Shown here: in pieces, positions 1 to 64,000 of the stretch | How the letters are laid out: each line of letters begins with the position of its first letter | Position numbering within the stretch: the stretch's first letter is position 1 | Assembly (NCBI RefSeq): GCF_023698535.1 | Contig: NZ_JALJCL010000010.1 | Span: 62,001 to 126,000, forward strand | Direction: 5' to 3' | Length of the DNA stretch: 64,000 nt | Origin: Halorientalis regularis | GTDB lineage: Archaea; Halobacteriota; Halobacteria; Halobacteriales; Haloarculaceae | Notes under the pieces: generated by a model | The model's input: only the letters and a program-made list of their open reading frames with translations | What the model was told of the DNA's origin: nothing | The model's database searches: none | Made by a program: the position numbers and the translations under genes

Positions 1-825
1 CACGGAGAAGTAGACCGGCACGTCCTCCTCGCGGAGTTCCCGGACCGTGTTGAAGATCTCGATAGTACGGGGCTGCCAGTAGACCCACCCGGCGGGGCCA
101 GTCATCGTCGTCGCGGCCAGCGACAGCGAGTCGTGTTCGGCCAGCTCGAAGGTGCGGTGGAAGTCACCCTCGCGCAGGGCGTCGCGCATCTCCGCGATCT
201 GGCCGTGGATGTGGGCCATCCGCGCCTCGAACATGTGGCTGTCGGCGGCCTCGCGGTGTGCCTCCTCGGTCTCCTTGTAGGACGGCACCTCCGCACCGAC
301 GATCCGGAGGTCGTCTTCCAGTTCGGTCTCGATGCGTTCGGAGCGACAGTCGGCGTCGTTCTTCCCGGTCCGCAGGTGGGAGAACGCGCCCGTCACTGCC
401 CGCGCGGCCGAGGCCGAGCCGCGGCGCGCGACCGTCGAGATGTCCGGGAGCGTCATGTCCAGATCCGTGGCCCCGACCAGGGCCCGCGCGGCGGCGGCGA
501 AGCCCGACGACGACGACCCGAATCCGATGTTCGTCGGGAAGTCGTTCTCGGATTCGAACCGCACGGCGTGGTCGAGGTCCGCGAGGTCGCGGACGTGATT
601 CACGACGTTCTCGATGCGTTCGCGGCCCCGGCCCTCGACTGCCTCGCCGTCGATCAGGAGCACGTCCTCGTTGCTGTCGGGCTCGAACTCGACGGTCGTC
701 ACCGTGCGGCTCGGTGCCGTGCTGACGCTGATCGAGTCGTGGTACGGCTGGCGCAACTGTTCGTCGCGCATCCCGTGATACTTCACCAACCCCTGGATCG
801 GATGTGCCTTCGCCGTCGCTTTCAT
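1..825 (-). CDS. mvaD: phosphomevalonate decarboxylase, C-terminus cut by window edge
   Basis: Reads from ATG at 825 to the left edge without a stop, 275 codons of a protein usually about 320 residues long. The N-terminus (MKATAKAHPIQGLVKYHG) and the GHMP-kinase-type phosphate loop (IGFGSSSSGFAAAA) identify the diphosphomevalonate decarboxylase family. In haloarchaea this family is known to act on mevalonate 5-phosphate, giving isopentenyl phosphate in the archaeal mevalonate pathway that feeds lipid and carotenoid synthesis. Family assignment is read from sequence; substrate is taken from knowledge of haloarchaeal homologues. It is cytosolic and transcribed away from hisF's upstream region, with no clear operon partner visible. 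Confidence 0.88.
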   Translation of the reverse strand, partial: MKATAKAHPIQGLVKYHGMRDEQLRQPYHDSISVSTAPSRTVTTVEFEPDSNEDVLLIDGEAVEGRGRERIENVVNHVRDLADLDHAVRFESENDFPTNIGFGSSSSGFAAAARALVGATDLDMTLPDISTVARRGSASAARAVTGAFSHLRTGKNDADCRSERIETELEDDLRIVGAEVPSYKETEEAHREAADSHMFEARMAHIHGQIAEMRDALREGDFHRTFELAEHDSLSLAATTMTGPAGWVYWQPRTIEIFNTVRELREEDVPVYFSV

Positions 826-891
826 ACGTCCCGATTCGGGTACCGGAACTTATTACAACCGGAGTTCCTCGCAGGCACCCACACCCCTCTC

Positions 892-1707
892 TCAAAGGCG
901 CACCGGCACACCGCGCTCGTCGAGATACTCCTTGGTCTCCTGGATCGAGTACTCGCCGAAGTGGAAGATCGAGGCCGCGAGCCCGGCGTCGGCGCCGGCC
1001 TCGGTGAACACCTCGTACATGTCCTCGGGGCCGCCACAGCCCGAGGAGGCGATGACGGGCGTCGAGACGGTGTCACAGACGGCTTCCGTCAGCGGGATGT
1101 CGTAGCCGTCCTTGGTCCCGTCGGCGTCGATGGAGTTGACGAACAGTTCGCCCGCGCCGCGCTCCTCGGCCTCCTCGGCCCAGGAGAGCACGTCGATGTC
1201 CGTGCCCTCACGGCCGCCCTTGACCGTGCACTCGAACCAGCAGGACTCGCCGTCGACGGAGACGTAGTGGTCGCCCTGTTCGTCGAACCGGCGGCGAGCG
1301 TCGACGCTGATGACGATACACTGGCTGCCGAATGCCGCCGCGCCCTCCTCGATGAGTTCCGGGCGTTGCAGCGCGCCGGTGTTGATCGAGACCTTGTCCG
1401 CGCCCGCTCGCAGGGTCTCTTTCACGTCCTCGCGGGTGCGGATGCCGCCGCCGACGGTGAGGGGAATGAACACCTCGTCGGCGATGGACTCGACGACGTG
1501 GAGCATGGTCTCGCGGCCCTCCGCGGAGGCCGTGATGTCGAGAAAGACGAACTCGTCGGCCCCGGCCTCGTTGTACTTCTTGGCCATCTCGACCGGGTCA
1601 CCGGTGTACTCCAAATCCTCGAAGTTGACGCCCGTGTACACCGCCGCGTTGCCCTCGTCGTCCAGGTCCACGTCGATACAGGGAATGATCCGTTTGGTGA
1701 GGGTCAT
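892..1707 (-). CDS. hisF: imidazole glycerol phosphate synthase subunit HisF
   Basis: A 271-residue TIM-barrel protein. It catalyses cyclisation of PRFAR with ammonia supplied by HisH, giving imidazole glycerol phosphate and AICAR, in histidine biosynthesis. The catalytic aspartates lie in IPCIDVDLD near the start and in NSIDADGTKDG; the phosphate-binding ends VGGGIRT and SSGCGG are present. ATG at 1707 begins MTLTKRIIPCID, the normal start of the family; the frame is open further upstream but that part has no family features. No other his gene is adjacent, which is usual in haloarchaea, where his genes are scattered. Confidence 0.96.
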   Translation of the reverse strand: MTLTKRIIPCIDVDLDDEGNAAVYTGVNFEDLEYTGDPVEMAKKYNEAGADEFVFLDITASAEGRETMLHVVESIADEVFIPLTVGGGIRTREDVKETLRAGADKVSINTGALQRPELIEEGAAAFGSQCIVISVDARRRFDEQGDHYVSVDGESCWFECTVKGGREGTDIDVLSWAEEAEERGAGELFVNSIDADGTKDGYDIPLTEAVCDTVSTPVIASSGCGGPEDMYEVFTEAGADAGLAASIFHFGEYSIQETKEYLDERGVPVRL

Positions 1708-1778
1708 CAGTTGCCTTCGGCTACGGCACCGCCCGACAAAAGGCGTCTGATTCCCGCAGTCGGGGCCCGCGGCGGCGG

Positions 1779-1910
1779 TTACCGCGACACGCCGTCGGCC
1801 TCGACCACGGGCTCGTCGGTCGGTTCGAATCGAAAGAACACGTAGAACAGCGCGAGCATGCAGGGCAGTGCGGCGATGGCGATTCCGGCGACGAACTCGG
1901 CTCCGAACAT
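1779..1910 (-). CDS. 43-residue single-span membrane microprotein
   Basis: ATG at 1908-1910 opens a 43-codon frame: a short N-terminus, one hydrophobic span (about residues 5-27) ending in LALFYVFFR, and an acidic C-terminus. No function recognised. The same ALFYVF-x-R ending of the span occurs in the 52-residue protein at 45976-46134, so the two look like members of one haloarchaeal microprotein family. The gene is just downstream of a divergent small membrane protein and upstream of hisF on the same strand. Coding status rests on codon-position GC and the clean span; it is inferred, not proven. Confidence 0.6.
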   Translation of the reverse strand: MFGAEFVAGIAIAALPCMLALFYVFFRFEPTDEPVVEADGVSR

Positions 1911-2019
1911 ACACGGGGATTGTCGGAGTCGTACTTCAGCGCTCGCCGCGTATCGGCCGCTGAGTCGCGCGGGCCGCGGTTCCGACACACCGAAGTACAC
2001 CGACCGCGAACGCCGAGGT

Positions 2020-2205
2020 ATGAGCGACGACCACGACGAGGACCGACCCGAGTACGATCCGGAGAGTCCCGAGATTCCCGACGGGGAACCGCCGCTGCGC
2101 AGCACCGCACCGCAGAGCGACTTCACGATGAGCCAGGTCGGTTTCGGCTTCGTCGTCCTCGTGCTCGGCCTCGCGATCACGTTCGGTATCCCGTTCCTCC
2201 TTTGA
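2020..2205 (+). CDS. small membrane protein with acidic N-terminus, 61 residues
   Basis: ATG at 2020. The first 38 residues are very acidic and proline-rich (MSDDHDEDRPEYDPESPE), followed by one membrane span (about residues 40-60, VGFGFVVLVLGLAITFGI) that reaches the C-terminus. Topology suggests a cytosolic acidic tail and a C-terminal anchor. Many haloarchaeal genomes carry small proteins of this shape, with no known role. The divergent neighbour at 1779-1910 shares the intergenic region, so the two may be co-regulated. Confidence 0.65.
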   Translation: MSDDHDEDRPEYDPESPEIPDGEPPLRSTAPQSDFTMSQVGFGFVVLVLGLAITFGIPFLL

Positions 2206-2262
2206 GGCGGTGTTCCACACCGTACCGTAGCTATTTTTCACCGGTGGGAGTGGGTCCGGAGT

Positions 2263-2748
2263 ATGCGAAAGATCAACGAGTCCGAACTGGACTGGAAGAC
2301 CTACAACCGGGACGAGGCGACGTTCCACCGGAAAGAACTCGGCGCGGCCGTCGAGGCCGACGACCTGGGCTGTAGCCTCTACGAGATGCCGCCGGGGACG
2401 CGGGCCTGGCCCTACCACTACCACACCGCCAACGAGGAGGCGATCTACGTGCTAGCCGGCGAGGGCTTGCTCCGGGCCGAGGACGGCGAACACGACCTCC
2501 GGGCGGGGGATTTCGTCACCCTTCCCGCCGACGAGTCCGGCGGCCACCGCGTGGTCAACGACGGGGACGACACGCTCCGCTACCTGATGGTCTCGACGAT
2601 GAACGAACCGGACGTGACCATCTATCCGGAGATGGAGAAGTTCGGCGTCTACGTCGGGTCCCCGCCCGGCGGCCGCGACGAGCGCACCTTCGAGGGATAC
2701 TATCCGATGGACGACGAGGTGGAGTACTGGCCGGAGGACGAGGACTGA
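2263..2748 (+). CDS. cupin-domain protein
   Basis: A 161-residue single-domain cupin. Motif 1 is seen as YHYHTANEEAIYVLAGEG (metal ligands H52, H54, E58 or E59) and motif 2 as the GGHRVVN stretch (His near residue 94). The family binds a divalent metal in a small beta-barrel. Substrate cannot be read from sequence; haloarchaeal members of this type are commonly annotated as cupin or sugar-isomerase-like proteins. The C-terminus is acidic (DDEVEYWPEDED). The stop codon directly abuts the purL stop codon on the other strand, so the genes are convergent with no spacer. Confidence 0.85.
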   Translation: MRKINESELDWKTYNRDEATFHRKELGAAVEADDLGCSLYEMPPGTRAWPYHYHTANEEAIYVLAGEGLLRAEDGEHDLRAGDFVTLPADESGGHRVVNDGDDTLRYLMVSTMNEPDVTIYPEMEKFGVYVGSPPGGRDERTFEGYYPMDDEVEYWPEDED

Positions 2749-4893
2749 TTACTCCAGCTCGTGTTCGATGACCGACCGCAGGTCCGCGATCTCGCTGGCG
2801 TCGTACTCGAGCGCCGCATCACCGACCGACAGTGACAGCGCGCCCGAGTCGTCGGCGGCACCGACGCGCTCGACGGGTGCGACGCCCTCGAAGGCCGCGG
2901 CGACGGCGTCGGCGTCGTCGGTCTCGATCACGACGCGACCGGGCTGTTCGTGGAAGAGGTGTGCGGCCTCGCTCGCGTCACCGTCGAGGGTCACGTCCGC
3001 GCCGGCCGTCTCGGTGACCATCTCGGCCAGCGTCACCGCGAGACCGCCGTGGCTGGCGTCGTGGACCGCGAGCGTGGCGTCGTGGTCGGCCACGTCCGCG
3101 AGCGTCTCGACGAACGCCGCGCGGTCGTCGGGCAGCGTCGGGAACGCGTCGCTCCCCCCGTGCTGTGCGAGGTACTCCGAGCCGCCGAGTTTGGGATCGG
3201 CCTCGCCCGAGAGCGCGCGGTCGTTGACCACGAGGAGGTCGCCCTCGCCGGAGAGTGCGGCGGGCGGCGCGTCGTACCCCTCTTTCGTGCCCACGAGCGC
3301 GAGCGTCGGCGTCGGCGGGATCGGCCCCGCGTTCGAGTCGTTGTACAGCGAGACGTTCCCGCCCACGACCGGCACGTCGAGTTCGGCGCACATGTCGGCC
3401 AGTCCGTCGACGATCCCCTCGAACCCGCCGTACACGTCGGGTTTCTCGGGGTTGCCGCCGTTGAGACAGTCGACGGCCGCGAGCGGCGTCGCGCCCTTCG
3501 CGGCGACGTTGGTCGCGTTCTCCAGCGCGACCGCGCGCGCACCGTCGTAGGGTGCCGCGTCCGTCCAGTTGGGGTCGGCCCCGGCGGAGTAGGCCAGTCC
3601 CGTCTCTGCCTCACGGACGGCGAGGATCGCCGCGTCGTCGCCCGGCGGCGTCGCGGTCCGGACCTGCACCTCGTGGTCGTACTGCCGATAGACCCACCGC
3701 TTGGAGGCCGTGTTGGGACTGCCGACGACGGCCTCGAAGGCCGATTCGAGGTCGGTGTCGGGGAGGTTCCGCTCGGGCTGGGACGGTTCCACCGAGTCCA
3801 GGTCGTTGAACGGTGCGCCGTCGCCGAGAAACTCCGCGGGCGCGTCGACGACGGTCTCGCCTTCGAACTCACAGACGTAGTTGCCGTCGGTCACGTCGCC
3901 GATGACCGAGCAGCCCAGATCGTAACGCTCTGCGATCTCGGCCACCCGGTCGACGTTCTCGGGTGTCACCTCGTAGGCCATCCGCTCCTGGGACTCGGCG
4001 AGCAGGATCTCCAGGGCGTTCATGTTGGGCTCGCGCTGGTGGACCCGCTCCAGTTCGATGTGGGCACCGAGGCCACCCTTGGCGACGAGTTCGCTCGTCG
4101 CGCCGCCCAGCCCCGCCGCGCCGAGGTCGCGGGCCGACTCGATCAGCCCCTCGTCGATCAGTGTCTCGCTGGCCTCGATCAGGAGCTTCTCCGTGTAGGG
4201 GTCGCCCACCTGCACCGCGGGTCGGTCCTCGGTCTCGGCGTCCTCCGCGAGGTCCTCGCTGGCGAAGGAGGCTCCGCCCAGCCCGTCCCGACCCGTGGCG
4301 TTGCCCACGAGGACGAGCTTGTTGCCCGGGTCCTGGGCCTCGGCGGTCACAAGCCGGTCGGGGTCGTCGATCAGGCCGATACAGGAGACGTTCACCAGCG
4401 GGTTGCCCTCGTAGTCGTCGTGGAAGGCGACGCTCCCGGTGACGGTTGGGACGCCGATACAGTTGCCGTAGTGGCTGATGCCTTCGACGACACCCTCGAA
4501 GAGATAGCGGGAGTGTTCGCGGTCGAAGTCGCCGAAGTACAGCGAGTCCGCGAGTGCGATGGGGTAGGCACCCATCGAGAGCGTGTCCCGGACGATGCCG
4601 CCGACGCCGGTCGCCGCGCCGTCGAACGGATCGACATAGGAGGGGTGATTGTGGCTCTCGATCCCCAGCGTGATGTAGGTATCACTGTCGGGCAGGGCGA
4701 CGACGGCGGCGTCGTCACCGGGGCCGACGACGACGTTCTCGCCCTCGCTCTCGAACGCCGACAGCAGTGGTCGCGAGGAGCGGTACGCGCAGTGTTCGCT
4801 CCAGAGGTTCTCGAAGAGCGCGGCTTCGGCCGGCGTCGGCTCGCGGCCGAGTTCCGCGGTGACGAGATCGTGGTCCTGATCGGACAGACTCAT
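2749..4893 (-). CDS. purL: phosphoribosylformylglycinamidine synthase subunit II
   Basis: A 714-residue PurL of the small (three-subunit) type, which with PurS and PurQ converts FGAR to FGAM in purine synthesis, using ATP and glutamine-derived ammonia. It starts [20 protein letters not shown] and carries the family blocks [11 protein letters not shown] (catalytic His in the N-terminal part), [31 protein letters not shown] and the C-terminal AIRS-like domain ([11 protein letters not shown]). Length matches archaeal PurL. purS and purQ are not in the window. Confidence 0.97.
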
Positions 4894-4989
4894 TGCGCAC
4901 GGGTAGCCACAGGCCGGCTAAATCGCTTTCCATGTCGCGCGTGCGAACGGCGAAAAAGAGCGCGAACGGCGATTCGTCGTCCGTCGCAG

Positions 4990-6840
4990 TTACTCGTCGG
5001 CGTCGGCTTCGGTCTCGGCGTCGTCGACGGGCTCACCGCCGTCGGAACGGGGTTCCGACGAGGTATCGTTCTCGTCGTCCACGAGACCGCCGTCGGCGGC
5101 CACGTCTTCACCTTCGCCGCCGTCCGTCGCGATCTGGGTTTCCTGGCGGTTCTCGTGCCAGATGAACTCGCGACCGAACAGTTCCGGGGCCTCCTCCTTG
5201 AGGTTCCAGGGGTCCGGACCGACACGCGGGCCTTCGAGCCACGACTGGACGAGGTTCCAGACGAAGATGAGCTGGCCGACCAGCAGGATCAGCGCGCCCA
5301 CCGACGCCAGTTGGTGGAAGGTCGTGACCGACGCCAGCGGCGCGAGCGTCTCGGAGAACTCGTAGGTCGCGTACCGGCGCGGCATACCCAGATAACCCAG
5401 CGCCAGCATGGCGAAGAACGTGATGTTGGTGCCGATCATCGACAGCCAGAAGTGCCACTTCGCCAGCGTGCGCTGGTACATCCGACCGGTGAAGATCGGG
5501 AACCAGTAGTAGATGCCCGCGAAGACGGCGAAGCCGATAGCGCCCATGACGATGTAGTGGAAGTGACCCACCACGTAGTAGGTATCGTGGAGGATCATGT
5601 CGACGGGGATCGACGCGAGGAACACGCCGGTGACACCGCCGAGGATGAAGTTCGAGACGAAGCCGATGCAGAACAGCATCGGGGCTGCCAGCCGGATCTT
5701 CCCGTTCCACATCGTCGTGATCCAGTTGAACGTCTTCACCGCGCTCGGTATCGCGATTGCCAACGAGACCGCCATGAAGCTGGCGCGCAGTCGCGGGTCC
5801 ATCCCGGTCGTGAACATGTGGTGAGCCCACACGCCGAAGCTCAGGACCCCGATGGCCAGCGTGGAGTAGACGACGAACTTGAACCCGAACAGCTTCCGGC
5901 CCGCGAACCGGGGCAGGATGTAGCTCACGAGCCCCATCGGGGGGAGCACGAGGATGTACACTTCGGGGTGTCCGAAGAACCAGAACAGGTGTTGCCACAG
6001 CATCGTCCCACCGCCCTCGACGGCGAAGAACGTCGTGGCGAAGTTCCGGTCCAGCAGGAGCATGATCAGCGCCGAGCCCAGCAGCGGGAAGGCGAAGAGG
6101 ATCAGCGCCGACTGGGTGAGGATCGTCCACGAAAAGATGTCCAAGTTGGCCCAGGTCACGTCCTCACTGCGCTCGGTGAAGATGGTCGCGATGAAGTTGA
6201 TCGCCCCCATCGTCGCCGAGACGCCGGTCAGGTGCAGGCCGAGCATCATCAGGTCGGCCCCCATCTGGGTCTGTTCGACCGACAGCGGCGGGTACATCAC
6301 CCAGGAGGTCTGGGCGGTGCCGATGCCGGGGATGAGGAAGCCGCCCCAGACCAGCAGTGCGCCGGGCGGGAGCAGCCAGAACGCGATGGCGTTGATCCGC
6401 GGGAACGCCATGTCGTCCGCGCCGATCAGCAGCGGGATGAAGTAGTTCGAGAACGCCGCGATGATCGGCGTCCCGAACAGGAACAGCATCGTGATCCCGT
6501 GACTCGTCAGGATGGCGTTGTAGAAGCTGTTCGAGACGACTGCCCCACTCGGGACGACGAGTTGCATCCGAATGAGGAAGGCCATGAGACCACCGATCGC
6601 GAATGCGAGCACCCCGTAGGTGCCGTACAGCATCCCGATGTCCTTGTGGTCGACAGTGGTGAGCCACCGCACGATTCCGCCGGGCTTTTCGTCGTGCCCG
6701 TACCCCGCCTCCTCGCCGATGGCACCGCCGCCGGCGAGTGGCGTGTACGAGCGCCAGTCCTCGATCCGTGTCAGCAACGCTGCCACCGCGATGAGGAACA
6801 CGCCCATCAGCACCGTTAGTGCGAGCTGTCCTGCAGCCAT
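4990..6840 (-). CDS. coxA: heme-copper terminal oxidase subunit I, A-type
   Basis: A 616-residue polytopic protein that reduces oxygen to water and pumps protons in the membrane. Heme and CuB ligands are seen (SHGITMLF, GHPEVY, WAHHMFTTG, VGHFHYIVMG). The D-channel Asp lies in IGADDMAFPR, the Glu in GHPEVY, and a K-channel-type Lys near GRKLFGFK, so it belongs to the A family. ATG at 6840 starts at the first transmembrane segment; the longer frame upstream is unlikely. The C-terminal 70 residues form an acidic tail that includes SSEPRSDGGEP, encoded by a perfect inverted repeat (see findings). No subunit II gene is adjacent; small cox-cluster proteins and a halocyanin follow. Confidence 0.93.
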   Translation of the reverse strand: MAAGQLALTVLMGVFLIAVAALLTRIEDWRSYTPLAGGGAIGEEAGYGHDEKPGGIVRWLTTVDHKDIGMLYGTYGVLAFAIGGLMAFLIRMQLVVPSGAVVSNSFYNAILTSHGITMLFLFGTPIIAAFSNYFIPLLIGADDMAFPRINAIAFWLLPPGALLVWGGFLIPGIGTAQTSWVMYPPLSVEQTQMGADLMMLGLHLTGVSATMGAINFIATIFTERSEDVTWANLDIFSWTILTQSALILFAFPLLGSALIMLLLDRNFATTFFAVEGGGTMLWQHLFWFFGHPEVYILVLPPMGLVSYILPRFAGRKLFGFKFVVYSTLAIGVLSFGVWAHHMFTTGMDPRLRASFMAVSLAIAIPSAVKTFNWITTMWNGKIRLAAPMLFCIGFVSNFILGGVTGVFLASIPVDMILHDTYYVVGHFHYIVMGAIGFAVFAGIYYWFPIFTGRMYQRTLAKWHFWLSMIGTNITFFAMLALGYLGMPRRYATYEFSETLAPLASVTTFHQLASVGALILLVGQLIFVWNLVQSWLEGPRVGPDPWNLKEEAPELFGREFIWHENRQETQIATDGGEGEDVAADGGLVDDENDTSSEPRSDGGEPVDDAETEADADE

Positions 6841-6997
6841 TGATACTCGACTCTCAGGACTGGGGGCTAAAGAAAGATTCCCTTTGATTCCCGGCGCGAG
6901 CGTGTTCGTCCGGAGACGACGCGGCGATACAGGCCAGACGCGAGCCCCCAACTACTGGGGTTGACTGCAGGTGAGAACAGAGAGAGACGACCGCGAC

Positions 6998-7249
6998 TCA
7001 GGCCGTGTGGTCCTCGTCTTCCATCTCGGCTTCGGCCTTCGAGATGGCCTTCCCGGAGTAGTAGGTCAGGACGGCCAGCAGGACGAACGCAGCGATCAGG
7101 ATGCCGAACTGGATCGTTGAGATGACGTTGTTCCAGCCGAAGGGGTTGACTAGGCCGAAGGCCACGATGAAGAACAACAGGATACCAAGGGGGATCATGT
7201 TGACCGTGAGGTCGAGGATGGTTTCGCGGTCGAATGTACTCGGAAGCAT
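6998..7249 (-). CDS. small cox-cluster membrane protein (DUF6684-like)
   Basis: 83 residues from ATG at 7249 (MLPSTFDRETILDLTVN), with two transmembrane segments (about 16-37 and 45-67) and an acidic C-terminus. The N-terminus and two-span layout match, from memory, the haloarchaeal family DUF6684 found beside oxidase subunit I genes. It lies 157 bases upstream of coxA on the same strand and is probably part of the oxidase transcription unit, perhaps a small accessory subunit. The family role is not established. A longer frame upstream to 7387 overlaps the neighbouring gene and is rejected. Confidence 0.75.
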   Translation of the reverse strand: MLPSTFDRETILDLTVNMIPLGILLFFIVAFGLVNPFGWNNVISTIQFGILIAAFVLLAVLTYYSGKAISKAEAEMEDEDHTA

Positions 7250-7343
7250 ACCATCTGGTTTGGGGACGACGATAAATAGGTTGTCGGAATCGTCGCGGTA
7301 GTACGTCGACAGTTCGGCCGCGTCGCTGCCGGGACCGTCCCAG

Positions 7344-7760
7344 CTAGCGGGGGTCGACGTTCCGTTCGAGTGCCTGGACAGTGCCACCGGCGGCCAGCAG
7401 GATTATTCCGGCGACCGCCACGGCGAGCGCACGCGGGACGAGAAGGCCAAAGTCACCGGGGGCGACGATCACGTCGACTAGTATGCCAGGGTCGACACCG
7501 ACCCGCCAGGCGACGACGCCGACGCCGATCACAGCGAGGACGCCGCCGAAGGTGAGCAGGGAGCCCCAGAGCGTCTCGACGTACGCCGACTCTTTGAGGA
7601 TACCGGCGACGCTCCCGCCGAACAGCAACAGGCCGCCGACGGCGATCGAGAAGATGCCGACGATGATACCGACCTCCGAGAGCACGAACCCGAGCGCGAC
7701 GAACATGGGCCACGGGCTGGCTTTCCGGTACTGGTCGCTCAGGCCGGGTTCTTCTTCCAT
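7344..7760 (-). CDS. four-span cox-cluster membrane protein
   Basis: 138 residues from ATG at 7760; a TTG two codons upstream is possible but weaker. After a short hydrophilic N-terminus (MEEEPGLSDQYRKASPWP) there are four hydrophobic segments, around 20-42, 53-75, 80-98 and 112-130. Such proteins recur next to haloarchaeal oxidase subunit I genes (I recall DUF7541, cox cluster protein). Function unknown; assembly or structural support of the oxidase is the simplest inference from context. It heads the minus-strand cox cluster and is divergent from the halocyanin gene. Confidence 0.72.
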   Translation of the reverse strand: MEEEPGLSDQYRKASPWPMFVALGFVLSEVGIIVGIFSIAVGGLLLFGGSVAGILKESAYVETLWGSLLTFGGVLAVIGVGVVAWRVGVDPGILVDVIVAPGDFGLLVPRALAVAVAGIILLAAGGTVQALERNVDPR

Positions 7761-7859
7761 ACCCAAAGAATGGGGCTCACGCGTAAAATGCGCATCGAAA
7801 CCCAGAGCCGTCGACTCGGAACCAACATATTCACTACCACCCCCGTCTAACGCCCGACC

Positions 7860-8588
7860 ATGAGCGACCGTTCGGAGGACGTGTCACGACGGGGTTTCCT
7901 CATGGCGACGGCGGGCGGCGCTGCGGCCGCTGGCGTCGCGGGCACGGCGGCTGCCCAGGAGACCACACAGACTGGCGGCACCGCGACGGCGAACGGGACG
8001 GCAACTAACGGAACAGCCACTAACGGGACGAGCGCCCCCGAAGGGACCGAAGGCGGCGGTGGCGGCGGTGGCGGCACCCCTGACTTCGGCGGCTATCTCG
8101 ACGGCGCAAACCTCTACAACGGAAGCGTCGCGGACAAGACCGGGCAGAGCACCGTCACGGTCAAAGTCGGTGCCGGTGAGAAAGGCTACGCCTTCGATCC
8201 GCCGGCAGTCAAAGTCGACAACGGTGCGACCGTCCAGTGGGAGTGGACCGGTAACGGGGGGTCGCACAACGTCGTCTCCGACGAGGGGCCGATCGACTCC
8301 GGCTCGCCGGTTGGCGGCACCGGTGTCCAGTACGAGCACACCTTCGAGAAAGACGGCATCTACAACTACTACTGCAAACCCCACCAGAGCCTGGGCATGC
8401 TCGGTGCGGTCGTCGTCGGGACCGATTACAAGACGGTCGAGCCAGCGAGCGGTGGCGGCGGTGGCGGCCCCGCCCTCCCCGGCAGCGCGAAAGCCATCGG
8501 CGTCGCGACAGCGGTGGTCATGAGCGCGTCCCTGGGCCTGTCCTACATCTTCATGAAGTACGGCGGCGACTACGACGTCGACGAGTAG
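7860..8588 (+). CDS. halocyanin-type blue copper protein with Tat signal and C-terminal anchor
   Basis: 242 residues. Twin-arginine signal (SRRGFLMATAGG) at 9-20, an Ala-Ala-Gln cleavage region near 30-33, a Thr/Asn/Gly linker, then a cupredoxin domain (about 95-187). Type 1 copper ligands are visible: H136 (GGSHNVV), C172, H175 and M180 (YYCKPHQSLGM). A Gly-rich linker leads to a C-terminal membrane span (about 208-232). It is exported folded and works outside the membrane as a mobile or tethered electron carrier, plausibly delivering electrons to the oxidase encoded divergently. A TATA-like stretch (7821-7834) about 30 bases before ATG suggests a very short leader. Confidence 0.9.
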   Translation: MSDRSEDVSRRGFLMATAGGAAAAGVAGTAAAQETTQTGGTATANGTATNGTATNGTSAPEGTEGGGGGGGGTPDFGGYLDGANLYNGSVADKTGQSTVTVKVGAGEKGYAFDPPAVKVDNGATVQWEWTGNGGSHNVVSDEGPIDSGSPVGGTGVQYEHTFEKDGIYNYYCKPHQSLGMLGAVVVGTDYKTVEPASGGGGGGPALPGSAKAIGVATAVVMSASLGLSYIFMKYGGDYDVDE

Positions 8589-8609
8589 CGCCCCGGGGCA
8601 GACGACCGG

Positions 8610-9215
8610 TCACACCGACGTATCGACGGTTTCGATTTCGAGTTCGACCTCGCGTTGACGGCCTTCGAGGTCGGCGACGATGCGCTCGACGACCCGTTCG
8701 GCTTCGGCCTGGATCTTCGGTTTCACCTTCTCGATCACCCAGTCCATCGAGACGAATCCCGGGAGGTCCAGCACGCCCGAATCCGCCGAGTCGGGGCGGA
8801 AGGTGACGGTCAGGCGCACGCGGCAGGCGTGTTCCTGGCTGTCGGGGCGTTCCTCCGGGATGGGGTCGACGGTCCAGTGGCCCTCGGCGTCGATGTCTTT
8901 CGTGATCTCCCAGTCGATTCGGTTCGGCGGGTCGGTGTCGGTCACCTTCGAGTGGGCGGTGTAGGTGAGTTTCCACCAGGCGAAGGTGAGGAAGTAGCGC
9001 GTCCCCGGACTGCCGTCGCCGTCGCTGCGGACCTCCTCGAGGTACTTCGAGTACTCGGCGTACCCGGGGAAGTCCTCGAGAAACTCGTAGATCTCCTCGG
9101 GCGGCAGGTAGACTACGGTGCTGACCTCGACTCTGTCCACACCCTCTTTGGGTCCGACCGCGCCGTAAGTATTCCGCAGGTCCAGCGGGGCAACCAGTCG
9201 GCAAACAGTAGACAT
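8610..9215 (-). CDS. SRPBCC (START-like) ligand-binding protein
   Basis: 201 residues from ATG at 9215. The pattern [20 protein letters not shown] near the N-terminus, a central hydrophobic beta region and a long C-terminal helix ([18 protein letters not shown]) fit the SRPBCC / polyketide-cyclase-like fold, which binds hydrophobic ligands. No catalytic assignment is possible. It is divergent from trpB with only about 30 bases between the start codons, so both promoters must overlap. Haloarchaea carry many members of this family, none well characterised. Confidence 0.82.
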
Positions 9216-9244
9216 ATGTGCACTCCCGAGACACTGGGACCGAC

Positions 9245-10417
9245 ATGAGTGAACACGACGACACCGACGAGGCGTTCGGTGGTTTCGGCGGCCGACACGT
9301 CCCCGAACCCATGCAGGAACCGCTCGCGCGGCTCGCGGCCGCGTTCGAGGACATCGCACAGACCGAGGAGTTCGAGGCGGAGTTCCGGTCGATTCTCGAA
9401 TCCTACGCCGGTCGGCCGACCCCGCTGTACCACGCCGAGCGCCTCTCCGAGGCGTACGGCGCGGAGATCTACCTCAAACGCGAAGACCTGCTCCACGGCG
9501 GTGCCCACAAGATCAACAACGCCATCGGGCAGGCGTTGCTCGCCGAGAAGGCCGGCAAGGAGCGACTGATCGCCGAGACGGGCGCGGGCCAGCACGGCAC
9601 CGCGACCGCGATGGTCGGCGCGCTATTCGACCTTGACACCGAGATCTACATGGGCAAAAAGGACGTGGAGCGCCAGCGGATGAACGTCTTCCGGATGCGG
9701 CTGATGGGCGCGCAGGTCAACCCCGTCACGCAGGGCGGTGCGGGGCTGGCCGACGCGGTCGACGTGGCCCTGGAGGACTTCACGGAGAACATCGACGACA
9801 CCCACTACATGGTGGGGTCGGTCGTCGGTCCCGACCCGTTCCCGCGGATGGTCCGTGCGTTCCAGTCGGTCATCGGAAAAGAGGCCCGCGAGCAGGCCAT
9901 CGACCAGATCGGCGGACTCCCCGACGCGTGCGTGGCCTGCGTCGGCGGCGGCTCGAACGCCATCGGCCTCTTCCACCCGTTCCGGGACGACGACGTGGCC
10001 TTCTACGGCGGCGAGGGCGGCGGCGAAGGCGCGGGCTCGGGTCGCCACGCCGCGCCACTGGACGACGGGAAAGAGGACGTGCTCCACGGGATGCGTACGA
10101 GAGTCATCGACGACGACGTGGAGGTCCACTCCGTCTCGGCGGGGCTGGACTACCCCGGTGTCGGCCCGGAACACGCTCGCTTCCGCGAACTGGGCCGCGC
10201 CGAGTACCGCGCCATCACCGACGACGAGGCTCTGGAGGCGTTCCGGACGCTCTCGATGACCGAGGGGATCATCCCGGCGCTGGAGACGGCTCACGGGCTG
10301 GCGATGGCCAAGAAGGTAGCCGGGGAGACAGACCACGAGACCATCGTCGTCAACCTCTCGGGCCGGGGCGACAAGGACATGGAGACCGCGGCCGAGCAGT
10401 TCGATCTCGGGGAGTAA
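9245..10417 (+). CDS. trpB: tryptophan synthase beta chain, unlinked to other trp genes
   Basis: 390 residues. PLP enzyme that joins indole and serine to make tryptophan. The PLP lysine is K89 in [11 protein letters not shown]; the phosphate loop [10 protein letters not shown] and the family block [13 protein letters not shown] are intact, so it should be active. It is of the TrpB1 type by these motifs. ATG at 9245 gives [16 protein letters not shown]; a GTG start 27 bases upstream would overlap the divergent gene's start region. No trpA or trpC flanks it, although haloarchaea usually have trpCBA together, so this may be a second, stand-alone copy acting on free indole. Confidence 0.95.
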
Positions 10418-10459
10418 ACCGAACCCTTCTATTCGGGGGCCGGCCAACTCCCCGCTGTC

Positions 10460-11197
10460 ATGACCGAAACCACGGACGTGTTGATCGTCGGCGGCGGCGT
10501 CGCCGGTCTCAGTGCGGGCGTGTTCACCGCCCGGCACGGACTGGAGACGACCGTCGTGAACGACGGCGAGTCGCTCCTCCGACGGAACGGCCACCTGGAG
10601 AACGTGCCCGGCTTCCCCGCCGGCGTGAACGCGCGGCAGTTCCTCGACCTCCTCGAACGACAGGCCGAGGACGCCGGCTGTGCCTTCCACGAGGGCGAAG
10701 TGACGCAGGTCACCGTCGACGACGAGGGGTTCGCCGTCGAGACGGCCGCCGGCGACCAGTTCTGGGCGGACTACGTGGTCGCCGCGACGAAGAACACGGT
10801 CGACTACCTCCGTGGGATCGAGGGCGTCGGCTTCGTCGACCGCGGGAAGATGTACGTCGACACGGACGAGCGCGGGCGGACCGGCGTCGACGGCCTCTAC
10901 GCCGCGGGGCGACTGGCCGAGAAACCCCACCAGACGGCAGTCTGTGCCGGCCACGGAGCCGAGGTCGCCGTCACGCTCCTTGAGGAAGACGACCGGCCGT
11001 TCTACCACGACTGGGTGGCCCCGGAGGGCTACTTCTCGGGGCGTGGCCGGGACGTGCCCCCGGGCTGTGAGGAGATCGACGACGCAGAGCGCGAGGTCCG
11101 CGAGCGCGAGTCGATGGACGTGATGACGGAGGCGTTCGCCGAGCGCCACCCCGACGAGCCGACCCAGCACCCAATTGCCGCCGAGGACGGGGAGTAG
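10460..11197 (+). CDS. FAD-dependent oxidoreductase, thioredoxin-reductase-like but without CxxC
   Basis: 245 residues. FAD-binding Rossmann motif VLIVGGGVAGLSAG at 7-20 and the second FAD contact (GLYAAGRLAEKPHQ). The fold resembles the thioredoxin reductase family, but the redox-active Cys-x-x-Cys is absent and the protein is about 60-70 residues shorter, apparently lacking a full NADPH domain. It therefore cannot be a classical thioredoxin reductase. Electron donor and substrate are unknown. It follows trpB by about 40 bases on the same strand and could be co-transcribed. The C-terminus is acidic and variable. Confidence 0.82.
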   Translation: MTETTDVLIVGGGVAGLSAGVFTARHGLETTVVNDGESLLRRNGHLENVPGFPAGVNARQFLDLLERQAEDAGCAFHEGEVTQVTVDDEGFAVETAAGDQFWADYVVAATKNTVDYLRGIEGVGFVDRGKMYVDTDERGRTGVDGLYAAGRLAEKPHQTAVCAGHGAEVAVTLLEEDDRPFYHDWVAPEGYFSGRGRDVPPGCEEIDDAEREVRERESMDVMTEAFAERHPDEPTQHPIAAEDGE

Positions 11198-11311
11198 GCG
11201 GACGACCGGCGAGAGTCCGCCGAACGCGCGAGCGGGCGGCCGGCCCGCGAGCGGCGAGGCCACGCCGTAGTTTCTTCCCCCGGGCGGTTCTATTGCCGGT
11301 GGAGGGATACT

Positions 11312-11767
11312 GTGAGTGACCTACGACTGGAGAGTCCGGCCTTCGAGGACGGAGAGCGCATTCCCGAGAAGTACGGCTACACCGAGGACGACGTGAACCC
11401 GCCCCTGCACGTCGAGAACGTACCCGACGGGGCGGTGTCGCTGGTGTTGATCGTCGACGACCCGGACGCGATGGAGCCGGCGGGGAAGATCTGGGACCAC
11501 TGGCTCGTCTGGGACATCGACCCGGACATCGGGGAGATTCCCGAGGACTGGGCGGCCGACGACGCCACGGAGGGGCAAAACGACTACGGCGAACACGGCT
11601 ACGGCGGGCCGAACCCGCCGGATCGGGAACACACCTACCGGTTCCGGCTGTACGCCCTCGACGCGACACTGGATCTGCCACCGTCGACGGACAAGGGTGA
11701 CCTGGAAGACGAGATGATGGGGCAGGTGCTGGCGAACGCGCGGCTGGAGGGAACGTACGCACCGTAA
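11312..11767 (+). CDS. PEBP family protein (YbhB/YbcL type)
   Basis: 151 residues starting at GTG 11312. The PEBP signatures are present: VLIVDDPDAMEPAGKIWDHW (the DPD box) and GYGGPNPPDREHTYRF (the GxPxPP-HxY box), which form the anion-binding pocket. Bacterial and archaeal members are cytosolic or periplasmic proteins of unknown ligand; the kinase-inhibitor name comes from eukaryotic relatives and is not implied here. Length agrees with the family. It stands alone on the plus strand, separated from the flavoprotein gene by about 115 bases. Confidence 0.92.
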   Translation: MSDLRLESPAFEDGERIPEKYGYTEDDVNPPLHVENVPDGAVSLVLIVDDPDAMEPAGKIWDHWLVWDIDPDIGEIPEDWAADDATEGQNDYGEHGYGGPNPPDREHTYRFRLYALDATLDLPPSTDKGDLEDEMMGQVLANARLEGTYAP

Positions 11768-11845
11768 GAAAGAGGAAGTTCGCGCGCCCCACCCCCAGGG
11801 GTGCCAGGCGCGGTTCGGCCGCTTCGCTACCGGCGTGAAACGATC

Positions 11846-12355
11846 TCAGTACTCTTCGTGTGCGAACACGGAGTCGACCTGTGTCGCACACTCGGTCAGC
11901 AGCGTCGCGGCGTCGGAGTACTGGAGGATCTTCTGCATGTCGCCGTCCAGTTCGAACTTCCCGGACATCATGCCGTCGACGGCACCGATGTTGCCCCTGG
12001 TCAGCTCCACCCAGTTCTCGTAGGTGCCGGTGAGCTTGAAGCCGTTGTCGACCTCGTCCTCGGATTCGATGAGGTACGCGTCGGTACACTTCCCGTCTTC
12101 GAGGCCGACGAACGTCTGGCCGGTGTGCCCCGAAGCACCCTCCGAGACGTACTGATCGAGTTCGTCCTGGATGTGTTCGGGCATCGCATCGACGTCGATA
12201 TCGTCGAGAGGCATGTCAGTCATCTTGAAAATGAAGTCGCCGTTGAAGTCGACCCCCCACCCGGCGGACTTCTCCGCGTACTCCTCGTTACTGTTTACTT
12301 TCTCCTGATAGTCTTCGAACCATTCCGAACTCGGGAATATGAGTCCATCTGCCAT
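11846..12355 (-). CDS. SCP2 sterol-carrier-like protein
   Basis: 169 residues, ATG at 12355, with a TATA-like box (12381-12390) about 30 bases upstream. The C-terminal half (TDAYLIESEDEV, YENWVELTRGNIGAVDGMMS, KFELDGDMQKILQY) follows the SCP2 pattern of a hydrophobic tunnel that binds lipids or acyl-CoA. In haloarchaea these proteins sit near fatty-acid or isoprenoid metabolism genes; here no such neighbour is seen. No signal peptide, so it is cytosolic. Function beyond lipid binding is unknown. Confidence 0.85.
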   Translation of the reverse strand: MADGLIFPSSEWFEDYQEKVNSNEEYAEKSAGWGVDFNGDFIFKMTDMPLDDIDVDAMPEHIQDELDQYVSEGASGHTGQTFVGLEDGKCTDAYLIESEDEVDNGFKLTGTYENWVELTRGNIGAVDGMMSGKFELDGDMQKILQYSDAATLLTECATQVDSVFAHEEY

Positions 12356-12490
12356 AGCATCACCACGTGAGACCCCAACCCTAGTAAAACTTCACGGGGA
12401 AATCTACGGCCTCTTTTTAAGCACCCCCAAATCGGGGGCTCGCTAAGGGAACCCGTACGGATTTACCCCGCGAGGGCCAACGGGGTGATA

Positions 12491-13645
12491 ATGCTTTCCG
12501 GAGTGAACGTTGCACTCGGGGTCACCGGGTCCATCGCGGCGGTCAAGACGGTGGAGTTGGCCCACGAGTTACGCCGCCAGGGGGCGTCGGTCCGGGCTGT
12601 GATGACCGACAGCGCCACGGGGATCGTCCACCCGTGGGCCGTCGACTTCGCGACCGACGAGCCCGTCGTCACCGAGATCACCGGCCAGGTCGAACACGTC
12701 GAGTTGTGCGGTCGCGAGGGCTGGGCCGACGTGTTGCTGATCGCGCCGGCGACGGCCAACACCGTCGGGAAACTCGCGGCGGCCATCGACGACACGCCGG
12801 TGACGACCTGTGCCACGACGGCGCTGGGCGCGGACGTACCCGTAGTCGTCGCTCCCGCGATGCACGAACCGATGTACGACCACCCGGGCGTGCTCGAAAC
12901 CATCGCCCGCGTCGAGTCCTGGGGCGTCGAGTTCGTCGACCCACGAATCGAGGAGAGCAAGGCCAAGGTCGCCACCGAGGCGGCCATCGTCACCGGCGTC
13001 GCCCGCGCCACGACGCCCGACCCACTGCAGGGCAAACACGTGATCGTCACGAGCGGGGCCACCACCGAGTCCGTCGATCCCGTCCGGACGCTCTCGAACC
13101 GCGCGTCGGGCAAGACCGGGCGCGCAGTGGCGCGGGCCTGCTCCGTCCGCGGTGCGGACGTGACGCTGGTGCGCGATGGCGGTGACGTTCACTACGCCGA
13201 CGTGGAACAGGTCGAGAGCGCCGCGGAGATGCTCGATGCTGTCCAGACCCACGCCGACGACGCCGACGCGCTGGTCTCGGCGGCGGCCATCTCCGATTAC
13301 ACCGTCGAGGCGGCCACAGAGAAGATCAAGTCCGGGAAAGCACAGTTGACGCTCGAACTGACGCCCACGCCGAAACTGATCGACACCGTGCGGGAGGCCC
13401 ACCCCGACCTGTCAATCGTCGGGTTCAAGGTCGAGACGGAGGGCGACGAGGAGGCCCTCGTCGAGCGCGCCCGCGAGACGATGAATCGGGCGGACCTCTC
13501 GTTCGTCGTCGGGAACCGCGCGGACGTGATGGGCGAGGCCGAAACCCGGGCGCTGGTGATCCGCCGGGACGGGTCCGACGAGTACGCCGGGAGCAAGGCC
13601 GGTCTCGGCGCGCGCGTCGCGGACGAACTCGCGAGGGAGCTGTAG
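12491..13645 (+). CDS. coaBC: bifunctional phosphopantothenoylcysteine decarboxylase / phosphopantothenate-cysteine ligase
   Basis: 384 residues, two enzymes of coenzyme A synthesis fused. Residues about 1-175 are the FMN-dependent decarboxylase CoaC (VALGVTGSIAAVKTVEL, the APATANT block and PAMHEPMYDHP, the archaeal form of the PXMNxxMW motif). Residues about 180-384 are the ligase CoaB (VIVTSGATTESVDPVRTLSN, ASGKTGRAVA, AISDYTV). ATG at 12491 is preferred over GTG at 12485. A TATA-like TTTTTAA lies near 12414-12420, followed by a GC hairpin (about 12424-12440) that would fall at the 5' end of the transcript. Confidence 0.96.
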   Translation: MLSGVNVALGVTGSIAAVKTVELAHELRRQGASVRAVMTDSATGIVHPWAVDFATDEPVVTEITGQVEHVELCGREGWADVLLIAPATANTVGKLAAAIDDTPVTTCATTALGADVPVVVAPAMHEPMYDHPGVLETIARVESWGVEFVDPRIEESKAKVATEAAIVTGVARATTPDPLQGKHVIVTSGATTESVDPVRTLSNRASGKTGRAVARACSVRGADVTLVRDGGDVHYADVEQVESAAEMLDAVQTHADDADALVSAAAISDYTVEAATEKIKSGKAQLTLELTPTPKLIDTVREAHPDLSIVGFKVETEGDEEALVERARETMNRADLSFVVGNRADVMGEAETRALVIRRDGSDEYAGSKAGLGARVADELAREL

Positions 13646-13707
13646 TTCCCGAACTTCGAGAACGTGTAGCCGGGCTTTTGTGTTCGCCGACGCGACACTG
13701 TGCCGAC

Positions 13708-14181
13708 GTGACTGGCGAGTACGACCGGCCCGGGGCGGCCTACGTGGAGATCGAAGGGGAGCGACAGCTCCTGCTCCCGACGGCGCTGGACGCCTGCGAC
13801 GGGTTCGAGCCGGTCGAGATACGGACTGACATGAGCTGTGGCGACAGTGGCCCCATCGACGGCCCCTGGACCGGACTGGACCTGGGCGACCTCCTGATGG
13901 CCGCCGAGAGCCCGCCCGACGCCACGCACGTCCTCGTGACCTGCCGGGACGGGTATCGGGTCTGTCTCGACGTGACCGACGCGCTCTCGGCGGTGCTGGC
14001 CTACCGCCGGGACGGCGACCCGCTCGGCCCCGACGGGATTCGCGCGGTCGGACCGGGGATCGACAGCGGACGGAGCGCGAAGGGCGTCGTCCGGATCGAA
14101 CCGGTGGCACTCGACGCAGACACCGATCCGACCGAACTGGAATCGCTGGCACCGGCGAGCGATCCCGCTGTCGAGCCGTGA
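13708..14181 (+). CDS. molybdopterin-binding-domain-like protein (sulfite-oxidase fold)
   Basis: 157 residues from GTG at 13708; a TTG 30 bases upstream is the alternative. The run GPWTGLDLGDLLMAAESP, then VLVTCRDGYRVCLDV, a hydrophobic stretch with LAYRRDGDPL and a closing GIRAVGPG resembles the oxidoreductase molybdopterin-binding domain of sulfite-oxidase-like enzymes. The conserved molybdenum-binding Cys could be C54 in DMSCGDSG, but it is not certain. There is no signal peptide and no heme or dimerisation domain, so it is a minimal, possibly non-catalytic member. It follows coaBC by about 60 bases. Confidence 0.62.
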   Translation: MTGEYDRPGAAYVEIEGERQLLLPTALDACDGFEPVEIRTDMSCGDSGPIDGPWTGLDLGDLLMAAESPPDATHVLVTCRDGYRVCLDVTDALSAVLAYRRDGDPLGPDGIRAVGPGIDSGRSAKGVVRIEPVALDADTDPTELESLAPASDPAVEP

Positions 14182-14223
14182 GAGAGTCGGAACGCCTTTG
14201 CGGGACACCCCCGAGGCACTCCC

Positions 14224-14997
14224 ATGCTCGACGATGTCACAGCCTTCGTCACCGGCGCGAGCCAGGGCATCGGCCGCGAGATCGCGATCACCCTCGCCGA
14301 CCACGGCGCGACCGTCGCGCTGGCCGCACGGGGCGACGGGATCCACGACACCGCCGACGCCATCGACGCGCCCGACCGCACGCTCGCCGTCGAGACCGAC
14401 GTGACCGACGAGGAATCGGTCGAAGCCGCCATCCAGGAGACGGTCGACACGTTCGGCGGCCTCGACTGTCTGGTCAACAACGCCGGTATCGCCGGTCCGG
14501 TCCAGCCCTACGACCGCGTCGAGGAGGCCGACTTCGAGCAGGTGCTGGACGTGAACCTGATCGGCGCGTGGCGCTGTGTGAAACAGGCCGGCGCACACCT
14601 CCGGGAGAGCGACCAGGGCAGCGTCGTCAACATCGGCTCCATCGGCGGGAAACGTCCCTACGCCAACCGGACGCCGTACAGCGCCTCGAAGATGGGACTC
14701 GTCGGACTGAGCCGGACGCTCGCCGCCGAGCTGGGCCGAGACGACGTGACCGTCAACGTGATCCAGCCTGGCCCGGTGCAGGGCGACCGCATCGACGACG
14801 CGATTCAGGAACAAGCGAAGTTGGCCGACGTGGAGAACGCCGAACCTGCCAGCGTCGGCGGTGACGACTTCACGCTGCCCGAGTACTTCATCGATCCCGA
14901 GGACGTGGCCGAGCAGGTCGCCTACCTCGCTGGGCCGCACGCCCGGAAGATCACGGGCCAGGAGATCGCCATCGACGCCGGCGGGACCTGTTTCTGA
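14224..14997 (+). CDS. short-chain dehydrogenase/reductase
   Basis: 257 residues. Classical SDR motifs: cofactor loop TGASQGIG at the N-terminus, NNAG near residue 82, catalytic Ser in NIGSIGG, and Tyr-x-x-x-Lys in PYSASKMG; the end ITGQEIAIDAGGTCF is typical of FabG-like enzymes. It should reduce or oxidise a carbonyl or alcohol with NAD(P)(H). The substrate cannot be read from sequence; homologues are annotated as 3-oxoacyl reductases or sugar dehydrogenases. It follows the preceding gene closely and may be co-transcribed. Confidence 0.92.
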   Translation: MLDDVTAFVTGASQGIGREIAITLADHGATVALAARGDGIHDTADAIDAPDRTLAVETDVTDEESVEAAIQETVDTFGGLDCLVNNAGIAGPVQPYDRVEEADFEQVLDVNLIGAWRCVKQAGAHLRESDQGSVVNIGSIGGKRPYANRTPYSASKMGLVGLSRTLAAELGRDDVTVNVIQPGPVQGDRIDDAIQEQAKLADVENAEPASVGGDDFTLPEYFIDPEDVAEQVAYLAGPHARKITGQEIAIDAGGTCF

Positions 14998-15022
14998 GCG
15001 GTATGCTCCCAGGAGAGCGGCG

Positions 15023-15919
15023 TCAGGGGGTCGCGGTCACGTTCGTCGGTACCCAGTCGGGTTTCTCGACCGGCGTCGCCGCCGTCCACACGTACTCGTC
15101 GTGGTATCGGGTGTTGGTCGTCGTCCAGGTCCGGTCGAGTGAGAGTACGCGCCCGGAGGCAGCGACAGTGACGGTCGCGTCGTAGGTCGTGACCGGACGG
15201 CGTCCGCTGTAGGTCCCGTTCCTCGCGACGAGCGTGGTCACTCGTCGGCCGTCGCGTTCGGTCACGTTCGCGATGTCGTAGTCCACGTTCGACAGCGTCG
15301 GGGTCAGGATCCGCGCTTTGGCCGCGGCGGAGACGACGACCCGTTCGATGGTGGCGCTCCGGTTTCGCACGTTCACCGTACTGTTCCCGTCCGCGGTGGC
15401 GACCCGCGAAACGAGCACCGACTCGTTGGCCCAGTAGCGCTCGTCGAGGACGTTGCTCTGGTTCCCACGAGTGGTGGTCGCACCGGCCGTCCACCGGAGC
15501 CGTGCAGCCCCCGGCGCGAGACGAGCGGTCTCGTTGCCGCGGATGCGGATCACGGTCCCGTTGACACTGCCGTTAACCCGGGTCGTCGTTCGCATCGTGG
15601 CTCCGGTCGAGACGACGCTGCTCCGGTGCGCGTCGACCAGGGCCGTCGCGTTCACCACACCGTCGGCCGACACGCCGGGTGGATACGCTGTCGCGTCGGG
15701 TGCCGAATCGTTCGCCGGTCCATCGACGGTCGCCGGGCCGCCGGTCGTCTGTGCTGCTGTCGGTCGATCGCTCGCCGGGTCAGGTGTGGACCCGTCGGTC
15801 ATCGTCGGCGAGGCGGGGTCTGCGTCGGGCGCAGTGGTTGTCGTCTGTCCGCTCGGTCCGCTACAGCCAGCCACCAGCAGGAGGGTCACGACTGCAACGG
15901 TCTGGAGGGCTCGTCGCAC
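15023..15919 (-). CDS. haloarchaeal lipoprotein of unknown function
   Basis: 298 residues. Signal peptide ending in a lipobox (LLVAGCSG, Cys at 19), then a Thr/Pro/Asp-rich linker of about 60 residues, then a soluble domain rich in Thr, Val and Asn with many N-x-S/T sequons (NGT, NQS, NES, NRS, NVT), so it is probably lipid-anchored outside the cell and may be glycosylated. The overall pattern fits the family I recall as DUF7537, which is numerous in haloarchaea and not characterised. It lies convergent with the SDR gene and downstream of the antiporter operon. Confidence 0.8.
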   Translation of the reverse strand: MRRALQTVAVVTLLLVAGCSGPSGQTTTTAPDADPASPTMTDGSTPDPASDRPTAAQTTGGPATVDGPANDSAPDATAYPPGVSADGVVNATALVDAHRSSVVSTGATMRTTTRVNGSVNGTVIRIRGNETARLAPGAARLRWTAGATTTRGNQSNVLDERYWANESVLVSRVATADGNSTVNVRNRSATIERVVVSAAAKARILTPTLSNVDYDIANVTERDGRRVTTLVARNGTYSGRRPVTTYDATVTVAASGRVLSLDRTWTTTNTRYHDEYVWTAATPVEKPDWVPTNVTATP

Positions 15920-15988
15920 AGAGTTACGAAAGGTGTTCCCGGATTTAAATCGGTCGAGACAGATCGGTGCGGTCGCGCGGGCACGACC

Positions 15989-17725
15989 TCACAGCACCAC
16001 GACCGCCACGGCCAGTGTGATCACCACGAGCAAGACGCCGAAGCCGATGGTGTCCTGGCGGGTGATCCGGTCGACCGTCGCGTCGTCGATGACCGACCGC
16101 GGATCGCGGACCAGCCGAACCGTCACCTTGGTCGCCCGGACCACGGTGCGGTCGACCGCCGCGTACAGTTCGGTCGTTCCGACGACGAGGGCGCGGGTGC
16201 CGTACATCGTGCCGGGGTTGTAGAGCCGGTCGATATCGGGAATCTTCGCCACCCGTGAGAGCGGCGTCTTCAGCAGGACGAAGCCGATCACGCCGGCGGC
16301 CGCCAGCGCGACGCCTTCGAGGACGTGTTTGAACGTGAAGACGGTGTAGTCGAGCGTGGCACCACCGGGCAGGATCTCGTACAGCGCGGGCGGGTAGACG
16401 CCGAACAGGACACACAGCGCCGCGACGGCGACCATGGGGACGGCCTGGCCGATGCTGGCGTCTTCGACGTACCCGTCGTACTCGCCGTGGATGAAGGCGT
16501 AGTAGCCGAGTTTGATGAACGAGAGGAAGGTCCCGACGCCGCCGGCCAGCAGGAGATACCACAGCAGGTCGTAGTGGTTCTTGTGGGCCGCGACGATCAC
16601 CATCCCCTTCGAGACGAAGCCGTTGAACCCGGGGAAGCCGGCGATGGAGAGCGCGGCGACGAAGAAGGTGATCGCGGTGATCGGCATCTTCCGGCCCAGG
16701 CCGCCGAGTTTCTTCAGGCTCTCCTCGCCCGTACGGTAGATGACGACGCCGACGGTCATGAACAGCAGACTCTTGTAGAGGATGTGGTTGAACACGTGCC
16801 CGAACGCGCCGGCGGTCGCGAGGTGGCCCGCGATGCCGACGCCGGCGACCATGTAGCCGACCTGTGACTGGATGTGGTAGGACAGCAGGCGGCGCATGTC
16901 GTTCTGGAGCAGGGCCATGCAGGCCCCGAAGACGGCCATCGCGCCGCCCATGTACGCGATGGCGAGTTCGCCCTCGGAGAAGGCCCGGTACATGCCGTAG
17001 ACACCGGTCTTCGTGGTGAACACGCAGAGGAAGACGGACGCGGCGACGTGGGGCCGCGGGTAGGTGTCGGGCAGCCACGCGTGCAGGCCGACGAAACCCA
17101 CGTTGACACCGATGCCCAGCGCTGCAAGGACGGACGCGATGGCTCCGGCCATTCCGGGGTCGTGGGCGACGCCGGGGAGACTCCCGAACAGGAAGGTCCC
17201 GACAGCCGCGTACTGCCAGATGATCGCGCCTAGCAGGAGCGTCCCACCGACCCCGTGCAGGAGGGCGTAGCGGAAGGCCGCGCGGACAGCCTTGCCGCCG
17301 TAGTGCCACACGAGCAGGGTCGAGGTGACGGCCATCAGCTCCCAGAAGAAGATGAGAGTGAGCCAGTCGCCGGCGAACACCGCGCCGAGGCTCGTCCCGA
17401 CGTAGGAGAGGGCGAACGCGGTCTGGACGGTGTCGGCGTCGCTGGCCCACGAATAGGCCACCGCGACCGCGCCGATGAACCCGAAGATCAGCCCCATCAG
17501 CCGCGAGAACACGTCCACGTGGAAGACGACCGTCTCGAACCCGAACAGGTCGATGCCCGCGAAGTAGACGCCGTCTGGCACCAGCCAGACGTATGGCACG
17601 ACGACCGCGGTCGCCAGAATGCCCAGCGCGTGGGCCCCGCGCCGGCCGAGGTACTTCCCGACCAGCGGGAGCAACAGCGTCGCCACCACGACGGGGACGA
17701 ACGGCGGGACGATCGGATCGACCAT
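15989..17725 (-). CDS. Mrp antiporter D-type (proton-translocating) subunit, third copy
   Basis: 578 residues, about 14-16 membrane segments, homologous to NuoL/M/N and MnhA/MnhD. The conserved core is visible as FFWELMAVTSTLLVW, YALLHGVGG, LHAWLPDTYPRPH and LLSYHIQSQVGYM. ATG at 17725 shares one base with the stop codon of the preceding gene. It is the last gene of the operon. Its long C-terminal part with extra segments suggests it takes the role of MnhA's N-terminal domain, since no full-length MnhA is encoded; that is inference from operon composition. Confidence 0.9.
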   Translation of the reverse strand: MVDPIVPPFVPVVVATLLLPLVGKYLGRRGAHALGILATAVVVPYVWLVPDGVYFAGIDLFGFETVVFHVDVFSRLMGLIFGFIGAVAVAYSWASDADTVQTAFALSYVGTSLGAVFAGDWLTLIFFWELMAVTSTLLVWHYGGKAVRAAFRYALLHGVGGTLLLGAIIWQYAAVGTFLFGSLPGVAHDPGMAGAIASVLAALGIGVNVGFVGLHAWLPDTYPRPHVAASVFLCVFTTKTGVYGMYRAFSEGELAIAYMGGAMAVFGACMALLQNDMRRLLSYHIQSQVGYMVAGVGIAGHLATAGAFGHVFNHILYKSLLFMTVGVVIYRTGEESLKKLGGLGRKMPITAITFFVAALSIAGFPGFNGFVSKGMVIVAAHKNHYDLLWYLLLAGGVGTFLSFIKLGYYAFIHGEYDGYVEDASIGQAVPMVAVAALCVLFGVYPPALYEILPGGATLDYTVFTFKHVLEGVALAAAGVIGFVLLKTPLSRVAKIPDIDRLYNPGTMYGTRALVVGTTELYAAVDRTVVRATKVTVRLVRDPRSVIDDATVDRITRQDTIGFGVLLVVITLAVAVVVL

Positions 17726-19575
17726 CAGATGGTCACCCCCGTCGCGCCGGCGACGATCAGGCGGACGATCCGGAGGAAGACGGCCAGGTCGGGGACGATC
17801 CCGAGGACGACCGAGCCGGCCGCCGCGAAGCAGATCGGCCCGAGCATGAGCCACGTGGACTCCTCACCGGTCCAGCGGCGATGTTCCCAGTCGAGGCGGT
17901 CGTCCTCACCGTGGTCCTCGTCGAGTTGCTCGACCGCCTCCACGGTGTCCTGAATGCCCTGACCCTCGTGGTCGGCGGCGAAACCGTGGTCGTCCTGTTC
18001 GGCCTCGGAATCACCGTCCTCCGGCTCACCACCGTCGGACCGGAGGTCCGACGAGGACCCGCTCCCCTCGGTCGCGGGACCACCGTCGGACTGGAGGTCC
18101 CACGAGGACCCGCTCCTCTCGGTCGCGGGACCACCGTCGGACCGGAGCTTCGACGCCGCCGCCCCGAACCGCCCGCCAAGCGGTCCCTCGACCAGCGGTT
18201 TGGGGTCGCGTTCGGTCGGCGACTCGAAGAAGGCGGTGTAGACGACCGGCCAGAAGTAGGCGATGTTCAGGACGCCCGAGACCAGCAGGGCGACGGCGTA
18301 GGTCGTCCCGCCGGCCGAGACCGACCCGATCAGCAGGAAGTACTTGCTGACGAACCCCGCCACGAGGGGGATACCGGCCATCCCCGCCGCGGCGACGGCG
18401 AAGGCACCCATCGTGACCGGCATGCGTCGGCCGATCCCGGCCATATTGGAGATGTCGTCGGTGTGGGTCTCGACGTGGAGCGCACCCGCACAGAAGAAGA
18501 GGGTGAGCTTCATGAACGCGTGAGCGGGGATGTGCAGGAGGCCGCCCACGAGGGCGTACGCCGAGGCGTTTCCTGGCGACCCCACGGCGACCGCGCCGAC
18601 CGCGAGTCCGAGGACGATGTAGGAGAGCTGGCTCACCGTCGAGAAGGCGAGCCGGCGTTTGAGGTTGTCCTGTCGGAGCGCGATGACGCTGGCCACCACG
18701 AGGGTAAAGGCGGCGACGGCGGCGAGGATCGTGCCCATTCCCAACTCGCCGACGAGGCCGGGGCCGTAGATGTCCAGCACGACGCGGGCGATGCCGAACA
18801 CGCCGGACTTGACGACCGCGACCGCGTGGAGCAGGCCCGAAACCGGCGTCGGCGCGACCATGGCGTCGGGGAGCCACGAGTGCAGCGGCATCAGCGCCGC
18901 CTTGACGCCGAACCCGCCCGCGAGCAACGCGAAGGCCAGCCGCGCGATCATCGGATCGGCGTTCGCGAGGTCCGCGATGCCGCCCGGAGTAAAGGCGACC
19001 CCACCGGTCAGCCAGTAGACCAGGACTGCGCCGGCGAAGACGGCGACGCCGCCGCCGAAGGTGTAGGCGAGGTACTTCCGGCCGGCCGCGCGGGCCGGGT
19101 CGGTCTCGTCGTGGGTGACCAGCGGGTACGTCGCCACGGTGAGCAGTTCGTAGAACACGAACAGGACGAACAGGTTCGAGGCGAACGCGACCCCCACCGC
19201 CGAGGCGACGCTGGCCGCGAACGCGGCGAAGTACCGGGTCTGTGCGTGTTCGTCCAGCCCGCGCATGTACCCCATCGAGTAGAAGCTCGTGATGATCCAC
19301 AGCAGGCTCGCCAGCAGGGCAAAGAGCAGGCCGAGCGGGTCGGCCCGGAGGGTGAACTCCACGCCGGGCAGGAAGGTCCCCAGCCGGGTCGCGTAGACGG
19401 TCCCCGAGAGGACGCCCGGGACCATGCTGGCGATGATGCCGAACTTGGCCAGCGCGGCCAGCACCGTCCAGGATTCTCTGAGGTTGGGCCGCCGCCCCGA
19501 CAGCAGGATCGGGACGACGGCGATTGCCGACACCAGTACCGCCGCGAGCGGTCGGAGTGAGTAGATCTCGGTCAT
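17725..19575 (-). CDS. Mrp antiporter D-type subunit, second copy, with repeat-containing tail
   Basis: 616 residues; the first about 460 form the D-type proton-channel fold (FVFYELLTVATYPLV, LHSWLPDAMVAPTPVSG, FSTVSQLSYI). After that comes a hydrophilic acidic insert of about 100 residues holding two full and one partial 17-residue repeats (core SDGGPATE-x-SGSS-x-DL), followed by one or two final membrane segments. The insert would protrude from the membrane. It overlaps mnhD (19572-21077) by 4 bases. The repeats are 51 bases each at 18028-18129 and look recently duplicated. Confidence 0.9.
   Translation of the reverse strand: MTEIYSLRPLAAVLVSAIAVVPILLSGRRPNLRESWTVLAALAKFGIIASMVPGVLSGTVYATRLGTFLPGVEFTLRADPLGLLFALLASLLWIITSFYSMGYMRGLDEHAQTRYFAAFAASVASAVGVAFASNLFVLFVFYELLTVATYPLVTHDETDPARAAGRKYLAYTFGGGVAVFAGAVLVYWLTGGVAFTPGGIADLANADPMIARLAFALLAGGFGVKAALMPLHSWLPDAMVAPTPVSGLLHAVAVVKSGVFGIARVVLDIYGPGLVGELGMGTILAAVAAFTLVVASVIALRQDNLKRRLAFSTVSQLSYIVLGLAVGAVAVGSPGNASAYALVGGLLHIPAHAFMKLTLFFCAGALHVETHTDDISNMAGIGRRMPVTMGAFAVAAAGMAGIPLVAGFVSKYFLLIGSVSAGGTTYAVALLVSGVLNIAYFWPVVYTAFFESPTERDPKPLVEGPLGGRFGAAASKLRSDGGPATERSGSSWDLQSDGGPATEGSGSSSDLRSDGGEPEDGDSEAEQDDHGFAADHEGQGIQDTVEAVEQLDEDHGEDDRLDWEHRRWTGEESTWLMLGPICFAAAGSVVLGIVPDLAVFLRIVRLIVAGATGVTI
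18028..18155 (-). repeat. 51-bp tandem repeat, 2.5 copies, inside antiporter gene
   Basis: Two full units (18028-18078 and 18079-18129) and a partial third unit (18130 to about 18155) are seen directly; units 1 and 2 differ at only a few bases. The unit length is a multiple of three, so the frame is kept and each unit adds 17 residues. Unit 1 holds a perfect inverted repeat (8-bp arms GTCGGACC / GGTCCGAC around GGA at about 18034-18052). Units 2 and 3 have lost part of the pairing. Confidence 0.9.
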
Positions 19576-21077
19576 GACAGGAGCAGGTCGAGCGTCGGTT
19601 CGAGGAGTTCGGCGAACGGAACGACTGCCGCACCGAGTGTCACCGCCAGGGCGGCCGCCACGAGGACGGCGGCGTACATCCCCAGCGAGGGACGCCCGCC
19701 GTCGGCGACCACCGCGTCGGGTTGGGGCTCCGCGGACTCACCCTCGACGTGGTCGTCGGCCGCGGCCGGCTCGCGGAAGTACATCCGCTCGACCAGCCGG
19801 GCGAAGTACGCCAGCGTCAGCAGCGTCGAGGCGAGGATGATCGCGGCCAGTGGCCACAGCTGGGCCTCGACAGCACCGACGGCGATGTACCACTTCCCGA
19901 CGAACCCGACCGTCGGCGGGACGCCGACCATCGAGAACGCCAGCACCGCGAAGACACCGGCGGCGTAGGGCATCCGCTCGCTCAGTCCCTCGTACTCGTG
20001 GACCTCGCGGGCCCCCGTGGCGGTCGCAATCACCCCCGCCGCCAGGAACAGGCCGCCTTTCATCACGGCGTGCCCCAACAGATGGACCGTCGCGCCGATC
20101 ATAGCGGTCTGATTGAGGACTGCGAGTCCGGCCAGCACGAGGCCGAACTGCGAGACCGACGAGTACGCGAGCATGCGCTTGATCTCGGTCTGTGAGACCG
20201 CGAGCAGACTGCCCGCGACGATGCTGACGACGGCCCCGACGATCAACAGCGTCTGGGCCAGATCGACCGCGGCGAAGAAGTCCGGGGTGAAGACCGAAAG
20301 CGAGATGCGGATCAGCGCGTACGCGAACGTCGTCGAGACCAGCGCGGAGATGAACCCGCTGACGCTGTCTGGCGACCCCGCGTAGGCCTCGGGCTGCCAG
20401 GTGTGCAGCGGGAACACGGCAGTCTTGATGAACAGCCCGATGGCGATGAAGGCGAACGCCGTCTGGACGAGCGTAGACTGATAGCCCACCTCGGCCAGCA
20501 TGGCCGAGAGGTCGGCCATGTTCAGCGTCCCCGTCCCGATGTATGCGTAGCCGACACCCAGCAGATACAGCGACGCGCCGACTGTCCCGACGATGAGGTA
20601 CTTCAGCGCCGCGACCGCCGAGCGGCCCGTGTCACCGCTGGCGACCAGCGCGTAGGCGGTGAGTCCGGAGATCTCGATGAAGACGTACATGTTGAAGACG
20701 TCGCCGGTGACCGCGACACCGGTCAGGCCGCCGACGAGCAACAGGTACGTCGCGTAGAATGGATTCCCGCGCGGGCCCGCCGTACGAGCGTACGCGAGGA
20801 CACCGAGGGAGACGGCAGCGATGAGGACGACGACCGATGCCGACAGCCCGTCGATCACGAGTTCGATGCCGTAGAACGCCTCGTACCCACCGACGACGTA
20901 GCTGATCGGGCCGGCCGTGAACACGCGGTAGGCGAGGGTCGCGGCGAGCCCCAGTTGGGCGAGGCCAGCGAGTGTCGCGATGGGCCATCCGGTTTCGGAA
21001 CGCGCGAGGCCGGCGAACAGGACGACGACCGAGGCCACCAGCGGCAGGGCGACGAGGAACGGTGGCAGGTCAGTCAT
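19572..21077 (-). CDS. mnhD: Mrp antiporter subunit D
   Basis: 501 residues, about 14 membrane segments, MnhD/NuoN type. Core blocks: FIEISGLTAYALVASGD, LHTWQPEAYAGSPDSVSG and YSSVSQFGLVLAG. It is one of three proton-channel-like subunits in the operon. ATG at 21077 overlaps mnhC's end by 8 bases and its own end overlaps the next gene by 4, so translation is probably coupled. A short acidic loop (DDHVEGESAEPQPD) precedes the last membrane span. Confidence 0.93.
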   Translation of the reverse strand: MTDLPPFLVALPLVASVVVLFAGLARSETGWPIATLAGLAQLGLAATLAYRVFTAGPISYVVGGYEAFYGIELVIDGLSASVVVLIAAVSLGVLAYARTAGPRGNPFYATYLLLVGGLTGVAVTGDVFNMYVFIEISGLTAYALVASGDTGRSAVAALKYLIVGTVGASLYLLGVGYAYIGTGTLNMADLSAMLAEVGYQSTLVQTAFAFIAIGLFIKTAVFPLHTWQPEAYAGSPDSVSGFISALVSTTFAYALIRISLSVFTPDFFAAVDLAQTLLIVGAVVSIVAGSLLAVSQTEIKRMLAYSSVSQFGLVLAGLAVLNQTAMIGATVHLLGHAVMKGGLFLAAGVIATATGAREVHEYEGLSERMPYAAGVFAVLAFSMVGVPPTVGFVGKWYIAVGAVEAQLWPLAAIILASTLLTLAYFARLVERMYFREPAAADDHVEGESAEPQPDAVVADGGRPSLGMYAAVLVAAALAVTLGAAVVPFAELLEPTLDLLLS

Positions 21078-21456
21078 CGGTACGCACCTCCTGGAGCACG
21101 TCGGCTTCGAGCGTGCCGTACTCGTTGTAGATGCGGACGATGAGCCCGAGCGCGACGGCCGTGAGGCTCACCCCGACGACGATGGCAGTCAGGATCAGGA
21201 CGTGGGGCAATGGGCTGACGAACGGGCCCACAGCTTTCGGGCCGACGATGGGGCTCTGTGCCCCCTCGACGTACGCCGAGGCGATGAAGAACAGGAAGAT
21301 ACCGGTCTGGAAGATGTTCATGCCGATCACTTTCTTGACGAGGTTCGGGCTGGCGATTACGACGTACGCGCCGATTCCCAGCAGGAGGAAGGTCCCGGCG
21401 TAGTACGACCGGGTGGCGAGCAGGTCGACCGGGCCGGCGGCGAGGACGTCGATCAT
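21070..21456 (-). CDS. mnhC: Mrp antiporter subunit C (NuoK-like)
   Basis: 128 residues with three membrane segments, as in NuoK/MnhC. The hydrophobic block LGIGAYVVIASPNLVKKVIGMNIF and the following FFIASAYVEGAQSPI match the family, including the conserved residues before SP. It works with the D-type subunits in Na+ export coupled to proton entry. ATG at 21456 overlaps mnhB's stop by 4 bases. The C-terminus is short and charged. Confidence 0.94.
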   Translation of the reverse strand: MIDVLAAGPVDLLATRSYYAGTFLLLGIGAYVVIASPNLVKKVIGMNIFQTGIFLFFIASAYVEGAQSPIVGPKAVGPFVSPLPHVLILTAIVVGVSLTAVALGLIVRIYNEYGTLEADVLQEVRTDD

Positions 21457-21980
21457 AGCAACCCCTCCCGGTCGTCCGGGTCACGGTCGGCGCTGCCCTC
21501 GCCGCTGGCCCCGGCGGCCAGCCCGAAGAACAGGCCGGTGACGATACCGGAGACGATGATCCCGATACCGAGTTCGAACAGTTCGATCCCGTACTTCGTG
21601 AAGTGGTAGATCGGGACCACGTCGTACTCGAGGAACGCGCCGCCGAGCGCGACAGTCCCGATGCCCATCAGCAGGACGACGGAGACGCCCACGCCGACGA
21701 GGGCCACGAGTCGTTCGGGCGAGACCCAGTCACGCGTGGACTCGACGCCGAAGGCGACGGCCAGCATCAGGATGACCGTGCTGACGGTGACGCCGCCCTG
21801 GAAGCCGCCGCCCGCCGAGTTCGCGCCGTGGAACATGATGAACAGGCCAAAGGTGAACACGAACGGCGCGACGACTCTGACGGTGGCCATGATGATCGGA
21901 CTCTCGACGTACAGCGAGCGGTCGGGCTCGCCAACGTCGACGGCGTCCCCGTCGCCGTTCCCGGATTCGTCGACACTCAT
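21453..21980 (-). CDS. mnhB: Mrp antiporter subunit B
   Basis: 175 residues. After a 28-residue acidic N-terminus come four membrane segments with the MnhB signature HGANSAGGGFQGGV in the loop after the first. The C-terminal tail is acidic (DRDPDDREGLL). MnhB is a structural subunit of the multi-protein antiporter. It overlaps the upstream DUF4040 gene by 4 bases (ATGA) and mnhC by 4 bases, a pattern kept along most of the operon. Confidence 0.94.
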   Translation of the reverse strand: MSVDESGNGDGDAVDVGEPDRSLYVESPIIMATVRVVAPFVFTFGLFIMFHGANSAGGGFQGGVTVSTVILMLAVAFGVESTRDWVSPERLVALVGVGVSVVLLMGIGTVALGGAFLEYDVVPIYHFTKYGIELFELGIGIIVSGIVTGLFFGLAAGASGEGSADRDPDDREGLL

Positions 21981-22513
21981 GCGAACACCTCCCGGCCGAG
22001 CACGACCAGTAGACCGACGCCGGCTGCGAAGACCACGACGGCCTCACCCATGGTGTCGAATCCACGGTAGGCCGCCAGCACCGCCGTCACCGCGTTTTTC
22101 ACGTGGGTCTGCTCGTAGGCGTTGTTCAGGTAGTAGTCGGTCACCTGGGACTGGGCGACGGGCGTCTCCGCCGAGCCGACCGGCGGGAGCGCCCCGAGCG
22201 TCGACGCGAGGACGCCGACGATCAAGACGGCGACGAGCAGTCCCGTCGGATCGAGGGACTCGAAGATGTCGTCGCCCGGCGGCCGGACGGTCTTGGCGAT
22301 GGTGAGCAAAAAGAGGACAGTCGTCACGCCCGCGCCGACGGCCGCTTCGGTCAGGCCCACGTCGGGGGCCTGCAGGAGCACCCAGATCATCGCGATGCCG
22401 AGGCTGTACGCGGCGAAGGCGATAATCGCGGCCAGCACGTCCCGCAGGACAGCGGTGGCCAGCGCACAGGCGATCACCAGGCCGAGCAGGACAGCGGGGA
22501 CGACCCCGATCAC
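21977..22513 (-). CDS. Mrp/MBH-type DUF4040 subunit (MnhA C-terminal-like)
   Basis: 178 residues with about five membrane segments. The N-terminal 80 residues (AAIIAFAAYSLGIAMIWVLL, APDVGLTEAAVGAGV) match DUF4040, the part that in bacterial MnhA is fused to the C-terminus of the large subunit and in membrane-bound hydrogenases is a separate protein. The C-terminal part (ETPVAQSQVTDYYLNNAYE) resembles the MBH E-like extension. Here it is a stand-alone gene, as usual in archaeal Mrp operons. It overlaps mnhG by 4 bases. Confidence 0.88.
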   Translation of the reverse strand: MIGVVPAVLLGLVIACALATAVLRDVLAAIIAFAAYSLGIAMIWVLLQAPDVGLTEAAVGAGVTTVLFLLTIAKTVRPPGDDIFESLDPTGLLVAVLIVGVLASTLGALPPVGSAETPVAQSQVTDYYLNNAYEQTHVKNAVTAVLAAYRGFDTMGEAVVVFAAGVGLLVVLGREVFA

Positions 22514-22833
22514 TCGCCGTCACCCCCGTCCTCGGAAGTCCAGGGTTCGATCCCCTGGTCGGCGGCCGCGCGAGTGATCGCGTGGGCCGCCGTCGGATTG
22601 GTGATGAACAGGAAGACGAGCAGGAGGACGACCTTGACCGTCGGCAGGCCCGAGCCCAGCGCCGCGGCGGCGGCCGCCAGCGACAGGCCAGCCCCGAGCG
22701 TGTCCGTCTTCGAGGCCCCGTGTGCGCGGGTGTAGAGGTCGGGCAGGCGGAGCAGGCCGACGGCGGCGACGATGCCGAAGAAGACACCGCCGGCGAGCAA
22801 GGCGAGGATCGCGCCCTCGTACAGCGTGACCAT
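22510..22833 (-). CDS. mnhG: Mrp antiporter subunit G
   Basis: 107 residues with three membrane segments. The MnhG signature LLRLPDLYTRAHGASKTDTL is intact. It starts at ATG 22833, immediately after the mnhF stop, and overlaps the next gene by 4 bases. MnhG is a small subunit needed for antiporter assembly in bacteria; that role is taken from the family. The C-terminal tail is acidic. Confidence 0.95.
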   Translation of the reverse strand: MVTLYEGAILALLAGGVFFGIVAAVGLLRLPDLYTRAHGASKTDTLGAGLSLAAAAAALGSGLPTVKVVLLLVFLFITNPTAAHAITRAAADQGIEPWTSEDGGDGE

Positions 22834-23109
22834 CTACATCACACCTCCGCGCTCGACGGTGAACTTCGAGATGGCGATGCTCATCAGGAAGTTGAGCAGG
22901 GCGTACACCAGCGCGATGTCGAGGACGCCCGGCGAGTCCAGCGCCGCGGCGAACAGCGCGATGATGACGACCGTGTTCGTCCCGACGACGTTGACCGCGA
23001 TGACCCGATCCTGCATCGTCGGGCCGCGGACGATCCGGTAGACGATCACGACCGACAGCACTACGAACGCGGCCGCAGCCGCGAGCAAGGCGTCGGTGAC
23101 CAGCGTCAC
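22834..23109 (-). CDS. mnhF: Mrp antiporter subunit F
   Basis: 91 residues from GTG at 23109 (MTLVTDALLAAAAAFVVL), with three membrane segments and the family block YRIVRGPTMQDRVIAVNVVG. An upstream ATG at 23157 would give a basic N-terminal extension overlapping mnhE by 14 bases; the GTG gives the usual family length, so it is preferred. It lies between mnhE and mnhG and is the second gene of the operon. Confidence 0.9.
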   Translation of the reverse strand: MTLVTDALLAAAAAFVVLSVVIVYRIVRGPTMQDRVIAVNVVGTNTVVIIALFAAALDSPGVLDIALVYALLNFLMSIAISKFTVERGGVM

Positions 23110-23143
23110 GACGGCACACCCCCGATGGCGTCCGTGACCGGCC

Positions 23144-24166
23144 TCACGACTCCTCACCTCCGTCGTCCCCGCGCTCGCGTGGGCCGGGACCGCGGGCGGC
23201 CGCGCGACCGTAGAAGACGAAGCGAACTGCGCGTTCGAGGCCGCCGTCGAGCAGGTCCTCGCGGGAGCTCTCGGTGAGCGTGTGGACCGTGAAGTGCTGG
23301 CGGGTTACGTCGACCGTCAGCGTCCCCGGCGTGAGCGTGATGCTGTTGGCAAGCGTCGTGACGGGAATCTCGGACCAGACGGCGGCGTCGAACTCGACCA
23401 GCTCCGGGTCGATGGGCAGGCTCGGGTGGAGGACCACGTACGCGACGTGGAGGTTCGCCACAACGATCTCCCAGAGGAGATAGGGCGTGAACACGAGCAT
23501 CCGGCCGAGTCGGGCGACAAGGCGGCCGGGCCGCACCGGCCCGGTCAGCGAGATGCGCCACAGGACCGTGGCAACGATGGCGGCGCTGATCGCACCGGTC
23601 ACCAGATCGAAGACGGCCAGCGAGCCGCCGATGAGCAGATAGAAGGCGAAAGAGAGTCCGGCGAGCAAGACGAACTGGCCCAGGCCGGCGCGCCGGACGA
23701 GGCGGGCGCGGCGTGTTCCGCGCTCGACGGGGGCCGTCTCGACGCTGAGGCCGGCCCGTTCGAGTTCGGATTCCAGCGGTGGCAACAGCGGCGTGTTCTC
23801 GCCAGGGTTGAACTCGGGGTCGAGGAGGACCGACTCGATCCCGTTGGCGTCGGCGTAGTCCACCAGCAACTCGACGTAGTCGCCGGGGCTGAACAGGTAG
23901 GCGTCGACGCCGATCAGCGCGGTCTCGACGGCGATCTCGGGATCGTCCTCGCCGAGGTCCTCGCCGGCCCAGACTTCGACCCGTTCGAGTAGCTCGCGGG
24001 CGCTCTCGATGTACTCCTCGCCCGCGATGCGGCGCGAGGCGGGGTAGACGAAGTGGACCGCGTCGTAGCGGTTCTCGCCTTCGACGGCATTGCGGACGGC
24101 GTAGGCGACCGTATTCCGGAGCGTCGGGGACTCGCTGACGGGTACGAGCAGTTTCTCGCCCGTCAC
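23144..24166 (-). CDS. mnhE: Mrp antiporter subunit E with N-terminal UspA-like domain
   Basis: 340 residues from GTG at 24166. Residues about 1-140 resemble a universal stress protein domain (KLLVPVSESPTLRNTVAYAV; a Rossmann-like alternation follows). Residues about 150-330 are MnhE (two or three membrane segments, LVFTPYLLWEIVVANLHVA, and ITLTPGTLTVDV). The fusion suggests cytosolic nucleotide or stress sensing coupled to the antiporter; known fusions exist in haloarchaea but the role is inferred. This is the first gene of the operon. The frame stays open upstream to ATG 24283, see findings. Confidence 0.88.
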   Translation of the reverse strand: MTGEKLLVPVSESPTLRNTVAYAVRNAVEGENRYDAVHFVYPASRRIAGEEYIESARELLERVEVWAGEDLGEDDPEIAVETALIGVDAYLFSPGDYVELLVDYADANGIESVLLDPEFNPGENTPLLPPLESELERAGLSVETAPVERGTRRARLVRRAGLGQFVLLAGLSFAFYLLIGGSLAVFDLVTGAISAAIVATVLWRISLTGPVRPGRLVARLGRMLVFTPYLLWEIVVANLHVAYVVLHPSLPIDPELVEFDAAVWSEIPVTTLANSITLTPGTLTVDVTRQHFTVHTLTESSREDLLDGGLERAVRFVFYGRAAARGPGPRERGDDGGEES

Positions 24167-24646
24167 GGTCGGCCCCCCGAAGTCGCGGGCCGCCGGACCG
24201 CCGACCGGCCTAACTCGGCCGCTGGATAGTTGACAGCAGTCACTGTTGTCGTGATGCCCATGGCAGGTCCGAATCAAAGCCATTGTGTTTTCAGCCGACC
24301 GACCCACGCCGAACCGCGCCGGCACCGACCGCGTCGGCCGGGCCGTCACCGTCCAGTCGACCGCGATTACGGAAGAGTGACATGTTATGACGGCTCATAG
24401 CTCGGAACGGGGCGGCTGGCGAGGACACCGAGAAAACCGGGGGACGAGAGGACTGCGTTTCAGCAGGTAGAATGGCGTGAGGGGGGTGTAAACAGCCATT
24501 AAAACAGTGCGAGCCTTTATGTAAAGCCACCGCCTTGTCAGACTGTAAGCACGCTCGCTCCCCACGGGACCGACGTCCGTCCGGGCGATTCGAGTCCGGC
24601 CGGGACGACCCCGCCGGCGCGCGTGCCCCCATTACCCACCCCACCC
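24167..24646. other. 480-base intergenic region between divergent antiporter operon and pilin array
   Basis: No convincing gene. It must hold the antiporter operon promoter (minus strand) and the promoter of the first pilin. On the minus strand, in frame with mnhE, there is an ATG at 24283 followed by a Cys/His-rich stretch (MALIRTCHGHHDNSDCC); it could be an extended start or a short leader. On the plus strand, AT-rich blocks occur at 24497-24507 and 24514-24523. No repeat or RNA gene was recognised. Confidence 0.5.
24514..24523 (+). promoter_or_regulatory. TATA-like box for first pilin gene
   Basis: CTTTATGTAA, preceded by a second AT-rich block. It lies about 125 bases upstream of the pilin ATG, so the transcript would have a leader of about 100 bases, unlike the nearly leaderless promoters of the three pilins downstream. 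Inferred from base composition and position only. Confidence 0.35.
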
Positions 24647-25168
24647 ATGCAACTGAAACAGTTACTTTCGGACGACGATGCCGTGAGCCCGGTCATCGGG
24701 GTCATCCTGATGGTCGCGATTACGGTCATCCTGGCAGCAGTAATCGCAACCTTCGTACTCGGGCTCGGTGAACAGGTGAGTTCCACCGCCCCGCAAGCGA
24801 GCTTCGCGTTCGAGTTCGAGGAGACCAACACGGACAAAGCGGGCCTACTGACCATGACCCATGACGGCGGTGATTCGATCAAGGCCACGCAACTGTACCT
24901 CCGTGGTCAGAACGGGTCGAAAGCCGTCGATGATTTCCAGTACGACGTGACCTGGAAAGACATGATAGATGGCACGCCACCATCGGGATACGCGAAAGCT
25001 AGTGTATCCGGCACCGCCAGCGGTGAGGTCGGCAGTAGCAGCGCAGTGACTGGCGGTGACTATCTCGAAATCGGTATCGGGACCGACGGCCAGCTCCGAC
25101 TCATCTACGAGCAGACCTCGGGCGACTCCTCTGCGACCATCGCGACCTGGGAAGGCCCCGACGCGTAA
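24647..25168 (+). CDS. type IV pilin, copy 1 of 4
   Basis: 173 residues. Short charged leader (MQLKQLLSDDDA), then the class III prepilin region [18 protein letters not shown], the archaeal Pilin_N pattern; prepilin peptidase PibD should cut between Ala and Val of [10 protein letters not shown]. The rest is a beta-rich head domain with Gly/Ser/Thr and one N-glycosylation sequon (NGS). ATG at 24647 is chosen because it aligns with the start of the other three copies; an upstream start would add a Pro-rich stretch. Copy 1 is the most divergent of the four (IATWEGPDA end instead of LSEQTGPDA). Confidence 0.9.
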   Translation: MQLKQLLSDDDAVSPVIGVILMVAITVILAAVIATFVLGLGEQVSSTAPQASFAFEFEETNTDKAGLLTMTHDGGDSIKATQLYLRGQNGSKAVDDFQYDVTWKDMIDGTPPSGYAKASVSGTASGEVGSSSAVTGGDYLEIGIGTDGQLRLIYEQTSGDSSATIATWEGPDA

Positions 25169-25232
25169 CCGGCCAGTTATTTTCCGCTTTCAATCGGCGA
25201 TTACAACGCGCAGTGCTGCGGTTTCCTCGGGC

Positions 25233-25238
25233 TTTTTT
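25233..25238 (+). terminator. T6 tract after pilin 1
   Basis: A run of six T lies 65 bases after the stop codon of pilin 1 and upstream of pilin 2's promoter. Oligo-T runs end transcription in archaea, so this may separate the two transcripts. No hairpin was noted. Confidence 0.35.
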
Positions 25239-25274
25239 CACCGACATCAGCGGTTAATAGTTCGTTATGTCGAG

Positions 25275-25290
25275 TCAAAATAGATAAGTA
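25275..25290 (+). promoter_or_regulatory. TATA box for pilin 2
   Basis: AT-rich TCAAAATAGATAAGTA centred about 31 bases before the ATG at 25314, so transcription would begin only a few bases before the start codon. The sequence between it and ATG contains AATAACAGGT, shared with pilin 3. Confidence 0.5.
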
Positions 25291-25313
25291 ATGGTCAAAA
25301 TAACAGGTCCCCT

Positions 25314-25856
25314 ATGCAGGTACGTCAACTGCTGCAAGACGACGACGCAGTCAGCCCGGTCATCGGGGTCATCCTGATGGTCGCGATTACGGTTATCCTG
25401 GCTGCGGTCATCGCATCGTTCGTGCTGGGACTCGGTGGCAGCACGCAACAGACACCGCAGGCATCCTTCAGCTGGGACTTCACTGAGCACGACATTGCCA
25501 GTGGTGCAGGCGGTGACTCAGACGGAACAGATGGTGTAGCCACCGTTAGCCACGACGGTGGAGATTCAATCAAGGCAGCAGAGCTGATCGTCCGTGGTGA
25601 TGGTTTCGAGGACAGTGGTAATATCGATACATCCGCGTCTGGATGTGACTGTACGCTTGACATTGATTCAAGCACGTCTACGAAAGATTGGACCAACGGT
25701 GACGCCACCGGAAGCATAGGGGATAGTAGTGCCGTTGTGGGGGGGAATGAACTCGTGATCGGTTCCAGCAGCGACTTCGAGTACTCACTCGTCTGGGAGC
25801 CCCAGGAAGGCGACACCTCCGCCACCCTCTCCGAGCAGACCGGCCCCGACGCCTAA
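25314..25856 (+). CDS. type IV pilin, copy 2 of 4
   Basis: 180 residues. Leader [12 protein letters not shown] followed by the cleavable prepilin region [18 protein letters not shown] and [19 protein letters not shown], almost identical to copies 3 and 4. The middle of the head domain (about residues 60-145) is unlike the other copies and contains a Cys pair (GCDCTLD), which the others lack. The last 25 residues ([16 protein letters not shown]) are again nearly identical. It has its own TATA box. Secreted, inserted in the membrane and assembled into pili by PilB/PilC-type machinery encoded elsewhere. Confidence 0.9.
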
Positions 25857-25956
25857 TTCCCCCTGTTTTCCCGCTTTAACACCGCGTTAACCATTGCTTC
25901 AAGCAGTCATTTCTTCGTGCGCCCGAGTTCGGTTTCGTCGCTGAGTTGACCCGAAT

Positions 25957-25965
25957 GTATAATAC
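25957..25965 (+). promoter_or_regulatory. TATA box for pilin 3
   Basis: GTATAATAC, about 28 bases before ATG at 25989. The upstream stretch TTGACCCGAAT resembles TTGAGCCGATCCGAAC before the box of pilin 4, suggesting a shared BRE or activator site. Nearly leaderless. Confidence 0.55.
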
Positions 25966-25988
25966 AAGCACCAAATAACAGGTGTGGT

Positions 25989-26501
25989 ATGCAGGTGCGT
26001 GAACTGCTACGAGACGACGACGCAGTCAGCCCGGTCATCGGGGTCATCCTGATGGTCGCGATTACAGTCATCCTGGCCGCCGTGATCGCCTCGTTCGTAC
26101 TGGGGCTCGGCGGGAGCCAGCAAACGACACCGCAGGCGTCCTTTAGCTGGGACTTCACCGAGGTCGAAGACTCAAGTACAGGCGATAATGTGGTGAATGG
26201 CTACGCGGAAGTGAGTCACGACGGTGGGGATTCGATCCGCCACGACGAACTGATCTTCCGCGGCAGCGGATTCGACGGCGACATCATTGACAGCGGTGAT
26301 GGCAATATCAGTGCAAAATCCGGGAATATAAATTGGCCTGCGAACGGTTCAAGTGGCTCAACGGGCGATACTTCAGCGGTTGTGGGTGGTGACAGTTTGA
26401 ACATCGGTGCCACCAGCGACTTCGAGTTCTCGCTGGTCTGGGAGCCCGAGGAAGGCGATACCTCCGCCACCCTCTCCGAGCAGACCGGTCCCGACGCGTA
26501 A
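25989..26501 (+). CDS. type IV pilin, copy 3 of 4
   Basis: 170 residues with leader MQVRELLRDDDA, conserved prepilin core and conserved C-terminal [16 protein letters not shown]. The middle (about residues 58-140) is distinct from copies 2 and 4; it has one sequon (NGS in PANGSSG). Start ATG 25989 is supported by alignment with the other copies and by the TATA box 28 bases upstream. Confidence 0.9.
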   Translation: MQVRELLRDDDAVSPVIGVILMVAITVILAAVIASFVLGLGGSQQTTPQASFSWDFTEVEDSSTGDNVVNGYAEVSHDGGDSIRHDELIFRGSGFDGDIIDSGDGNISAKSGNINWPANGSSGSTGDTSAVVGGDSLNIGATSDFEFSLVWEPEEGDTSATLSEQTGPDA

Positions 26502-26619
26502 CGGCGCATTAATTCCTTCTTTCGATGCAACGGCGGATTAAGGCCTAGTTTACCGACACGACTTATTTTCGCAAATTCGTCGTTGGAACCGGTCATTCGG
26601 CCGTTGAGCCGATCCGAAC

Positions 26620-26629
26620 GTATAAGTTA
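26620..26629 (+). promoter_or_regulatory. TATA box for pilin 4
   Basis: GTATAAGTTA, about 28 bases before ATG at 26652; preceded by TTGAGCCGATCCGAAC, similar to the element before pilin 3. Nearly leaderless. Confidence 0.55.
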
Positions 26630-26651
26630 GGGAGCAAGTAACAAGACTCCC

Positions 26652-27188
26652 ATGCAGGTACGCCAACTGTTAGAAGACGACGACGCAGTGAGTCCGGTCA
26701 TCGGGGTCATCCTGATGGTCGCGATTACGGTCATTCTGGCCGCAGTCATCGCATCGTTCGTGCTGGGACTCGGTGGCAGCACGCAACAGACGCCACAGGC
26801 ATCCTTCAGCTGGGAGTACACGGCTGATGCGGGGCCGACAAACTCAGGAGACGGCGACAGTGTGGATGGGCTCGCAGTGATATCGCATGATGGTGGTGAC
26901 TCGATTCCGGCCCAGGAACTCTACGTTCGAGGCAGTGGGTTAGCCGACACCAGTTCTGGAGCCACGAACGACGACGAGATAAACACAGACGCTAACCAGA
27001 TTGGGTCAGACACCCCGCGGTGGCCAGAAGAGAATGCGACTGGTGCGATGGGCGATCAAAGTGCGGTCGTTGGTGGTAACACCGCTGCTGCTGTGGTCTC
27101 CAGCGACTTCGAGCTCTCGCTCGTCTGGGAGCCAAGCGAAGGCGACACCTCCGCCACCCTCTCCGAGCAGACTGGCCCCGACGCATAA
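26652..27188 (+). CDS. type IV pilin, copy 4 of 4
   Basis: 178 residues. Leader [12 protein letters not shown], core [18 protein letters not shown], then [17 protein letters not shown] as in copy 2. The head domain middle is unique (one sequon, NAT), and the end [16 protein letters not shown] is shared. Copies 2 and 4 are closest in their first 55 codons. A T-rich stretch at 27201-27213 follows the stop. Confidence 0.9.
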
Positions 27189-27200
27189 CTGATCGCGCAG

Positions 27201-27213
27201 TTTTCGTTTTCTT
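27201..27213 (+). terminator. T-rich tract closing the pilin array
   Basis: TTTTCGTTTTCTT a few bases after the last pilin stop codon; archaeal-type oligo-T termination is likely. No stable hairpin precedes it. Confidence 0.4.
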
Positions 27214-27290
27214 CACGCCGACCAGCGACAGCCATCGACCAGTCACACCCGCGTCAGGTTTATGCCCCAGTTACACCAGTCACAGGGTAG

Positions 27291-27773
27291 ATGAATCTCG
27301 GCTCGAACGTGCCCGCCGTCGCGGCCGCACTGATCCTCGTCGGGACGCTGGCGTCCGGCCCGCTCGCACTGGCCGACCGCCCCGCCGAGCAGACTGGCAC
27401 CATCGGAACGGGCTCGGTTGCCGTCAGCGAAGTCCGACTGCCCGAGACGGCGACGCTCCAGCAGGGCCAGTTCGGAGAGGAGAGCTACTATCTGGAGGTC
27501 CCGGACGCGACTGTGGTCTTCGAGCGCCTCGAGGGCCGACCGATTCTGACCTACAAGCTGGCAATCGACGGTCTGGAGTACAGCCGGGAGTCTGCGTTTT
27601 TCCTGGGGCCGGACACCGGCGACCGGATGCAACTCTCGCTCGAACGTGACGAACTCTCCCCGGAGACGGTGCAGAACGATTCGTACGCGGGCGTGTTGCG
27701 CGTCATCGACCGGACCGGCGAGGAATCGCGGGTCGTCGCGGAGCGCAACGTGACGGTGCAGGTGCGGCGATGA
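27291..27773 (+). CDS. secreted protein of unknown function
   Basis: 160 residues, ATG at 27291. An N-terminal hydrophobic segment (about 8-28, VAAALILVGTLASGPLALA) looks like a signal peptide or anchor. The mature part is beta-rich and acidic, without recognised motifs. Its last four bases overlap the start of the membrane protein gene that follows, so the two are surely translated together; haloarchaea often have such a pair. Position right after the pilins makes a cell-surface role plausible but unproven. Confidence 0.72.
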   Translation: MNLGSNVPAVAAALILVGTLASGPLALADRPAEQTGTIGTGSVAVSEVRLPETATLQQGQFGEESYYLEVPDATVVFERLEGRPILTYKLAIDGLEYSRESAFFLGPDTGDRMQLSLERDELSPETVQNDSYAGVLRVIDRTGEESRVVAERNVTVQVRR

Positions 27774-29635
27774 GTACGCTCGACTCGGGCGTGGCAGGAC
27801 GACTCGCGGCGCGGACCGAAGCCGTCCGGACGGGAGTGTGGCGATTGCTGTTCGGTGATCGAGTCGGCCTCGCACTCTTTCTCTGTGGGCTCTGCTTTTT
27901 CGGCCTCTACTGGCGGCTGGGCATCTACATCACCGACGGGAGCGCCATCGCGAACACGCTCGTCAACGTCGCCGATGGCCGAGTCGTCCTGACCGAAGTC
28001 CCGTACGGAAGCGGGCTGGAGGCCCCGGGGACCTACATCGGGAGCGACGGACCGGTCGGTCGCAACTACGGGATCGTCGCTCTGGCGGTGCCGGTCCTCT
28101 ACGTCCTGCAGGGACTCGGTGCGGTGCTGGACCTCGGTGTCGTCCTGATCGGCGGCTGGTCGCTGGCACTTCTCGGGGCCGTGACGACCGTCGGTCGGCT
28201 GGTCGACCGGGAGTGGGTGGTCGTCGGCGGGAGCGTCGCGGCGGTGTTCGCCTTCCTCGCGAACGTCGCGTTCGCGACACCGGTCGCGCCGACGCTGTAT
28301 CCGATCCTCGCGCTCCAGATCGTGGGGATGGTCGCCGCCGCGCTCTCGGGTGTGTTCTGCTATCGACTGGTGGCGCGTCTGCACGGTCGGCGGATCGGCG
28401 TCGCCGCCGGGGCGGCCGTGCTGGTGGCCACGCCGATCGCCTTCTGGGCGGCGCTGTTGAAGCGCCACTCGTTCACCGTGCTGTGCATCGCGGCGGCGCT
28501 GTACGCGCTGGCCCGCAGTCGCACCGCGAGCGAATCGGCCGAGACACGCCGGTTCCGCGCGCTGGCGTACGTCCCGGTGGCACTGCTGGCCTGGATTCAC
28601 GCCGCGGAGGCACTCCTCCTGTTCGTGCCGCTCGTGGTCGTCGATTTCGCGACGGCCGACGCCAACGACCGCCGGACGCTCGCGGTGATCGCTGGCACCT
28701 TCACGCTCTCGCTCGCCCCGTTTTTCCTCACGAATCTGCTGGTCGCGGGCAGCCCCGTCGAACCGCCGCGGATGCTCCCGTCCTACGGCGCGATGGAGGG
28801 ACTCGACCTGAGTGGCGGTGGCGGCGGTGGCGGACTCCTGACAACTGTCCCGCTCGTGGGCGGCCTGCTACGGATCGTGACGCGGTTCGTCGCCCTGCTC
28901 GCCGAGGGTGCCGTCGTCGCGCTCACCGAACCGGGCCGGTGGTTCCGCACGTTCCTCCGGGGCGGGTACATCCCCGCAGTCGCCTCTGAGGACGGGTTCC
29001 AGGCGATCCGACTGACAGTCCTCGAATCCGCACCGCTCCTGGCCGGCCTCACCGCAGCCCCCGTCGCGGCGGGTCTGTGGCTCCGTGAGCGGGGCCGCGC
29101 GGCCGTCGGGTCCCACCTCCAGTCGGCGGCCGGGGTCGTCGACACCGTCGCGCTCGCGACGGGTGTGCTGTTCGTGTGCCTCTTCCTCCCCCGACTCCCG
29201 CTCCACGCGCAGGTGACCGTCCGGTACCTCCACCCGCTCTTCCTGCTCGGCGTGTACGGCCTCGCCAGACTGCCGGCCGTCCGATCCGCCGTAACGGCCA
29301 ACTGGCGGACGACCGGCCTGGCATACGGCGGGACCGTCCTGATCGGCGGCCAGCTCGTCGTCATCGCGCTGGCGGCCATCCAGCCGGGACTCGGTGAGGC
29401 GGTCCAGTTCCACGCCTTGCTCGCGCTCGCGACGGCGACCGTCCTCGCGGTCTGGGCCGTCGCCCGAACGCTCTCGGAGACCGTCTCCGGGCGCGCGGGC
29501 GCGGTCGTCCTCGGCGCGGCTGCCGGTGTCGGTACGATCTTCGTCCTGCTGTCGGGAATCGAGTACTTCTCGTACGCCGGGGAGTTCGCGCTCCCGGTCG
29601 TCAGGTGGTTCTCGGCGGCGCTGCCGCTCGCGTGA
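27770..29635 (+). CDS. polytopic membrane protein, possibly GT-C-like glycosyltransferase
   Basis: 621 residues with about 12-13 membrane segments. The first extracellular loop after segment 1 (LGIYITDGSAIANTLVNVADG) with an early Asp, and the multi-span layout, recall the GT-C superfamily of lipid-linked sugar transferases, but no diagnostic motif is certain. A Gly-rich cytosolic or extracellular loop (SGGGGGGGL) lies near residue 345. Translationally coupled to the secreted protein upstream. It could act on surface glycans, including pilins, three of which carry sequons; that is a guess from context. Confidence 0.65.
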   Translation: MSTLDSGVAGRLAARTEAVRTGVWRLLFGDRVGLALFLCGLCFFGLYWRLGIYITDGSAIANTLVNVADGRVVLTEVPYGSGLEAPGTYIGSDGPVGRNYGIVALAVPVLYVLQGLGAVLDLGVVLIGGWSLALLGAVTTVGRLVDREWVVVGGSVAAVFAFLANVAFATPVAPTLYPILALQIVGMVAAALSGVFCYRLVARLHGRRIGVAAGAAVLVATPIAFWAALLKRHSFTVLCIAAALYALARSRTASESAETRRFRALAYVPVALLAWIHAAEALLLFVPLVVVDFATADANDRRTLAVIAGTFTLSLAPFFLTNLLVAGSPVEPPRMLPSYGAMEGLDLSGGGGGGGLLTTVPLVGGLLRIVTRFVALLAEGAVVALTEPGRWFRTFLRGGYIPAVASEDGFQAIRLTVLESAPLLAGLTAAPVAAGLWLRERGRAAVGSHLQSAAGVVDTVALATGVLFVCLFLPRLPLHAQVTVRYLHPLFLLGVYGLARLPAVRSAVTANWRTTGLAYGGTVLIGGQLVVIALAAIQPGLGEAVQFHALLALATATVLAVWAVARTLSETVSGRAGAVVLGAAAGVGTIFVLLSGIEYFSYAGEFALPVVRWFSAALPLA

Positions 29636-29673
29636 CGGGCACCTTTTAGTCGTCGGGGGCAAACTCGCGCGAC

Positions 29674-30243
29674 ATGGATCGACTGCAGGAGTCACTTCGC
29701 GAGGCCCCGATCATCGAGAAGAACGGCTATCACTACTTCGTCCACCCGATCAGCGACGGCGTGCCGATGCTCAAACCCGAACTGCTCCGGGAGATCGTCA
29801 TCAAGATCATCCGCAAAGCCGAACTCGAAGACGTCGACAAGATCGTCACCCCCGCGGCCATGGGCATCCACATCTCCACCGCCGTCTCCCTGATGACCGA
29901 CATCCCGCTGGTCGTCGTCCGCAAGCGCCAGTACGGGCTGGAGGGGGAGGTCTCGCTCTCGCAGGTCACCGGCTACTCCGAGAGCGAGATGTACGTCAAC
30001 GACGTGTACGAGGGCGACCGCGTCCTCCTGCTCGACGACGTACTCTCGACCGGCGGCACCCTCAAGGCCCTCACCGGCGCGCTCGAAGATATCGGCGCGG
30101 ACGTGGTCGACGTGGTCGCCGTCATCAAGAAAGTCGGCGGCGAGAACAAGATCCAAGGCTCCGATTACGACGTGAAGACGCTGATCAACGTCGACGTGGT
30201 CGACGGCGAAGTAGTCGTCGTCGACGAGTTCGGCGACGACTGA
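29674..30243 (+). CDS. hpt: hypoxanthine/guanine phosphoribosyltransferase
   Basis: 189 residues, archaeal Hpt family of type I phosphoribosyltransferases. The PRPP-binding motif is [17 protein letters not shown]. It salvages purine bases to nucleoside monophosphates using PRPP. The N-terminus [20 protein letters not shown] is characteristic of the archaeal family. ATG at 29674 lies about 28 bases after a TATA-like CCTTTTAGTC (29642-29651), so the mRNA is nearly leaderless. Four bases separate it from the next gene. Confidence 0.93.
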
Positions 30244-30247
30244 CGCG

Positions 30248-30679
30248 ATGCGACTCGTCCTCGCGTTCGCCGCCCTGTTCGTCCTCGGTCTCGCCGGTGC
30301 CGGGTACGTCATCGCCACCGCCCCCGAACAGGCCGCCGGCTCACAGACGCTCGAACTCTCCGCCGTCGACGCGCCCGAGGACGCGAGGGTCACCGCATTC
30401 GAGAACCTCTCCGACGACGACCGACGGCTCGTCAGTAGCGCCGTCCGCGGGAACGGATCCGCTCGGATCGACCCCGGCCAGCGCCCCAACGCGAGCCACA
30501 TCCGCTACGAGGGGTCGGTCTACCGCCTCCGGGTGGTCGTCGGTGACCCCGCCGAAGGCACGACGCTCGCGCACCTAGTGGCAGTCGTCACTGGCGGCGC
30601 AGCGGCCGTCGTCGGGGCGCTCGGCCTCGTCGGCGCGCTGTTCCAGGCGTGGCGACGGGAGCGAGATCGTACCCAGTAG
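30248..30679 (+). CDS. two-span membrane protein of unknown function
   Basis: 143 residues. A signal-anchor-like N-terminal span (about 3-25), an extracellular domain of about 75 residues (DDDRRLVSSAVRGNGSARID), and a second span (about 109-132) before a basic tail (WRRERDRTQ). The domain resembles small haloarchaeal surface domains seen next to unrelated genes. It follows hpt by 4 bases and is likely in the same transcript. No function is recognised. Confidence 0.72.
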   Translation: MRLVLAFAALFVLGLAGAGYVIATAPEQAAGSQTLELSAVDAPEDARVTAFENLSDDDRRLVSSAVRGNGSARIDPGQRPNASHIRYEGSVYRLRVVVGDPAEGTTLAHLVAVVTGGAAAVVGALGLVGALFQAWRRERDRTQ

Positions 30680-30714
30680 CCCCCCTCTACCTCGGGAGAG
30701 GGTTCGAGAGAGGG

Positions 30715-31086
30715 TTACCGCAACCCCCGACGCTGCCGCCGAAACGCCGGCACGGGCCGAACGAGCCCGAAGACCACTCGGTTGAGGGCGAACGCGCTCA
30801 CGACACCGAGAACGATCCACGGGACGATACCGAAAGCGAGAGCGTCCGTCGCAACAGCGATGGGAAATGCCCACAGAAAGAGCATCCCAGTGCCGATCAG
30901 CAGCCACAATCCGCGACGGCTCCGGTCCGCCAGAAGGAAGATCGCGCCACTCGTCACCGCGACGACGACTGCAATCGGCCAGCCGCCCGGTCGACGCGTG
31001 GGGAACATCAGAAACGTGGAGATCAGGCTACAGAGCGCGACGAACAACTCCGTCCGAATCACCGTCGTTCCCTGTTCGCTCTCCAT
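30715..31086 (-). CDS. four-span membrane protein of unknown function
   Basis: 123 residues from ATG at 31086. Hydrophobic segments at about 12-30, 34-52, 60-78 and 84-108, short polar loops and a basic C-terminus (RPVPAFRRQRRGLR), which is expected to be cytosolic. No conserved motif recognised. It is convergent with the preceding gene and lies on the far side of the tRNA-derived repeats from the tRNA. Confidence 0.65.
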   Translation of the reverse strand: MESEQGTTVIRTELFVALCSLISTFLMFPTRRPGGWPIAVVVAVTSGAIFLLADRSRRGLWLLIGTGMLFLWAFPIAVATDALAFGIVPWIVLGVVSAFALNRVVFGLVRPVPAFRRQRRGLR

Positions 31087-31122
31087 ACGCGTCTCAATTC
31101 TTCGCGACACGTAAATAAATCA

Positions 31123-31200
31123 TCGCGGGAGATCGATTTGAACCGGAGCCGGACGTGCTCACGCCGTTGCGCGCGACTGGCAGGGCTCAAATCGACTCAG
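31123..31200 (-). repeat. truncated tRNA-Met 3'-end copy A with inverted repeat
   Basis: Degenerate copy of the tRNA 3' end (CGCGGGAGATCGATTTGAACC from about 31124). The mirror arm GGCTCAAATCGA lies near 31184-31195, so the copy forms one arm of an imperfect hairpin. It lacks a usable anticodon arm and D arm. Confidence 0.6.
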
Positions 31201-31260
31201 CCATTTTTGAAGCTCCCGGGACTCGTCGCTTCGCTCTTCGTCGCTGGTCGCGTCAGAAAG

Positions 31261-31318
31261 TAGCGGGAGGTAGATTTGAACCGCGAGGACTCACTTCGTT
31301 CGTCCTCTGAGTTCAAAC
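31261..31318 (-). repeat. truncated tRNA-Met 3'-end copy B with inverted repeat
   Basis: The first 21 bases (TAGCGGGAGGTAGATTTGAAC) are identical to the 3' end of the real tRNA gene at 31470-31490. It then departs from the tRNA and enters a hairpin (GAGGAC / GTCCTC, then GTTCAAA pairing with TTTGAAC). Confidence 0.75.
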
Positions 31319-31364
31319 TACTACGGCCTATATTCGTCGCTCACGGATTGTGAGCGGCAGAACA

Positions 31365-31428
31365 TAGCGGGAGGTCGATTTGAACCACGGTCGTTTCGCT
31401 TCGCTCCACTCCCTGGTTCAAATCGACG
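31365..31428 (-). repeat. truncated tRNA-Met 3'-end copy C with inverted repeat
   Basis: Copy of the tRNA 3' end with one base change (TAGCGGGAGGTCGATTTGAACC), which is one arm of a perfect 14-bp inverted repeat (GTCGATTTGAACCA / TGGTTCAAATCGAC). It begins 104 bases after copy B and 105 bases before the tRNA's own 3' end. Confidence 0.75.
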
Positions 31429-31469
31429 CAGCGCGATTTACTACTCGCGTATTGTTCGCAGTAAAAGCA

Positions 31470-31544
31470 TAGCGGGAGGTAGATTTGAACTACCGATCTG
31501 CGGGTTATGAGCCCGCCGGAATCTCCTGGCTATCCCATCCCGCT
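31470..31544 (-). tRNA. initiator tRNA-Met (CAU)
   Basis: 75 bases on the minus strand, starting AGCGGGATGGGATAGCC. Acceptor stem AGCGGGA/TCCCGCT pairs fully with discriminator A. The anticodon stem-loop is GCGGG-CTCATAA-CCCGC, with anticodon CAU and the three G:C pairs (GGG/CCC) that mark initiator tRNAs; the A1:U72 end pair also fits an archaeal initiator. The T arm is GGTAG-TTCAAAT-CTACC. CCA is not encoded. No intron. A TATA-like CCTTAATTGG (31566-31575) lies about 27 bases upstream. Confidence 0.95.
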
Positions 31545-31565
31545 ACATCTTCGTAAACCCGACCG

Positions 31566-31575
31566 CCAATTAAGG
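31566..31575 (-). promoter_or_regulatory. TATA box for initiator tRNA-Met
   Basis: Minus-strand CCTTAATTGG, centred about 27 bases before the first base of the tRNA, as expected for an archaeal tRNA promoter. Confidence 0.55.
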
Positions 31576-31613
31576 GTTGTGATTCCGAAGCCGTCCGTCA
31601 ATTTCTCCCGTGA

Positions 31614-32072
31614 TCACTCCGCGTGAACACGCCACGTGAACAGGCTCTCGAAGGCGTAGTTGACGAACATCGCGACCCCGACCGCGATCCACTTCGAGAA
31701 CAGATACCAGATGTCGCTCCCGAACAACAGCACCGAGATCCCAGTGAAGGTCACGAGGCCGTAGAAGATACCGTACTGGATCGACGACCCGACCGACCGC
31801 ACGGCGTGGGACTTCACCAGCCGACGGAGCAGTTGCCCCGGCTCGCCGATCTCGGCAAAGGTCCAGCGCTCGTTGACCGCGAACATCACGAGAATCGCCG
31901 CTTCGATGCTCAGCAGGCCCGCGAGCCACGGCTCGACGCCGATCAGTTCCGTCAGCGCAACGAGGGTGATCGTGTCGGCGATCAGGCCCACGACACCGAC
32001 GGAGACGAACTGGCCGAACCGGACACCGGACAACAGCGAGTCCAACGTTTTGGGGAGTTCCCGGTCGCTCAT
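31614..32072 (-). CDS. GtrA-like membrane protein
   Basis: 152 residues, four membrane segments, with the GtrA pattern FGQFVSVGVVGLIADTITL and FAVNERWTF. GtrA-like proteins are thought to move polyprenyl-linked sugars across the membrane or assist surface polysaccharide synthesis. ATG at 32072 overlaps the stop of the upstream glycosyltransferase gene by 4 bases, so they are co-translated. The frame is open far upstream but inside the glycosyltransferase gene. Confidence 0.9.
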   Translation of the reverse strand: MSDRELPKTLDSLLSGVRFGQFVSVGVVGLIADTITLVALTELIGVEPWLAGLLSIEAAILVMFAVNERWTFAEIGEPGQLLRRLVKSHAVRSVGSSIQYGIFYGLVTFTGISVLLFGSDIWYLFSKWIAVGVAMFVNYAFESLFTWRVHAE

Positions 32073-32833
32073 GGTTTGTCGATCAGGGCCTCCTCGTCGT
32101 CCCGGCGGTCTGCGATGGCGGTGTGGAGTCGGCTGTCCCGGACCTGCTCGACGCGGTGCCGGGCGGTGAACAGCGCCGTGGCCATCCTGATCGAGGTCCG
32201 GATCGGCTCGACGGTCGAGCCGGGCTGGTCCTCCCAGGTGATCGGGACCTCCTCGATGCGGAGGTCGAACGCCGCCGCCATGGCGACGAGTTCGATGTCC
32301 CAGGCGAACCCGGCCTCGTAGAGGTGTTCGCGGATCCGTTCCCAGCCCACACGGGTGATCGCTTTCGCGCCGCACTGGTAGTCGTGCAGTTCCGCGTCGA
32401 GCAACCGGCGGGCGAGCCAGACGAAGCCCTCGCCGAGCCACCGGCGGGCCGTCGTCTGGTGGTCCGATACGGTCGCGTCGGGGTGGCGTCGAGATCCGAC
32501 AGAGAGGTCGGCCGCGCCCGAGCGGACGGGCTCGACGACGGCGGCCGCCGAGTCCGGCGTCGTGCTTCCGTCGGCGTCGAGGAAAGCCAGCACGTCCGTC
32601 GACAGCGCCTCGAACCCGGCGGTGACGGCCGCACCTTTCCCGCGGCGGTAGGGGACGACGCCGAGCGAGACCGGGAGGTCCCGGAGACGGTCGATCACCT
32701 GCTCGTCGGGGGCGTCGAGTTCGATGCGGATGGCCGCCGGGTCGAGTCGCCCGTCGATGGCCTCGACGTAGGCCGACAGTCGCTCCACGTCCGGGCGATA
32801 GGCGGGGACCACGACACCCAGGGACCGGCTCAT
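32069..32833 (-). CDS. family 2 glycosyltransferase, dolichol-phosphate-sugar synthase-like
   Basis: 254 residues. GT-A fold start VVVPAYRPDVERL, RRGKGAAVTAGF and the metal-binding FLDADGS (D86-x-D88), then DYQCGAKAI and the C-terminal helix region. It probably moves a sugar from a nucleotide to dolichyl phosphate at the cytosolic membrane face. The partner GtrA protein would then act in flipping or positioning the product. Donor sugar unknown. No C-terminal membrane span, so attachment to the membrane may be through GtrA. Confidence 0.9.
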   Translation of the reverse strand: MSRSLGVVVPAYRPDVERLSAYVEAIDGRLDPAAIRIELDAPDEQVIDRLRDLPVSLGVVPYRRGKGAAVTAGFEALSTDVLAFLDADGSTTPDSAAAVVEPVRSGAADLSVGSRRHPDATVSDHQTTARRWLGEGFVWLARRLLDAELHDYQCGAKAITRVGWERIREHLYEAGFAWDIELVAMAAAFDLRIEEVPITWEDQPGSTVEPIRTSIRMATALFTARHRVEQVRDSRLHTAIADRRDDEEALIDKP

Positions 32834-32928
32834 CGTCTCCAGAATTCCGCGGGGTGAGTAAAAACGGTTCGTCTCGATACGGTGGCGAACAAGAAAAGGT
32901 ATAGGGACGGGGGCGTCTCCCACAGGTG

Positions 32929-35412
32929 ATGGAGTTCCTGCTCGTCGCCCTGTGGGTGGGAGCCTTCCTGGCCCTGCTTCTGGCCGGGCTCCCGCTGGCC
33001 GACGCGCTGTTCGGTCGCCTCGCCGACCGGGGTGTCGGCGTGGCGCTCGTCTGCTCGTTCACCGTCGTCTGGCTCGTGGCCTACTGGGTCGGCCGCGTCT
33101 CGCTCGACGCCGCACCGTTCGTCGCCGTCGCCACCCTGCTCGTGCTCGCGGGTGGCCTCGTCGCCTGGCGCGGCGTCGATCTGGACCGCCGCGTCCTCGC
33201 CGAGACCGTCGGCGTGTTCACTCTCGCCTTTCTCTTTCTCGTCGCGATTCGGGCGGTCGACCCCGCCGTCCACCCGCCGGGCGGCGAGAAGTTCCTCGAT
33301 TTCGGCCTGCTCCAGTCCCTCCTGCGAGCCGAGACGCTCCCGCCGGAGGACATGTGGTTCGCCGGCGAACCGGTGAGCTACTACTACGGTGGCCACCTGC
33401 TGGCCTCGCTGCTGGCGCGGCTCACCGCGACCGAGGCTCGCTTCGCCTACAACCTCGCCCTGGCGGGCTACTTCGCGGCGTTCGTCACCGCGGCCTACGG
33501 GCTCGCAGGGTCCGTCGCCGCCAGCCGGGACAGCCCCCGGTGGCTCGGCGGCGTCTTCGGTGCCTTCTTCGTCGGCATCGCGAGCAACCTCACGACCCCG
33601 CTCCGACTGATCGTCGCCCTCGTCGACGGGTGGGCGACGGCACTGAACGGGCTGGGCGGCGTCGTCGGAGCAATCCTGACGCCGGTCGGGCTGTTCTTCG
33701 CCGCGCTCGACGGGCTGATCGGCGCGCTGATCGGGATCCTCGGGGTCGAGACGGACGGCCTCGCGAACGGACTCGGGAAGTTCGACTACTGGGACGCCAG
33801 CCGCGTGATCGACGGGACGATCAACGAGTTCCCGCTGTTCGCCTGGCTCAACGGCGACCTGCACGCCCACATGATGGGGCCACCCTTCCTCCTGCTGGCC
33901 GCGACGGTGTGTCTCGCGTACTACCTGACGCCGGCCGAAGCCGTGTGGCGGCGACGCGGGCTCCTGTTCGGTGCGCTCCCGGTGCTGGCCGGCCTGCTGG
34001 CGGTCGTCAACACCTGGTCGTTCCCCAGCGTCGCCGGACTGACGGTACTCACGGTGTTGTTCGCGCCCGCGTCCGCTCGGACGTTGTTGCCCGAACCGGT
34101 CGCCGAGTGGCTCGACACCGACGACTGGCGGCTGGACGAACTCCTGACGCTACTGATCGCTGCGGGATCCGGAGCCGTCGTCGTGGTGGGCGGCCTGCTA
34201 CTCTCGGCTCCGTTCTGGCTGATAGCGGCCAGTGGGCGTGAAATCGCCCTGTTCCCGCCCCGGAGCGGTCTCGGCGCGCTCGTGCTGGTTCACGGCACGT
34301 TCCTGCTGGTGTTCGTCCCCTACGTGCTCCGACACGCGCTCCCGCGGCTCCGTGACGGCTGGCGTGCGACCGCCATGCTCGCCGTCGTCGCCGTGATCGC
34401 CGTCCTGAGCCGTGCGTCCGCGGCCGTCCTCTTCCTCCCGCTGATCGGTGTCGGCTGGGCGTTGCTCCGCTGGCGGGACCTCCCCGGCGGCGTCGGCACG
34501 CGGATCGGAGACCGGCTTCGATCCGACCGGGCGGACGCCGAGACCGCCGTGAGCGCGGACGGTGGCGACGGGGACACCGGCACAGGGAGCAACGAACCGG
34601 CCGACGCGGACGGACACTCGCTCCCGCTCCCCGGGTTCGAGACGGTGTTGCTCGTCGCCGGTGCGGGACTCGTCTTGCTCGTCGAGTTCGTCTACGTCAA
34701 AGAGCAGGCCGGTCCCGGCCGCATGAACACGGTGTTCAAGACCTACGCGCAGGTGTGGGCGCTGTGGGCGGTCGCGGCCGGCGCGGCGCTGGCACACCTG
34801 ATCTGGCAACGCCGACCGGGACTCGCACTCAGCGGTGGCCGCTGGCGGCTCGCCCTGCAGGTGTTCGCTGCACTCCTGATCGCGAGCACGTCGGTGTACG
34901 GCGGCCTCGCACTGACCAGCCACTTCGCCAGCGACTCGGTGTACGCCCAGACCGACGACCCGACCCTCGACGCGACCGAGTTCGTCGACCGCGTCCACCC
35001 GAACGAGGCCGCCGCGATCCGCTGGGTCGACGGACTCGACGGCCGACCGACGATTACCACCGCCCCCGGGAGCTACGTCTGGGACGGGGAGCGCAACGGC
35101 GGGTCCAGCGCGCCGTCGAGTCTGACCGGGGTGCCGACGGTCCTGGGCTGGCACCACGAGATCGGCTATCGCGGGCAGGCGGCCTACGACCGCCGTGCCG
35201 AAGACCTCCGGACGATATACACGGGCGACCCGAACGAGAGCGCGGCGCTACTGGACGACTACGACGTGCGGTACGTCTACGTCGGGCCGGCCGAGCGAGC
35301 GACCTACGGGTCCTCGCTGGAGGGGATCACTGTCGAGGAAGTGCCGGGCGTGACGGCCGAAAAACAGTGGGACGCAGTGACGATCTACGAAGTCGACCAG
35401 TCCAGACTCTAG
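32929..35412 (+). CDS. DUF2298 polytopic membrane protein
   Basis: 827 residues with about 18-20 membrane segments. The block HPPGGEKFLDFGLLQSLLRA and AGEPVSYYYGGHLLASLLAR is typical of the DUF2298 family (YYY membrane proteins). A later loop has FPLFAWLNGDLHAHMMGPPF. The C-terminal part is extracellular (EATDEFVDRVHPNEAAAIRW-like region). Members are thought to be glycan or lipid-linked sugar enzymes; not demonstrated. ATG 32929 is preferred to the overlapping GTG. Divergent from GT2/GtrA with about 95 bases between start codons, so the three genes may form one surface-glycan locus. Confidence 0.85.
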   Translation: MEFLLVALWVGAFLALLLAGLPLADALFGRLADRGVGVALVCSFTVVWLVAYWVGRVSLDAAPFVAVATLLVLAGGLVAWRGVDLDRRVLAETVGVFTLAFLFLVAIRAVDPAVHPPGGEKFLDFGLLQSLLRAETLPPEDMWFAGEPVSYYYGGHLLASLLARLTATEARFAYNLALAGYFAAFVTAAYGLAGSVAASRDSPRWLGGVFGAFFVGIASNLTTPLRLIVALVDGWATALNGLGGVVGAILTPVGLFFAALDGLIGALIGILGVETDGLANGLGKFDYWDASRVIDGTINEFPLFAWLNGDLHAHMMGPPFLLLAATVCLAYYLTPAEAVWRRRGLLFGALPVLAGLLAVVNTWSFPSVAGLTVLTVLFAPASARTLLPEPVAEWLDTDDWRLDELLTLLIAAGSGAVVVVGGLLLSAPFWLIAASGREIALFPPRSGLGALVLVHGTFLLVFVPYVLRHALPRLRDGWRATAMLAVVAVIAVLSRASAAVLFLPLIGVGWALLRWRDLPGGVGTRIGDRLRSDRADAETAVSADGGDGDTGTGSNEPADADGHSLPLPGFETVLLVAGAGLVLLVEFVYVKEQAGPGRMNTVFKTYAQVWALWAVAAGAALAHLIWQRRPGLALSGGRWRLALQVFAALLIASTSVYGGLALTSHFASDSVYAQTDDPTLDATEFVDRVHPNEAAAIRWVDGLDGRPTITTAPGSYVWDGERNGGSSAPSSLTGVPTVLGWHHEIGYRGQAAYDRRAEDLRTIYTGDPNESAALLDDYDVRYVYVGPAERATYGSSLEGITVEEVPGVTAEKQWDAVTIYEVDQSRL

Positions 35413-35663
35413 GTCGCGGACTCGACGACGGTGACGGCGTCGGCGTCGGCCGACAACGTCTCCAGGTGGTTGGGGATGTACCGACGGTACTGGTAGTCTT
35501 CACGTTCGTCCTCGGAGCCGACGGTACACCACAACTGGACCCGGTCGGGGCCGTGCCAGTCGCCCTGCCGTGCGACGGCGAAACAGACGTACTCCTCGCC
35601 GTCGTACTCGATGACGGCGTCTTTCCGGATGCCGGGGTCCCCGTTGATGATGAGCTGTTTCAT
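35409..35663 (-). CDS. 84-residue conserved haloarchaeal protein
   Basis: ATG at 35663. Reads MKQLIINGDPGIRKDAVIEYDG, then QGDWHGPDRVQLWCTVG and a Tyr/Arg-rich segment before an acidic end. This looks like a family I recall from NCBI as HAH_0734, cytosolic and of unknown role; the name is from memory. It overlaps the DUF2298 stop codon by 4 bases on the opposite strand. It sits upstream of, and divergent from, the translation cluster. Confidence 0.7.
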   Translation of the reverse strand: MKQLIINGDPGIRKDAVIEYDGEEYVCFAVARQGDWHGPDRVQLWCTVGSEDEREDYQYRRYIPNHLETLSADADAVTVVESAT

Positions 35664-35806
35664 GCCCGCCGGTTGGCCCGAATCGCTGTTAAGCGCTTCG
35701 ATGCCGAGAAATCGGGCGGTGGACGGGTGGGACCCCGGCCACGCGGATACCGAAACCAAACGGGTTTTAACGGGCACTGTCTAACCACGGGACAAGGTAG
35801 ATATCT

Positions 35807-36091
35807 ATGGAGATGCCACGCCGATTTAACACGTACTGCCCACACTGCAACGAACACCACGAAGTGGAGGTCGAAAAGGTCCGCTCGGGGCGTTCCTCGG
35901 GCATGAAGAAGGTCAACGACCGCCAGCGCAATCGGCGCGGCACCGGGATCGGGAACAAGGGTAAGTTCTCGAAGGTGCCCGGTGGGGACAAGCCCACCAA
36001 GAAGACCGACCTCAAGTACCGCTGCTCGGAGTGTGGCAAGGCCCACCTCCGTGAGGGATGGCGTGCCGGCCGACTCGAATTCCAGGAGTAA
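35807..36091 (+). CDS. rpl44e: 50S ribosomal protein L44e
   Basis: 94 residues. Zinc ribbon with CPHC near the N-terminus and CSEC near residue 74 in [19 protein letters not shown]; very close to Haloarcula marismortui L44e, for which the structure in the large subunit is known. Start [14 protein letters not shown]. First gene of a conserved archaeal translation operon; a TATA-like GGTTTTAACGG (35762-35772) lies about 40 bases upstream. Confidence 0.98.
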
Positions 36092-36093
36092 GC

Positions 36094-36267
36094 ATGGCAG
36101 GAAACTTCTACAGCGTCGCGTGTCCGGACTGTGAGAACGAACAGATCGTCTTCGGCAAGGCCGCCACGGAGGTCGCCTGCGCGGTGTGTGGCCACCAGCT
36201 CGCGACCCCGACCGGTGGCGAAGCGGCCATCGAGGGCGAGATCACCGACACCGTCGAGGCGCGATAG
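36094..36267 (+). CDS. rps27e: 30S ribosomal protein S27e
   Basis: 57 residues. Zinc-finger motifs CPDC and CAVC as in all archaeal and eukaryotic S27e proteins. ATG at 36094 is two bases after the L44e stop codon, and the stop abuts the aIF2-alpha start. Part of the L44e-S27e-aIF2-alpha-Nop10 operon, conserved through the archaea. Confidence 0.98.
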   Translation: MAGNFYSVACPDCENEQIVFGKAATEVACAVCGHQLATPTGGEAAIEGEITDTVEAR

Positions 36268-37122
36268 ATGAAATACAGTGGCTGGCCCGACCCCGGCGAA
36301 CTCGTCGTCGGCCGGATCGACGAGATCGAGGACTTCGGCGTGTTCGCCGACCTCCAGGAGTACGAGGACAAGCGCGGGCTCTGTCACATCTCCGAGGTCG
36401 CCTCCGGCTGGATCAAAAACGTCCGCGACCACGTCAGCGAAGGTCAGACCGTCGTCGCCAAGGTGCTGGAGGTCGACGAGGACTCCCAGCAGATCGACCT
36501 CTCGATCAAGGACGTCAACGACCACCAGCGCAAAGAGAAGATTCAGGAGTGGAAAAACGAGCAGAAGGCCGACAACTGGATGGAACTGGCCTTCGGCGAG
36601 GACATCGAGGACGAGACCTACACGGCAATCGCCAACGAGTTCCTCGCGGAGTTCGGCTCGATGTACGACGGCTTCGAGCAGGCCGCCATCCACGGCCAGG
36701 AGGCCCTCGAAGACACCGACCTCTCCGAGGAGGAAGTCGAGCGCATCGTCGAGACCGCACGCGAGAACGTCTCGGTGCCCTACGTCACCGTCACCGGCTA
36801 CGTCGACCTCTCGGTCCCGACGGCCGAGGGCGTCGACGTGATCAAGGAAGCCCTGGAAGCCGCCGAGGGCAACGGGGCGAGTCCCGCGAGCGCCGACGGC
36901 GCGAGTGGGACGTCGGGAGACTCGTCTGCCGGAATTCCGGAGGAGGTCGAACTCGAGGTCACCTACGTCGGTTCGCCGGAGTACCGCATCCGCGTCCGCG
37001 CACCCGACTACAAGACCGCCGAATCCCACCTCGAAGAGAGCGCCGATCGCGCCAGCGCGGTCGTCGCCAACCACGGCGGCACGGGCGAGTACCACCGCGA
37101 GCGCAACACCGACCAGGAGTGA
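36268..37122 (+). CDS. eif2a: translation initiation factor aIF2 subunit alpha
   Basis: 284 residues. N-terminal S1 RNA-binding domain ([34 protein letters not shown]), helical middle and C-terminal alpha-beta domain ([20 protein letters not shown]) that contacts aIF2-gamma. It helps deliver initiator tRNA to the ribosome. An acidic Gly/Ser/Ala linker of about 25 residues ([18 protein letters not shown]) before the last domain is unusual and probably flexible. Starts directly after S27e. Confidence 0.97.
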
Positions 37123-37150
37123 CGACTCGTCCGGTCGCCCCGCTTTTGTC

Positions 37151-37333
37151 ATGAAATCCGATATCCGCGTCTGTTCGGCCTGGGAGTCGACTCACGAGCG
37201 ACCGGTGTACACGCTATCCGAGACCTGCCCGGAGTGTGGGGCCGACGCCGAGAACAGCGCCCCGGCACCGTTCGATCCAACTGACAGGTACGGTGAATAT
37301 CGACGCGCTATTAAGCGCCGGAACCGCGAGTAG
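37151..37333 (+). CDS. nop10: H/ACA RNA-protein complex protein Nop10
   Basis: 60 residues with the family layout: N-terminal zinc ribbon variant (VCSAWESTHERPVYTLSETC then PECG) and a basic C-terminal helix (YRRAIKRRNRE). Works with Cbf5, Gar1 and L7Ae in guided pseudouridylation. The first Cys pair is reduced (a single C8), as in other haloarchaeal Nop10 proteins. 28 bases after aIF2-alpha. Confidence 0.93.
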   Translation: MKSDIRVCSAWESTHERPVYTLSETCPECGADAENSAPAPFDPTDRYGEYRRAIKRRNRE

Positions 37334-37338
37334 CAGAT

Positions 37339-38097
37339 ATGGACGAGTTCGAGATCGAGACGCTCGCGGACCTGGAACTCACGGATCCAGTGCTGGTGGA
37401 GGGACTGCCGGGCGTGGGTCACGTGGGGAAACTCGCCGCCGAGCACCTGCTCGAAGAGCTGGACGGCGAGGAAGTGCGCCGAATCTACTCACAGCACTTC
37501 CCGCCGCAGGTCAGCATCGACGACGGCGAGTCGGAGCTGGCTTCGGCTGCTTTCCACGCGGTCCACACCGAACAGGGGCAGGACCTGCTCGTGTTGACCG
37601 GTGACCACCAGGCACAGGACAACCAGGGTCACTACCGCCTGACCGACCGGATCCTCGACGTGGCCGAGGAGTTCGGCGTCGAGCGCGTGTTCGCACTGGG
37701 GGGCGTTCCGACGGGCGAACTCATCGAGGAGTACGACGTACTCGGGGCCGCGACGGATGCAGAATTCGTCGAGGACCTCGAAGCAGCGGACGTGGAGTTC
37801 CGCGAGGACGAACCGGCCGGCGGCATCGTCGGCGTCTCGGGTCTCCTGCTCGGGTTGGGCGAGCGCCGTGACTTTCAGGCGGCCTGTCTGATGGGCGAGA
37901 CCAGCGGCTATCTGGTCGACCCCAAGAGCGCGCAGGCGGTCCTCACGGTCCTGGAAGAACTGGTCGGCTTCGAGGTCGACTTCGGCTCGCTCGAAGACCG
38001 GGCCGAGGAGATGGAGGAAGTCGTTCGCAAGATTCAGGAGATGGAGAGCAACGCGGCGGCGGGCCCCGCCGACGAGGACCTGCGCTACATCGGCTAA
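37339..38097 (+). CDS. PAC2-family protein (proteasome assembly chaperone-like)
   Basis: 252 residues. Archaeal PAC2 homologue: start VEGLPGVGHVGKLAAEHL, then ALGGVPTGELIEEYDVLG and MGETSGYLVDPKSAQAVL. The archaeal PbaA/PbaB proteins of this family bind proteasome alpha subunits; whether this one does is inferred. It follows Nop10 by 5 bases, and this gene order is conserved across euryarchaea. Confidence 0.9.
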   Translation: MDEFEIETLADLELTDPVLVEGLPGVGHVGKLAAEHLLEELDGEEVRRIYSQHFPPQVSIDDGESELASAAFHAVHTEQGQDLLVLTGDHQAQDNQGHYRLTDRILDVAEEFGVERVFALGGVPTGELIEEYDVLGAATDAEFVEDLEAADVEFREDEPAGGIVGVSGLLLGLGERRDFQAACLMGETSGYLVDPKSAQAVLTVLEELVGFEVDFGSLEDRAEEMEEVVRKIQEMESNAAAGPADEDLRYIG

Positions 38098-38164
38098 CGG
38101 CTCCGAGGGGTTCTTTACTGATCATCCCCTAACGTGTTCGTGAACCCGGAGGTGCTCTGACTGC

Positions 38165-38743
38165 TTGCCACAGTGGCTCATCGACGGTGCGTTGTTGGGG
38201 CTCGCGCTCAGCGCCGTGATCACGGCCGTGTTCTACGTCGGGGTCACTCGCTACCCCGGCCGCGGTGCGGTCGACGGCCGCGAACCGAGCGGCGAATCAC
38301 ACCGCCGTGACGAGATCCGCAACTATCTCGACGCCATCGACGAACAGTACGCCGAACGCCACTTCGTCGAGGGGCAACACGTCGCCTTCTACCTGCCCAA
38401 ACGCGACGTGGCGATCACCTTCGACGCCCGGGCGTACTACCGCATCGACCGCTCTGACACGTTTCCGGTCCTCGTCGAACACGAGTTACCGGGCATCGCC
38501 CTCGGTGCGCGGCTCCCGTTCGAGACGCCCGAGATCAGCTTCGACGAGGATTCGGGCAGCGAACTCGACCCGCGCGAGGCCGCCCACGCCGTCCTCGGAC
38601 TGCCGGTCGGGGCCGGCCTCGACGACATCAAGCGCGCCTACCGCGAGAAGGTCAAGGAGGTCCACCCGGACCACGGCGGCGACGAGGACGAGTTCAAACG
38701 CGTCCGTGAGGCCTACACGACGGCCAAGCGACACGCCAACTAA
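38165..38743 (+). CDS. membrane-anchored J-domain protein
   Basis: 192 residues, starting at TTG (38165). One N-terminal membrane span (about 3-25), a charged middle domain, then a J domain in the last 60 residues with the HPD motif (VKEVHPDHGGDED). Unlike DnaJ it lacks Gly/Phe and zinc-finger parts. The J domain should stimulate Hsp70 (DnaK) at the membrane. No ATG or GTG lies upstream in frame; a later GTG would delete part of the membrane span, so TTG is the best choice. Confidence 0.83.
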   Translation: MPQWLIDGALLGLALSAVITAVFYVGVTRYPGRGAVDGREPSGESHRRDEIRNYLDAIDEQYAERHFVEGQHVAFYLPKRDVAITFDARAYYRIDRSDTFPVLVEHELPGIALGARLPFETPEISFDEDSGSELDPREAAHAVLGLPVGAGLDDIKRAYREKVKEVHPDHGGDEDEFKRVREAYTTAKRHAN

Positions 38744-38779
38744 CGGCAGGCATTTACACCACAGAACCCGACGAAGAGT

Positions 38780-39478
38780 GTGGACGTGACCTACCGAGAC
38801 CGGGCCGCCCTGCTCGGCGACGTCTTGGTCTGTGCCGACCTCCACGTCGGGAAGGCCGCCGCGGCGAACGTCTCGCTCCCCCTCGGCGAGCGCGACCACC
38901 TCGTCGACCGCGTGGCCGCCCTCTGTGACCGATACGACCCCGAAACTGTCGTGTTCGCCGGCGACCTGCTCCACTCGTTCGACCGCGTGGCGAGCGCCGC
39001 CGAGGAGACCGTCACCGCGCTGGAGACGACGGTGCGGGACGCGGGCGCGACGCCGCTGGTCACGCCGGGCAACCACGACGCGATGCTCGACGTTGTCTGG
39101 TCCGGCCCGACCGCCCACGAGTTCGAGGTCGAGACCGACGAGGGGCGGGCCGTCGTCTGTCACGGGCACCTCGAACCCGAGACCGAGGCGGACCTGTACG
39201 TCGTCGGCCACGACCACCCCACCATCACCATCGAGGGGCGGAAGTGGCACTGCTATCTCTACGGCCACGGAGTCTACGAGGGAGCGGACCTGCTCGTCCT
39301 CCCCGCTTTCTCCCACCTGATCGAGGGGGTCTCGATCAACCGGCGGTACGGCGGCACCGCCACGACGAACTCGCCGTTGATCGGCGATCTGGACCAGTGC
39401 CGACCCATCGTCTGGGACGACGAGAGCGAGGAAATCCGGGAGTTCCCGCCCCTCGGCGAGTTTCGCGACCTACTCTAG
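38780..39478 (+). CDS. metallophosphoesterase
   Basis: 232 residues, GTG start at 38780 (another GTG two codons on). The five metal-binding blocks are visible: CADLHVGKA, FAGDLLHSF, PGNHDAM, CHGHLEP and VGHDHPT. Archaeal members of this calcineurin-like family are often linked to DNA repair helicases; here there is no such neighbour. Cytosolic. Its stop overlaps the end of the convergent FAD enzyme by 9 bases. Confidence 0.92.
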   Translation: MDVTYRDRAALLGDVLVCADLHVGKAAAANVSLPLGERDHLVDRVAALCDRYDPETVVFAGDLLHSFDRVASAAEETVTALETTVRDAGATPLVTPGNHDAMLDVVWSGPTAHEFEVETDEGRAVVCHGHLEPETEADLYVVGHDHPTITIEGRKWHCYLYGHGVYEGADLLVLPAFSHLIEGVSINRRYGGTATTNSPLIGDLDQCRPIVWDDESEEIREFPPLGEFRDLL

Positions 39479-40723
39479 TTTCCGGGCGGCGACCCGCCCG
39501 CTCTCCAGTGCACCCTGAATCGCGGACCAGCGGGTGTAGTCGCCCGCGAGGACGACTGGTCCGTCGGGCGCGTCGACCGCGGGGAGGTCGGCGCGAAAGC
39601 CCGGCGGCTGGACGAATTGGGCCACGTCGATCCGGTCGGTCCGGAGGAGTTCGAGGGCGTCGAACTGACGTTCGGGATACCACTGGCCCAGAACCGCACG
39701 GCCGCGGGACTGAAGTTCCGCGTCGCTCTCGTCACGCTCGCCCAGCCACGTCGCGCTCACCAGCGTCCGGTCGTCGGGCGCGTACTCCGAGGCGACCGCC
39801 GAGAGGGGTGCGATCTGGTTGGGTTCCGCGTCGCGGGCGTTCAGGACGATCTTCTTGCCGGTCTCCAGTTCGACGTGCCCGGGAAGGCCGTAGTACTGGG
39901 TGACACAGCCGCTGGTTTCGGTCGGGACAGCCACGTCCGTCAACTCGGCCACAGTCGGCGGGTCCGTCGCGACGACCGCGCCGTCGGCGCTGATGGTCTC
40001 CCCGTCGGTCCCGACGGTGACGCCGCCGTCGCTGGCGTCGAGGCTCTTGACTGCGGTCCCGAGTTCGATCTCCGCACCGGCCGCGCGGGCGCGGTCGGCC
40101 AGGTACTCGCTGATCGCCCCCATCCCCTCGGCGGGGATCGCGGTCTTCCCCTCGGACAGCATCTTGAACGTGTAGCGGAACACACCGGCGTCGGTCGACA
40201 GCGAGCGGTCGAGCGTGATTCCGCCGTAGAAGGGTGCGGCGAAGTTCTCGACGAATTTCTCCGAGAATCCCCGGGCGTGCAGGTAGTCCCGCACGTCCTG
40301 ACGTTCGTCGGGATCGAACAGCGTCCCGATGTCGGCCGCCTTCATGTCCCGCTGGAGTTTGAACAGCCGGAGCTTGTCGCCCAGCGTCACGTCGGTGTTG
40401 AACAGCGTGTCCGAGAGGTCGCTCGGACTACTCAGGGGGTCGGCCAGCACGGACCGGCGACCGGGGTTGGCGATGGTCGCACCGGCCGAGAAGTAGCGCA
40501 GATCGAGGGCGTCGTAGTCCAGTTCCCGCCTGGCCGCGGGGTAGGCGGTAAAGAGGACCTGAAAACCGCGGTCGAAGACGAATCCGTCCTCGCGGGTCGA
40601 GCGGACGCGGCCGCCCACTTCGTCGCGCCGTTCCAGCACCGTCACGTCCCTGCCCGCGTCGGCGAGGTGGCGGGCCGCGACCAGCCCGGCCAGCCCGCCG
40701 CCGACGACCACGGCGTCTGTCAT
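39470..40723 (-). CDS. FAD-dependent amine oxidase/phytoene desaturase-like enzyme
   Basis: 417 residues. Dinucleotide-binding motif VVVGGGLAGLVAARHLADAG, then VTVLERRDEVGGRVRS at about 29-44, both family hallmarks, and the closing flavin contact VVLAGDYTRWSAIQGALESG. It belongs to the flavin amine oxidase / protoporphyrinogen oxidase / carotenoid desaturase group. Substrate unclear; in a pigmented haloarchaeon a carotenoid or porphyrin-like substrate is possible. No clear operon partner. Confidence 0.9.
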   Translation of the reverse strand: MTDAVVVGGGLAGLVAARHLADAGRDVTVLERRDEVGGRVRSTREDGFVFDRGFQVLFTAYPAARRELDYDALDLRYFSAGATIANPGRRSVLADPLSSPSDLSDTLFNTDVTLGDKLRLFKLQRDMKAADIGTLFDPDERQDVRDYLHARGFSEKFVENFAAPFYGGITLDRSLSTDAGVFRYTFKMLSEGKTAIPAEGMGAISEYLADRARAAGAEIELGTAVKSLDASDGGVTVGTDGETISADGAVVATDPPTVAELTDVAVPTETSGCVTQYYGLPGHVELETGKKIVLNARDAEPNQIAPLSAVASEYAPDDRTLVSATWLGERDESDAELQSRGRAVLGQWYPERQFDALELLRTDRIDVAQFVQPPGFRADLPAVDAPDGPVVLAGDYTRWSAIQGALESGRVAARKLE

Positions 40724-40812
40724 ACCCGGGCGAAGGAGTGGCGACCACTAAAAGCCCGCGCGGTCGGTCGCGAGGGCAACGGTTATCCAGACTACGTGAC
40801 AAGTCCGGACCG

Positions 40813-41127
40813 ATGTGCCCCGAGACATCCTCCAGTTCGGGCGGTGGTGCGACCAGGTCACCGCTCGCATCGAACGCCGCGTTCGGTGCGATCCTGGCAC
40901 TCGCCATGCTGGCGGTGCTGTACAGCCTCCTCATCGTGCAGCAACCGCTCCTCGGTGCGCTCGTCGCCTCGTGGGTGATCGGTCTCTACGTCGTCTGGCG
41001 GTTCGTCAGGTGGTTCACGTACGCCTACGAGCGCCGGACCGCGGCGATGGAGTCCATGGCCGACTCGATGGACCGGATGGCCGACGACGGGACGGGCCCC
41101 ACGTTCGGCGACGACGAGACGCGCTAA
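40813..41127 (+). CDS. small two-span membrane protein
   Basis: 104 residues from ATG at 40813. Ser/Gly-rich N-terminus, a hydrophobic region (about 24-62) long enough for two spans, then a helix with repeated Met (AMESMADSMDRMADD), possibly amphipathic or coiled, and an acidic tail. No function recognised. Such proteins are common in haloarchaea. Confidence 0.65.
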   Translation: MCPETSSSSGGGATRSPLASNAAFGAILALAMLAVLYSLLIVQQPLLGALVASWVIGLYVVWRFVRWFTYAYERRTAAMESMADSMDRMADDGTGPTFGDDETR

Positions 41128-41180
41128 CCGCCCGGGAGTGAACGGACAGGGCTTAGTCCGTCGCGCCCTGACCGGCGGGT

Positions 41181-42371
41181 ATGACCCGCAATTCGGCCGT
41201 TCGGGACCTCACCTGCCGAGCGTGTGGCGATTCGTTCGACCCCGCGGAGACGACCGGCCCGTGTCCGTCGTGTGACGGCCACTTGACCGTCACCTACGAC
41301 CTCGACGCGGTCGATTTCACCCCCGAGACCGCCACCGACCGCCGGTACGAGGGGATCGCCCGTTACGCCGAGTTGCTCCCCTTCACCGCCGAGACGCTCG
41401 TGACGCTGGACGAGGGCGCGACACCGCTCGTCGCCTGCCCCGACCTGGCCGAGGAGTGGGGCGTCGGCGCGGTCTACATCAAGGACGAGGGGCGCAACCC
41501 GACGGGCAGCGTCGCGGACCGCGGGATGGCCGTCGCGGTGACCGCGGCCGCCGAGGTCGGCGCCGAGGACGTGGCCCTGCCCACGACGGGCATCGAAGGG
41601 CAAGCCGCGGCCGCCTACGCCGCCCGCGCCGGACTGGACTCGCATTCGTTCGTCCCCTCGCGGGCGACCTTCGACGCCAAGGCGATGATCAACGTCCACG
41701 GCGGCGACATGGAGGTCGTCGGCGGCCGCTACGGCGACGCCGTCGATTCGTTCCGCGAGACCGTCGCCGAGGAGGGCTGGCACTCGCTTTCCCCCTTCGG
41801 GACACCCTACCGCCGGGAGGGCCAGAAGACGCTGGCCTACGAACTCGCCGAGCAACTCGACTGGACGGCTCCGGACGCGGTGGTCTACCCGACCGGCGAG
41901 GGCGTCGGTCTCGTCGGCGCACACGCCGGCGCGCAGGAGCTTGCGGACCTCGGTCTCGTCGACAGCACCCCCGCGATGTACGCCGCACAGGCCGACGGCT
42001 GTGCGCCCGTCGTCGAGGCGTTCGAGAACGGCGCGGACGACACCGAAGTCTGGGAGACGCCGGACACGATCTGTGGCGGCATCGAAATTCCCGATCCGGC
42101 CGGTGGGGCCGACGTGCTCACGGCCATCCGAGAGAGCGACGGCGGCGCGGTCGCCACCGAGGACCGCGACGCCCTCGAAGGCGCGGTCAGCATCGCCCAG
42201 TCCGAGGGCGTGGAGATCGGTGCCTCGGCGGGCGTCGCGGCCAGCGGCGCGGCGGCACTGGCCGACGAGGGAGAATTCGGCTCCGACGACACCGTCGTGC
42301 TGGTCAACACGCTCCCGGGCAACGCCGAGGCGGACATCCTCCGGAACCACCTGGTGAGCAAGGGCATCTGA
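41181..42371 (+). CDS. threonine synthase-like protein lacking the PLP lysine
   Basis: 396 residues. N-terminal zinc-finger-like part (CRACGDSFD, CPSC), then the fold-type II PLP core. In threonine synthases the lysine that binds PLP lies in a block of the form GS/TFKDRG; here residues 109-115 read GSVADRG, so the position is A112 (GCG at 41514). The PLP-contacting Asn of the SGN block is also changed (TTGIEGQ, I138). Other regions (KDEGRNPTG, AAAYAARAG, VVLVNTLPGNAEAD) follow the family. It is very unlikely to make threonine; a binding or regulatory role, or different chemistry, is inferred. The LysE exporter follows after 3 bases. Confidence 0.88.
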   Translation: MTRNSAVRDLTCRACGDSFDPAETTGPCPSCDGHLTVTYDLDAVDFTPETATDRRYEGIARYAELLPFTAETLVTLDEGATPLVACPDLAEEWGVGAVYIKDEGRNPTGSVADRGMAVAVTAAAEVGAEDVALPTTGIEGQAAAAYAARAGLDSHSFVPSRATFDAKAMINVHGGDMEVVGGRYGDAVDSFRETVAEEGWHSLSPFGTPYRREGQKTLAYELAEQLDWTAPDAVVYPTGEGVGLVGAHAGAQELADLGLVDSTPAMYAAQADGCAPVVEAFENGADDTEVWETPDTICGGIEIPDPAGGADVLTAIRESDGGAVATEDRDALEGAVSIAQSEGVEIGASAGVAASGAAALADEGEFGSDDTVVLVNTLPGNAEADILRNHLVSKGI

Positions 42372-42374
42372 GGC

Positions 42375-43070
42375 ATGGCAGCCAGTCCCGTCGCGTCGCT
42401 CGGTGCCGGCGTCCTGTTCGGCCTGGCGCTGGCGGCACCGCCCGGGCCGATGAACGCCGTCATCGCCGAGGAGAGCGTCCTCCGTGGCTGGCTGGCGGGT
42501 TTCACCGCCGGCCTCGGTGCGATGACCGCCGACGCCTGCTTCTTCGCGCTCGCGCTGGCCGGCGTCGTCACGGTCGTCCAGAACGCCCCCACCCTGCGAG
42601 CGGCGATGATCCTCGCCGGTGGCGGCCTGATGCTGTACTTCGCGGTCGGGGCCGCGACGAGCGCACAGGCGGCCCTGAGCGTCGACTCGAGGACCGAGAC
42701 GACCGACGGCGGAATGGGTCGCGGGTTCCGGAAGGCGTTCGTGCTGGCGCTGACCAACCCCTACCAGATCGCGTTCTGGCTGACCGTCGGCGTGGGCCTG
42801 CTCGAACCCGGCACCGTGGACATCCTCGAAAAGACGCCCTACATCGGCGCGGAACTGGCGGGGCTGGTCGTCGTCCGGACCGGAAGCCCGCTCCTGCTCG
42901 CGGGACTGTTCGGCGGCATCGTCTGCTGGATCGTCGGCTTCCCGGCAGCGCTACGCGCGGCTGGGCGACGGGTCGACCGACTCACGCCGCTGGTCGCCGG
43001 CGGGAGCGCGGTGGTGCTGGCCGGGTTCGGCCTCCTCTTCGTGGCCGACGGCCTCGGCGCGCTCCTCTAG
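42375..43070 (+). CDS. LysE/RhtB-family amino acid exporter
   Basis: 231 residues with six membrane segments. Family motif GLALAAPPGPMNAVIAEESV near the N-terminus and ALTNPYQIAFWLTVG in the middle. LysE-type proteins export amino acids such as lysine, arginine, homoserine or threonine using the proton gradient. It follows the threonine-synthase-like gene by 3 bases, so the two are surely in one operon, which suggests amino-acid export or sensing. Substrate unknown. Confidence 0.9.
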   Translation: MAASPVASLGAGVLFGLALAAPPGPMNAVIAEESVLRGWLAGFTAGLGAMTADACFFALALAGVVTVVQNAPTLRAAMILAGGGLMLYFAVGAATSAQAALSVDSRTETTDGGMGRGFRKAFVLALTNPYQIAFWLTVGVGLLEPGTVDILEKTPYIGAELAGLVVVRTGSPLLLAGLFGGIVCWIVGFPAALRAAGRRVDRLTPLVAGGSAVVLAGFGLLFVADGLGALL

Positions 43071-43798
43071 TCGTCGATCTCGTCGTCGAGTTCCTTCTCC
43101 ATGCCGAGGCTCAACTCGGCGTCGGAGTCGCCCATCATGGCCACCTCGGATTCGAGCCACTCCTTGAACCACTTGACGCGTTTGAGCCGCTGGTGGACGA
43201 CGCTCTCGGCCGTGTCGCTCTCGACGCGGTCGGCGGCGTCCCGACCGCGTTCGAGGACGCGCCCGACCATCTCCGCGGCGTCCATGTGCGTGCGGGACTC
43301 GTAGCCCATCCGCAACAGCATCAGCGCCGTGCCGTTCGCGCCGACCTTGTCGAGCAGGTCGGCCTCGATCAGACACTGGGTCTCCAGCGACAGGTCCGAG
43401 AGCGGCCCCTGGTAGGAGTGGTCCTCGACCGCGGTACACACCTCGTCGACGAACGACTGGGGGTAGTCGCAGTGGGTGGTCAGGTACTCGCGTGCGATGC
43501 GAGCACCCTCCTCGGCGTGGACGTCCTGCTCGGCTTCGAGCTTGGCGATGTCGTGGAAGAGGGCCGCGACGCGGGTCACGTCGACGTTCGCGCCCTCCTC
43601 GCGCGCGATGTCGGTCGCCAGCTCGACCACGTTCATGATGTGGTTGAACCGATAGGCCGCCGAGTGCCAGGGATACCACCGCATCCGCCCGCCTTCGTCC
43701 TCGTTGACCACGCTCGCTTCGAGGTAGTCGTGGACGAAGACCTGCATCGCCTCGAATTCCGCGTCCGAGACGGGCGACTCCCGTATTTCAACACCCAC
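43067..43798 (-). CDS. HD-domain phosphohydrolase
   Basis: 243 residues from GTG at 43798. Metal-binding His and Asp residues of the HD superfamily are visible (HIMNVVELATD, ALFHDIAKLEAEQDVHAEEG, AVEDHSYQGP). It probably hydrolyses a nucleotide or phosphate ester; the exact substrate is unknown. The N-terminal 50 residues carry an unusual Trp-rich stretch (MRWYPWHSAAYRF). It overlaps the LysE stop codon by 4 bases on the other strand. Confidence 0.9.
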   Translation of the reverse strand: MGVEIRESPVSDAEFEAMQVFVHDYLEASVVNEDEGGRMRWYPWHSAAYRFNHIMNVVELATDIAREEGANVDVTRVAALFHDIAKLEAEQDVHAEEGARIAREYLTTHCDYPQSFVDEVCTAVEDHSYQGPLSDLSLETQCLIEADLLDKVGANGTALMLLRMGYESRTHMDAAEMVGRVLERGRDAADRVESDTAESVVHQRLKRVKWFKEWLESEVAMMGDSDAELSLGMEKELDDEIDD

Positions 43799-44028
43799 GG
43801 GACCACCTCCGGACGTGACGTTCGCTGTTCATCTTACGGATATAAAAGCGAGTGCGGGTCTTTAGCGTTACGACACTTTGAAATCTACCACACCCCCGAA
43901 TTCGGCCCCGGGATCCCGGTTCCAGCGCGACGGCACGGACCCCGAACGGTCCGCTCCGGGTCGTGCGCCAACGCCACATCGATACGGTGTGACATGGATT
44001 TATGAGAGCCACCGCCGTACTGTAACAT

Positions 44029-44760
44029 ATGGAAGTCAGAGCGGCAACTCCTGACGATCAGCAAGCGATCATGGAGATCGCCGAACGGTCGCTGCAAGCG
44101 TCCTACACCCTCAGTCCCGGGACCATCGAGGGGACGGTCCACCAGTGGTACGACGACGACGAGTACGCGGAGAAAGTGGATCGGGAAGACATGCTCTTCG
44201 TGCTGGCCGAACACGAGGGTGAGCCGGTCGCGTTCACCGAGACCGTGATCCACGACGACGAGACCGGCGCGGACCTGCTGTGGCTCCACGTCCATCCGGA
44301 CTACCGTGGCGAGGGGATCGGCTCGGATCTGTTCGACGCCGTCCGCGACCGCCTCCGCGAGCAGGGCATCACCCAGCTCCGCGGGCGCGTCCTCTCGATG
44401 AACGAAGTCGGCAACACCTTCTACAAACAACGCGGCTTCGAGAAGGTCGGCGAAGGGGAAGTCGAGATCGACGGGAGTCCCTACACCGAGGCGCTCTACC
44501 TCGAAGCCGAACCGGAGGGACTCGAACCGCGCACGACCGACGACGGCCAGACGGTGTACATCGACCACGACGACGTGGACAAGGGCTCGGCCGGGCCCTT
44601 CCACGTCGTCTACACCGACGAGACCCGCGAGGAGAAGTACGGCTACCACTGCGGGAAGTGCGACTCGCTGGCCAACGCGATGGACGCCATGGGCCGCATC
44701 GAGTGCGGTGAGTGTGGCAACAGCCGCAAACCCACGCGCTGGGACGCGGCCTACATGTAA
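44029..44760 (+). CDS. GNAT acetyltransferase fused to a zinc-finger DUF5816 domain
   Basis: 243 residues. The first 150 form a GNAT acetyltransferase (LLWLHVHPDYRGEGIGSDLF is the acetyl-CoA-binding motif A). The last 70 hold a zinc-ribbon domain with CGKC and CGEC spaced 19-20 residues (KYGYHCGKCDSLANA, IECGECGNSRKPTRW), which I recall as DUF5816. The fusion suggests that the zinc part recruits a protein or RNA substrate. A TATA-like GGATTTATGAG lies about 28 bases before ATG 44029, so the transcript is nearly leaderless. Confidence 0.88.
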   Translation: MEVRAATPDDQQAIMEIAERSLQASYTLSPGTIEGTVHQWYDDDEYAEKVDREDMLFVLAEHEGEPVAFTETVIHDDETGADLLWLHVHPDYRGEGIGSDLFDAVRDRLREQGITQLRGRVLSMNEVGNTFYKQRGFEKVGEGEVEIDGSPYTEALYLEAEPEGLEPRTTDDGQTVYIDHDDVDKGSAGPFHVVYTDETREEKYGYHCGKCDSLANAMDAMGRIECGECGNSRKPTRWDAAYM

Positions 44761-45416
44761 TCGGACTTCGGCAGATCGGCCTCGGCCCGTAACTCGGCCA
44801 TCTCCTCGTCGCTCTCGGCGATCCCGGTCGTCACGAGCAAGCGAACCCCACGACGAACGCTGATGTCGAGTTCGTGAGCCTCGTCCTCGGGCACCATGAG
44901 GAAGTGCCCACCCGTGGGGTTGGGGCTGTTCGGCAGGAAGACGTTGTACAACTGTTCGCCGGCCGCGCTCGCGGCTTCTTCGGGGCCGTCACCCGTGACG
45001 AACCCGATACTGTAGACCCCGTCGCGCGGATACTCGACCATGACGACGCGCTTGTAGCGGTTCGACCCCTCGGTCAGCGCGTTCGCGACCTGCCTGACAC
45101 TGGAGTAGACGATGCTGACCAGCGGGACGACGCCGATTCCACGGTCGATCCAGGCGAACACGCGCTGTCCGATCCGGCCCTGCGCGAGATAGCCCAGCAG
45201 AACGACGATTCCCGCGATCAGCAGCAGCGCCAGCACCTGCGCGACCGCCTCGATGTTGGCCGTGTACTGGGTCAGCCGCGTCCCCTGCACGACCGGGTCG
45301 ATCAGCGTCGTCACCCAGCCGACCAGGAACTGCATCGCGACGACGGTCACGACCAGCGGTGCCAGCAGCGCCAGTCCCGCGATGAAACTGTTCCGGAGTA
45401 CCTGTCGAACTCGCAT
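44751..45416 (-). CDS. DUF502 membrane protein
   Basis: 221 residues, two membrane segments (about 12-35 and 55-77), then a soluble domain. DUF502 signature in NSFIAGLALLAPLVVTVVAM, GIGVVPLVSIVYSSVRQV and VFLPNSPNPTGGHF. The family is widespread and thought to have a transport-related or membrane-organising role; unproven. Its end overlaps the GNAT gene's end by 10 bases on the opposite strand. Confidence 0.93.
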   Translation of the reverse strand: MRVRQVLRNSFIAGLALLAPLVVTVVAMQFLVGWVTTLIDPVVQGTRLTQYTANIEAVAQVLALLLIAGIVVLLGYLAQGRIGQRVFAWIDRGIGVVPLVSIVYSSVRQVANALTEGSNRYKRVVMVEYPRDGVYSIGFVTGDGPEEAASAAGEQLYNVFLPNSPNPTGGHFLMVPEDEAHELDISVRRGVRLLVTTGIAESDEEMAELRAEADLPKSDYM

Positions 45417-45490
45417 ACCGGACGGTACCGCCGAGCCGAGAAAAGAACCCGCCCCACGCTCATTTCCGTCTGGGGCCCGTCCTACGAGCC

Positions 45491-46006
45491 GTGACCGACA
45501 GCGACCGATCCACCGGGCCCGAGACCGACCGGTCGTGGGACCCCTCCGGCCCCTGGACCCGCGCGGAGGCGGCCGCCTTCCTCACCGACAGTCGCGTCCC
45601 GATCCGGCTGAGTTGTCGCACCCCCGGCGGCGGGCTCTGGATGCTCTCGCTGTGGTACGAGTTCCGCGACGACGCCCTCTACTGTGCGACCGCCGCCAGC
45701 GCCGACGTGATCGAGTTCCTCGACCACGACCCCGGCGTCGCCTTCGAAGTCTCGGTCAACGACCCACCCTACCGGGGCGTCCGCGGCCAGGGCCAGGCCA
45801 CCGTCGACCCCGACCCCGAGAAGACCGTCCTGCGGTCGCTCATCGACCGCTATCTCGGCGGCACCGACTCCGAGCTGGCCCAGCGCCTGCTCGACAAGGA
45901 CCGCGAAGAAGTCAAGATCCGCATCGACCCGACCCGTGTCGCCACCTGGGACTACGCCGACCGAATGGACGACGTTCAGAACTCCGACTCCGAGGACCCC
46001 GCGTAG
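45491..46006 (+). CDS. pyridoxamine 5'-phosphate oxidase-related flavoprotein
   Basis: 171 residues with GTG start at 45491. The split-barrel FMN-binding fold is seen in the order TRAEAAAFLTDSRVPIRLSC, GGGLWMLSLWYEFRDDALYC and RGQGQATVDPDPEKTVL. Members are often FMN- or F420-dependent reductases or heme-related enzymes. The acidic C-terminus overlaps a small gene on the other strand by 31 bases. Confidence 0.88.
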   Translation: MTDSDRSTGPETDRSWDPSGPWTRAEAAAFLTDSRVPIRLSCRTPGGGLWMLSLWYEFRDDALYCATAASADVIEFLDHDPGVAFEVSVNDPPYRGVRGQGQATVDPDPEKTVLRSLIDRYLGGTDSELAQRLLDKDREEVKIRIDPTRVATWDYADRMDDVQNSDSEDPA

Positions 46007-46134
46007 TACCGCAGGAACACGTAAAACAGCGCCACGACCACCAGTCCGGCACCGACCCCGACGACGCCGTCGACGACGGCATGGGGAACGGGGAGTGCCG
46101 AGGAACCTGCGTGCGCGAACACCGGGTCGATCAT
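45976..46134 (-). CDS. 52-residue single-span membrane microprotein
   Basis: ATG at 46134. Short periplasmic-like N-terminus (MIDPVFAHAGSSALPVPHA) followed by a membrane span (about 20-42) ending VALFYVFLRYY and an acidic C-terminus. The ending of the span matches the 43-residue protein at 1779-1910 (LALFYVFFRF), suggesting a shared microprotein family. It overlaps the end of the PPOX gene by 31 bases. Function unknown. Confidence 0.58.
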   Translation of the reverse strand: MIDPVFAHAGSSALPVPHAVVDGVVGVGAGLVVVALFYVFLRYYAGSSESEF

Positions 46135-46225
46135 CGTCCTCGACGAGCGATACGGCACCCGGAGATTCAACTGCTTCGGTTCCGGTGGAACGTGTTACAG
46201 AAAGAATATATTATTTATTTGGTAG

Positions 46226-46349
46226 TAGTCCCGGGCGGATTCGAACCGCCGTCCTAGGCTATCCTCGGAATACACCGCCGGGGTGTCACAGTATATACAG
46301 GGTGTACTCCTCCAAAGGCCTAGATGATTGGCCACTACACCACGGGACT
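46226..46349 (-). tRNA. tRNA-Gln (UUG) with intron
   Basis: 124 bases, starting AGTCCCGTGGTGTAGTGG and ending CGGGACTA. Acceptor stem AGTCCCG/CGGGACT with discriminator A; T arm GGCGG-TTCGAAT-CCGCC. The anticodon stem (TAGGC/GCCTA) closes a loop CTTTGGA with anticodon UUG. An intron of about 51 bases interrupts the loop after the G that follows the anticodon, the canonical 37/38 position; a bulge-helix-bulge should form at the ends. Intron-bearing tRNA-Gln(UUG) is known in haloarchaea. CCA is not encoded. Confidence 0.92.
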
Positions 46350-46372
46350 GCAATACTTCGTTTTGGTTCTGG

Positions 46373-46382
46373 CGTCTTATGG
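46373..46382 (-). promoter_or_regulatory. TATA box for tRNA-Gln, overlapping HNH stop codon
   Basis: Minus-strand CCATAAGACG about 28 bases before the tRNA start. The TAA stop codon of the HNH gene (46377-46379) lies inside it, so gene and tRNA promoter abut. Confidence 0.45.
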
Positions 46383-47123
46383 ATTCCGGGATTTCACCAT
46401 GACACGAAGCACCGATGCCGGGATGTTCTCGTGTTCAGCCAGTCCGTGACAACTCCGGCAGAGCGAGATAACGTTGTCCATAACGTGGGCATCCTGTGGA
46501 TCGTCGAAATCCCGAACTGGCCTGATGTGATGAACGTCAGGATTACGGCCCATCTCGTCACGGTCTTTACCACAGAAGCGACATTGGTAATCGTCCCGCT
46601 CAAGCGCTCGTCTTCGAATTGAGCGCCAGTCACCATTATACACCGCAGTCCCGTCCCCCCACTCGTCGGAGAGCCACGAACTGAGGCAATCGTGGTCACA
46701 GAACTTCCGGTCACCATCCCTCGTAAAACAAGGAAGAACCTCGAACTGTTCCCCGCACTGCTTACATTCGCGTGAGACAGGTTCGATGTCGTGGACTTCT
46801 GCGTAATGCGTTCCGAGGAATTCGTCCGCTTCCTCGACACACGTCGGGCAGTAGACGCCTTTCTTATCTGACGGGTAGTACTCGAACTCGTCACCACACC
46901 GTTCACACTCGGTTTCCTCTTTCGCATCTTTCCAGTTACCGTTGTGTTCGCCGGCGTTGGGATTGCAGTCGTCGCAGTACGTCAGGCGGGCCTTTGGATC
47001 GTAAAACTCCGCCCCACAACCGGCACACTCCCGGTTTGGGAGTGGATCGTCGTGGACCTTCGTGTGGTGTTGTTTGACGCCACGTTCAGTTGTGAGTGAC
47101 TTACCACAGGTCGGACACTCCAT
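46377..47123 (-). CDS. HNH endonuclease with several zinc-finger modules
   Basis: 248 residues from ATG 47123. N-terminal C2H2 finger (C3, C6, H19 or H20, H24), then three Cys-pair modules (ECAGCGAEF, ECERCGDEF, ECKQCGEQF), then an HNH nuclease domain at the C-terminus (YQCRFCGKDRD, DVHHIRPVRD, LCRSCHGLAEH). DNA recognition by the fingers followed by cutting by HNH is the natural reading. Base composition is lower in GC than the neighbours. It abuts the tRNA-Gln promoter and looks like a recent insertion at the tRNA; haloarchaea carry many such HNH genes of unknown target. Confidence 0.9.
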   Translation of the reverse strand: MECPTCGKSLTTERGVKQHHTKVHDDPLPNRECAGCGAEFYDPKARLTYCDDCNPNAGEHNGNWKDAKEETECERCGDEFEYYPSDKKGVYCPTCVEEADEFLGTHYAEVHDIEPVSRECKQCGEQFEVLPCFTRDGDRKFCDHDCLSSWLSDEWGDGTAVYNGDWRSIRRRALERDDYQCRFCGKDRDEMGRNPDVHHIRPVRDFDDPQDAHVMDNVISLCRSCHGLAEHENIPASVLRVMVKSRNP

Positions 47124-47185
47124 GGAAAGCCGTTCGGCCGACGGTTGCAAATATGCAAGCCAGCCGGAGTGAAAGTAAAAGTAGT

Positions 47186-47617
47186 TCAGTCCGCCGGATC
47201 GGGTTCGACTTCAAGCAGTTTGCAGGCGTCGTTTTCGGGGTCGAAGCAGTCCGGACACTGCGGGGCCCGGTCGATGATCGTGTCGAGGCGGTCGGCGACG
47301 GTCTCGTCGATGACGGGTTCGAGTTGCTTGGCCTCGGTGCGGAACTCCTCGACTTCGAGGACTTCCAGCAGGAACCGCTCGATGATACAGTAGGTCTGGA
47401 GCGCGTCCCGGGCGCGGACGATGCCCTCGTCGGTGAGGGTGACGCCCTTGTACTTCTCGTGTTCGAGCAGGTCCTGCTCCTCGAGTTTGCCGATCATCTC
47501 GTTGGCGCTCGCGGGGCTCACGTCGAGCATGTCGGCGACGCGGCCGGTCGAGGCCGGGCCGTCCTCCTCTTGCTGGACGAGATAGATCGCCTTCAGATAC
47601 TGGTCGGACGTGTTCAC
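47186..47617 (-). CDS. DtxR/MntR-family metal-dependent transcription regulator
   Basis: 143 residues. Winged helix-turn-helix DNA-binding part (ASTGRVADMLDVSPASANEM, KGVTLTDEGIVRAR) followed by the metal-binding dimerisation domain (CIIERFLLEVLEV) and a C-terminal CPDC. Without an SH3-like third domain, which is the MntR/SirR form. Likely represses iron or manganese uptake genes when metal is bound. Adjacent to a ferritin-like protein on the same strand, which fits metal homeostasis. Confidence 0.9.
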   Translation of the reverse strand: MNTSDQYLKAIYLVQQEEDGPASTGRVADMLDVSPASANEMIGKLEEQDLLEHEKYKGVTLTDEGIVRARDALQTYCIIERFLLEVLEVEEFRTEAKQLEPVIDETVADRLDTIIDRAPQCPDCFDPENDACKLLEVEPDPAD

Positions 47618-47648
47618 GCGAGACCCCCTCCGTACGGATAGCTCCCAG

Positions 47649-48128
47649 TCATTCTCGTTTCTCCATGAGTTCGGTGACCTCTTCGACCCCTTCGGCTTCT
47701 TCCTCCCGGATGGACGACAGCGTCTCGATCAGTTGCGCCCGGTCGACGCTGAGTGCCGCGTCGGAGTCCTCGATGGCCGCGATGAGGTCGTCGTAGAACT
47801 TGTAGGCCGTCTCCTCGTTACACAGCTGGTCGTAGAGGACGCCGTCGAAGTCCGCCTCGGACTCGTACTGGGCCCTGACCAGCCCCTTGATCTCCTCGAA
47901 CGGGATCGTGTCGGCTTCGAGGTCGTCGATCAGATCCTCGAGTTGCTCGCGGTGGCCGGCCGACTCCTCGGCGGCCTCGGCGAGCAACGCCTCCAGTTCC
48001 GGGTCGTCGACCTCCATCGTCCGGGCGTGTTCGCCCGCTCGCGCCTCCACGACCTCCTCGAGGACGACGCCGATCTGCAGTAACCGCGCCAGCTGGTGGT
48101 CGCTGGACACCGGTTGCTGGACGCTCAC
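47649..48128 (-). CDS. ferritin-like protein
   Basis: 159 residues from GTG 48128 (MSVQQPVSSDHQLARLLQ). A helix-rich protein with conserved Glu/His pairs (GVVLEEVVEARAGEHAR; ESAGHREQLEDL; LYDQLCNEETAYKFYDDL) that suggest a four-helix ferritin-like bundle with a di-metal site. Close relatives in haloarchaea are annotated as rubrerythrin or ferritin-like, beside a DtxR regulator as here. The gene is just upstream of the regulator and may be in the same operon. Confidence 0.83.
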   Translation of the reverse strand: MSVQQPVSSDHQLARLLQIGVVLEEVVEARAGEHARTMEVDDPELEALLAEAAEESAGHREQLEDLIDDLEADTIPFEEIKGLVRAQYESEADFDGVLYDQLCNEETAYKFYDDLIAAIEDSDAALSVDRAQLIETLSSIREEEAEGVEEVTELMEKRE

Positions 48129-48250
48129 AGCGACCACCGCCAGCGGCATCGACTCTGTCCCGCCTGCATACCCAGGAATCGGGGAGGCGGGAACTTAAGC
48201 CGTTCCCTCGGGACCGACACCGCTAAACGGCCGCTGTGGGACCAGCGACC

Positions 48251-49273
48251 ATGCCCCGCGCCGACGAGTTCCACGACTGCGCCGACTGGGCGAGCGACTA
48301 GTCCCCGTTGTACGAGCGACTGTGCCGCGCCGCCGCAGACGACGATGCCCTCCTCGACCTCGCCGCGACGGCCCCGCCGAGTCAGCCCGCCCCGAACCTC
48401 CTGCTCGGTGCCGTCCACGACCTCCTTCTCTCCGGTGTCGACCACCAGCTGGCCGACTTCTATCCCACCTGTGCCGACGACCCCGCCGATCCGACCGAGC
48501 GCGATCCATTTCCAGCGTTCGAGGCGTTCTGTCGCGACCACCGCGAGGCGATCCGCGAGCGCCTCGGCGATCGATTGGTCCAGACCAACGACGTGGGCCG
48601 GTCGGCCGTCCTCTATCCGGCTTTCGCTCGCGTCGCCGGCGCCGACGGCGGCCCCCTCGCCCTCGTCGAACTCGGGGCCAGCGCCGGGCTGAACCTGCTT
48701 TGGGACCGGTACCGCTACGAGTTCGACGAGCGCGTCGTCGGCGACTCCGACTCTCCGGTTTGCATCGAGACCACCGTCCGGGACGGGACGCCGCCACTGC
48801 CCGACGAACCGCCGACCGTCGCAGAGCGGTGGGGTGTCGACCTGAATCCCCTCGACGTGACGGGCGACGCCGACGCCCGCTGGCTCCGAGCGTTGGTCCT
48901 GCCGAACCAGCACCGACGGCACGAACGACTGGCCGCCGCGCTGGACCTGGCCGCCGACGATCCCCCCGAACTCGTGGCCGGTGACGCCGCCGAGGTCCTG
49001 CCCGACCGCCTCGGCGACGCACCGACGGACGCGACGCTCGTCGTGTTCAGTACCATCGCGCTCTACCAGTTCCCCGACGAGGCCGTGACAGCCGTCCGGG
49101 AGACACTGGCCGAGGCCAGCCACGACCGCCCCGTCCACTGGCTCTCGGGCGATCCGGCGACGCCGCCCAGCGATCCGACCTACCGACACGTCCGCTTCGA
49201 GGACGGCACGGCCGAAACCGCAGAGATCGCCGAATTCGAGGCTTACGGGAGCTGGCTCTCCTGGCTGGCGTGA
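48251..49273 (+). pseudogene. DUF2332 protein with in-frame amber codon at codon 17
   Basis: From ATG 48251 the frame reads 16 codons (MPRADEFHDCADWASD) and then TAG (48299-48301); after it the same frame continues uninterrupted for 323 codons as a typical DUF2332 protein (SPLYERLCRAAADDDAL, VELGASAGLNLLWDRYRYEF, IALYQFPDEAVTAV). The SAM-methyltransferase-like pocket ELGASAGLNLL is intact. SPLYERL directly after the TAG is part of the family's normal N-terminus. Either a single-base change has made a pseudogene, or translation starts later (TTG 48308), or this is a sequencing error. No frameshift or other stop was seen. Confidence 0.8.
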
Positions 49274-49305
49274 CGTAAAAAGACGAGACCGCGAACCAGC
49301 AGTTC

Positions 49306-50541
49306 CTACTCGCGCAGTCGGTGCGCGATCAGGTCCGCGAGGTCCTCGCGGAACTCGTCGACCGCGACCTCGGAGAGGACGGGCTCGAAGAAGCCCTCGA
49401 CCAGCATGTTCTCGGCGACCTGCTCGGGGATCGACCGGGAGGTCATGTAGAACATGTCCTCGGCGTCGACCTGTCCGACCGTCGCAGAGTGGCTGGCCTC
49501 GGTGTCGTGGTTGTTGATGATCAGCTTCGGGGAGGCGTCGGCCTCGCTCTCGTCGCTCAGCATCAGCGTGTTCTCGCGCTGGTAGGAGTTGGTGTCCCAG
49601 GCGTCCTGACCCACGTCTTGGACGCCCTCGTAGACCGAGCGGGCGGTGTCGTCCAGCACACCGCGGGTCACGAGATCGGCAGTCGTGTGTTCGGCCTCGT
49701 GCCAGACCCGCGACCCGAGATCGAAGTGCTGGTCCTCGTGGCCGAAGAAGGCACCGACGATCTTACTCTCGGAGCTGTCACCGAGCAGGCGGGTCTCGAC
49801 GCTGGTCTTGGTCAGGCGCGACCCGATGTTGCCCTCGATCCAGTTGACCGTGGCGTACTGATCGGTGTGGCCGCGCTTGACCTGGTAGTTGTAGGTGTCT
49901 TCGTCCAGATTCTGGAGCGCACCGTACTGGACGTGGGCGTTCTCGTCGGCGACGGCTTCGACGACGCCGCTGTAGTAGCGCCCGCTCGCATCCGAGGTCG
50001 CTGACGCGACCTCGCTGTCCTCGCCGGTCTCCTGCCGTTCGAGGATGGTGACCGACGCGGACTCCTCGGCGACCACGAGCGTGTAGTTGAACAGCGCCCG
50101 GCTGTTCATCCGGGTCCGGATCTTCACGTCCTCGGCGTCGACGCCTTCGGGGACGTAGACGACCGTCCCGGCCGAGAACAGCGCCGTCGACAGCGCGGTG
50201 AGGTAGTTGCGCTGGGGATCGACGACACTGCCGAACTGTTCTTCAATCAGGTCGCCGTGTTCGTCCAGCGCCTCGGACCAGGAGAGCACGTCGACGCCGT
50301 CGGCGTCCACGCGGTCTTTCTCCTGAGCCATCTCGAGGGGGTCGACGAAGCTCTCGTAGTCGAGGGCGTCGAGGTTCGTCCACTCCCGGCCCGGCGTCTG
50401 GATGACCGCGGGCATGTCGAGGTCTTCGAGCGCGTCGAGCGCGTCGAGTCGCGTCTCCAGCAGCCACTCGGGCTCGTCGAGCTGTTCGCTGATCTCCGCT
50501 ACCTGCTCCTCCGTGAGGTTTGCGTGTACCTGCGTACTCAT
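49306..50541 (-). CDS. sufD: Fe-S cluster assembly protein SufD
   Basis: 411 residues, beta-helix scaffold of the SufBD type. Seen as LTEEQVAEISEQLDEPEWLL at the N-terminus, IRTRMNSRALFNYTLVVAEE in the middle and DTEASHSATVGQVDAEDMFY near the end. With SufB and SufC it forms the SufBCD complex, where Fe-S clusters are built. Last gene of the sufC-sufB-sufD operon, 15 bases after sufB. Confidence 0.93.
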   Translation of the reverse strand: MSTQVHANLTEEQVAEISEQLDEPEWLLETRLDALDALEDLDMPAVIQTPGREWTNLDALDYESFVDPLEMAQEKDRVDADGVDVLSWSEALDEHGDLIEEQFGSVVDPQRNYLTALSTALFSAGTVVYVPEGVDAEDVKIRTRMNSRALFNYTLVVAEESASVTILERQETGEDSEVASATSDASGRYYSGVVEAVADENAHVQYGALQNLDEDTYNYQVKRGHTDQYATVNWIEGNIGSRLTKTSVETRLLGDSSESKIVGAFFGHEDQHFDLGSRVWHEAEHTTADLVTRGVLDDTARSVYEGVQDVGQDAWDTNSYQRENTLMLSDESEADASPKLIINNHDTEASHSATVGQVDAEDMFYMTSRSIPEQVAENMLVEGFFEPVLSEVAVDEFREDLADLIAHRLRE

Positions 50542-50556
50542 AGTGGAATCCGGGGA

Positions 50557-51987
50557 TTACCCGAGCGAGCCCTCCATCTCCAGTTCGATGAGGCGGTTGA
50601 GTTCCACCGCGTACTCGATGGGCAACTCCTCCGTGATCGGCTCGATGAAGCCAGCGACGATCATCTGCTTGGCGTCGTCGTCGTCTAGCCCGCGCGTCTC
50701 CAGGTAGAACACGTCCTCGTCGCCGATCTTCCCGACCGTCGCCTCGTGGGCCACGTCGACCTTGTTCTCCTGGATCTCCATGTACGGCATCGTGTCGCTG
50801 GTCGACTCGTTGTCGAACATCAGCGCGTCACACTCCACCGACGTGGAGGAGTTCTCCGCGCCGTCTGCCATGTGGACCAGGCCGCGGTAGTTCGTCCGGC
50901 CGCCGTCCTTGCTGATCGACTTGGACTCGATAGTCGACTTCGTGTCCGGCGCGTTGTGGTAGACCTTCGCGCCGGTGTCGATGTTCTGTCCTTCGCCAGC
51001 CATGGCGATCGTGATGTGGTTGTCCGTCGCGCCCGGGCCCTTCAGGATCGTCGACGGGTACAGCATCGTCGCTTTCGACCCCATCGACCCCGACACCCAC
51101 TCCATCGTCGCGTCCTTTTCGGCGATGGCGCGCTTGGTGTTGAGGTTGTAGGTGTTCTTCGACCAGTTCTGCACCGTCGAGTACTGGACGTGGGCGTTCT
51201 CCTTGACGAACACTTCGACCCCGCCGCTGTGGAGGTTAAAGGCCGAGTACTTCGGCGCGGAACAGCCCTCGATGTAGTGGACTTCGGAGTTCTCCTCGGC
51301 GATGATCAGCGTGTGCTCGAACTGGCCCATCCCGTCGGAGTTCATCCGGAAGTACGCCTGCACGGGCATATCGACCGTGGTGTCTTCGGGGACGTAGACG
51401 AAGCTCCCGCCCGACCAGATCGCGCCGTGCAGCGCCGCGAACTTGTTGTCGCTGGGCGGCACCGCTTTGGTCATGAAGTACTCTTTGACGATCTCTTCGT
51501 GCTCTTGGACGGCCTTGTCCATGTCACAGAAGATGACGCCCTTGTCCTCCCAGCGCTCCTGCATGTTCTGGTAGACGATCTCCGATTCGTACTGGGCGCC
51601 GACGCCCGAGAGGGCGTTCTTTTCGGCCTCGGGAATGCCCAGTTTGTCGAAGGTATCCTGGATCTCGTCGGGGAGGTCCTCCCAGTTCTCGGCGCCCCCG
51701 CGCGTCTCGATGTCCGGGCGGATGTAGGGAACGATTTCGTCGACGTCGACCTCGCTCAGGTCGGGCGCGCCCGGCCAGTCGTCGGGCATCGGCATCTCCT
51801 GGAACTGCTCGAGCGCACGGAGTCGCCGGTCGAGCATCCACTGCGGTTCGTCCTTGTCCTCACTGATGACACGGATGGTCTCCTCGGTGAGGCCCTTCTC
51901 TGCCTCGAAAGCCGAGTTCTCCTCTTTCTTGAACTCGAAGCGCTTCTCCGTGTCCGTCTCTCTGAGATGGTCTTGATCTGAACTCAT
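50557..51987 (-). CDS. sufB: Fe-S cluster assembly protein SufB
   Basis: 476 residues. Typical SufB: YVPEDTTVDMPVQAYFRM, YIEGCSAPKYSAFNLHSG (the Cys in this block is conserved in the family and implicated in persulfide transfer) and EATVGKIGDEDVFYL. Works with SufC and SufD as the scaffold. Begins 54 bases downstream of sufC's stop, in the same operon. Confidence 0.96.
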   Translation of the reverse strand: MSSDQDHLRETDTEKRFEFKKEENSAFEAEKGLTEETIRVISEDKDEPQWMLDRRLRALEQFQEMPMPDDWPGAPDLSEVDVDEIVPYIRPDIETRGGAENWEDLPDEIQDTFDKLGIPEAEKNALSGVGAQYESEIVYQNMQERWEDKGVIFCDMDKAVQEHEEIVKEYFMTKAVPPSDNKFAALHGAIWSGGSFVYVPEDTTVDMPVQAYFRMNSDGMGQFEHTLIIAEENSEVHYIEGCSAPKYSAFNLHSGGVEVFVKENAHVQYSTVQNWSKNTYNLNTKRAIAEKDATMEWVSGSMGSKATMLYPSTILKGPGATDNHITIAMAGEGQNIDTGAKVYHNAPDTKSTIESKSISKDGGRTNYRGLVHMADGAENSSTSVECDALMFDNESTSDTMPYMEIQENKVDVAHEATVGKIGDEDVFYLETRGLDDDDAKQMIVAGFIEPITEELPIEYAVELNRLIELEMEGSLG

Positions 51988-52041
51988 TGGTGATGTTGGT
52001 TTATTTCTCTAGCTATATTAGCCTGTGCTAGCCCTGCACGG

Positions 52042-52974
52042 TTACGCGGTTTCGAAGAACTCCTCGCGCACCCAGTCGTACCCCTTGTCCTCGAGTTCCT
52101 CGGCCAGTTCGGCGTCGCCGGACTTGGCGATCTGGCCATCCAACATTACGTGGACGTGATCGGGTTCGACGTAGTCGAGGATACGCTGATAGTGGGTGAT
52201 CTGGAGGATACCAGCGCCCTGCTCGTCGCGGAGGGCGTTGATACCGTTGGATACGTCCTGCAGGCGGTCGATGTCCAGCCCGGAGTCGATTTCGTCCAGC
52301 ACCGCGATCGAGGGCTCCAGGATCGCGGCCTGGAGGACCTCGTTCTGTTTTTTCTCCCCGCCGGAGAAGCCGGCGTTGAGGTACCGCTGGGCGAAGCTCT
52401 CGTCCATGTCCAGCAGTTCCATCTTCTCCTGCAGTATCTCCTGGAATTCGGCGACACCGATGTCGCCTTCTTCGGGGTCGCCTTCCATCGGGGACGTGTC
52501 GTAGCCGGCCGCGTCCTCGTTGGTGTCGTCGGCGTCGGCTTCCTCGTCTTCGTCGTCCTCCTCGAACAGCTCCTCGCGCTCCTCGAGTTTGGCGTTCAGC
52601 GCCGTCCGAAGGAAGTTGACCATCGTGACGCCCTCGATCTCCGCAGGGTACTGGAAGGCCAGGAAGATACCGAGCGCCGCGCGCTCGTTGGGTTCCAGCT
52701 CCAGAAGGTTCCACGTACGGAGGTCCTCGGGAACCTCCTCGTCGAGGTCGTCGAACTCGTCGTCCTCGATGTGCAACAGGACTTCACCGTCGGTCACTTC
52801 GTAGGCCGGGTGGCCGGCGATGATCTTCGCGGTCGTCGATTTCCCACTGCCGTTTGGACCCATCAGCGCGTGGATCTCGCCGGATTCGACTTCGAGATCG
52901 ACCCCGCGCAGGATCTGCTCGCCGCCCTCCTCGGCAACTTCAGCGTGTAGGTTGGATATTTCGAGTGTTGCCAT
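52042..52974 (-). CDS. sufC: SufC ATPase
   Basis: 310 residues. ABC ATPase: Walker [16 protein letters not shown]-loop [10 protein letters not shown], signature [13 protein letters not shown], Walker [17 protein letters not shown]-loop [10 protein letters not shown] highly acidic insert (about residues 133-178, [18 protein letters not shown]) makes it about 50 residues longer than bacterial SufC. It drives conformational change of SufBD during cluster assembly. First gene of the operon, preceded by a TATA-like box and a small inverted repeat. Confidence 0.95.
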
Positions 52975-52977
52975 TGT

Positions 52978-52991
52978 TTAGGGACACCTAA
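52978..52991 (-). promoter_or_regulatory. TTAGG-N4-CCTAA inverted repeat before sufC
   Basis: TTAGGGACACCTAA, four bases upstream of the sufC ATG, between the predicted transcription start and the start codon. The half-sites TTAGG and CCTAA recall those of the DtxR/IdeR iron box. A DtxR-family gene lies at 47186-47617. Operator role is inferred only. Confidence 0.35.
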
Positions 52992-53017
52992 GTCGTCTCA
53001 AACTCCGTGCGAGACGT

Positions 53018-53028
53018 TCATAATACTT
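53018..53028 (-). promoter_or_regulatory. TATA-like box for suf operon
   Basis: Minus-strand AGTATTATGAA, about 45-50 bases before sufC ATG, giving a predicted transcription start near 52998 and a leader of about 24 bases that includes the inverted repeat. Confidence 0.45.
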
Positions 53029-53244
53029 TCGCATTCACCCAGTTAGGATTTCGTCAATGGAAAATTTGATTTCGTAATCTGGAAAAGCAGATGTCCCCGT
53101 GGCGATGGCGGCCGTCACTCACGACCCCTGTGATGGGCCGGCATGACGGAGGCAGTGGCCACAGAACCGACGGCCGACACCTGTTTTCGCCAGCAGTCAC
53201 GTGAAATGCCCACAACATTCATGCCCCGTAACTGAGTAGTTCTG

Positions 53245-54978
53245 ATGGAAATGCTGCAGTTCAGTTGGCTCCTCTTGCCGCTCGTCTTCCCGCTTCTCGT
53301 CGCCGTTCCAACGATTCTCGTGATCGTCAGGAACTTCGAAAACCCCCGCCTGTCGCCGATCCCGCCTCTCGTGTTGATCGTCGCGGTCTCGCTGTGGTGT
53401 CTCAGCGACGCGGCGCGGCTCGCGGTCACCGACATCGACGCGAAACTCGCGCTGTACCCCGGCTACTACCTGATGGGGACCGTCGTCGTAGTCTCGCTGT
53501 TCGTCTTCGCCGCCGACTACACCGAGCGGTCTGCCTGGTTCCGGCCGAGCCGGCTCGGACTCGTCACCGCCCCGCTGTTGGTCTCGACCGGCCTCGAAGT
53601 CACGAACTTCCGCTCGTGGACGATTCAGTCGGCGACCACCGTCACCCGCAACGGCACCGTCGTCGCCGACGTGACCTGGGGCCCCATGTTCTACCTCCAC
53701 CACGGCCTCGCCTACTGCTTCGTCGCCGGCGCCGCGTTCATGTTCCTCACCTACGAGACGACCAACCGTCACTATCGCGGCCAGGTGTGGTCCATCGTCG
53801 GCGCACTCACCATCCCGTGGTTCCTCAACGTGGCCTATCTCACCGACCTGACCGCGTTCAACTACACGAGCATCGGCTTCGCCGCCGCCCTCCCCATCGG
53901 CGTGTTGATGGTCTTTCGCTACCGCATCCTCCGTCTCATCCCGGTCGCCCGCTCGTCGGTCGTCGAGGAGATGGACACCGGCTACCTCGTGCTGGACCGC
54001 GGTGACGTAGTCGTCGACGTCAACGACCGTGCAGCGGAGTTGCTCGGGATCGACCCAGAACGACTACTCGGCTGTGATCGGGGCGTCCTCGAATCGACCT
54101 TCCCGCAGATCGAAACTGCCTTCGAAGGCGACGACGGCTTCAACACCCTCACGCGGGTGGAAGACGGCGAGGAACGCTACTACAACGTCGAAACGTCGGC
54201 CCTCGGCCCCGGCGACGACGGGACGGCACCGGACACCGGGTCGGTCGTCCTCTTCCAGGACGTGACCGCACAGATCGAGGCACGACGACAGCTCCGCGAT
54301 CAGAAAGAACGCCTCGAAGAACAGAACGAACGGTTGGAGGAATTCGCCAGTATCCTCTCGCACGACCTCCGTAACCCGCTCTCGGTGGCGGACGGCCGCC
54401 TCGAACTCGCTCGCGACGAGTACGACAGCGTCCACATGGCGAAGATCGCCGAAGCTCACGAGCGAATGGACGAACTCATCTCGGACGCGCTCGCGCTGGC
54501 CCGACAGGGACAGGCCGTCCTGAACCGCGAGCCAGTGTCGCTCGAACGAGTCTGTCGGTCCGCGTGGGAGAACGTCGACACCCGGTCGGCGACCGTCGAA
54601 ATCACGACGGCCCGAACCGTCTCGGCCGACGACTCACAGCTCACCCAGCTGTTCGAGAACCTCTTTCGCAACGCGGTCGAACACGGTGGCCCGGACGTGA
54701 CCGTCACGGTCGGCGATTTCGAGGACGGTTTTTTCGTCGCCGACGACGGTCCCGGCATCCCCGCGGATCAGCGCGACGACATCTTCGAGAAGGGGTTCAC
54801 GACCAGCGAGTCCGGGACGGGGTTCGGGCTCAGCATCGTCCAGTCCATCGCCGAGGCCCACGACTGGGAAATAACCGTCACCGAGGCCGAGACGGGGGGC
54901 GCATGCTTCGAGTTCGCGGACCGCTCCGACACGGACGACGCCAGCGTCGACGTCGAGTCGGTCGCCAACGCTACATGA
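53245..54978 (+). CDS. membrane histidine kinase with 7TM sensor and PAS domain
   Basis: 577 residues. About 7 N-terminal membrane spans (residues 5-227) of the 7TM sensor type, then a PAS domain (about 240-345; DTGYLVLDRGDVVVDVND), a linker coiled helix, the phospho-acceptor H373 in SHDLRNPLS, and an ATPase domain with N box NLFRNAVEHGG, DDGPGIPADQRDD and GTGFGLSI. No response regulator is adjacent, so it is an orphan kinase here. Signal unknown. Its stop overlaps the PolB gene end by 8 bases on the other strand. Confidence 0.92.
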   Translation: MEMLQFSWLLLPLVFPLLVAVPTILVIVRNFENPRLSPIPPLVLIVAVSLWCLSDAARLAVTDIDAKLALYPGYYLMGTVVVVSLFVFAADYTERSAWFRPSRLGLVTAPLLVSTGLEVTNFRSWTIQSATTVTRNGTVVADVTWGPMFYLHHGLAYCFVAGAAFMFLTYETTNRHYRGQVWSIVGALTIPWFLNVAYLTDLTAFNYTSIGFAAALPIGVLMVFRYRILRLIPVARSSVVEEMDTGYLVLDRGDVVVDVNDRAAELLGIDPERLLGCDRGVLESTFPQIETAFEGDDGFNTLTRVEDGEERYYNVETSALGPGDDGTAPDTGSVVLFQDVTAQIEARRQLRDQKERLEEQNERLEEFASILSHDLRNPLSVADGRLELARDEYDSVHMAKIAEAHERMDELISDALALARQGQAVLNREPVSLERVCRSAWENVDTRSATVEITTARTVSADDSQLTQLFENLFRNAVEHGGPDVTVTVGDFEDGFFVADDGPGIPADQRDDIFEKGFTTSESGTGFGLSIVQSIAEAHDWEITVTEAETGGACFEFADRSDTDDASVDVESVANAT

Positions 54979-57900
54979 AGTTCCCGAGGCCGGTCTGTTC
55001 CTGCCCGCTCTTGACCTCGTCCCAGGAGATGTCCAGCGCCTCCAGAATCCGCTCGATTGGCCCTTTGAGTGTCTTGTCGAGCATCTTCTCCCAGTCGACC
55101 TCGAACTCCTCGGGCACCTGATCCTCGTACTCGAAACAGATCACGTCCGGGTCGCGCCGGAACTCACCGTACAGCGGATCCGTCGAGGGGTCCAGTCCGT
55201 GTTCGGCCTCCACCTTGTCCCAGAAGTCCGAGTGCACCCGGTCGAGGTAGAGTCGCTTGGGTTTCGACCCCGAGGAGAAGTTCGTCCCCAGCAGGAGGTT
55301 GGCGTACTTCGCGCCGCGGACCTGCGCGGTATCGGTGTCGTAGTTGTCCAGTTTCTTCCCGATTCCGCCGGGGATGGCGATGTCGTCCAGACTCAACTGG
55401 CCGGCCTCGAAGTCCTGGATGACTTCGTGGACGTAGTCTTTGATGTCCTCCGTGTCCGCGCCTTTCACGATGCGGTCGATCACTTCCTTCTGGACTTCCT
55501 TGGTGATCGGCGCGATGTCTGAGCGCTGGTACTCGAAGCCCGTGATGTCGATGTCGTCGACATCTTTGCCCTCCTTCCAGACAATGTGGCCGGCGTAACG
55601 TTTCTTCTTGCCCGCCTGGAAGAACCGTCGGTAGAGCTTCTCGAACTCGATCTCGAACCGATGGAACTCCGCGTTGAGCTGTTCGAGCGCGAAGTCGTCG
55701 TACGATTCGTTGATGACTTCTTCGAGTTCGAATCCCTTCTGGATCGTCGCGGCGATGGTCCGGAGTTCTTCGTCGCCCATCTCCGGGTGTTTCTCTCGCA
55801 TCTCGTCGGTGACTTCGACCTCGCCCTCTACGTCGTCGGGACTGACGCTCCCGAGTTCGAGCATGACGGAGTCGGTGTCGCCGTATACAGCCTTGTACCC
55901 TTCGTTTTCGACGACCTTGTCAGTGTACTCGATGACATCTCTGCCGGTCGCCGTCACCGCCGCGCCCATCTCCTTGTCGTACAGTCGGAAGCGATCCCAC
56001 CCCAGCACGCCGTAGAGCGACTGCCCGACGAACTGGAGTTTGCCGTTTCGACCGGCCATGAGCGTGTGGTTGTCTTCGACCGTGACACAGTACACACCGT
56101 CGTCGGCGGTCGAACGTTCGCTGCTTCGGTGCATCCGGAGCGTGTTCTTGCTGTCCTCTGTGACGTAGATGCGGTATGCGCCGCTGTCCTCGTTGAAACT
56201 GGCCGTGAGACCGAGGTGGGTACAGAGCCGAAGCACGTCGTCGCGAAGTCGCTCGCTAGCGGTGCTGTACCGCCAGGAATTCTCTTGCCGGTCGCCGTCG
56301 CCGTCGATGAGCGTGTCGAGGAACCGCCGTTTCTGGCGCTGGCTGCACTCGAAGACGAACTCCGGAATCCGCTTCTCGAAGCTGTCCGTTCCACAGAGTC
56401 GTTCGAGGAAATCGCCGAGGAGTCTGGAGGTGAACTGGTAACTCCGGTCGTCGACGTAGTAGTCGAACCCCATCCGGTCCAGCAAATCACCGATCCCATC
56501 GTGGTGGGACTCACCGCCATCGGCGATGGCCTCCTGTGCGATCTTGATTGTCGTCGCCGAACCACGGACCTTCTCTCCGAACTCTTTGGTTTCGGACGTG
56601 TAGACGTTCCCCTCGGTAATGTACCACGCCAGCAGGTCGAGGAAGTCATCACCGTCGAACGTCCGTGGAATCCACTTCCGACCGGATTCGGCGTGGACGT
56701 ACGTTCGCTCGGCGACGGACTCGATATACTCACGGTTGGCCTCGAACTCACCGGGGCCGAACACGTAGCCCTCCTCCCCGATGTCGTTTTTCAGTACTTT
56801 GTCCGGGTAGTAGCCGATTTCGGCGGCGAACGTGTGTCCGTGAACCTCGGGTCTGACCCACACCTCGTACTCGTCGAGGTACTCGGTGAGGTCTACCTCG
56901 TCGAGGTACTCGCCGTCGGGTCCGTCCCAGTCGTGGGGAAGTTCGTAGTTCGTCGCGTCGTCCAGGTCACCGGCTTCGACGAAGTCGTACTCGTCTTCGG
57001 TGATCCCGTTCGTCTCGTTCTTCCGGACGAGCATCCGGTGGTTCGGCGTCACGCTGAAGTCGATCTTGTTCGTCTCGATGTCGACCAGATCACCCCGATA
57101 GTCGGGATATGCGTGCGTCTCGACGACCGGTTTGACCTCCATCTCCATCGTATCTGGGTCCAGCGAATACACCTCGTCACCAACGTCGAGGTCCCGGATG
57201 TTGCGAACGCCGTCGGGCGTTAGCACGTCGGTGTCCGGCGTGAAGCAGTTCATGATCACCTTCACGGCGGCCTGCTGCCGGTCGAACTGTTCGTACTCGC
57301 TGGAGTCGGGATCGTGGTCGTTCCGCAGGGATTTCTTCTCCTCGCGCTCGGAGAGCAGTTCGTCGACCATCTCCCGGATGACGCCGTCGGGCTCCTTCCG
57401 GAAGTGCTGGCCGTTCGGGGCGCGGAATGTGTCACCCTCGTAGGCATCGGGGTCGACCTTGGTCTCGGGGGATGCGTTAATCGTCACCATGCACATCGGA
57501 TAGAGCGACTGCCCGATCCACTGGAAGTTCCCGTTCCGGCCGGCGAGGACGACGTGGTTGTCCTCGGCGGTGATACAGTGGACGTTGCCGTCGTGTTCTT
57601 CGACGGTCGCGTTCGTCGACTTCTTGAACGAGCCTCGCTTGCCGACGGAGACGTACCAGGTTCCGTCCGACTGTTTCGAGACGGTCGGTTTGTGACCACA
57701 GCGAACGGCGACGGTTGCGAATCCGTCTTTGAGAGCTTCGCTTTTCGTCCAGAACTTTCCGAGTCCAGAGTCCGCCCGACTCCCGTCGCCGCGGATCATC
57801 GTGTTCAGGAGAACCGCCAGAAGTTCGCCGTCCAGTTCGAACACCCACTCTGGGAGCCGCTTCTCGCTGTATCCCTTTCCACAGTTCTCGACGAACCAGT

Positions 57901-60900
57901 CGAGCAGATACGCGTTGGAGACGTTGACGCCACGATCATCGACACTGTGATTGATGCCCATCTCGTCGAGCAGACGACGGATAGCCTGCCGCTCGGAACC
58001 CTCGTCCTGATGGATCGTGATGCGTCGGTTGGCCTCGTCTGCACTCCCTTCGGTGACGTACCAGCCGACGAGTTCGAGCCAGTTGGACATCTCGAAAGAG
58101 AGTGGCGTCTCCCGATGTTGTGCCTCGTACTTGAGAGACACTTCGTCGGCGTGTGCCTCGATAGCGTCGCGGTGTTCCTGGTAGACCGACAGCGGAATCA
58201 GATACTTGCCGACTTTTTTCTGGAGTCCCATTGCTTCGGAAGAGCCACGGATCAGGTCGAGTGAGTCCGTGACCTGCTCAGGCATTCGGTGGCGGAACGT
58301 CCGGAGGTCGTCCTCGTAGTACGCGACGACGTGACCACCGTCTACTTCGTCGATCAGGTCGAAGGTCTCCGGAGAACGGCCCGACATCGATTCGTGCTGG
58401 GGGAAGGCGTACCGCTCGTAGTCGGGAATATCCCGGTACTCGTCGAACTCGAAGTCGGCTGGGTCCTGCTCGTCCCAGCCGCGTTCCTTCGAGTAGAGCA
58501 TTCGGTGGTTCTCGGTGATCTTGAAATCGTGCGTGTTGCCCGAGAGATGGTGGAGTTCGCCGAATTTGTTCTCGTACTCGTGGGTTTCCGCGACCGGCTT
58601 GACCTCACACTCGAACGTCTCGGGGTTCAGCGTGTACACGTCCTCCCCCTCGTCTATCTCGGTGATGTTCCTGGGCCCGTCGGGTGTGAGAACATCGGTG
58701 TCCGCACTGAAACACTTCAGGTCCAGTACCGTCACCATCTCCCGCACGCCGGTGATGGGGTCGAAGACCGCGCCGCCCTCGTAGTCCTCGGCGTCGTGCT
58801 GACCCTTCGAGGGGAGTACCAGGTTGCCGTGGAGTTTGTGGAGGACGTACATGTCGACGGCGTCGCCGGGCGTGGTGGCGTCTTCGAGTTTACAGCCGAC
58901 GAAGGAGGCGACCTCCTGCCAGAAGGGGATGATCTCCTGTTGCTCGTTCAGCTCCACGCAGAGTTCCACGTCCCGGAGGTTGTACTCCAGCAGGCGCTCG
59001 GGGTCGTCCTCCCAGAGGTCGCCGATGTCGCCCGGATAGCGCTCCTTGCCGACGCCTAGTTCCTGTTCGCCGACGGCGTCCAGGCGGTAGGAGTCGAGTT
59101 CGGTGAACTTCGTGCGCTGGTAGGCGTAGAGCAGGTCGAAGACGACGCGTCCCTTGATGTTGGGGCCCTGCCAGTTGTTGCGCCAGACCTCGTTCACGCG
59201 GGAGAGCCGTTCGGCCGAGAGGTCGTAGTCGTGGTGTGGCCCCTGGAGTTCTTCGAGTCGGTCGAGCAGGTAGGGAACGTCGAAATCGTCGCAGTTGTGG
59301 ACGAGACAGTTGTCGGCGACGAAATTGTGCGTCGTCGTTTCGATGTCGTACGTCGTTTCAGTCCCCGTGACATTCACGTCTTCTACAGCTACGAAGACGT
59401 ATTCCTCCCACTGTTCGCTGGTGGTCTCGTGGCGTTTCAGGTTGATACCTCGTCGATGTTTATCTCGACCGATGCGCTTCTCGTCACTCCCCGTCTCAGC
59501 CTCGAACAGCGCATAGGGAACGGTCTCACTCTGACCGCTCTTCCCGCCTTCGAGGGCCTCGATCGCCTCGACTTTTTCGGGATGGTTCATATGGGGAAGA
59601 ATGTCCCGCTGCACTCGATTCAGGTCACGCTCCGCGTCCGGGACACGAACGATGTTCTCGCGCTGCTGCGCGTATATTCCGAGACGCCGGAACAGTTTGG
59701 TGTACCACTCCCCGATGGAACGGTTTTCCGCGGCAACGACTACGGACGACGAGACACTCCCGTCCCCGTCGATGACGCCAGCGAGGAATCGAGCAACGTA
59801 CTCTTCAGGGAGTTCGTACACCTGCGAGAGGTCGACATCAGCTTCGTTCTTGTCACCCAAGGGGATTCCGAGCCCGTTGAATACGTGCATCCTCGCCCAG
59901 TCGAGGACATCCTGCTTGTAACAACCCTTCCCGTCGGGTTGGAGGGCGGTATCACCGGGGAACTGCTCGTGCAACTCCTCGCGGGTGTTGTAGAACCGAA
60001 TCCCATCATCAGTCGACATCGTCCCGTCCGTGAGGACGAGTCCGGCAAGGTAGACTTCGGTTTCGGAGATCTCGCGGTCCAGTTCGATACCGTTACGCCG
60101 ATATTCACGACCTCCATCCGGCAGTGGAACTTCGTATGTGTCCGCTGCGGTCCGACAACGTTCGGGAGTCCAAACGTCAGTTTTCGGATGATACAGTGTC
60201 TCTTTCGTCACTTCGAACTCGTCGGCGAGTTCGGTGACCGCTCCGTGCGGGAGTGCAGACTTGAATTCTTTTACTTGTGTTTTATCGATGAAACGCTGGT
60301 TCTCGGTCGGGACGAGTTCCGACAAGGCCGGAATGGTTGGAGAATCGATATTCAGTTTCCGAGGCTTGAGAACGTAGTCCCCCGGTTCCACGTCGTTACC
60401 TCGCTTCCAGTCGACCCGTTCGTCGTCACCGATCATGATCCGGTGGTCGCCAGACGAACGGAGCGACGTTCCGTCGGCGAGGTCGAACTCGAGAACCTCT
60501 TTCTCGCTTTCCCACTTGTTCGTCACTTCTGCCACTGCGGTCTGCTGTTGATCGTTGCCAACCACTTCGTCGCCAACCTGAACGTCCTGTATCTCTCGGA
60601 CTGTCCCGTCAGCCATCGAAACCTCGCTGTCAGCCGGAAGACAGTTCCAGCCAGTGACGAGATCTGGATCGGTGTCTTGGACGAGGTAGTCCACGAACGC
60701 TTCGAGCATCGCCTCCTCTTCCTCGAAGACGCGCACGTCGGCCTCGAAGTCGTCCTCGATGGGGTCGTAGGCGGCCAGGGCCTCGGGCGGATCGATGCCC
60801 TCGTCGGCGTCGAACAGCCACGTGATGTACTCGTCGTCGTAGGAGTCGTGGGAGGTGAGACAGACGATCTTCTCCTCGCCGTCCTCGGGGAACCCCTGGC

Positions 60901-61585
60901 GGTCGTCGACCTCGATGTCGAAGGTGTTGACGCGGGGCTGGGCGCTTGCGTCGACGGCTTCGATCTCCTCGTGGGGCACCCGGATCGGTTCGTCCGCGGC
61001 CTCGCGGCGGACGGGCACGCGCACGCCACTGGTGATGTCCTTGTCGATGAGCAGGCGGTTGGGAAAGAGGATGTCCGCCTCGTAGTGATCGTACTCGTCG
61101 CGCATCTGGCCCACGTCCCGGGGTGTCTGGCCGAAGATTTTGGTCAGGCGCTCGCCCCGGATCGACTCGTAGGGCTCGCCGTCCTCGTCTTCCTCCTCCC
61201 AGCCGGTGATGCGGTCGCGCTGGAGGTCCGCGTCGGTGAGCGAGTCGGTCGGCGCGTAGAAGTAGGGTCTGAACTCGTAGACTTCGACGTGGACCAGTTC
61301 CTCGGCGCCGGGCGTGCGGCCGAACAGGTGGACGACTGGGAACTCGTCGTCGCCACGGCCCTCGACGGTGTAGTCGATCTGTGTCACCGCGAAGGTCACG
61401 TACTCGTCGGCATCGGGATAGCGGATGTCGTCGAGGTCGACGATCTCGAAGGTGTCGCCGCCGTTTCCCGCGACGGCCGCGGCTTCGGCGGCGGCGTCTC
61501 GCTCGTCGCCCTCACCTGTATCGCTCCTCGTCCCGTCCTCGAACGCAGAGAGACCTGTCTGTGTTCCGTCCCCGGTCTCGTCCAT
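54971..61585 (-). CDS. polB: DNA polymerase B family with three inteins
   Basis: 2204 residues as translated, 943 after removal of three inteins (450, 402 and 409). Exonuclease motifs: FDIEVDD, GWN|CDDFD (intein 1 inside ExoII), YNLRD. Polymerase motifs: DLK|SLYPMCM (A, intein 2), KVIMN|SLYGVLG (B, intein 3), YGDTDSVM (C). The C-terminus QTGLGNFM is a PIP box for PCNA. ATG at 61585 is supported by a TATA-like GGATTTTAATC (about 61610-61620) 29 bases upstream; the longer frame upstream has no TATA and is rejected. Main replicative or repair family B polymerase; the chief replicase of euryarchaea may also be PolD, encoded elsewhere. Confidence 0.97.
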   Translation of the reverse strand: MDETGDGTQTGLSAFEDGTRSDTGEGDERDAAAEAAAVAGNGGDTFEIVDLDDIRYPDADEYVTFAVTQIDYTVEGRGDDEFPVVHLFGRTPGAEELVHVEVYEFRPYFYAPTDSLTDADLQRDRITGWEEEDEDGEPYESIRGERLTKIFGQTPRDVGQMRDEYDHYEADILFPNRLLIDKDITSGVRVPVRREAADEPIRVPHEEIEAVDASAQPRVNTFDIEVDDRQGFPEDGEEKIVCLTSHDSYDDEYITWLFDADEGIDPPEALAAYDPIEDDFEADVRVFEEEEAMLEAFVDYLVQDTDPDLVTGWNCLPADSEVSMADGTVREIQDVQVGDEVVGNDQQQTAVAEVTNKWESEKEVLEFDLADGTSLRSSGDHRIMIGDDERVDWKRGNDVEPGDYVLKPRKLNIDSPTIPALSELVPTENQRFIDKTQVKEFKSALPHGAVTELADEFEVTKETLYHPKTDVWTPERCRTAADTYEVPLPDGGREYRRNGIELDREISETEVYLAGLVLTDGTMSTDDGIRFYNTREELHEQFPGDTALQPDGKGCYKQDVLDWARMHVFNGLGIPLGDKNEADVDLSQVYELPEEYVARFLAGVIDGDGSVSSSVVVAAENRSIGEWYTKLFRRLGIYAQQRENIVRVPDAERDLNRVQRDILPHMNHPEKVEAIEALEGGKSGQSETVPYALFEAETGSDEKRIGRDKHRRGINLKRHETTSEQWEEYVFVAVEDVNVTGTETTYDIETTTHNFVADNCLVHNCDDFDVPYLLDRLEELQGPHHDYDLSAERLSRVNEVWRNNWQGPNIKGRVVFDLLYAYQRTKFTELDSYRLDAVGEQELGVGKERYPGDIGDLWEDDPERLLEYNLRDVELCVELNEQQEIIPFWQEVASFVGCKLEDATTPGDAVDMYVLHKLHGNLVLPSKGQHDAEDYEGGAVFDPITGVREMVTVLDLKCFSADTDVLTPDGPRNITEIDEGEDVYTLNPETFECEVKPVAETHEYENKFGELHHLSGNTHDFKITENHRMLYSKERGWDEQDPADFEFDEYRDIPDYERYAFPQHESMSGRSPETFDLIDEVDGGHVVAYYEDDLRTFRHRMPEQVTDSLDLIRGSSEAMGLQKKVGKYLIPLSVYQEHRDAIEAHADEVSLKYEAQHRETPLSFEMSNWLELVGWYVTEGSADEANRRITIHQDEGSERQAIRRLLDEMGINHSVDDRGVNVSNAYLLDWFVENCGKGYSEKRLPEWVFELDGELLAVLLNTMIRGDGSRADSGLGKFWTKSEALKDGFATVAVRCGHKPTVSKQSDGTWYVSVGKRGSFKKSTNATVEEHDGNVHCITAEDNHVVLAGRNGNFQWIGQSLYPMCMVTINASPETKVDPDAYEGDTFRAPNGQHFRKEPDGVIREMVDELLSEREEKKSLRNDHDPDSSEYEQFDRQQAAVKVIMNCFTPDTDVLTPDGVRNIRDLDVGDEVYSLDPDTMEMEVKPVVETHAYPDYRGDLVDIETNKIDFSVTPNHRMLVRKNETNGITEDEYDFVEAGDLDDATNYELPHDWDGPDGEYLDEVDLTEYLDEYEVWVRPEVHGHTFAAEIGYYPDKVLKNDIGEEGYVFGPGEFEANREYIESVAERTYVHAESGRKWIPRTFDGDDFLDLLAWYITEGNVYTSETKEFGEKVRGSATTIKIAQEAIADGGESHHDGIGDLLDRMGFDYYVDDRSYQFTSRLLGDFLERLCGTDSFEKRIPEFVFECSQRQKRRFLDTLIDGDGDRQENSWRYSTASERLRDDVLRLCTHLGLTASFNEDSGAYRIYVTEDSKNTLRMHRSSERSTADDGVYCVTVEDNHTLMAGRNGKLQFVGQSLYGVLGWDRFRLYDKEMGAAVTATGRDVIEYTDKVVENEGYKAVYGDTDSVMLELGSVSPDDVEGEVEVTDEMREKHPEMGDEELRTIAATIQKGFELEEVINESYDDFALEQLNAEFHRFEIEFEKLYRRFFQAGKKKRYAGHIVWKEGKDVDDIDITGFEYQRSDIAPITKEVQKEVIDRIVKGADTEDIKDYVHEVIQDFEAGQLSLDDIAIPGGIGKKLDNYDTDTAQVRGAKYANLLLGTNFSSGSKPKRLYLDRVHSDFWDKVEAEHGLDPSTDPLYGEFRRDPDVICFEYEDQVPEEFEVDWEKMLDKTLKGPIERILEALDISWDEVKSGQEQTGLGNFM
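56021..57247 (-). mobile_element. PolB intein 3 (motif B site)
   Basis: 409 residues (1447-1855 of the precursor). Starts CFTPDTDVLTPDGVRN and ends NHTLMAGRNGKLQFVGQ before Ser of SLYG. Block A and B (VTPNHRMLV) of the Hint splicing domain are present, and an endonuclease domain of the LAGLIDADG type (LLAWYITEGN; FLDTLIDGDGD). The last residue is Gln rather than Asn, with Gly before it. Closely related to intein 2. Confidence 0.9.
57509..58714 (-). mobile_element. PolB intein 2 (motif A site)
   Basis: 402 residues (958-1359). Starts CFSADTDVLTPDGPRN, ends NHVVLAGRNGNFQWIGQ before Ser of SLYP. Splicing block B is ITENHRMLY. Endonuclease-type dodecapeptides: LELVGWYVTEGS and LLNTMIRGDGS, the first slightly degenerate. 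Ends in Gln with Gly before it, as intein 3 does. Confidence 0.9.
59294..60643 (-). mobile_element. PolB intein 1 (ExoII site)
   Basis: 450 residues (315-764). Starts CLPADSEVSMADGTVREI, ends TTHNFVADNCLVHN before Cys of CDDFD. Classical His-Asn end with Cys +1. Endonuclease blocks YLAGLVLTDGT and FLAGVIDGDGS give a complete LAGLIDADG pair. Unlike inteins 2 and 3 in start and end, so of a different lineage. Confidence 0.92.
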
Positions 61586-61698
61586 ACTGTCCACCCGTTC
61601 GAGACCCCCGATTAAAATCCCGACGGTCCCCGCGTTTCGAGCCGCGACTGGAACACAAGGTATATGCCATGACACGTCATACCACAGTCTGAAGCGAC

Positions 61699-61881
61699 AT
61701 GACGGACCGCGCAAACGGAAGTCGGTCGGAGTTGGACAGTGCCGAAACGGGACCGGACGGCCCCGAAGTCGAGACAATCGAGGCCTACGAGACCGACGAC
61801 GGAGTCGTCCTCTACGACGCCCAGAACCCGCTCGCGTGGGTCCAGTCCAGTGCGGCGACGACGCTGGAGGACGCGGTGTAA
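61699..61881 (+). CDS. 60-residue acidic haloarchaeal protein
   Basis: ATG at 61699. Reads MTDRANGSRSELDSAETG, then ETIEAYETDDGVVLYDAQNP and AWVQSSAATTLEDAV. The pattern Y-x-T-D-D-G-V-V-L-Y-D-A-x-N-P-L-A-W is kept in small haloarchaeal proteins (I recall DUF7331). Cytosolic, function unknown. It is divergent from polB, with a short intergenic region that must hold both promoters. Confidence 0.75.
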   Translation: MTDRANGSRSELDSAETGPDGPEVETIEAYETDDGVVLYDAQNPLAWVQSSAATTLEDAV

Positions 61882-61928
61882 GCCAGTCACGGAACCCTTT
61901 TCTCGGCGGCTATCCGACGCATGGGGTA

Positions 61929-62282
61929 GTGAGCGAGGACGAGGAGCGCTGGCCCCACGAGCCCGACGACCCGGGGAGTCCCGAGAGCGTGGGCGAACCC
62001 GATCCGGAGTCGGATCTGGCTCCCGGGGCTCCGTCGGTCGACATCCCCGAGCCACCGGACCCATCCGAGAACGACGCGCCGGAGGGGCTGGTCCGGTCGT
62101 TCTGGAAGCTCGTCGCCATCTTCAACGTCGCCCTGTTCGCCATCGCGCTGGGCCCGATGCTCGTCGTCTTCCGCGGCCAGGTGGTCGACGGCGGGGCCGT
62201 GTTCTTCCTCGGCATCGCCTTCTTCTTCTACGGCTACGTCCGCTATCAGCGCGCAAGAGACAAGTTCGGCGACGACGGCTGA
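61929..62282 (+). CDS. small membrane protein with long acidic N-terminus
   Basis: 117 residues, GTG at 61929. Residues 1-55 are rich in Asp, Glu, Pro and Ser; two membrane segments follow (about 60-80 and 85-105), with a short basic/acidic end (RYQRARDKFGDDG). No family motif recognised. It follows the 60-residue gene on the same strand by about 48 bases. Confidence 0.65.
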   Translation: MSEDEERWPHEPDDPGSPESVGEPDPESDLAPGAPSVDIPEPPDPSENDAPEGLVRSFWKLVAIFNVALFAIALGPMLVVFRGQVVDGGAVFFLGIAFFFYGYVRYQRARDKFGDDG

Positions 62283-62328
62283 GCGCAGTCCAGAACGGTT
62301 ACCAGTCACCGAGTACTACCCGCAGTCG

Positions 62329-62775
62329 ATGCGTACCGTCCGCGACGAGTCCGGCAGGCGGCTGTTGCTGGTCAAACAGTCCGGCGATTCGAGTCGCGTC
62401 CGCGACCCCGAAACCGGCGAGGAGCGGTACCTCCCAAACGACCAGCTGGAGTTCGTCGACGCGTCACCCCTCGAAACCGCCGCGCGCTCCGTTCCAGCCC
62501 CGGCGCGGACGATCCTGACCGCCGTCCGCGACGACCGGGCACTCGGTCTGCTCTTCGAGCTCGACCGGCGCGGCGCGGTCGCCGTGCGCGACCTCATGGG
62601 TGGGTACGACCTCTGTGAGAGCGACCTCCACGGCCTGCTCGGGGAGTTCCGCGCCGCAGGCATAGTCGCCGACGCGACCGTCGCCGGTGAACGTGGCTAC
62701 GAACTCACCGACGTGGGGCGCGAGGGGCTTTCTCACCTCCGTGACGGCACGACCGAGACCGCAGACAGCGATTAG
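62329..62775 (+). CDS. winged-helix-like protein convergent with rad50
   Basis: 148 residues from ATG 62329. N-terminal beta part ([32 protein letters not shown]), then a helical segment with the winged-helix look ([39 protein letters not shown]). Haloarchaea keep a gene of this kind convergent with rad50 (I recall DUF7346). A role in DNA repair regulation is inferred from position only. Its stop overlaps the rad50 stop by 4 bases. Confidence 0.8.
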
Positions 62776-64000
62776 TCCGTCGCGGCGTCGGCGACGGCCT
62801 CCCGCGTCGCCTCGTCGGGGTCTTTCCGCACCACCGTCGACCGGTTCGTCGTGGCGTCTTTCGAGACCATCACCAGATCGTCGGCCGCACCGAACAGTTC
62901 CTCGTCGTGGCTGACGACGAGAATCTGCTCGACACCGAGGTCGTGCATGTGTCTGATGAGGTCCACGAGCCGCGAGACGTGCCCCGAGTCGAGAAAGACG
63001 GTGGGTTCGTCCAGGATCAGCGGTGGCATCGGCGCGGCCCCCTCGATCCCCTCGGCCAGCAGCTGGTAGATCGCACAGCGCAGGCTGAGGTTGAACAGCG
63101 CCCGTTCCCCGCCGGAGAGCTGTTCGGGATCGAGTGGCTGGCCGTCTTTCTGGTAGACCGTGAGTTCGTACTCGCCGTCGAGTTCGATCCGGGAGTAGGA
63201 GTCGTTGCCGTAGATCAGGTCGAACGTCTCGTTGAGCATTCGTTCGAGGCTCTCGACGTTGCGCTGGCGCAACTCCGCGCGTAGCTGCCCGTACATCTCC
63301 TGCAGTCGCTCGGTTTCGCCGTACAGCGAGTCCAGGCGCTCGACCGTCGCTTCGAGGTCGTCGTACCGGTCCCGCAGCTCCTCCAGTTCCTCGATCTCCT
63401 GTTTGACGCCGCCGATCTCGTCGATCAGGTCGTCGCGCTCCGCGCGGAGTTCGTCGAGTTTCGGCTCGACTTTCTCGATGTACTCGACGGCGCGTTCTTT
63501 CTCCTCGCGAGCCTGCTCGACCGCCGACTCGTCGAATTCGGCGTCGAGCTCGTCGCGCTGGTCGCGTTTGTCCGCTAGCCGGTCGCGGCGCTCGTCGTTC
63601 AGCTCGGCCTTGTTGGTCCGTTGCTCGCGCAGGCGCCCGATCTCGTCCTCGCGGTCGGCGATGCGCTCGACGGTCTCCTCTATTGCTTCCAGCCGGTCGA
63701 GGCGGTCGCCGATCCGCTCGCGTTCTTCGTTGCACTCGGCGACGGCCTCGCGTTTCGCTTCGGCCGCCGACTCGGCCTCCTGGGCGGTCTCGCGCTTTTG
63801 TTCGGCCTCGGCGTCCAGTTCGTCGGCTTCCTCGCGGAGCCGTTCGATCTTCTCGACGGTGTCGTCGAGCCCGTCTTCCTGCTCTTCGACCAGCTGTTCG
63901 ACGTTGTCCAGATCGTTCCGGAGCGTCTGGAGTTCGTTCTCGCGGTCGACCAGATCGCTGGCCTCGTCGACCTCCTCCTCCAGCCGTTCGCGGCGCTGGC
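62772..64000 (-). CDS. rad50: DNA double-strand break repair ATPase Rad50, C-terminal half, cut by window edge
   Basis: 409 codons up to the right edge, which opens the frame. Residues on the upstream side form a long coiled coil with repeated Glu, Arg and Leu; at 62772-63296 lies the C-terminal ATPase lobe: signature [17 protein letters not shown], Walker [19 protein letters not shown]-loop VVSHDEEL. The zinc-hook Cys pair is not in the part seen and should be just outside. With Mre11 it binds and processes DNA ends; mre11 normally precedes it and would be to the right. Confidence 0.95.

Follow-up and report, generated by a model that had tools for sequence, protein, structure and literature searches.

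What is a threonine-synthase-like protein for once the lysine that should hold its cofactor is gone? The locus raising this question lies in a 64,000-nucleotide stretch of Halorientalis regularis DNA, the whole of which we call the window. There, a 396-aa open reading frame on the forward strand (41,181–42,371) is spanned over its whole catalytic region by Pfam PALP (PF00291, E 4e-61), and the NCBIfam model NF006050, 'threonine synthase', scores it at 340 bits, above the curated cut-off of 303. Its AlphaFold2 model, computed from an 89-sequence alignment, reaches a pLDDT of 96.5. The top structural neighbour is the Arabidopsis thaliana threonine synthase 2c2b (VIA Z 50.2, 390 residues aligned, the N-terminal part among them), a plant structure in complex with S-adenosylmethionine, a ligand that belongs to the plant entry. 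Bacterial threonine synthases follow with Z 43–49, and the neighbour list also holds ligand-bound Lys-to-Thr mutants of TrpB (2tys, βK87T). The N-terminal zinc-ribbon-like segment (41,214–41,273, forward strand) contains both cysteine pairs, C12/C15 and C28/C31, and superposes in the model on the N-terminal part of the plant enzyme; zinc binding is putative, and the four cysteines are retained in 88–96% of Lys-less orthologues. The closest matches, at 93–94%, are from H. pallida and H. persicus within the genus.

With known threonine synthases (EC 4.2.3.1; 2c2b, Thermus thermophilus 1v7c/1uim, Mycobacterium tuberculosis 2d1f; NF006050/PRK08197) the protein shares the full fold including the N-terminal extension, the motif context NPTGSxxDRG, and a P-Y-R-x-E-G segment with R211. 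By sequence and model it is a full-length threonine-synthase-like member of the PLP family whose fold and N-terminal cysteine motif are kept, much as a sequence-only reading of this DNA had described it. Since NF006050 accepts the Lys-less protein above its cut-off, automated annotation would misname it as a threonine synthase, which flags a systematic misannotation.

The difference lies in the cofactor site. Codon 112 (41,514–41,516, forward strand) is GCG and places alanine at the position of the Schiff-base lysine, with NPTGSVADRG replacing the GSFKDRG context of threonine synthases; in phmmer alignments A112 stands opposite the lysine in five threonine synthases, four of them bacterial and the fifth from Arabidopsis. 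Codon 138 (41,592–41,594, forward strand), ATC, encodes isoleucine within TTGIEGQ, facing the asparagine of bacterial threonine synthases that binds the PLP O3′ and that is present in 48/48 Lys-containing orthologues. Both substitutions had been claimed from the sequence, and translation and alignments bear them out. Beyond these we find a third loss, at codon 240 (41,898–41,900, forward strand), where GAG puts glutamate in place of a glycine of the PLP-phosphate loop (PTGEGVG versus PTGGGVG in Lys-containing orthologues). In the T. thermophilus enzyme, PLP is contacted by Lys61, Asn87, residues 187–191 and Thr317; counting along the alignment matches the first two with A112 and I138. PLP-contact identities throughout combine these contacts with the alignments. 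The counterpart of Thr317, T377, is kept in the Halorientalis protein and is mostly proline in its Lys-less relatives.

A Schiff-base lysine relocated elsewhere in the chain would have been at odds with the sequence-only reading, and none was found along it. The only remaining lysines are K101, K167, K216 and K394, and because the same positions are usually lysine in Lys-containing orthologues as well, none of the four is new and a replacement can be ruled out. With the Schiff-base lysine and the SGN-loop asparagine absent and the Gly/Asn-rich phosphate loop broken, the protein, judged by these residues, is unable to form the internal aldimine characteristic of the threonine synthase mechanism, and its normal hold on PLP appears lost. 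A sequencing error or alignment slip has a negligible chance of explaining this: none of the eight Halorientalis genomes has the lysine, nor do H. persicus, H. pallida and a MAG drawn from a separate collection, although some of these three may duplicate species among the eight. Independent genomes agree on the change, and further PLP contacts are lost with it.

Mapping position 112 across homologues shows that the loss reaches far beyond one protein. The lysine is absent in 8/8 Halorientalis genomes (Ala in five, Thr in two, Arg in one) and in 81 of the 132 unique haloarchaeal orthologue sequences sampled, a count that is no unbiased rate, as sampling favoured diversity within Haloarculaceae. 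The 132 are the 144 tree sequences minus six bacterial and six divergent haloarchaeal ones; across the 144, the 81 replacements are A (43), T (16), V (11), L (3), G (3), R (2), D, F and E. Homologues occur in 179/195 genomes of the order (E cut-off 1e-80) and in 139/146 of the family (E cut-off 1e-60), and matches in the listed genomes are free of internal stops; one complete family genome, G010, has no match at E≤1e-60. Two side observations concern the distribution. Lys-less Haloarcula-like sequences (g3, L151–L164) mostly read SLADRK or SLGDRK, with a lysine three residues past the lost one, possibly a local replacement in that group only; the Halorientalis protein has no such lysine. In addition, a divergent Lys-containing clade (PTNTFKDRG; L169, L177, L193, L197, L200) coexists with the Lys-less gene in several family genomes. 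In the literature searched we found no report of lysine-less threonine synthases, of this haloarchaeal family or of recurrent loss among orthologues, an absence that is weak evidence.

The lysine was lost in place, because Lys-containing and Lys-less genes occupy one chromosomal neighbourhood. Lys-containing loci (e.g. L222, L223) and Lys-less ones share the order aIF2α, PAC2, DnaJ-like, phosphoesterase, amine oxidoreductase on the opposite strand, the gene itself, LysE and HD, the first four labels being what we take these genes to be from our own reading of their sequences. Trees were computed with the motif columns (three stretches) removed from the alignment. A 144-row maximum-likelihood tree requires six state changes at the lysine position, and a careful 65-row tree requires five in every bootstrap tree, forced by supported branches. 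A single origin of the loss was rejected, as enforcing one Lys-less clade costs a ΔlnL of 359 (p-AU 8e-44). A Dollo count, which assumes that the lysine is never regained, gives 13 losses; the cautious estimate is a minimum of five state changes. The trees indicate that the same lysine is repeatedly lost among haloarchaeal orthologues, and treating the H. regularis gene as a single odd protein, as had been done, was too narrow a framing for a recurrent change at the level of the order.

Individual losses can be placed in the tree. Lys-less L235 (f7) adjoins Lys-containing L237, Lys-less L225 and L138 (g68) adjoin Lys-containing L133, and a third, separate loss is that of the large Haloarculaceae clade, inside which L148 has the lysine and all other PLP motifs intact. 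In L225 and L138 the lysine is the sole loss among eight PLP positions, whereas in 67/81 Lys-less sequences no more than four of the eight remain. Also within the large Haloarculaceae clade, L175, L179 and L180 (g69) keep the lysine (GTVKDRG) and have no glycine phosphate loop (YPLDGTAG and similar); going by these sequences, the pocket can erode ahead of the lysine.

Selection has nevertheless kept the protein. By the Nei–Gojobori method dN/dS is 0.13–0.18 for the Halorientalis gene and 0.10 for the L225/L138 pair, in which the rest of the pocket is kept, compared with 0.03–0.16 for Lys-containing orthologues and 0.06–0.08 for the canonical threonine synthase, ThrC. Lys-less values are about 1.5–2 times those of the two comparison sets; purifying selection is weaker but clear. 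Across 81 divergent Lys-less proteins, 26 positions are conserved at 99–100%, among them E103, T108, D113, R114, G137, R161, K167, H173, R211, Q270, D328, D385 and R388. PLP contacts are retained far less in Lys-less proteins (mean 0.42) than the 102 remaining positions at which Lys-containing orthologues never vary (0.79; p=0.0015, a guide only, as related sequences are not independent). Part of this contrast is built in because position 112 defines the Lys-less group; it is carried by other contacts as well, with retention of 0.11 at G240, 0.19 at V242 and 0.32 at T377. Catalytic residue gone and purifying selection kept, with invariant positions, is what marks a pseudoenzyme, and we consider it very probable that the gene product is a PLP-free pseudoenzyme maintained by selection. 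The suggestion that a degenerate enzyme has been reused stands on this ground, since the fold is retained under purifying selection. The best sign that the needed function is independent of catalysis comes from the pair in which the lysine alone was lost and purifying selection persists.

Threonine synthesis need not rely on this gene. All 96 good Haloarculaceae genomes carry a canonical ThrC, 78–98% conserved across the family (own-genome copy G000:C41:94366–95487), whose Halorientalis copies keep GSFKDRG, STGNTSA and PVGNAGN. Canonical ThrC is a paralogue of the Lys-less protein, about 36–39% identical to it, but far better conserved. The Lys-less gene as sole threonine synthase was rejected in view of this universal presence. 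In Haloferax volcanii, an insertion mutant of thrC3 (HVO_2969) requires Thr/Ser/Gly (PMC4300041); HVO_2969 may be of the canonical type or a Lys-containing orthologue, and H. volcanii itself gave a match in the control-genome search, which records presence only, without positions.

The sequence-only reading had looked for the reason for reuse in the adjacent exporter. The LysE-type amino-acid exporter gene (42,375–43,070, forward strand; PF01810, E 1e-22) begins with its ATG at 42,375, and the pseudoenzyme stop ends at 42,371; the 3-nt spacing reported earlier is correct, synteny agrees, and the two genes are probably co-transcribed in Halorientalis. The Lys-less protein could then be a sensing or regulatory subunit of LysE that binds threonine or homoserine and controls export, and the same-strand pair is indeed conserved in all sampled Halorientalis loci. 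However, LysE lies within 700 bp downstream in 17/69 Lys-less and 4/28 Lys-containing loci (Fisher p=0.41). Because it is not significantly commoner beside Lys-less than beside Lys-containing genes, the pairing holds for the genus and is not specific to lysine loss, and a sensor of this kind is not specifically supported. Most Lys-less loci, including all of the Haloarcula-like group, have no LysE nearby, in Lys-containing haloarchaea it often sits 0.7–3 kb off, and tight spacing is commonplace in compact archaeal genomes. LysE is part of an older conserved neighbourhood, and we regard the sensor explanation as decidedly unlikely; a LysE partnership confined to Halorientalis is possible and would leave the wider pattern unexplained. 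The steadiest neighbour of Lys-less genes is instead the flavin amine-oxidoreductase gene (39,470–40,723, reverse strand; PF01593), divergent upstream in 57/69 Lys-less versus 10/28 Lys-containing loci, with several of the sampled Lys-containing copies located elsewhere in the genome.

Other explanations dispense with the exporter. The gene might be decaying towards a pseudogene, no longer needed once its function was lost, as its faster evolution relative to Lys-containing orthologues and the missing match in G010 would allow; the lack of internal stops, a dN/dS of 0.10–0.31 and the 26 nearly invariant positions make this very improbable. It might instead encode a new PLP-independent enzyme with the old cofactor site rebuilt, for example around a histidine replacing Gly240 (GHG). 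His240 occurs in 63% of Lys-less orthologues, and Pro377 and T136 in most, but in Halorientalis itself E240 and T377 predominate. The phosphate-loop replacements differ by Lys-less lineage (H, E, S, D, Q or R), and no new residue of the old pocket is invariant across Lys-less proteins, so that a new enzyme is unlikely; with erosion that differs by lineage, a single ligand conserved in the former cofactor site is also hard to reconcile. Non-covalent binding of PLP or of a preformed PLP–amino-acid aldimine, which the protein would act on or sense, has a model in the Lys-to-Thr tryptophan synthase mutants among the structural neighbours, and would suit L225 and L138 with their otherwise complete pocket. 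The Halorientalis protein, however, has also lost the PLP asparagine and carries a glutamate in the phosphate loop, and the pocket is reduced in most Lys-less sequences, which leaves little likelihood for this explanation.

A PLP-free pseudoenzyme with a second, non-catalytic role therefore remains the reading that we develop. That the lysine was lost several times while the gene was kept in place suggests a second job needing no catalysis. By its sequence, the protein descends in place from a Lys-containing threonine-synthase-like enzyme and has lost the Schiff-base lysine and other PLP contacts. This ancestor may already have had a non-catalytic role, in binding or as a partner, and catalysis could presumably be dropped, with that role retained, because canonical ThrC covers threonine synthesis. 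Residues still in place, R211 for one, may let the two-domain clamp bind a small metabolite that is amino-acid-like or phosphorylated, and a partner protein would most likely respond to the ligand-bound conformation. Candidates for this partner are canonical ThrC and the amine oxidoreductase, joined in Halorientalis by LysE. R211 is kept in nearly all Lys-less proteins, which is suggestive only for ligand binding, and it could be structural instead. Metabolite-gated partner binding, which draws on the clamp fold, R211 and the precedent of CYSL-1, is offered tentatively, as a working mode about which we are more doubtful than confident. For the whole proposal, a PLP-free pseudoenzyme recurrently created, with a pre-existing non-catalytic role and a CYSL-1-like working mode, we see an even balance. 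That repeated independent conversion at a conserved place exposes a hidden ancestral function, that of a metabolite-gated protein partner and archaeal counterpart of CYSL-1, seems to us a plausible idea that falls somewhat short of an even chance. Given the higher dN/dS and the genome without a match, this role may be a small one, or one that cells can do without.

Accounts of lost catalytic residues usually describe a single loss, following duplication. Here, orthologues at one place are caught at different stages: some lack the lysine alone, some lack most of the pocket, and in others the pocket eroded ahead of the lysine. This natural gradation lends itself to the questions of how an enzyme turns into a non-enzyme and which second function keeps its gene. 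The cysteine-desulfurase lineage of M. tuberculosis Rv3778c is of fold type I. Inactive PLP-enzyme relatives are already known as a kind: Rv3778c, a natural relative without the PLP lysine, was judged likely non-catalytic, although it belongs to this unrelated lineage and the part of that source drawn on here describes one gene and no family-wide history (PMC12910592). CYSL-1 of Caenorhabditis elegans, a fold-type II CysK homologue, no longer has biosynthetic activity but still binds its ligand and its partner, acting with EGL-9 in an H2S-responsive way (PMC5562914). Like the Halorientalis protein it is a retained inactive relative of fold-type II PLP enzymes, with the ligand-and-partner mode only proposed in our case. 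It differs in belonging to the cysteine synthase clade and in having a known partner and ligand, where those in Halorientalis are candidates only, whereas the Lys-less threonine-synthase relative shows recurrent loss across an archaeal order.

Two further features of the window were observed. Between the amine-oxidoreductase and pseudoenzyme genes lies a small open reading frame (40,738–41,127, forward strand), probably membrane-associated and without a Pfam match, which is only 50–73% identical in close relatives, where the adjoining genes are about 87–98% identical. At 9,416–9,985 (G000:C1:71416–71985), a weak match to the threonine synthase model falls inside a 401-aa open frame, which is likely another PALP-family gene.
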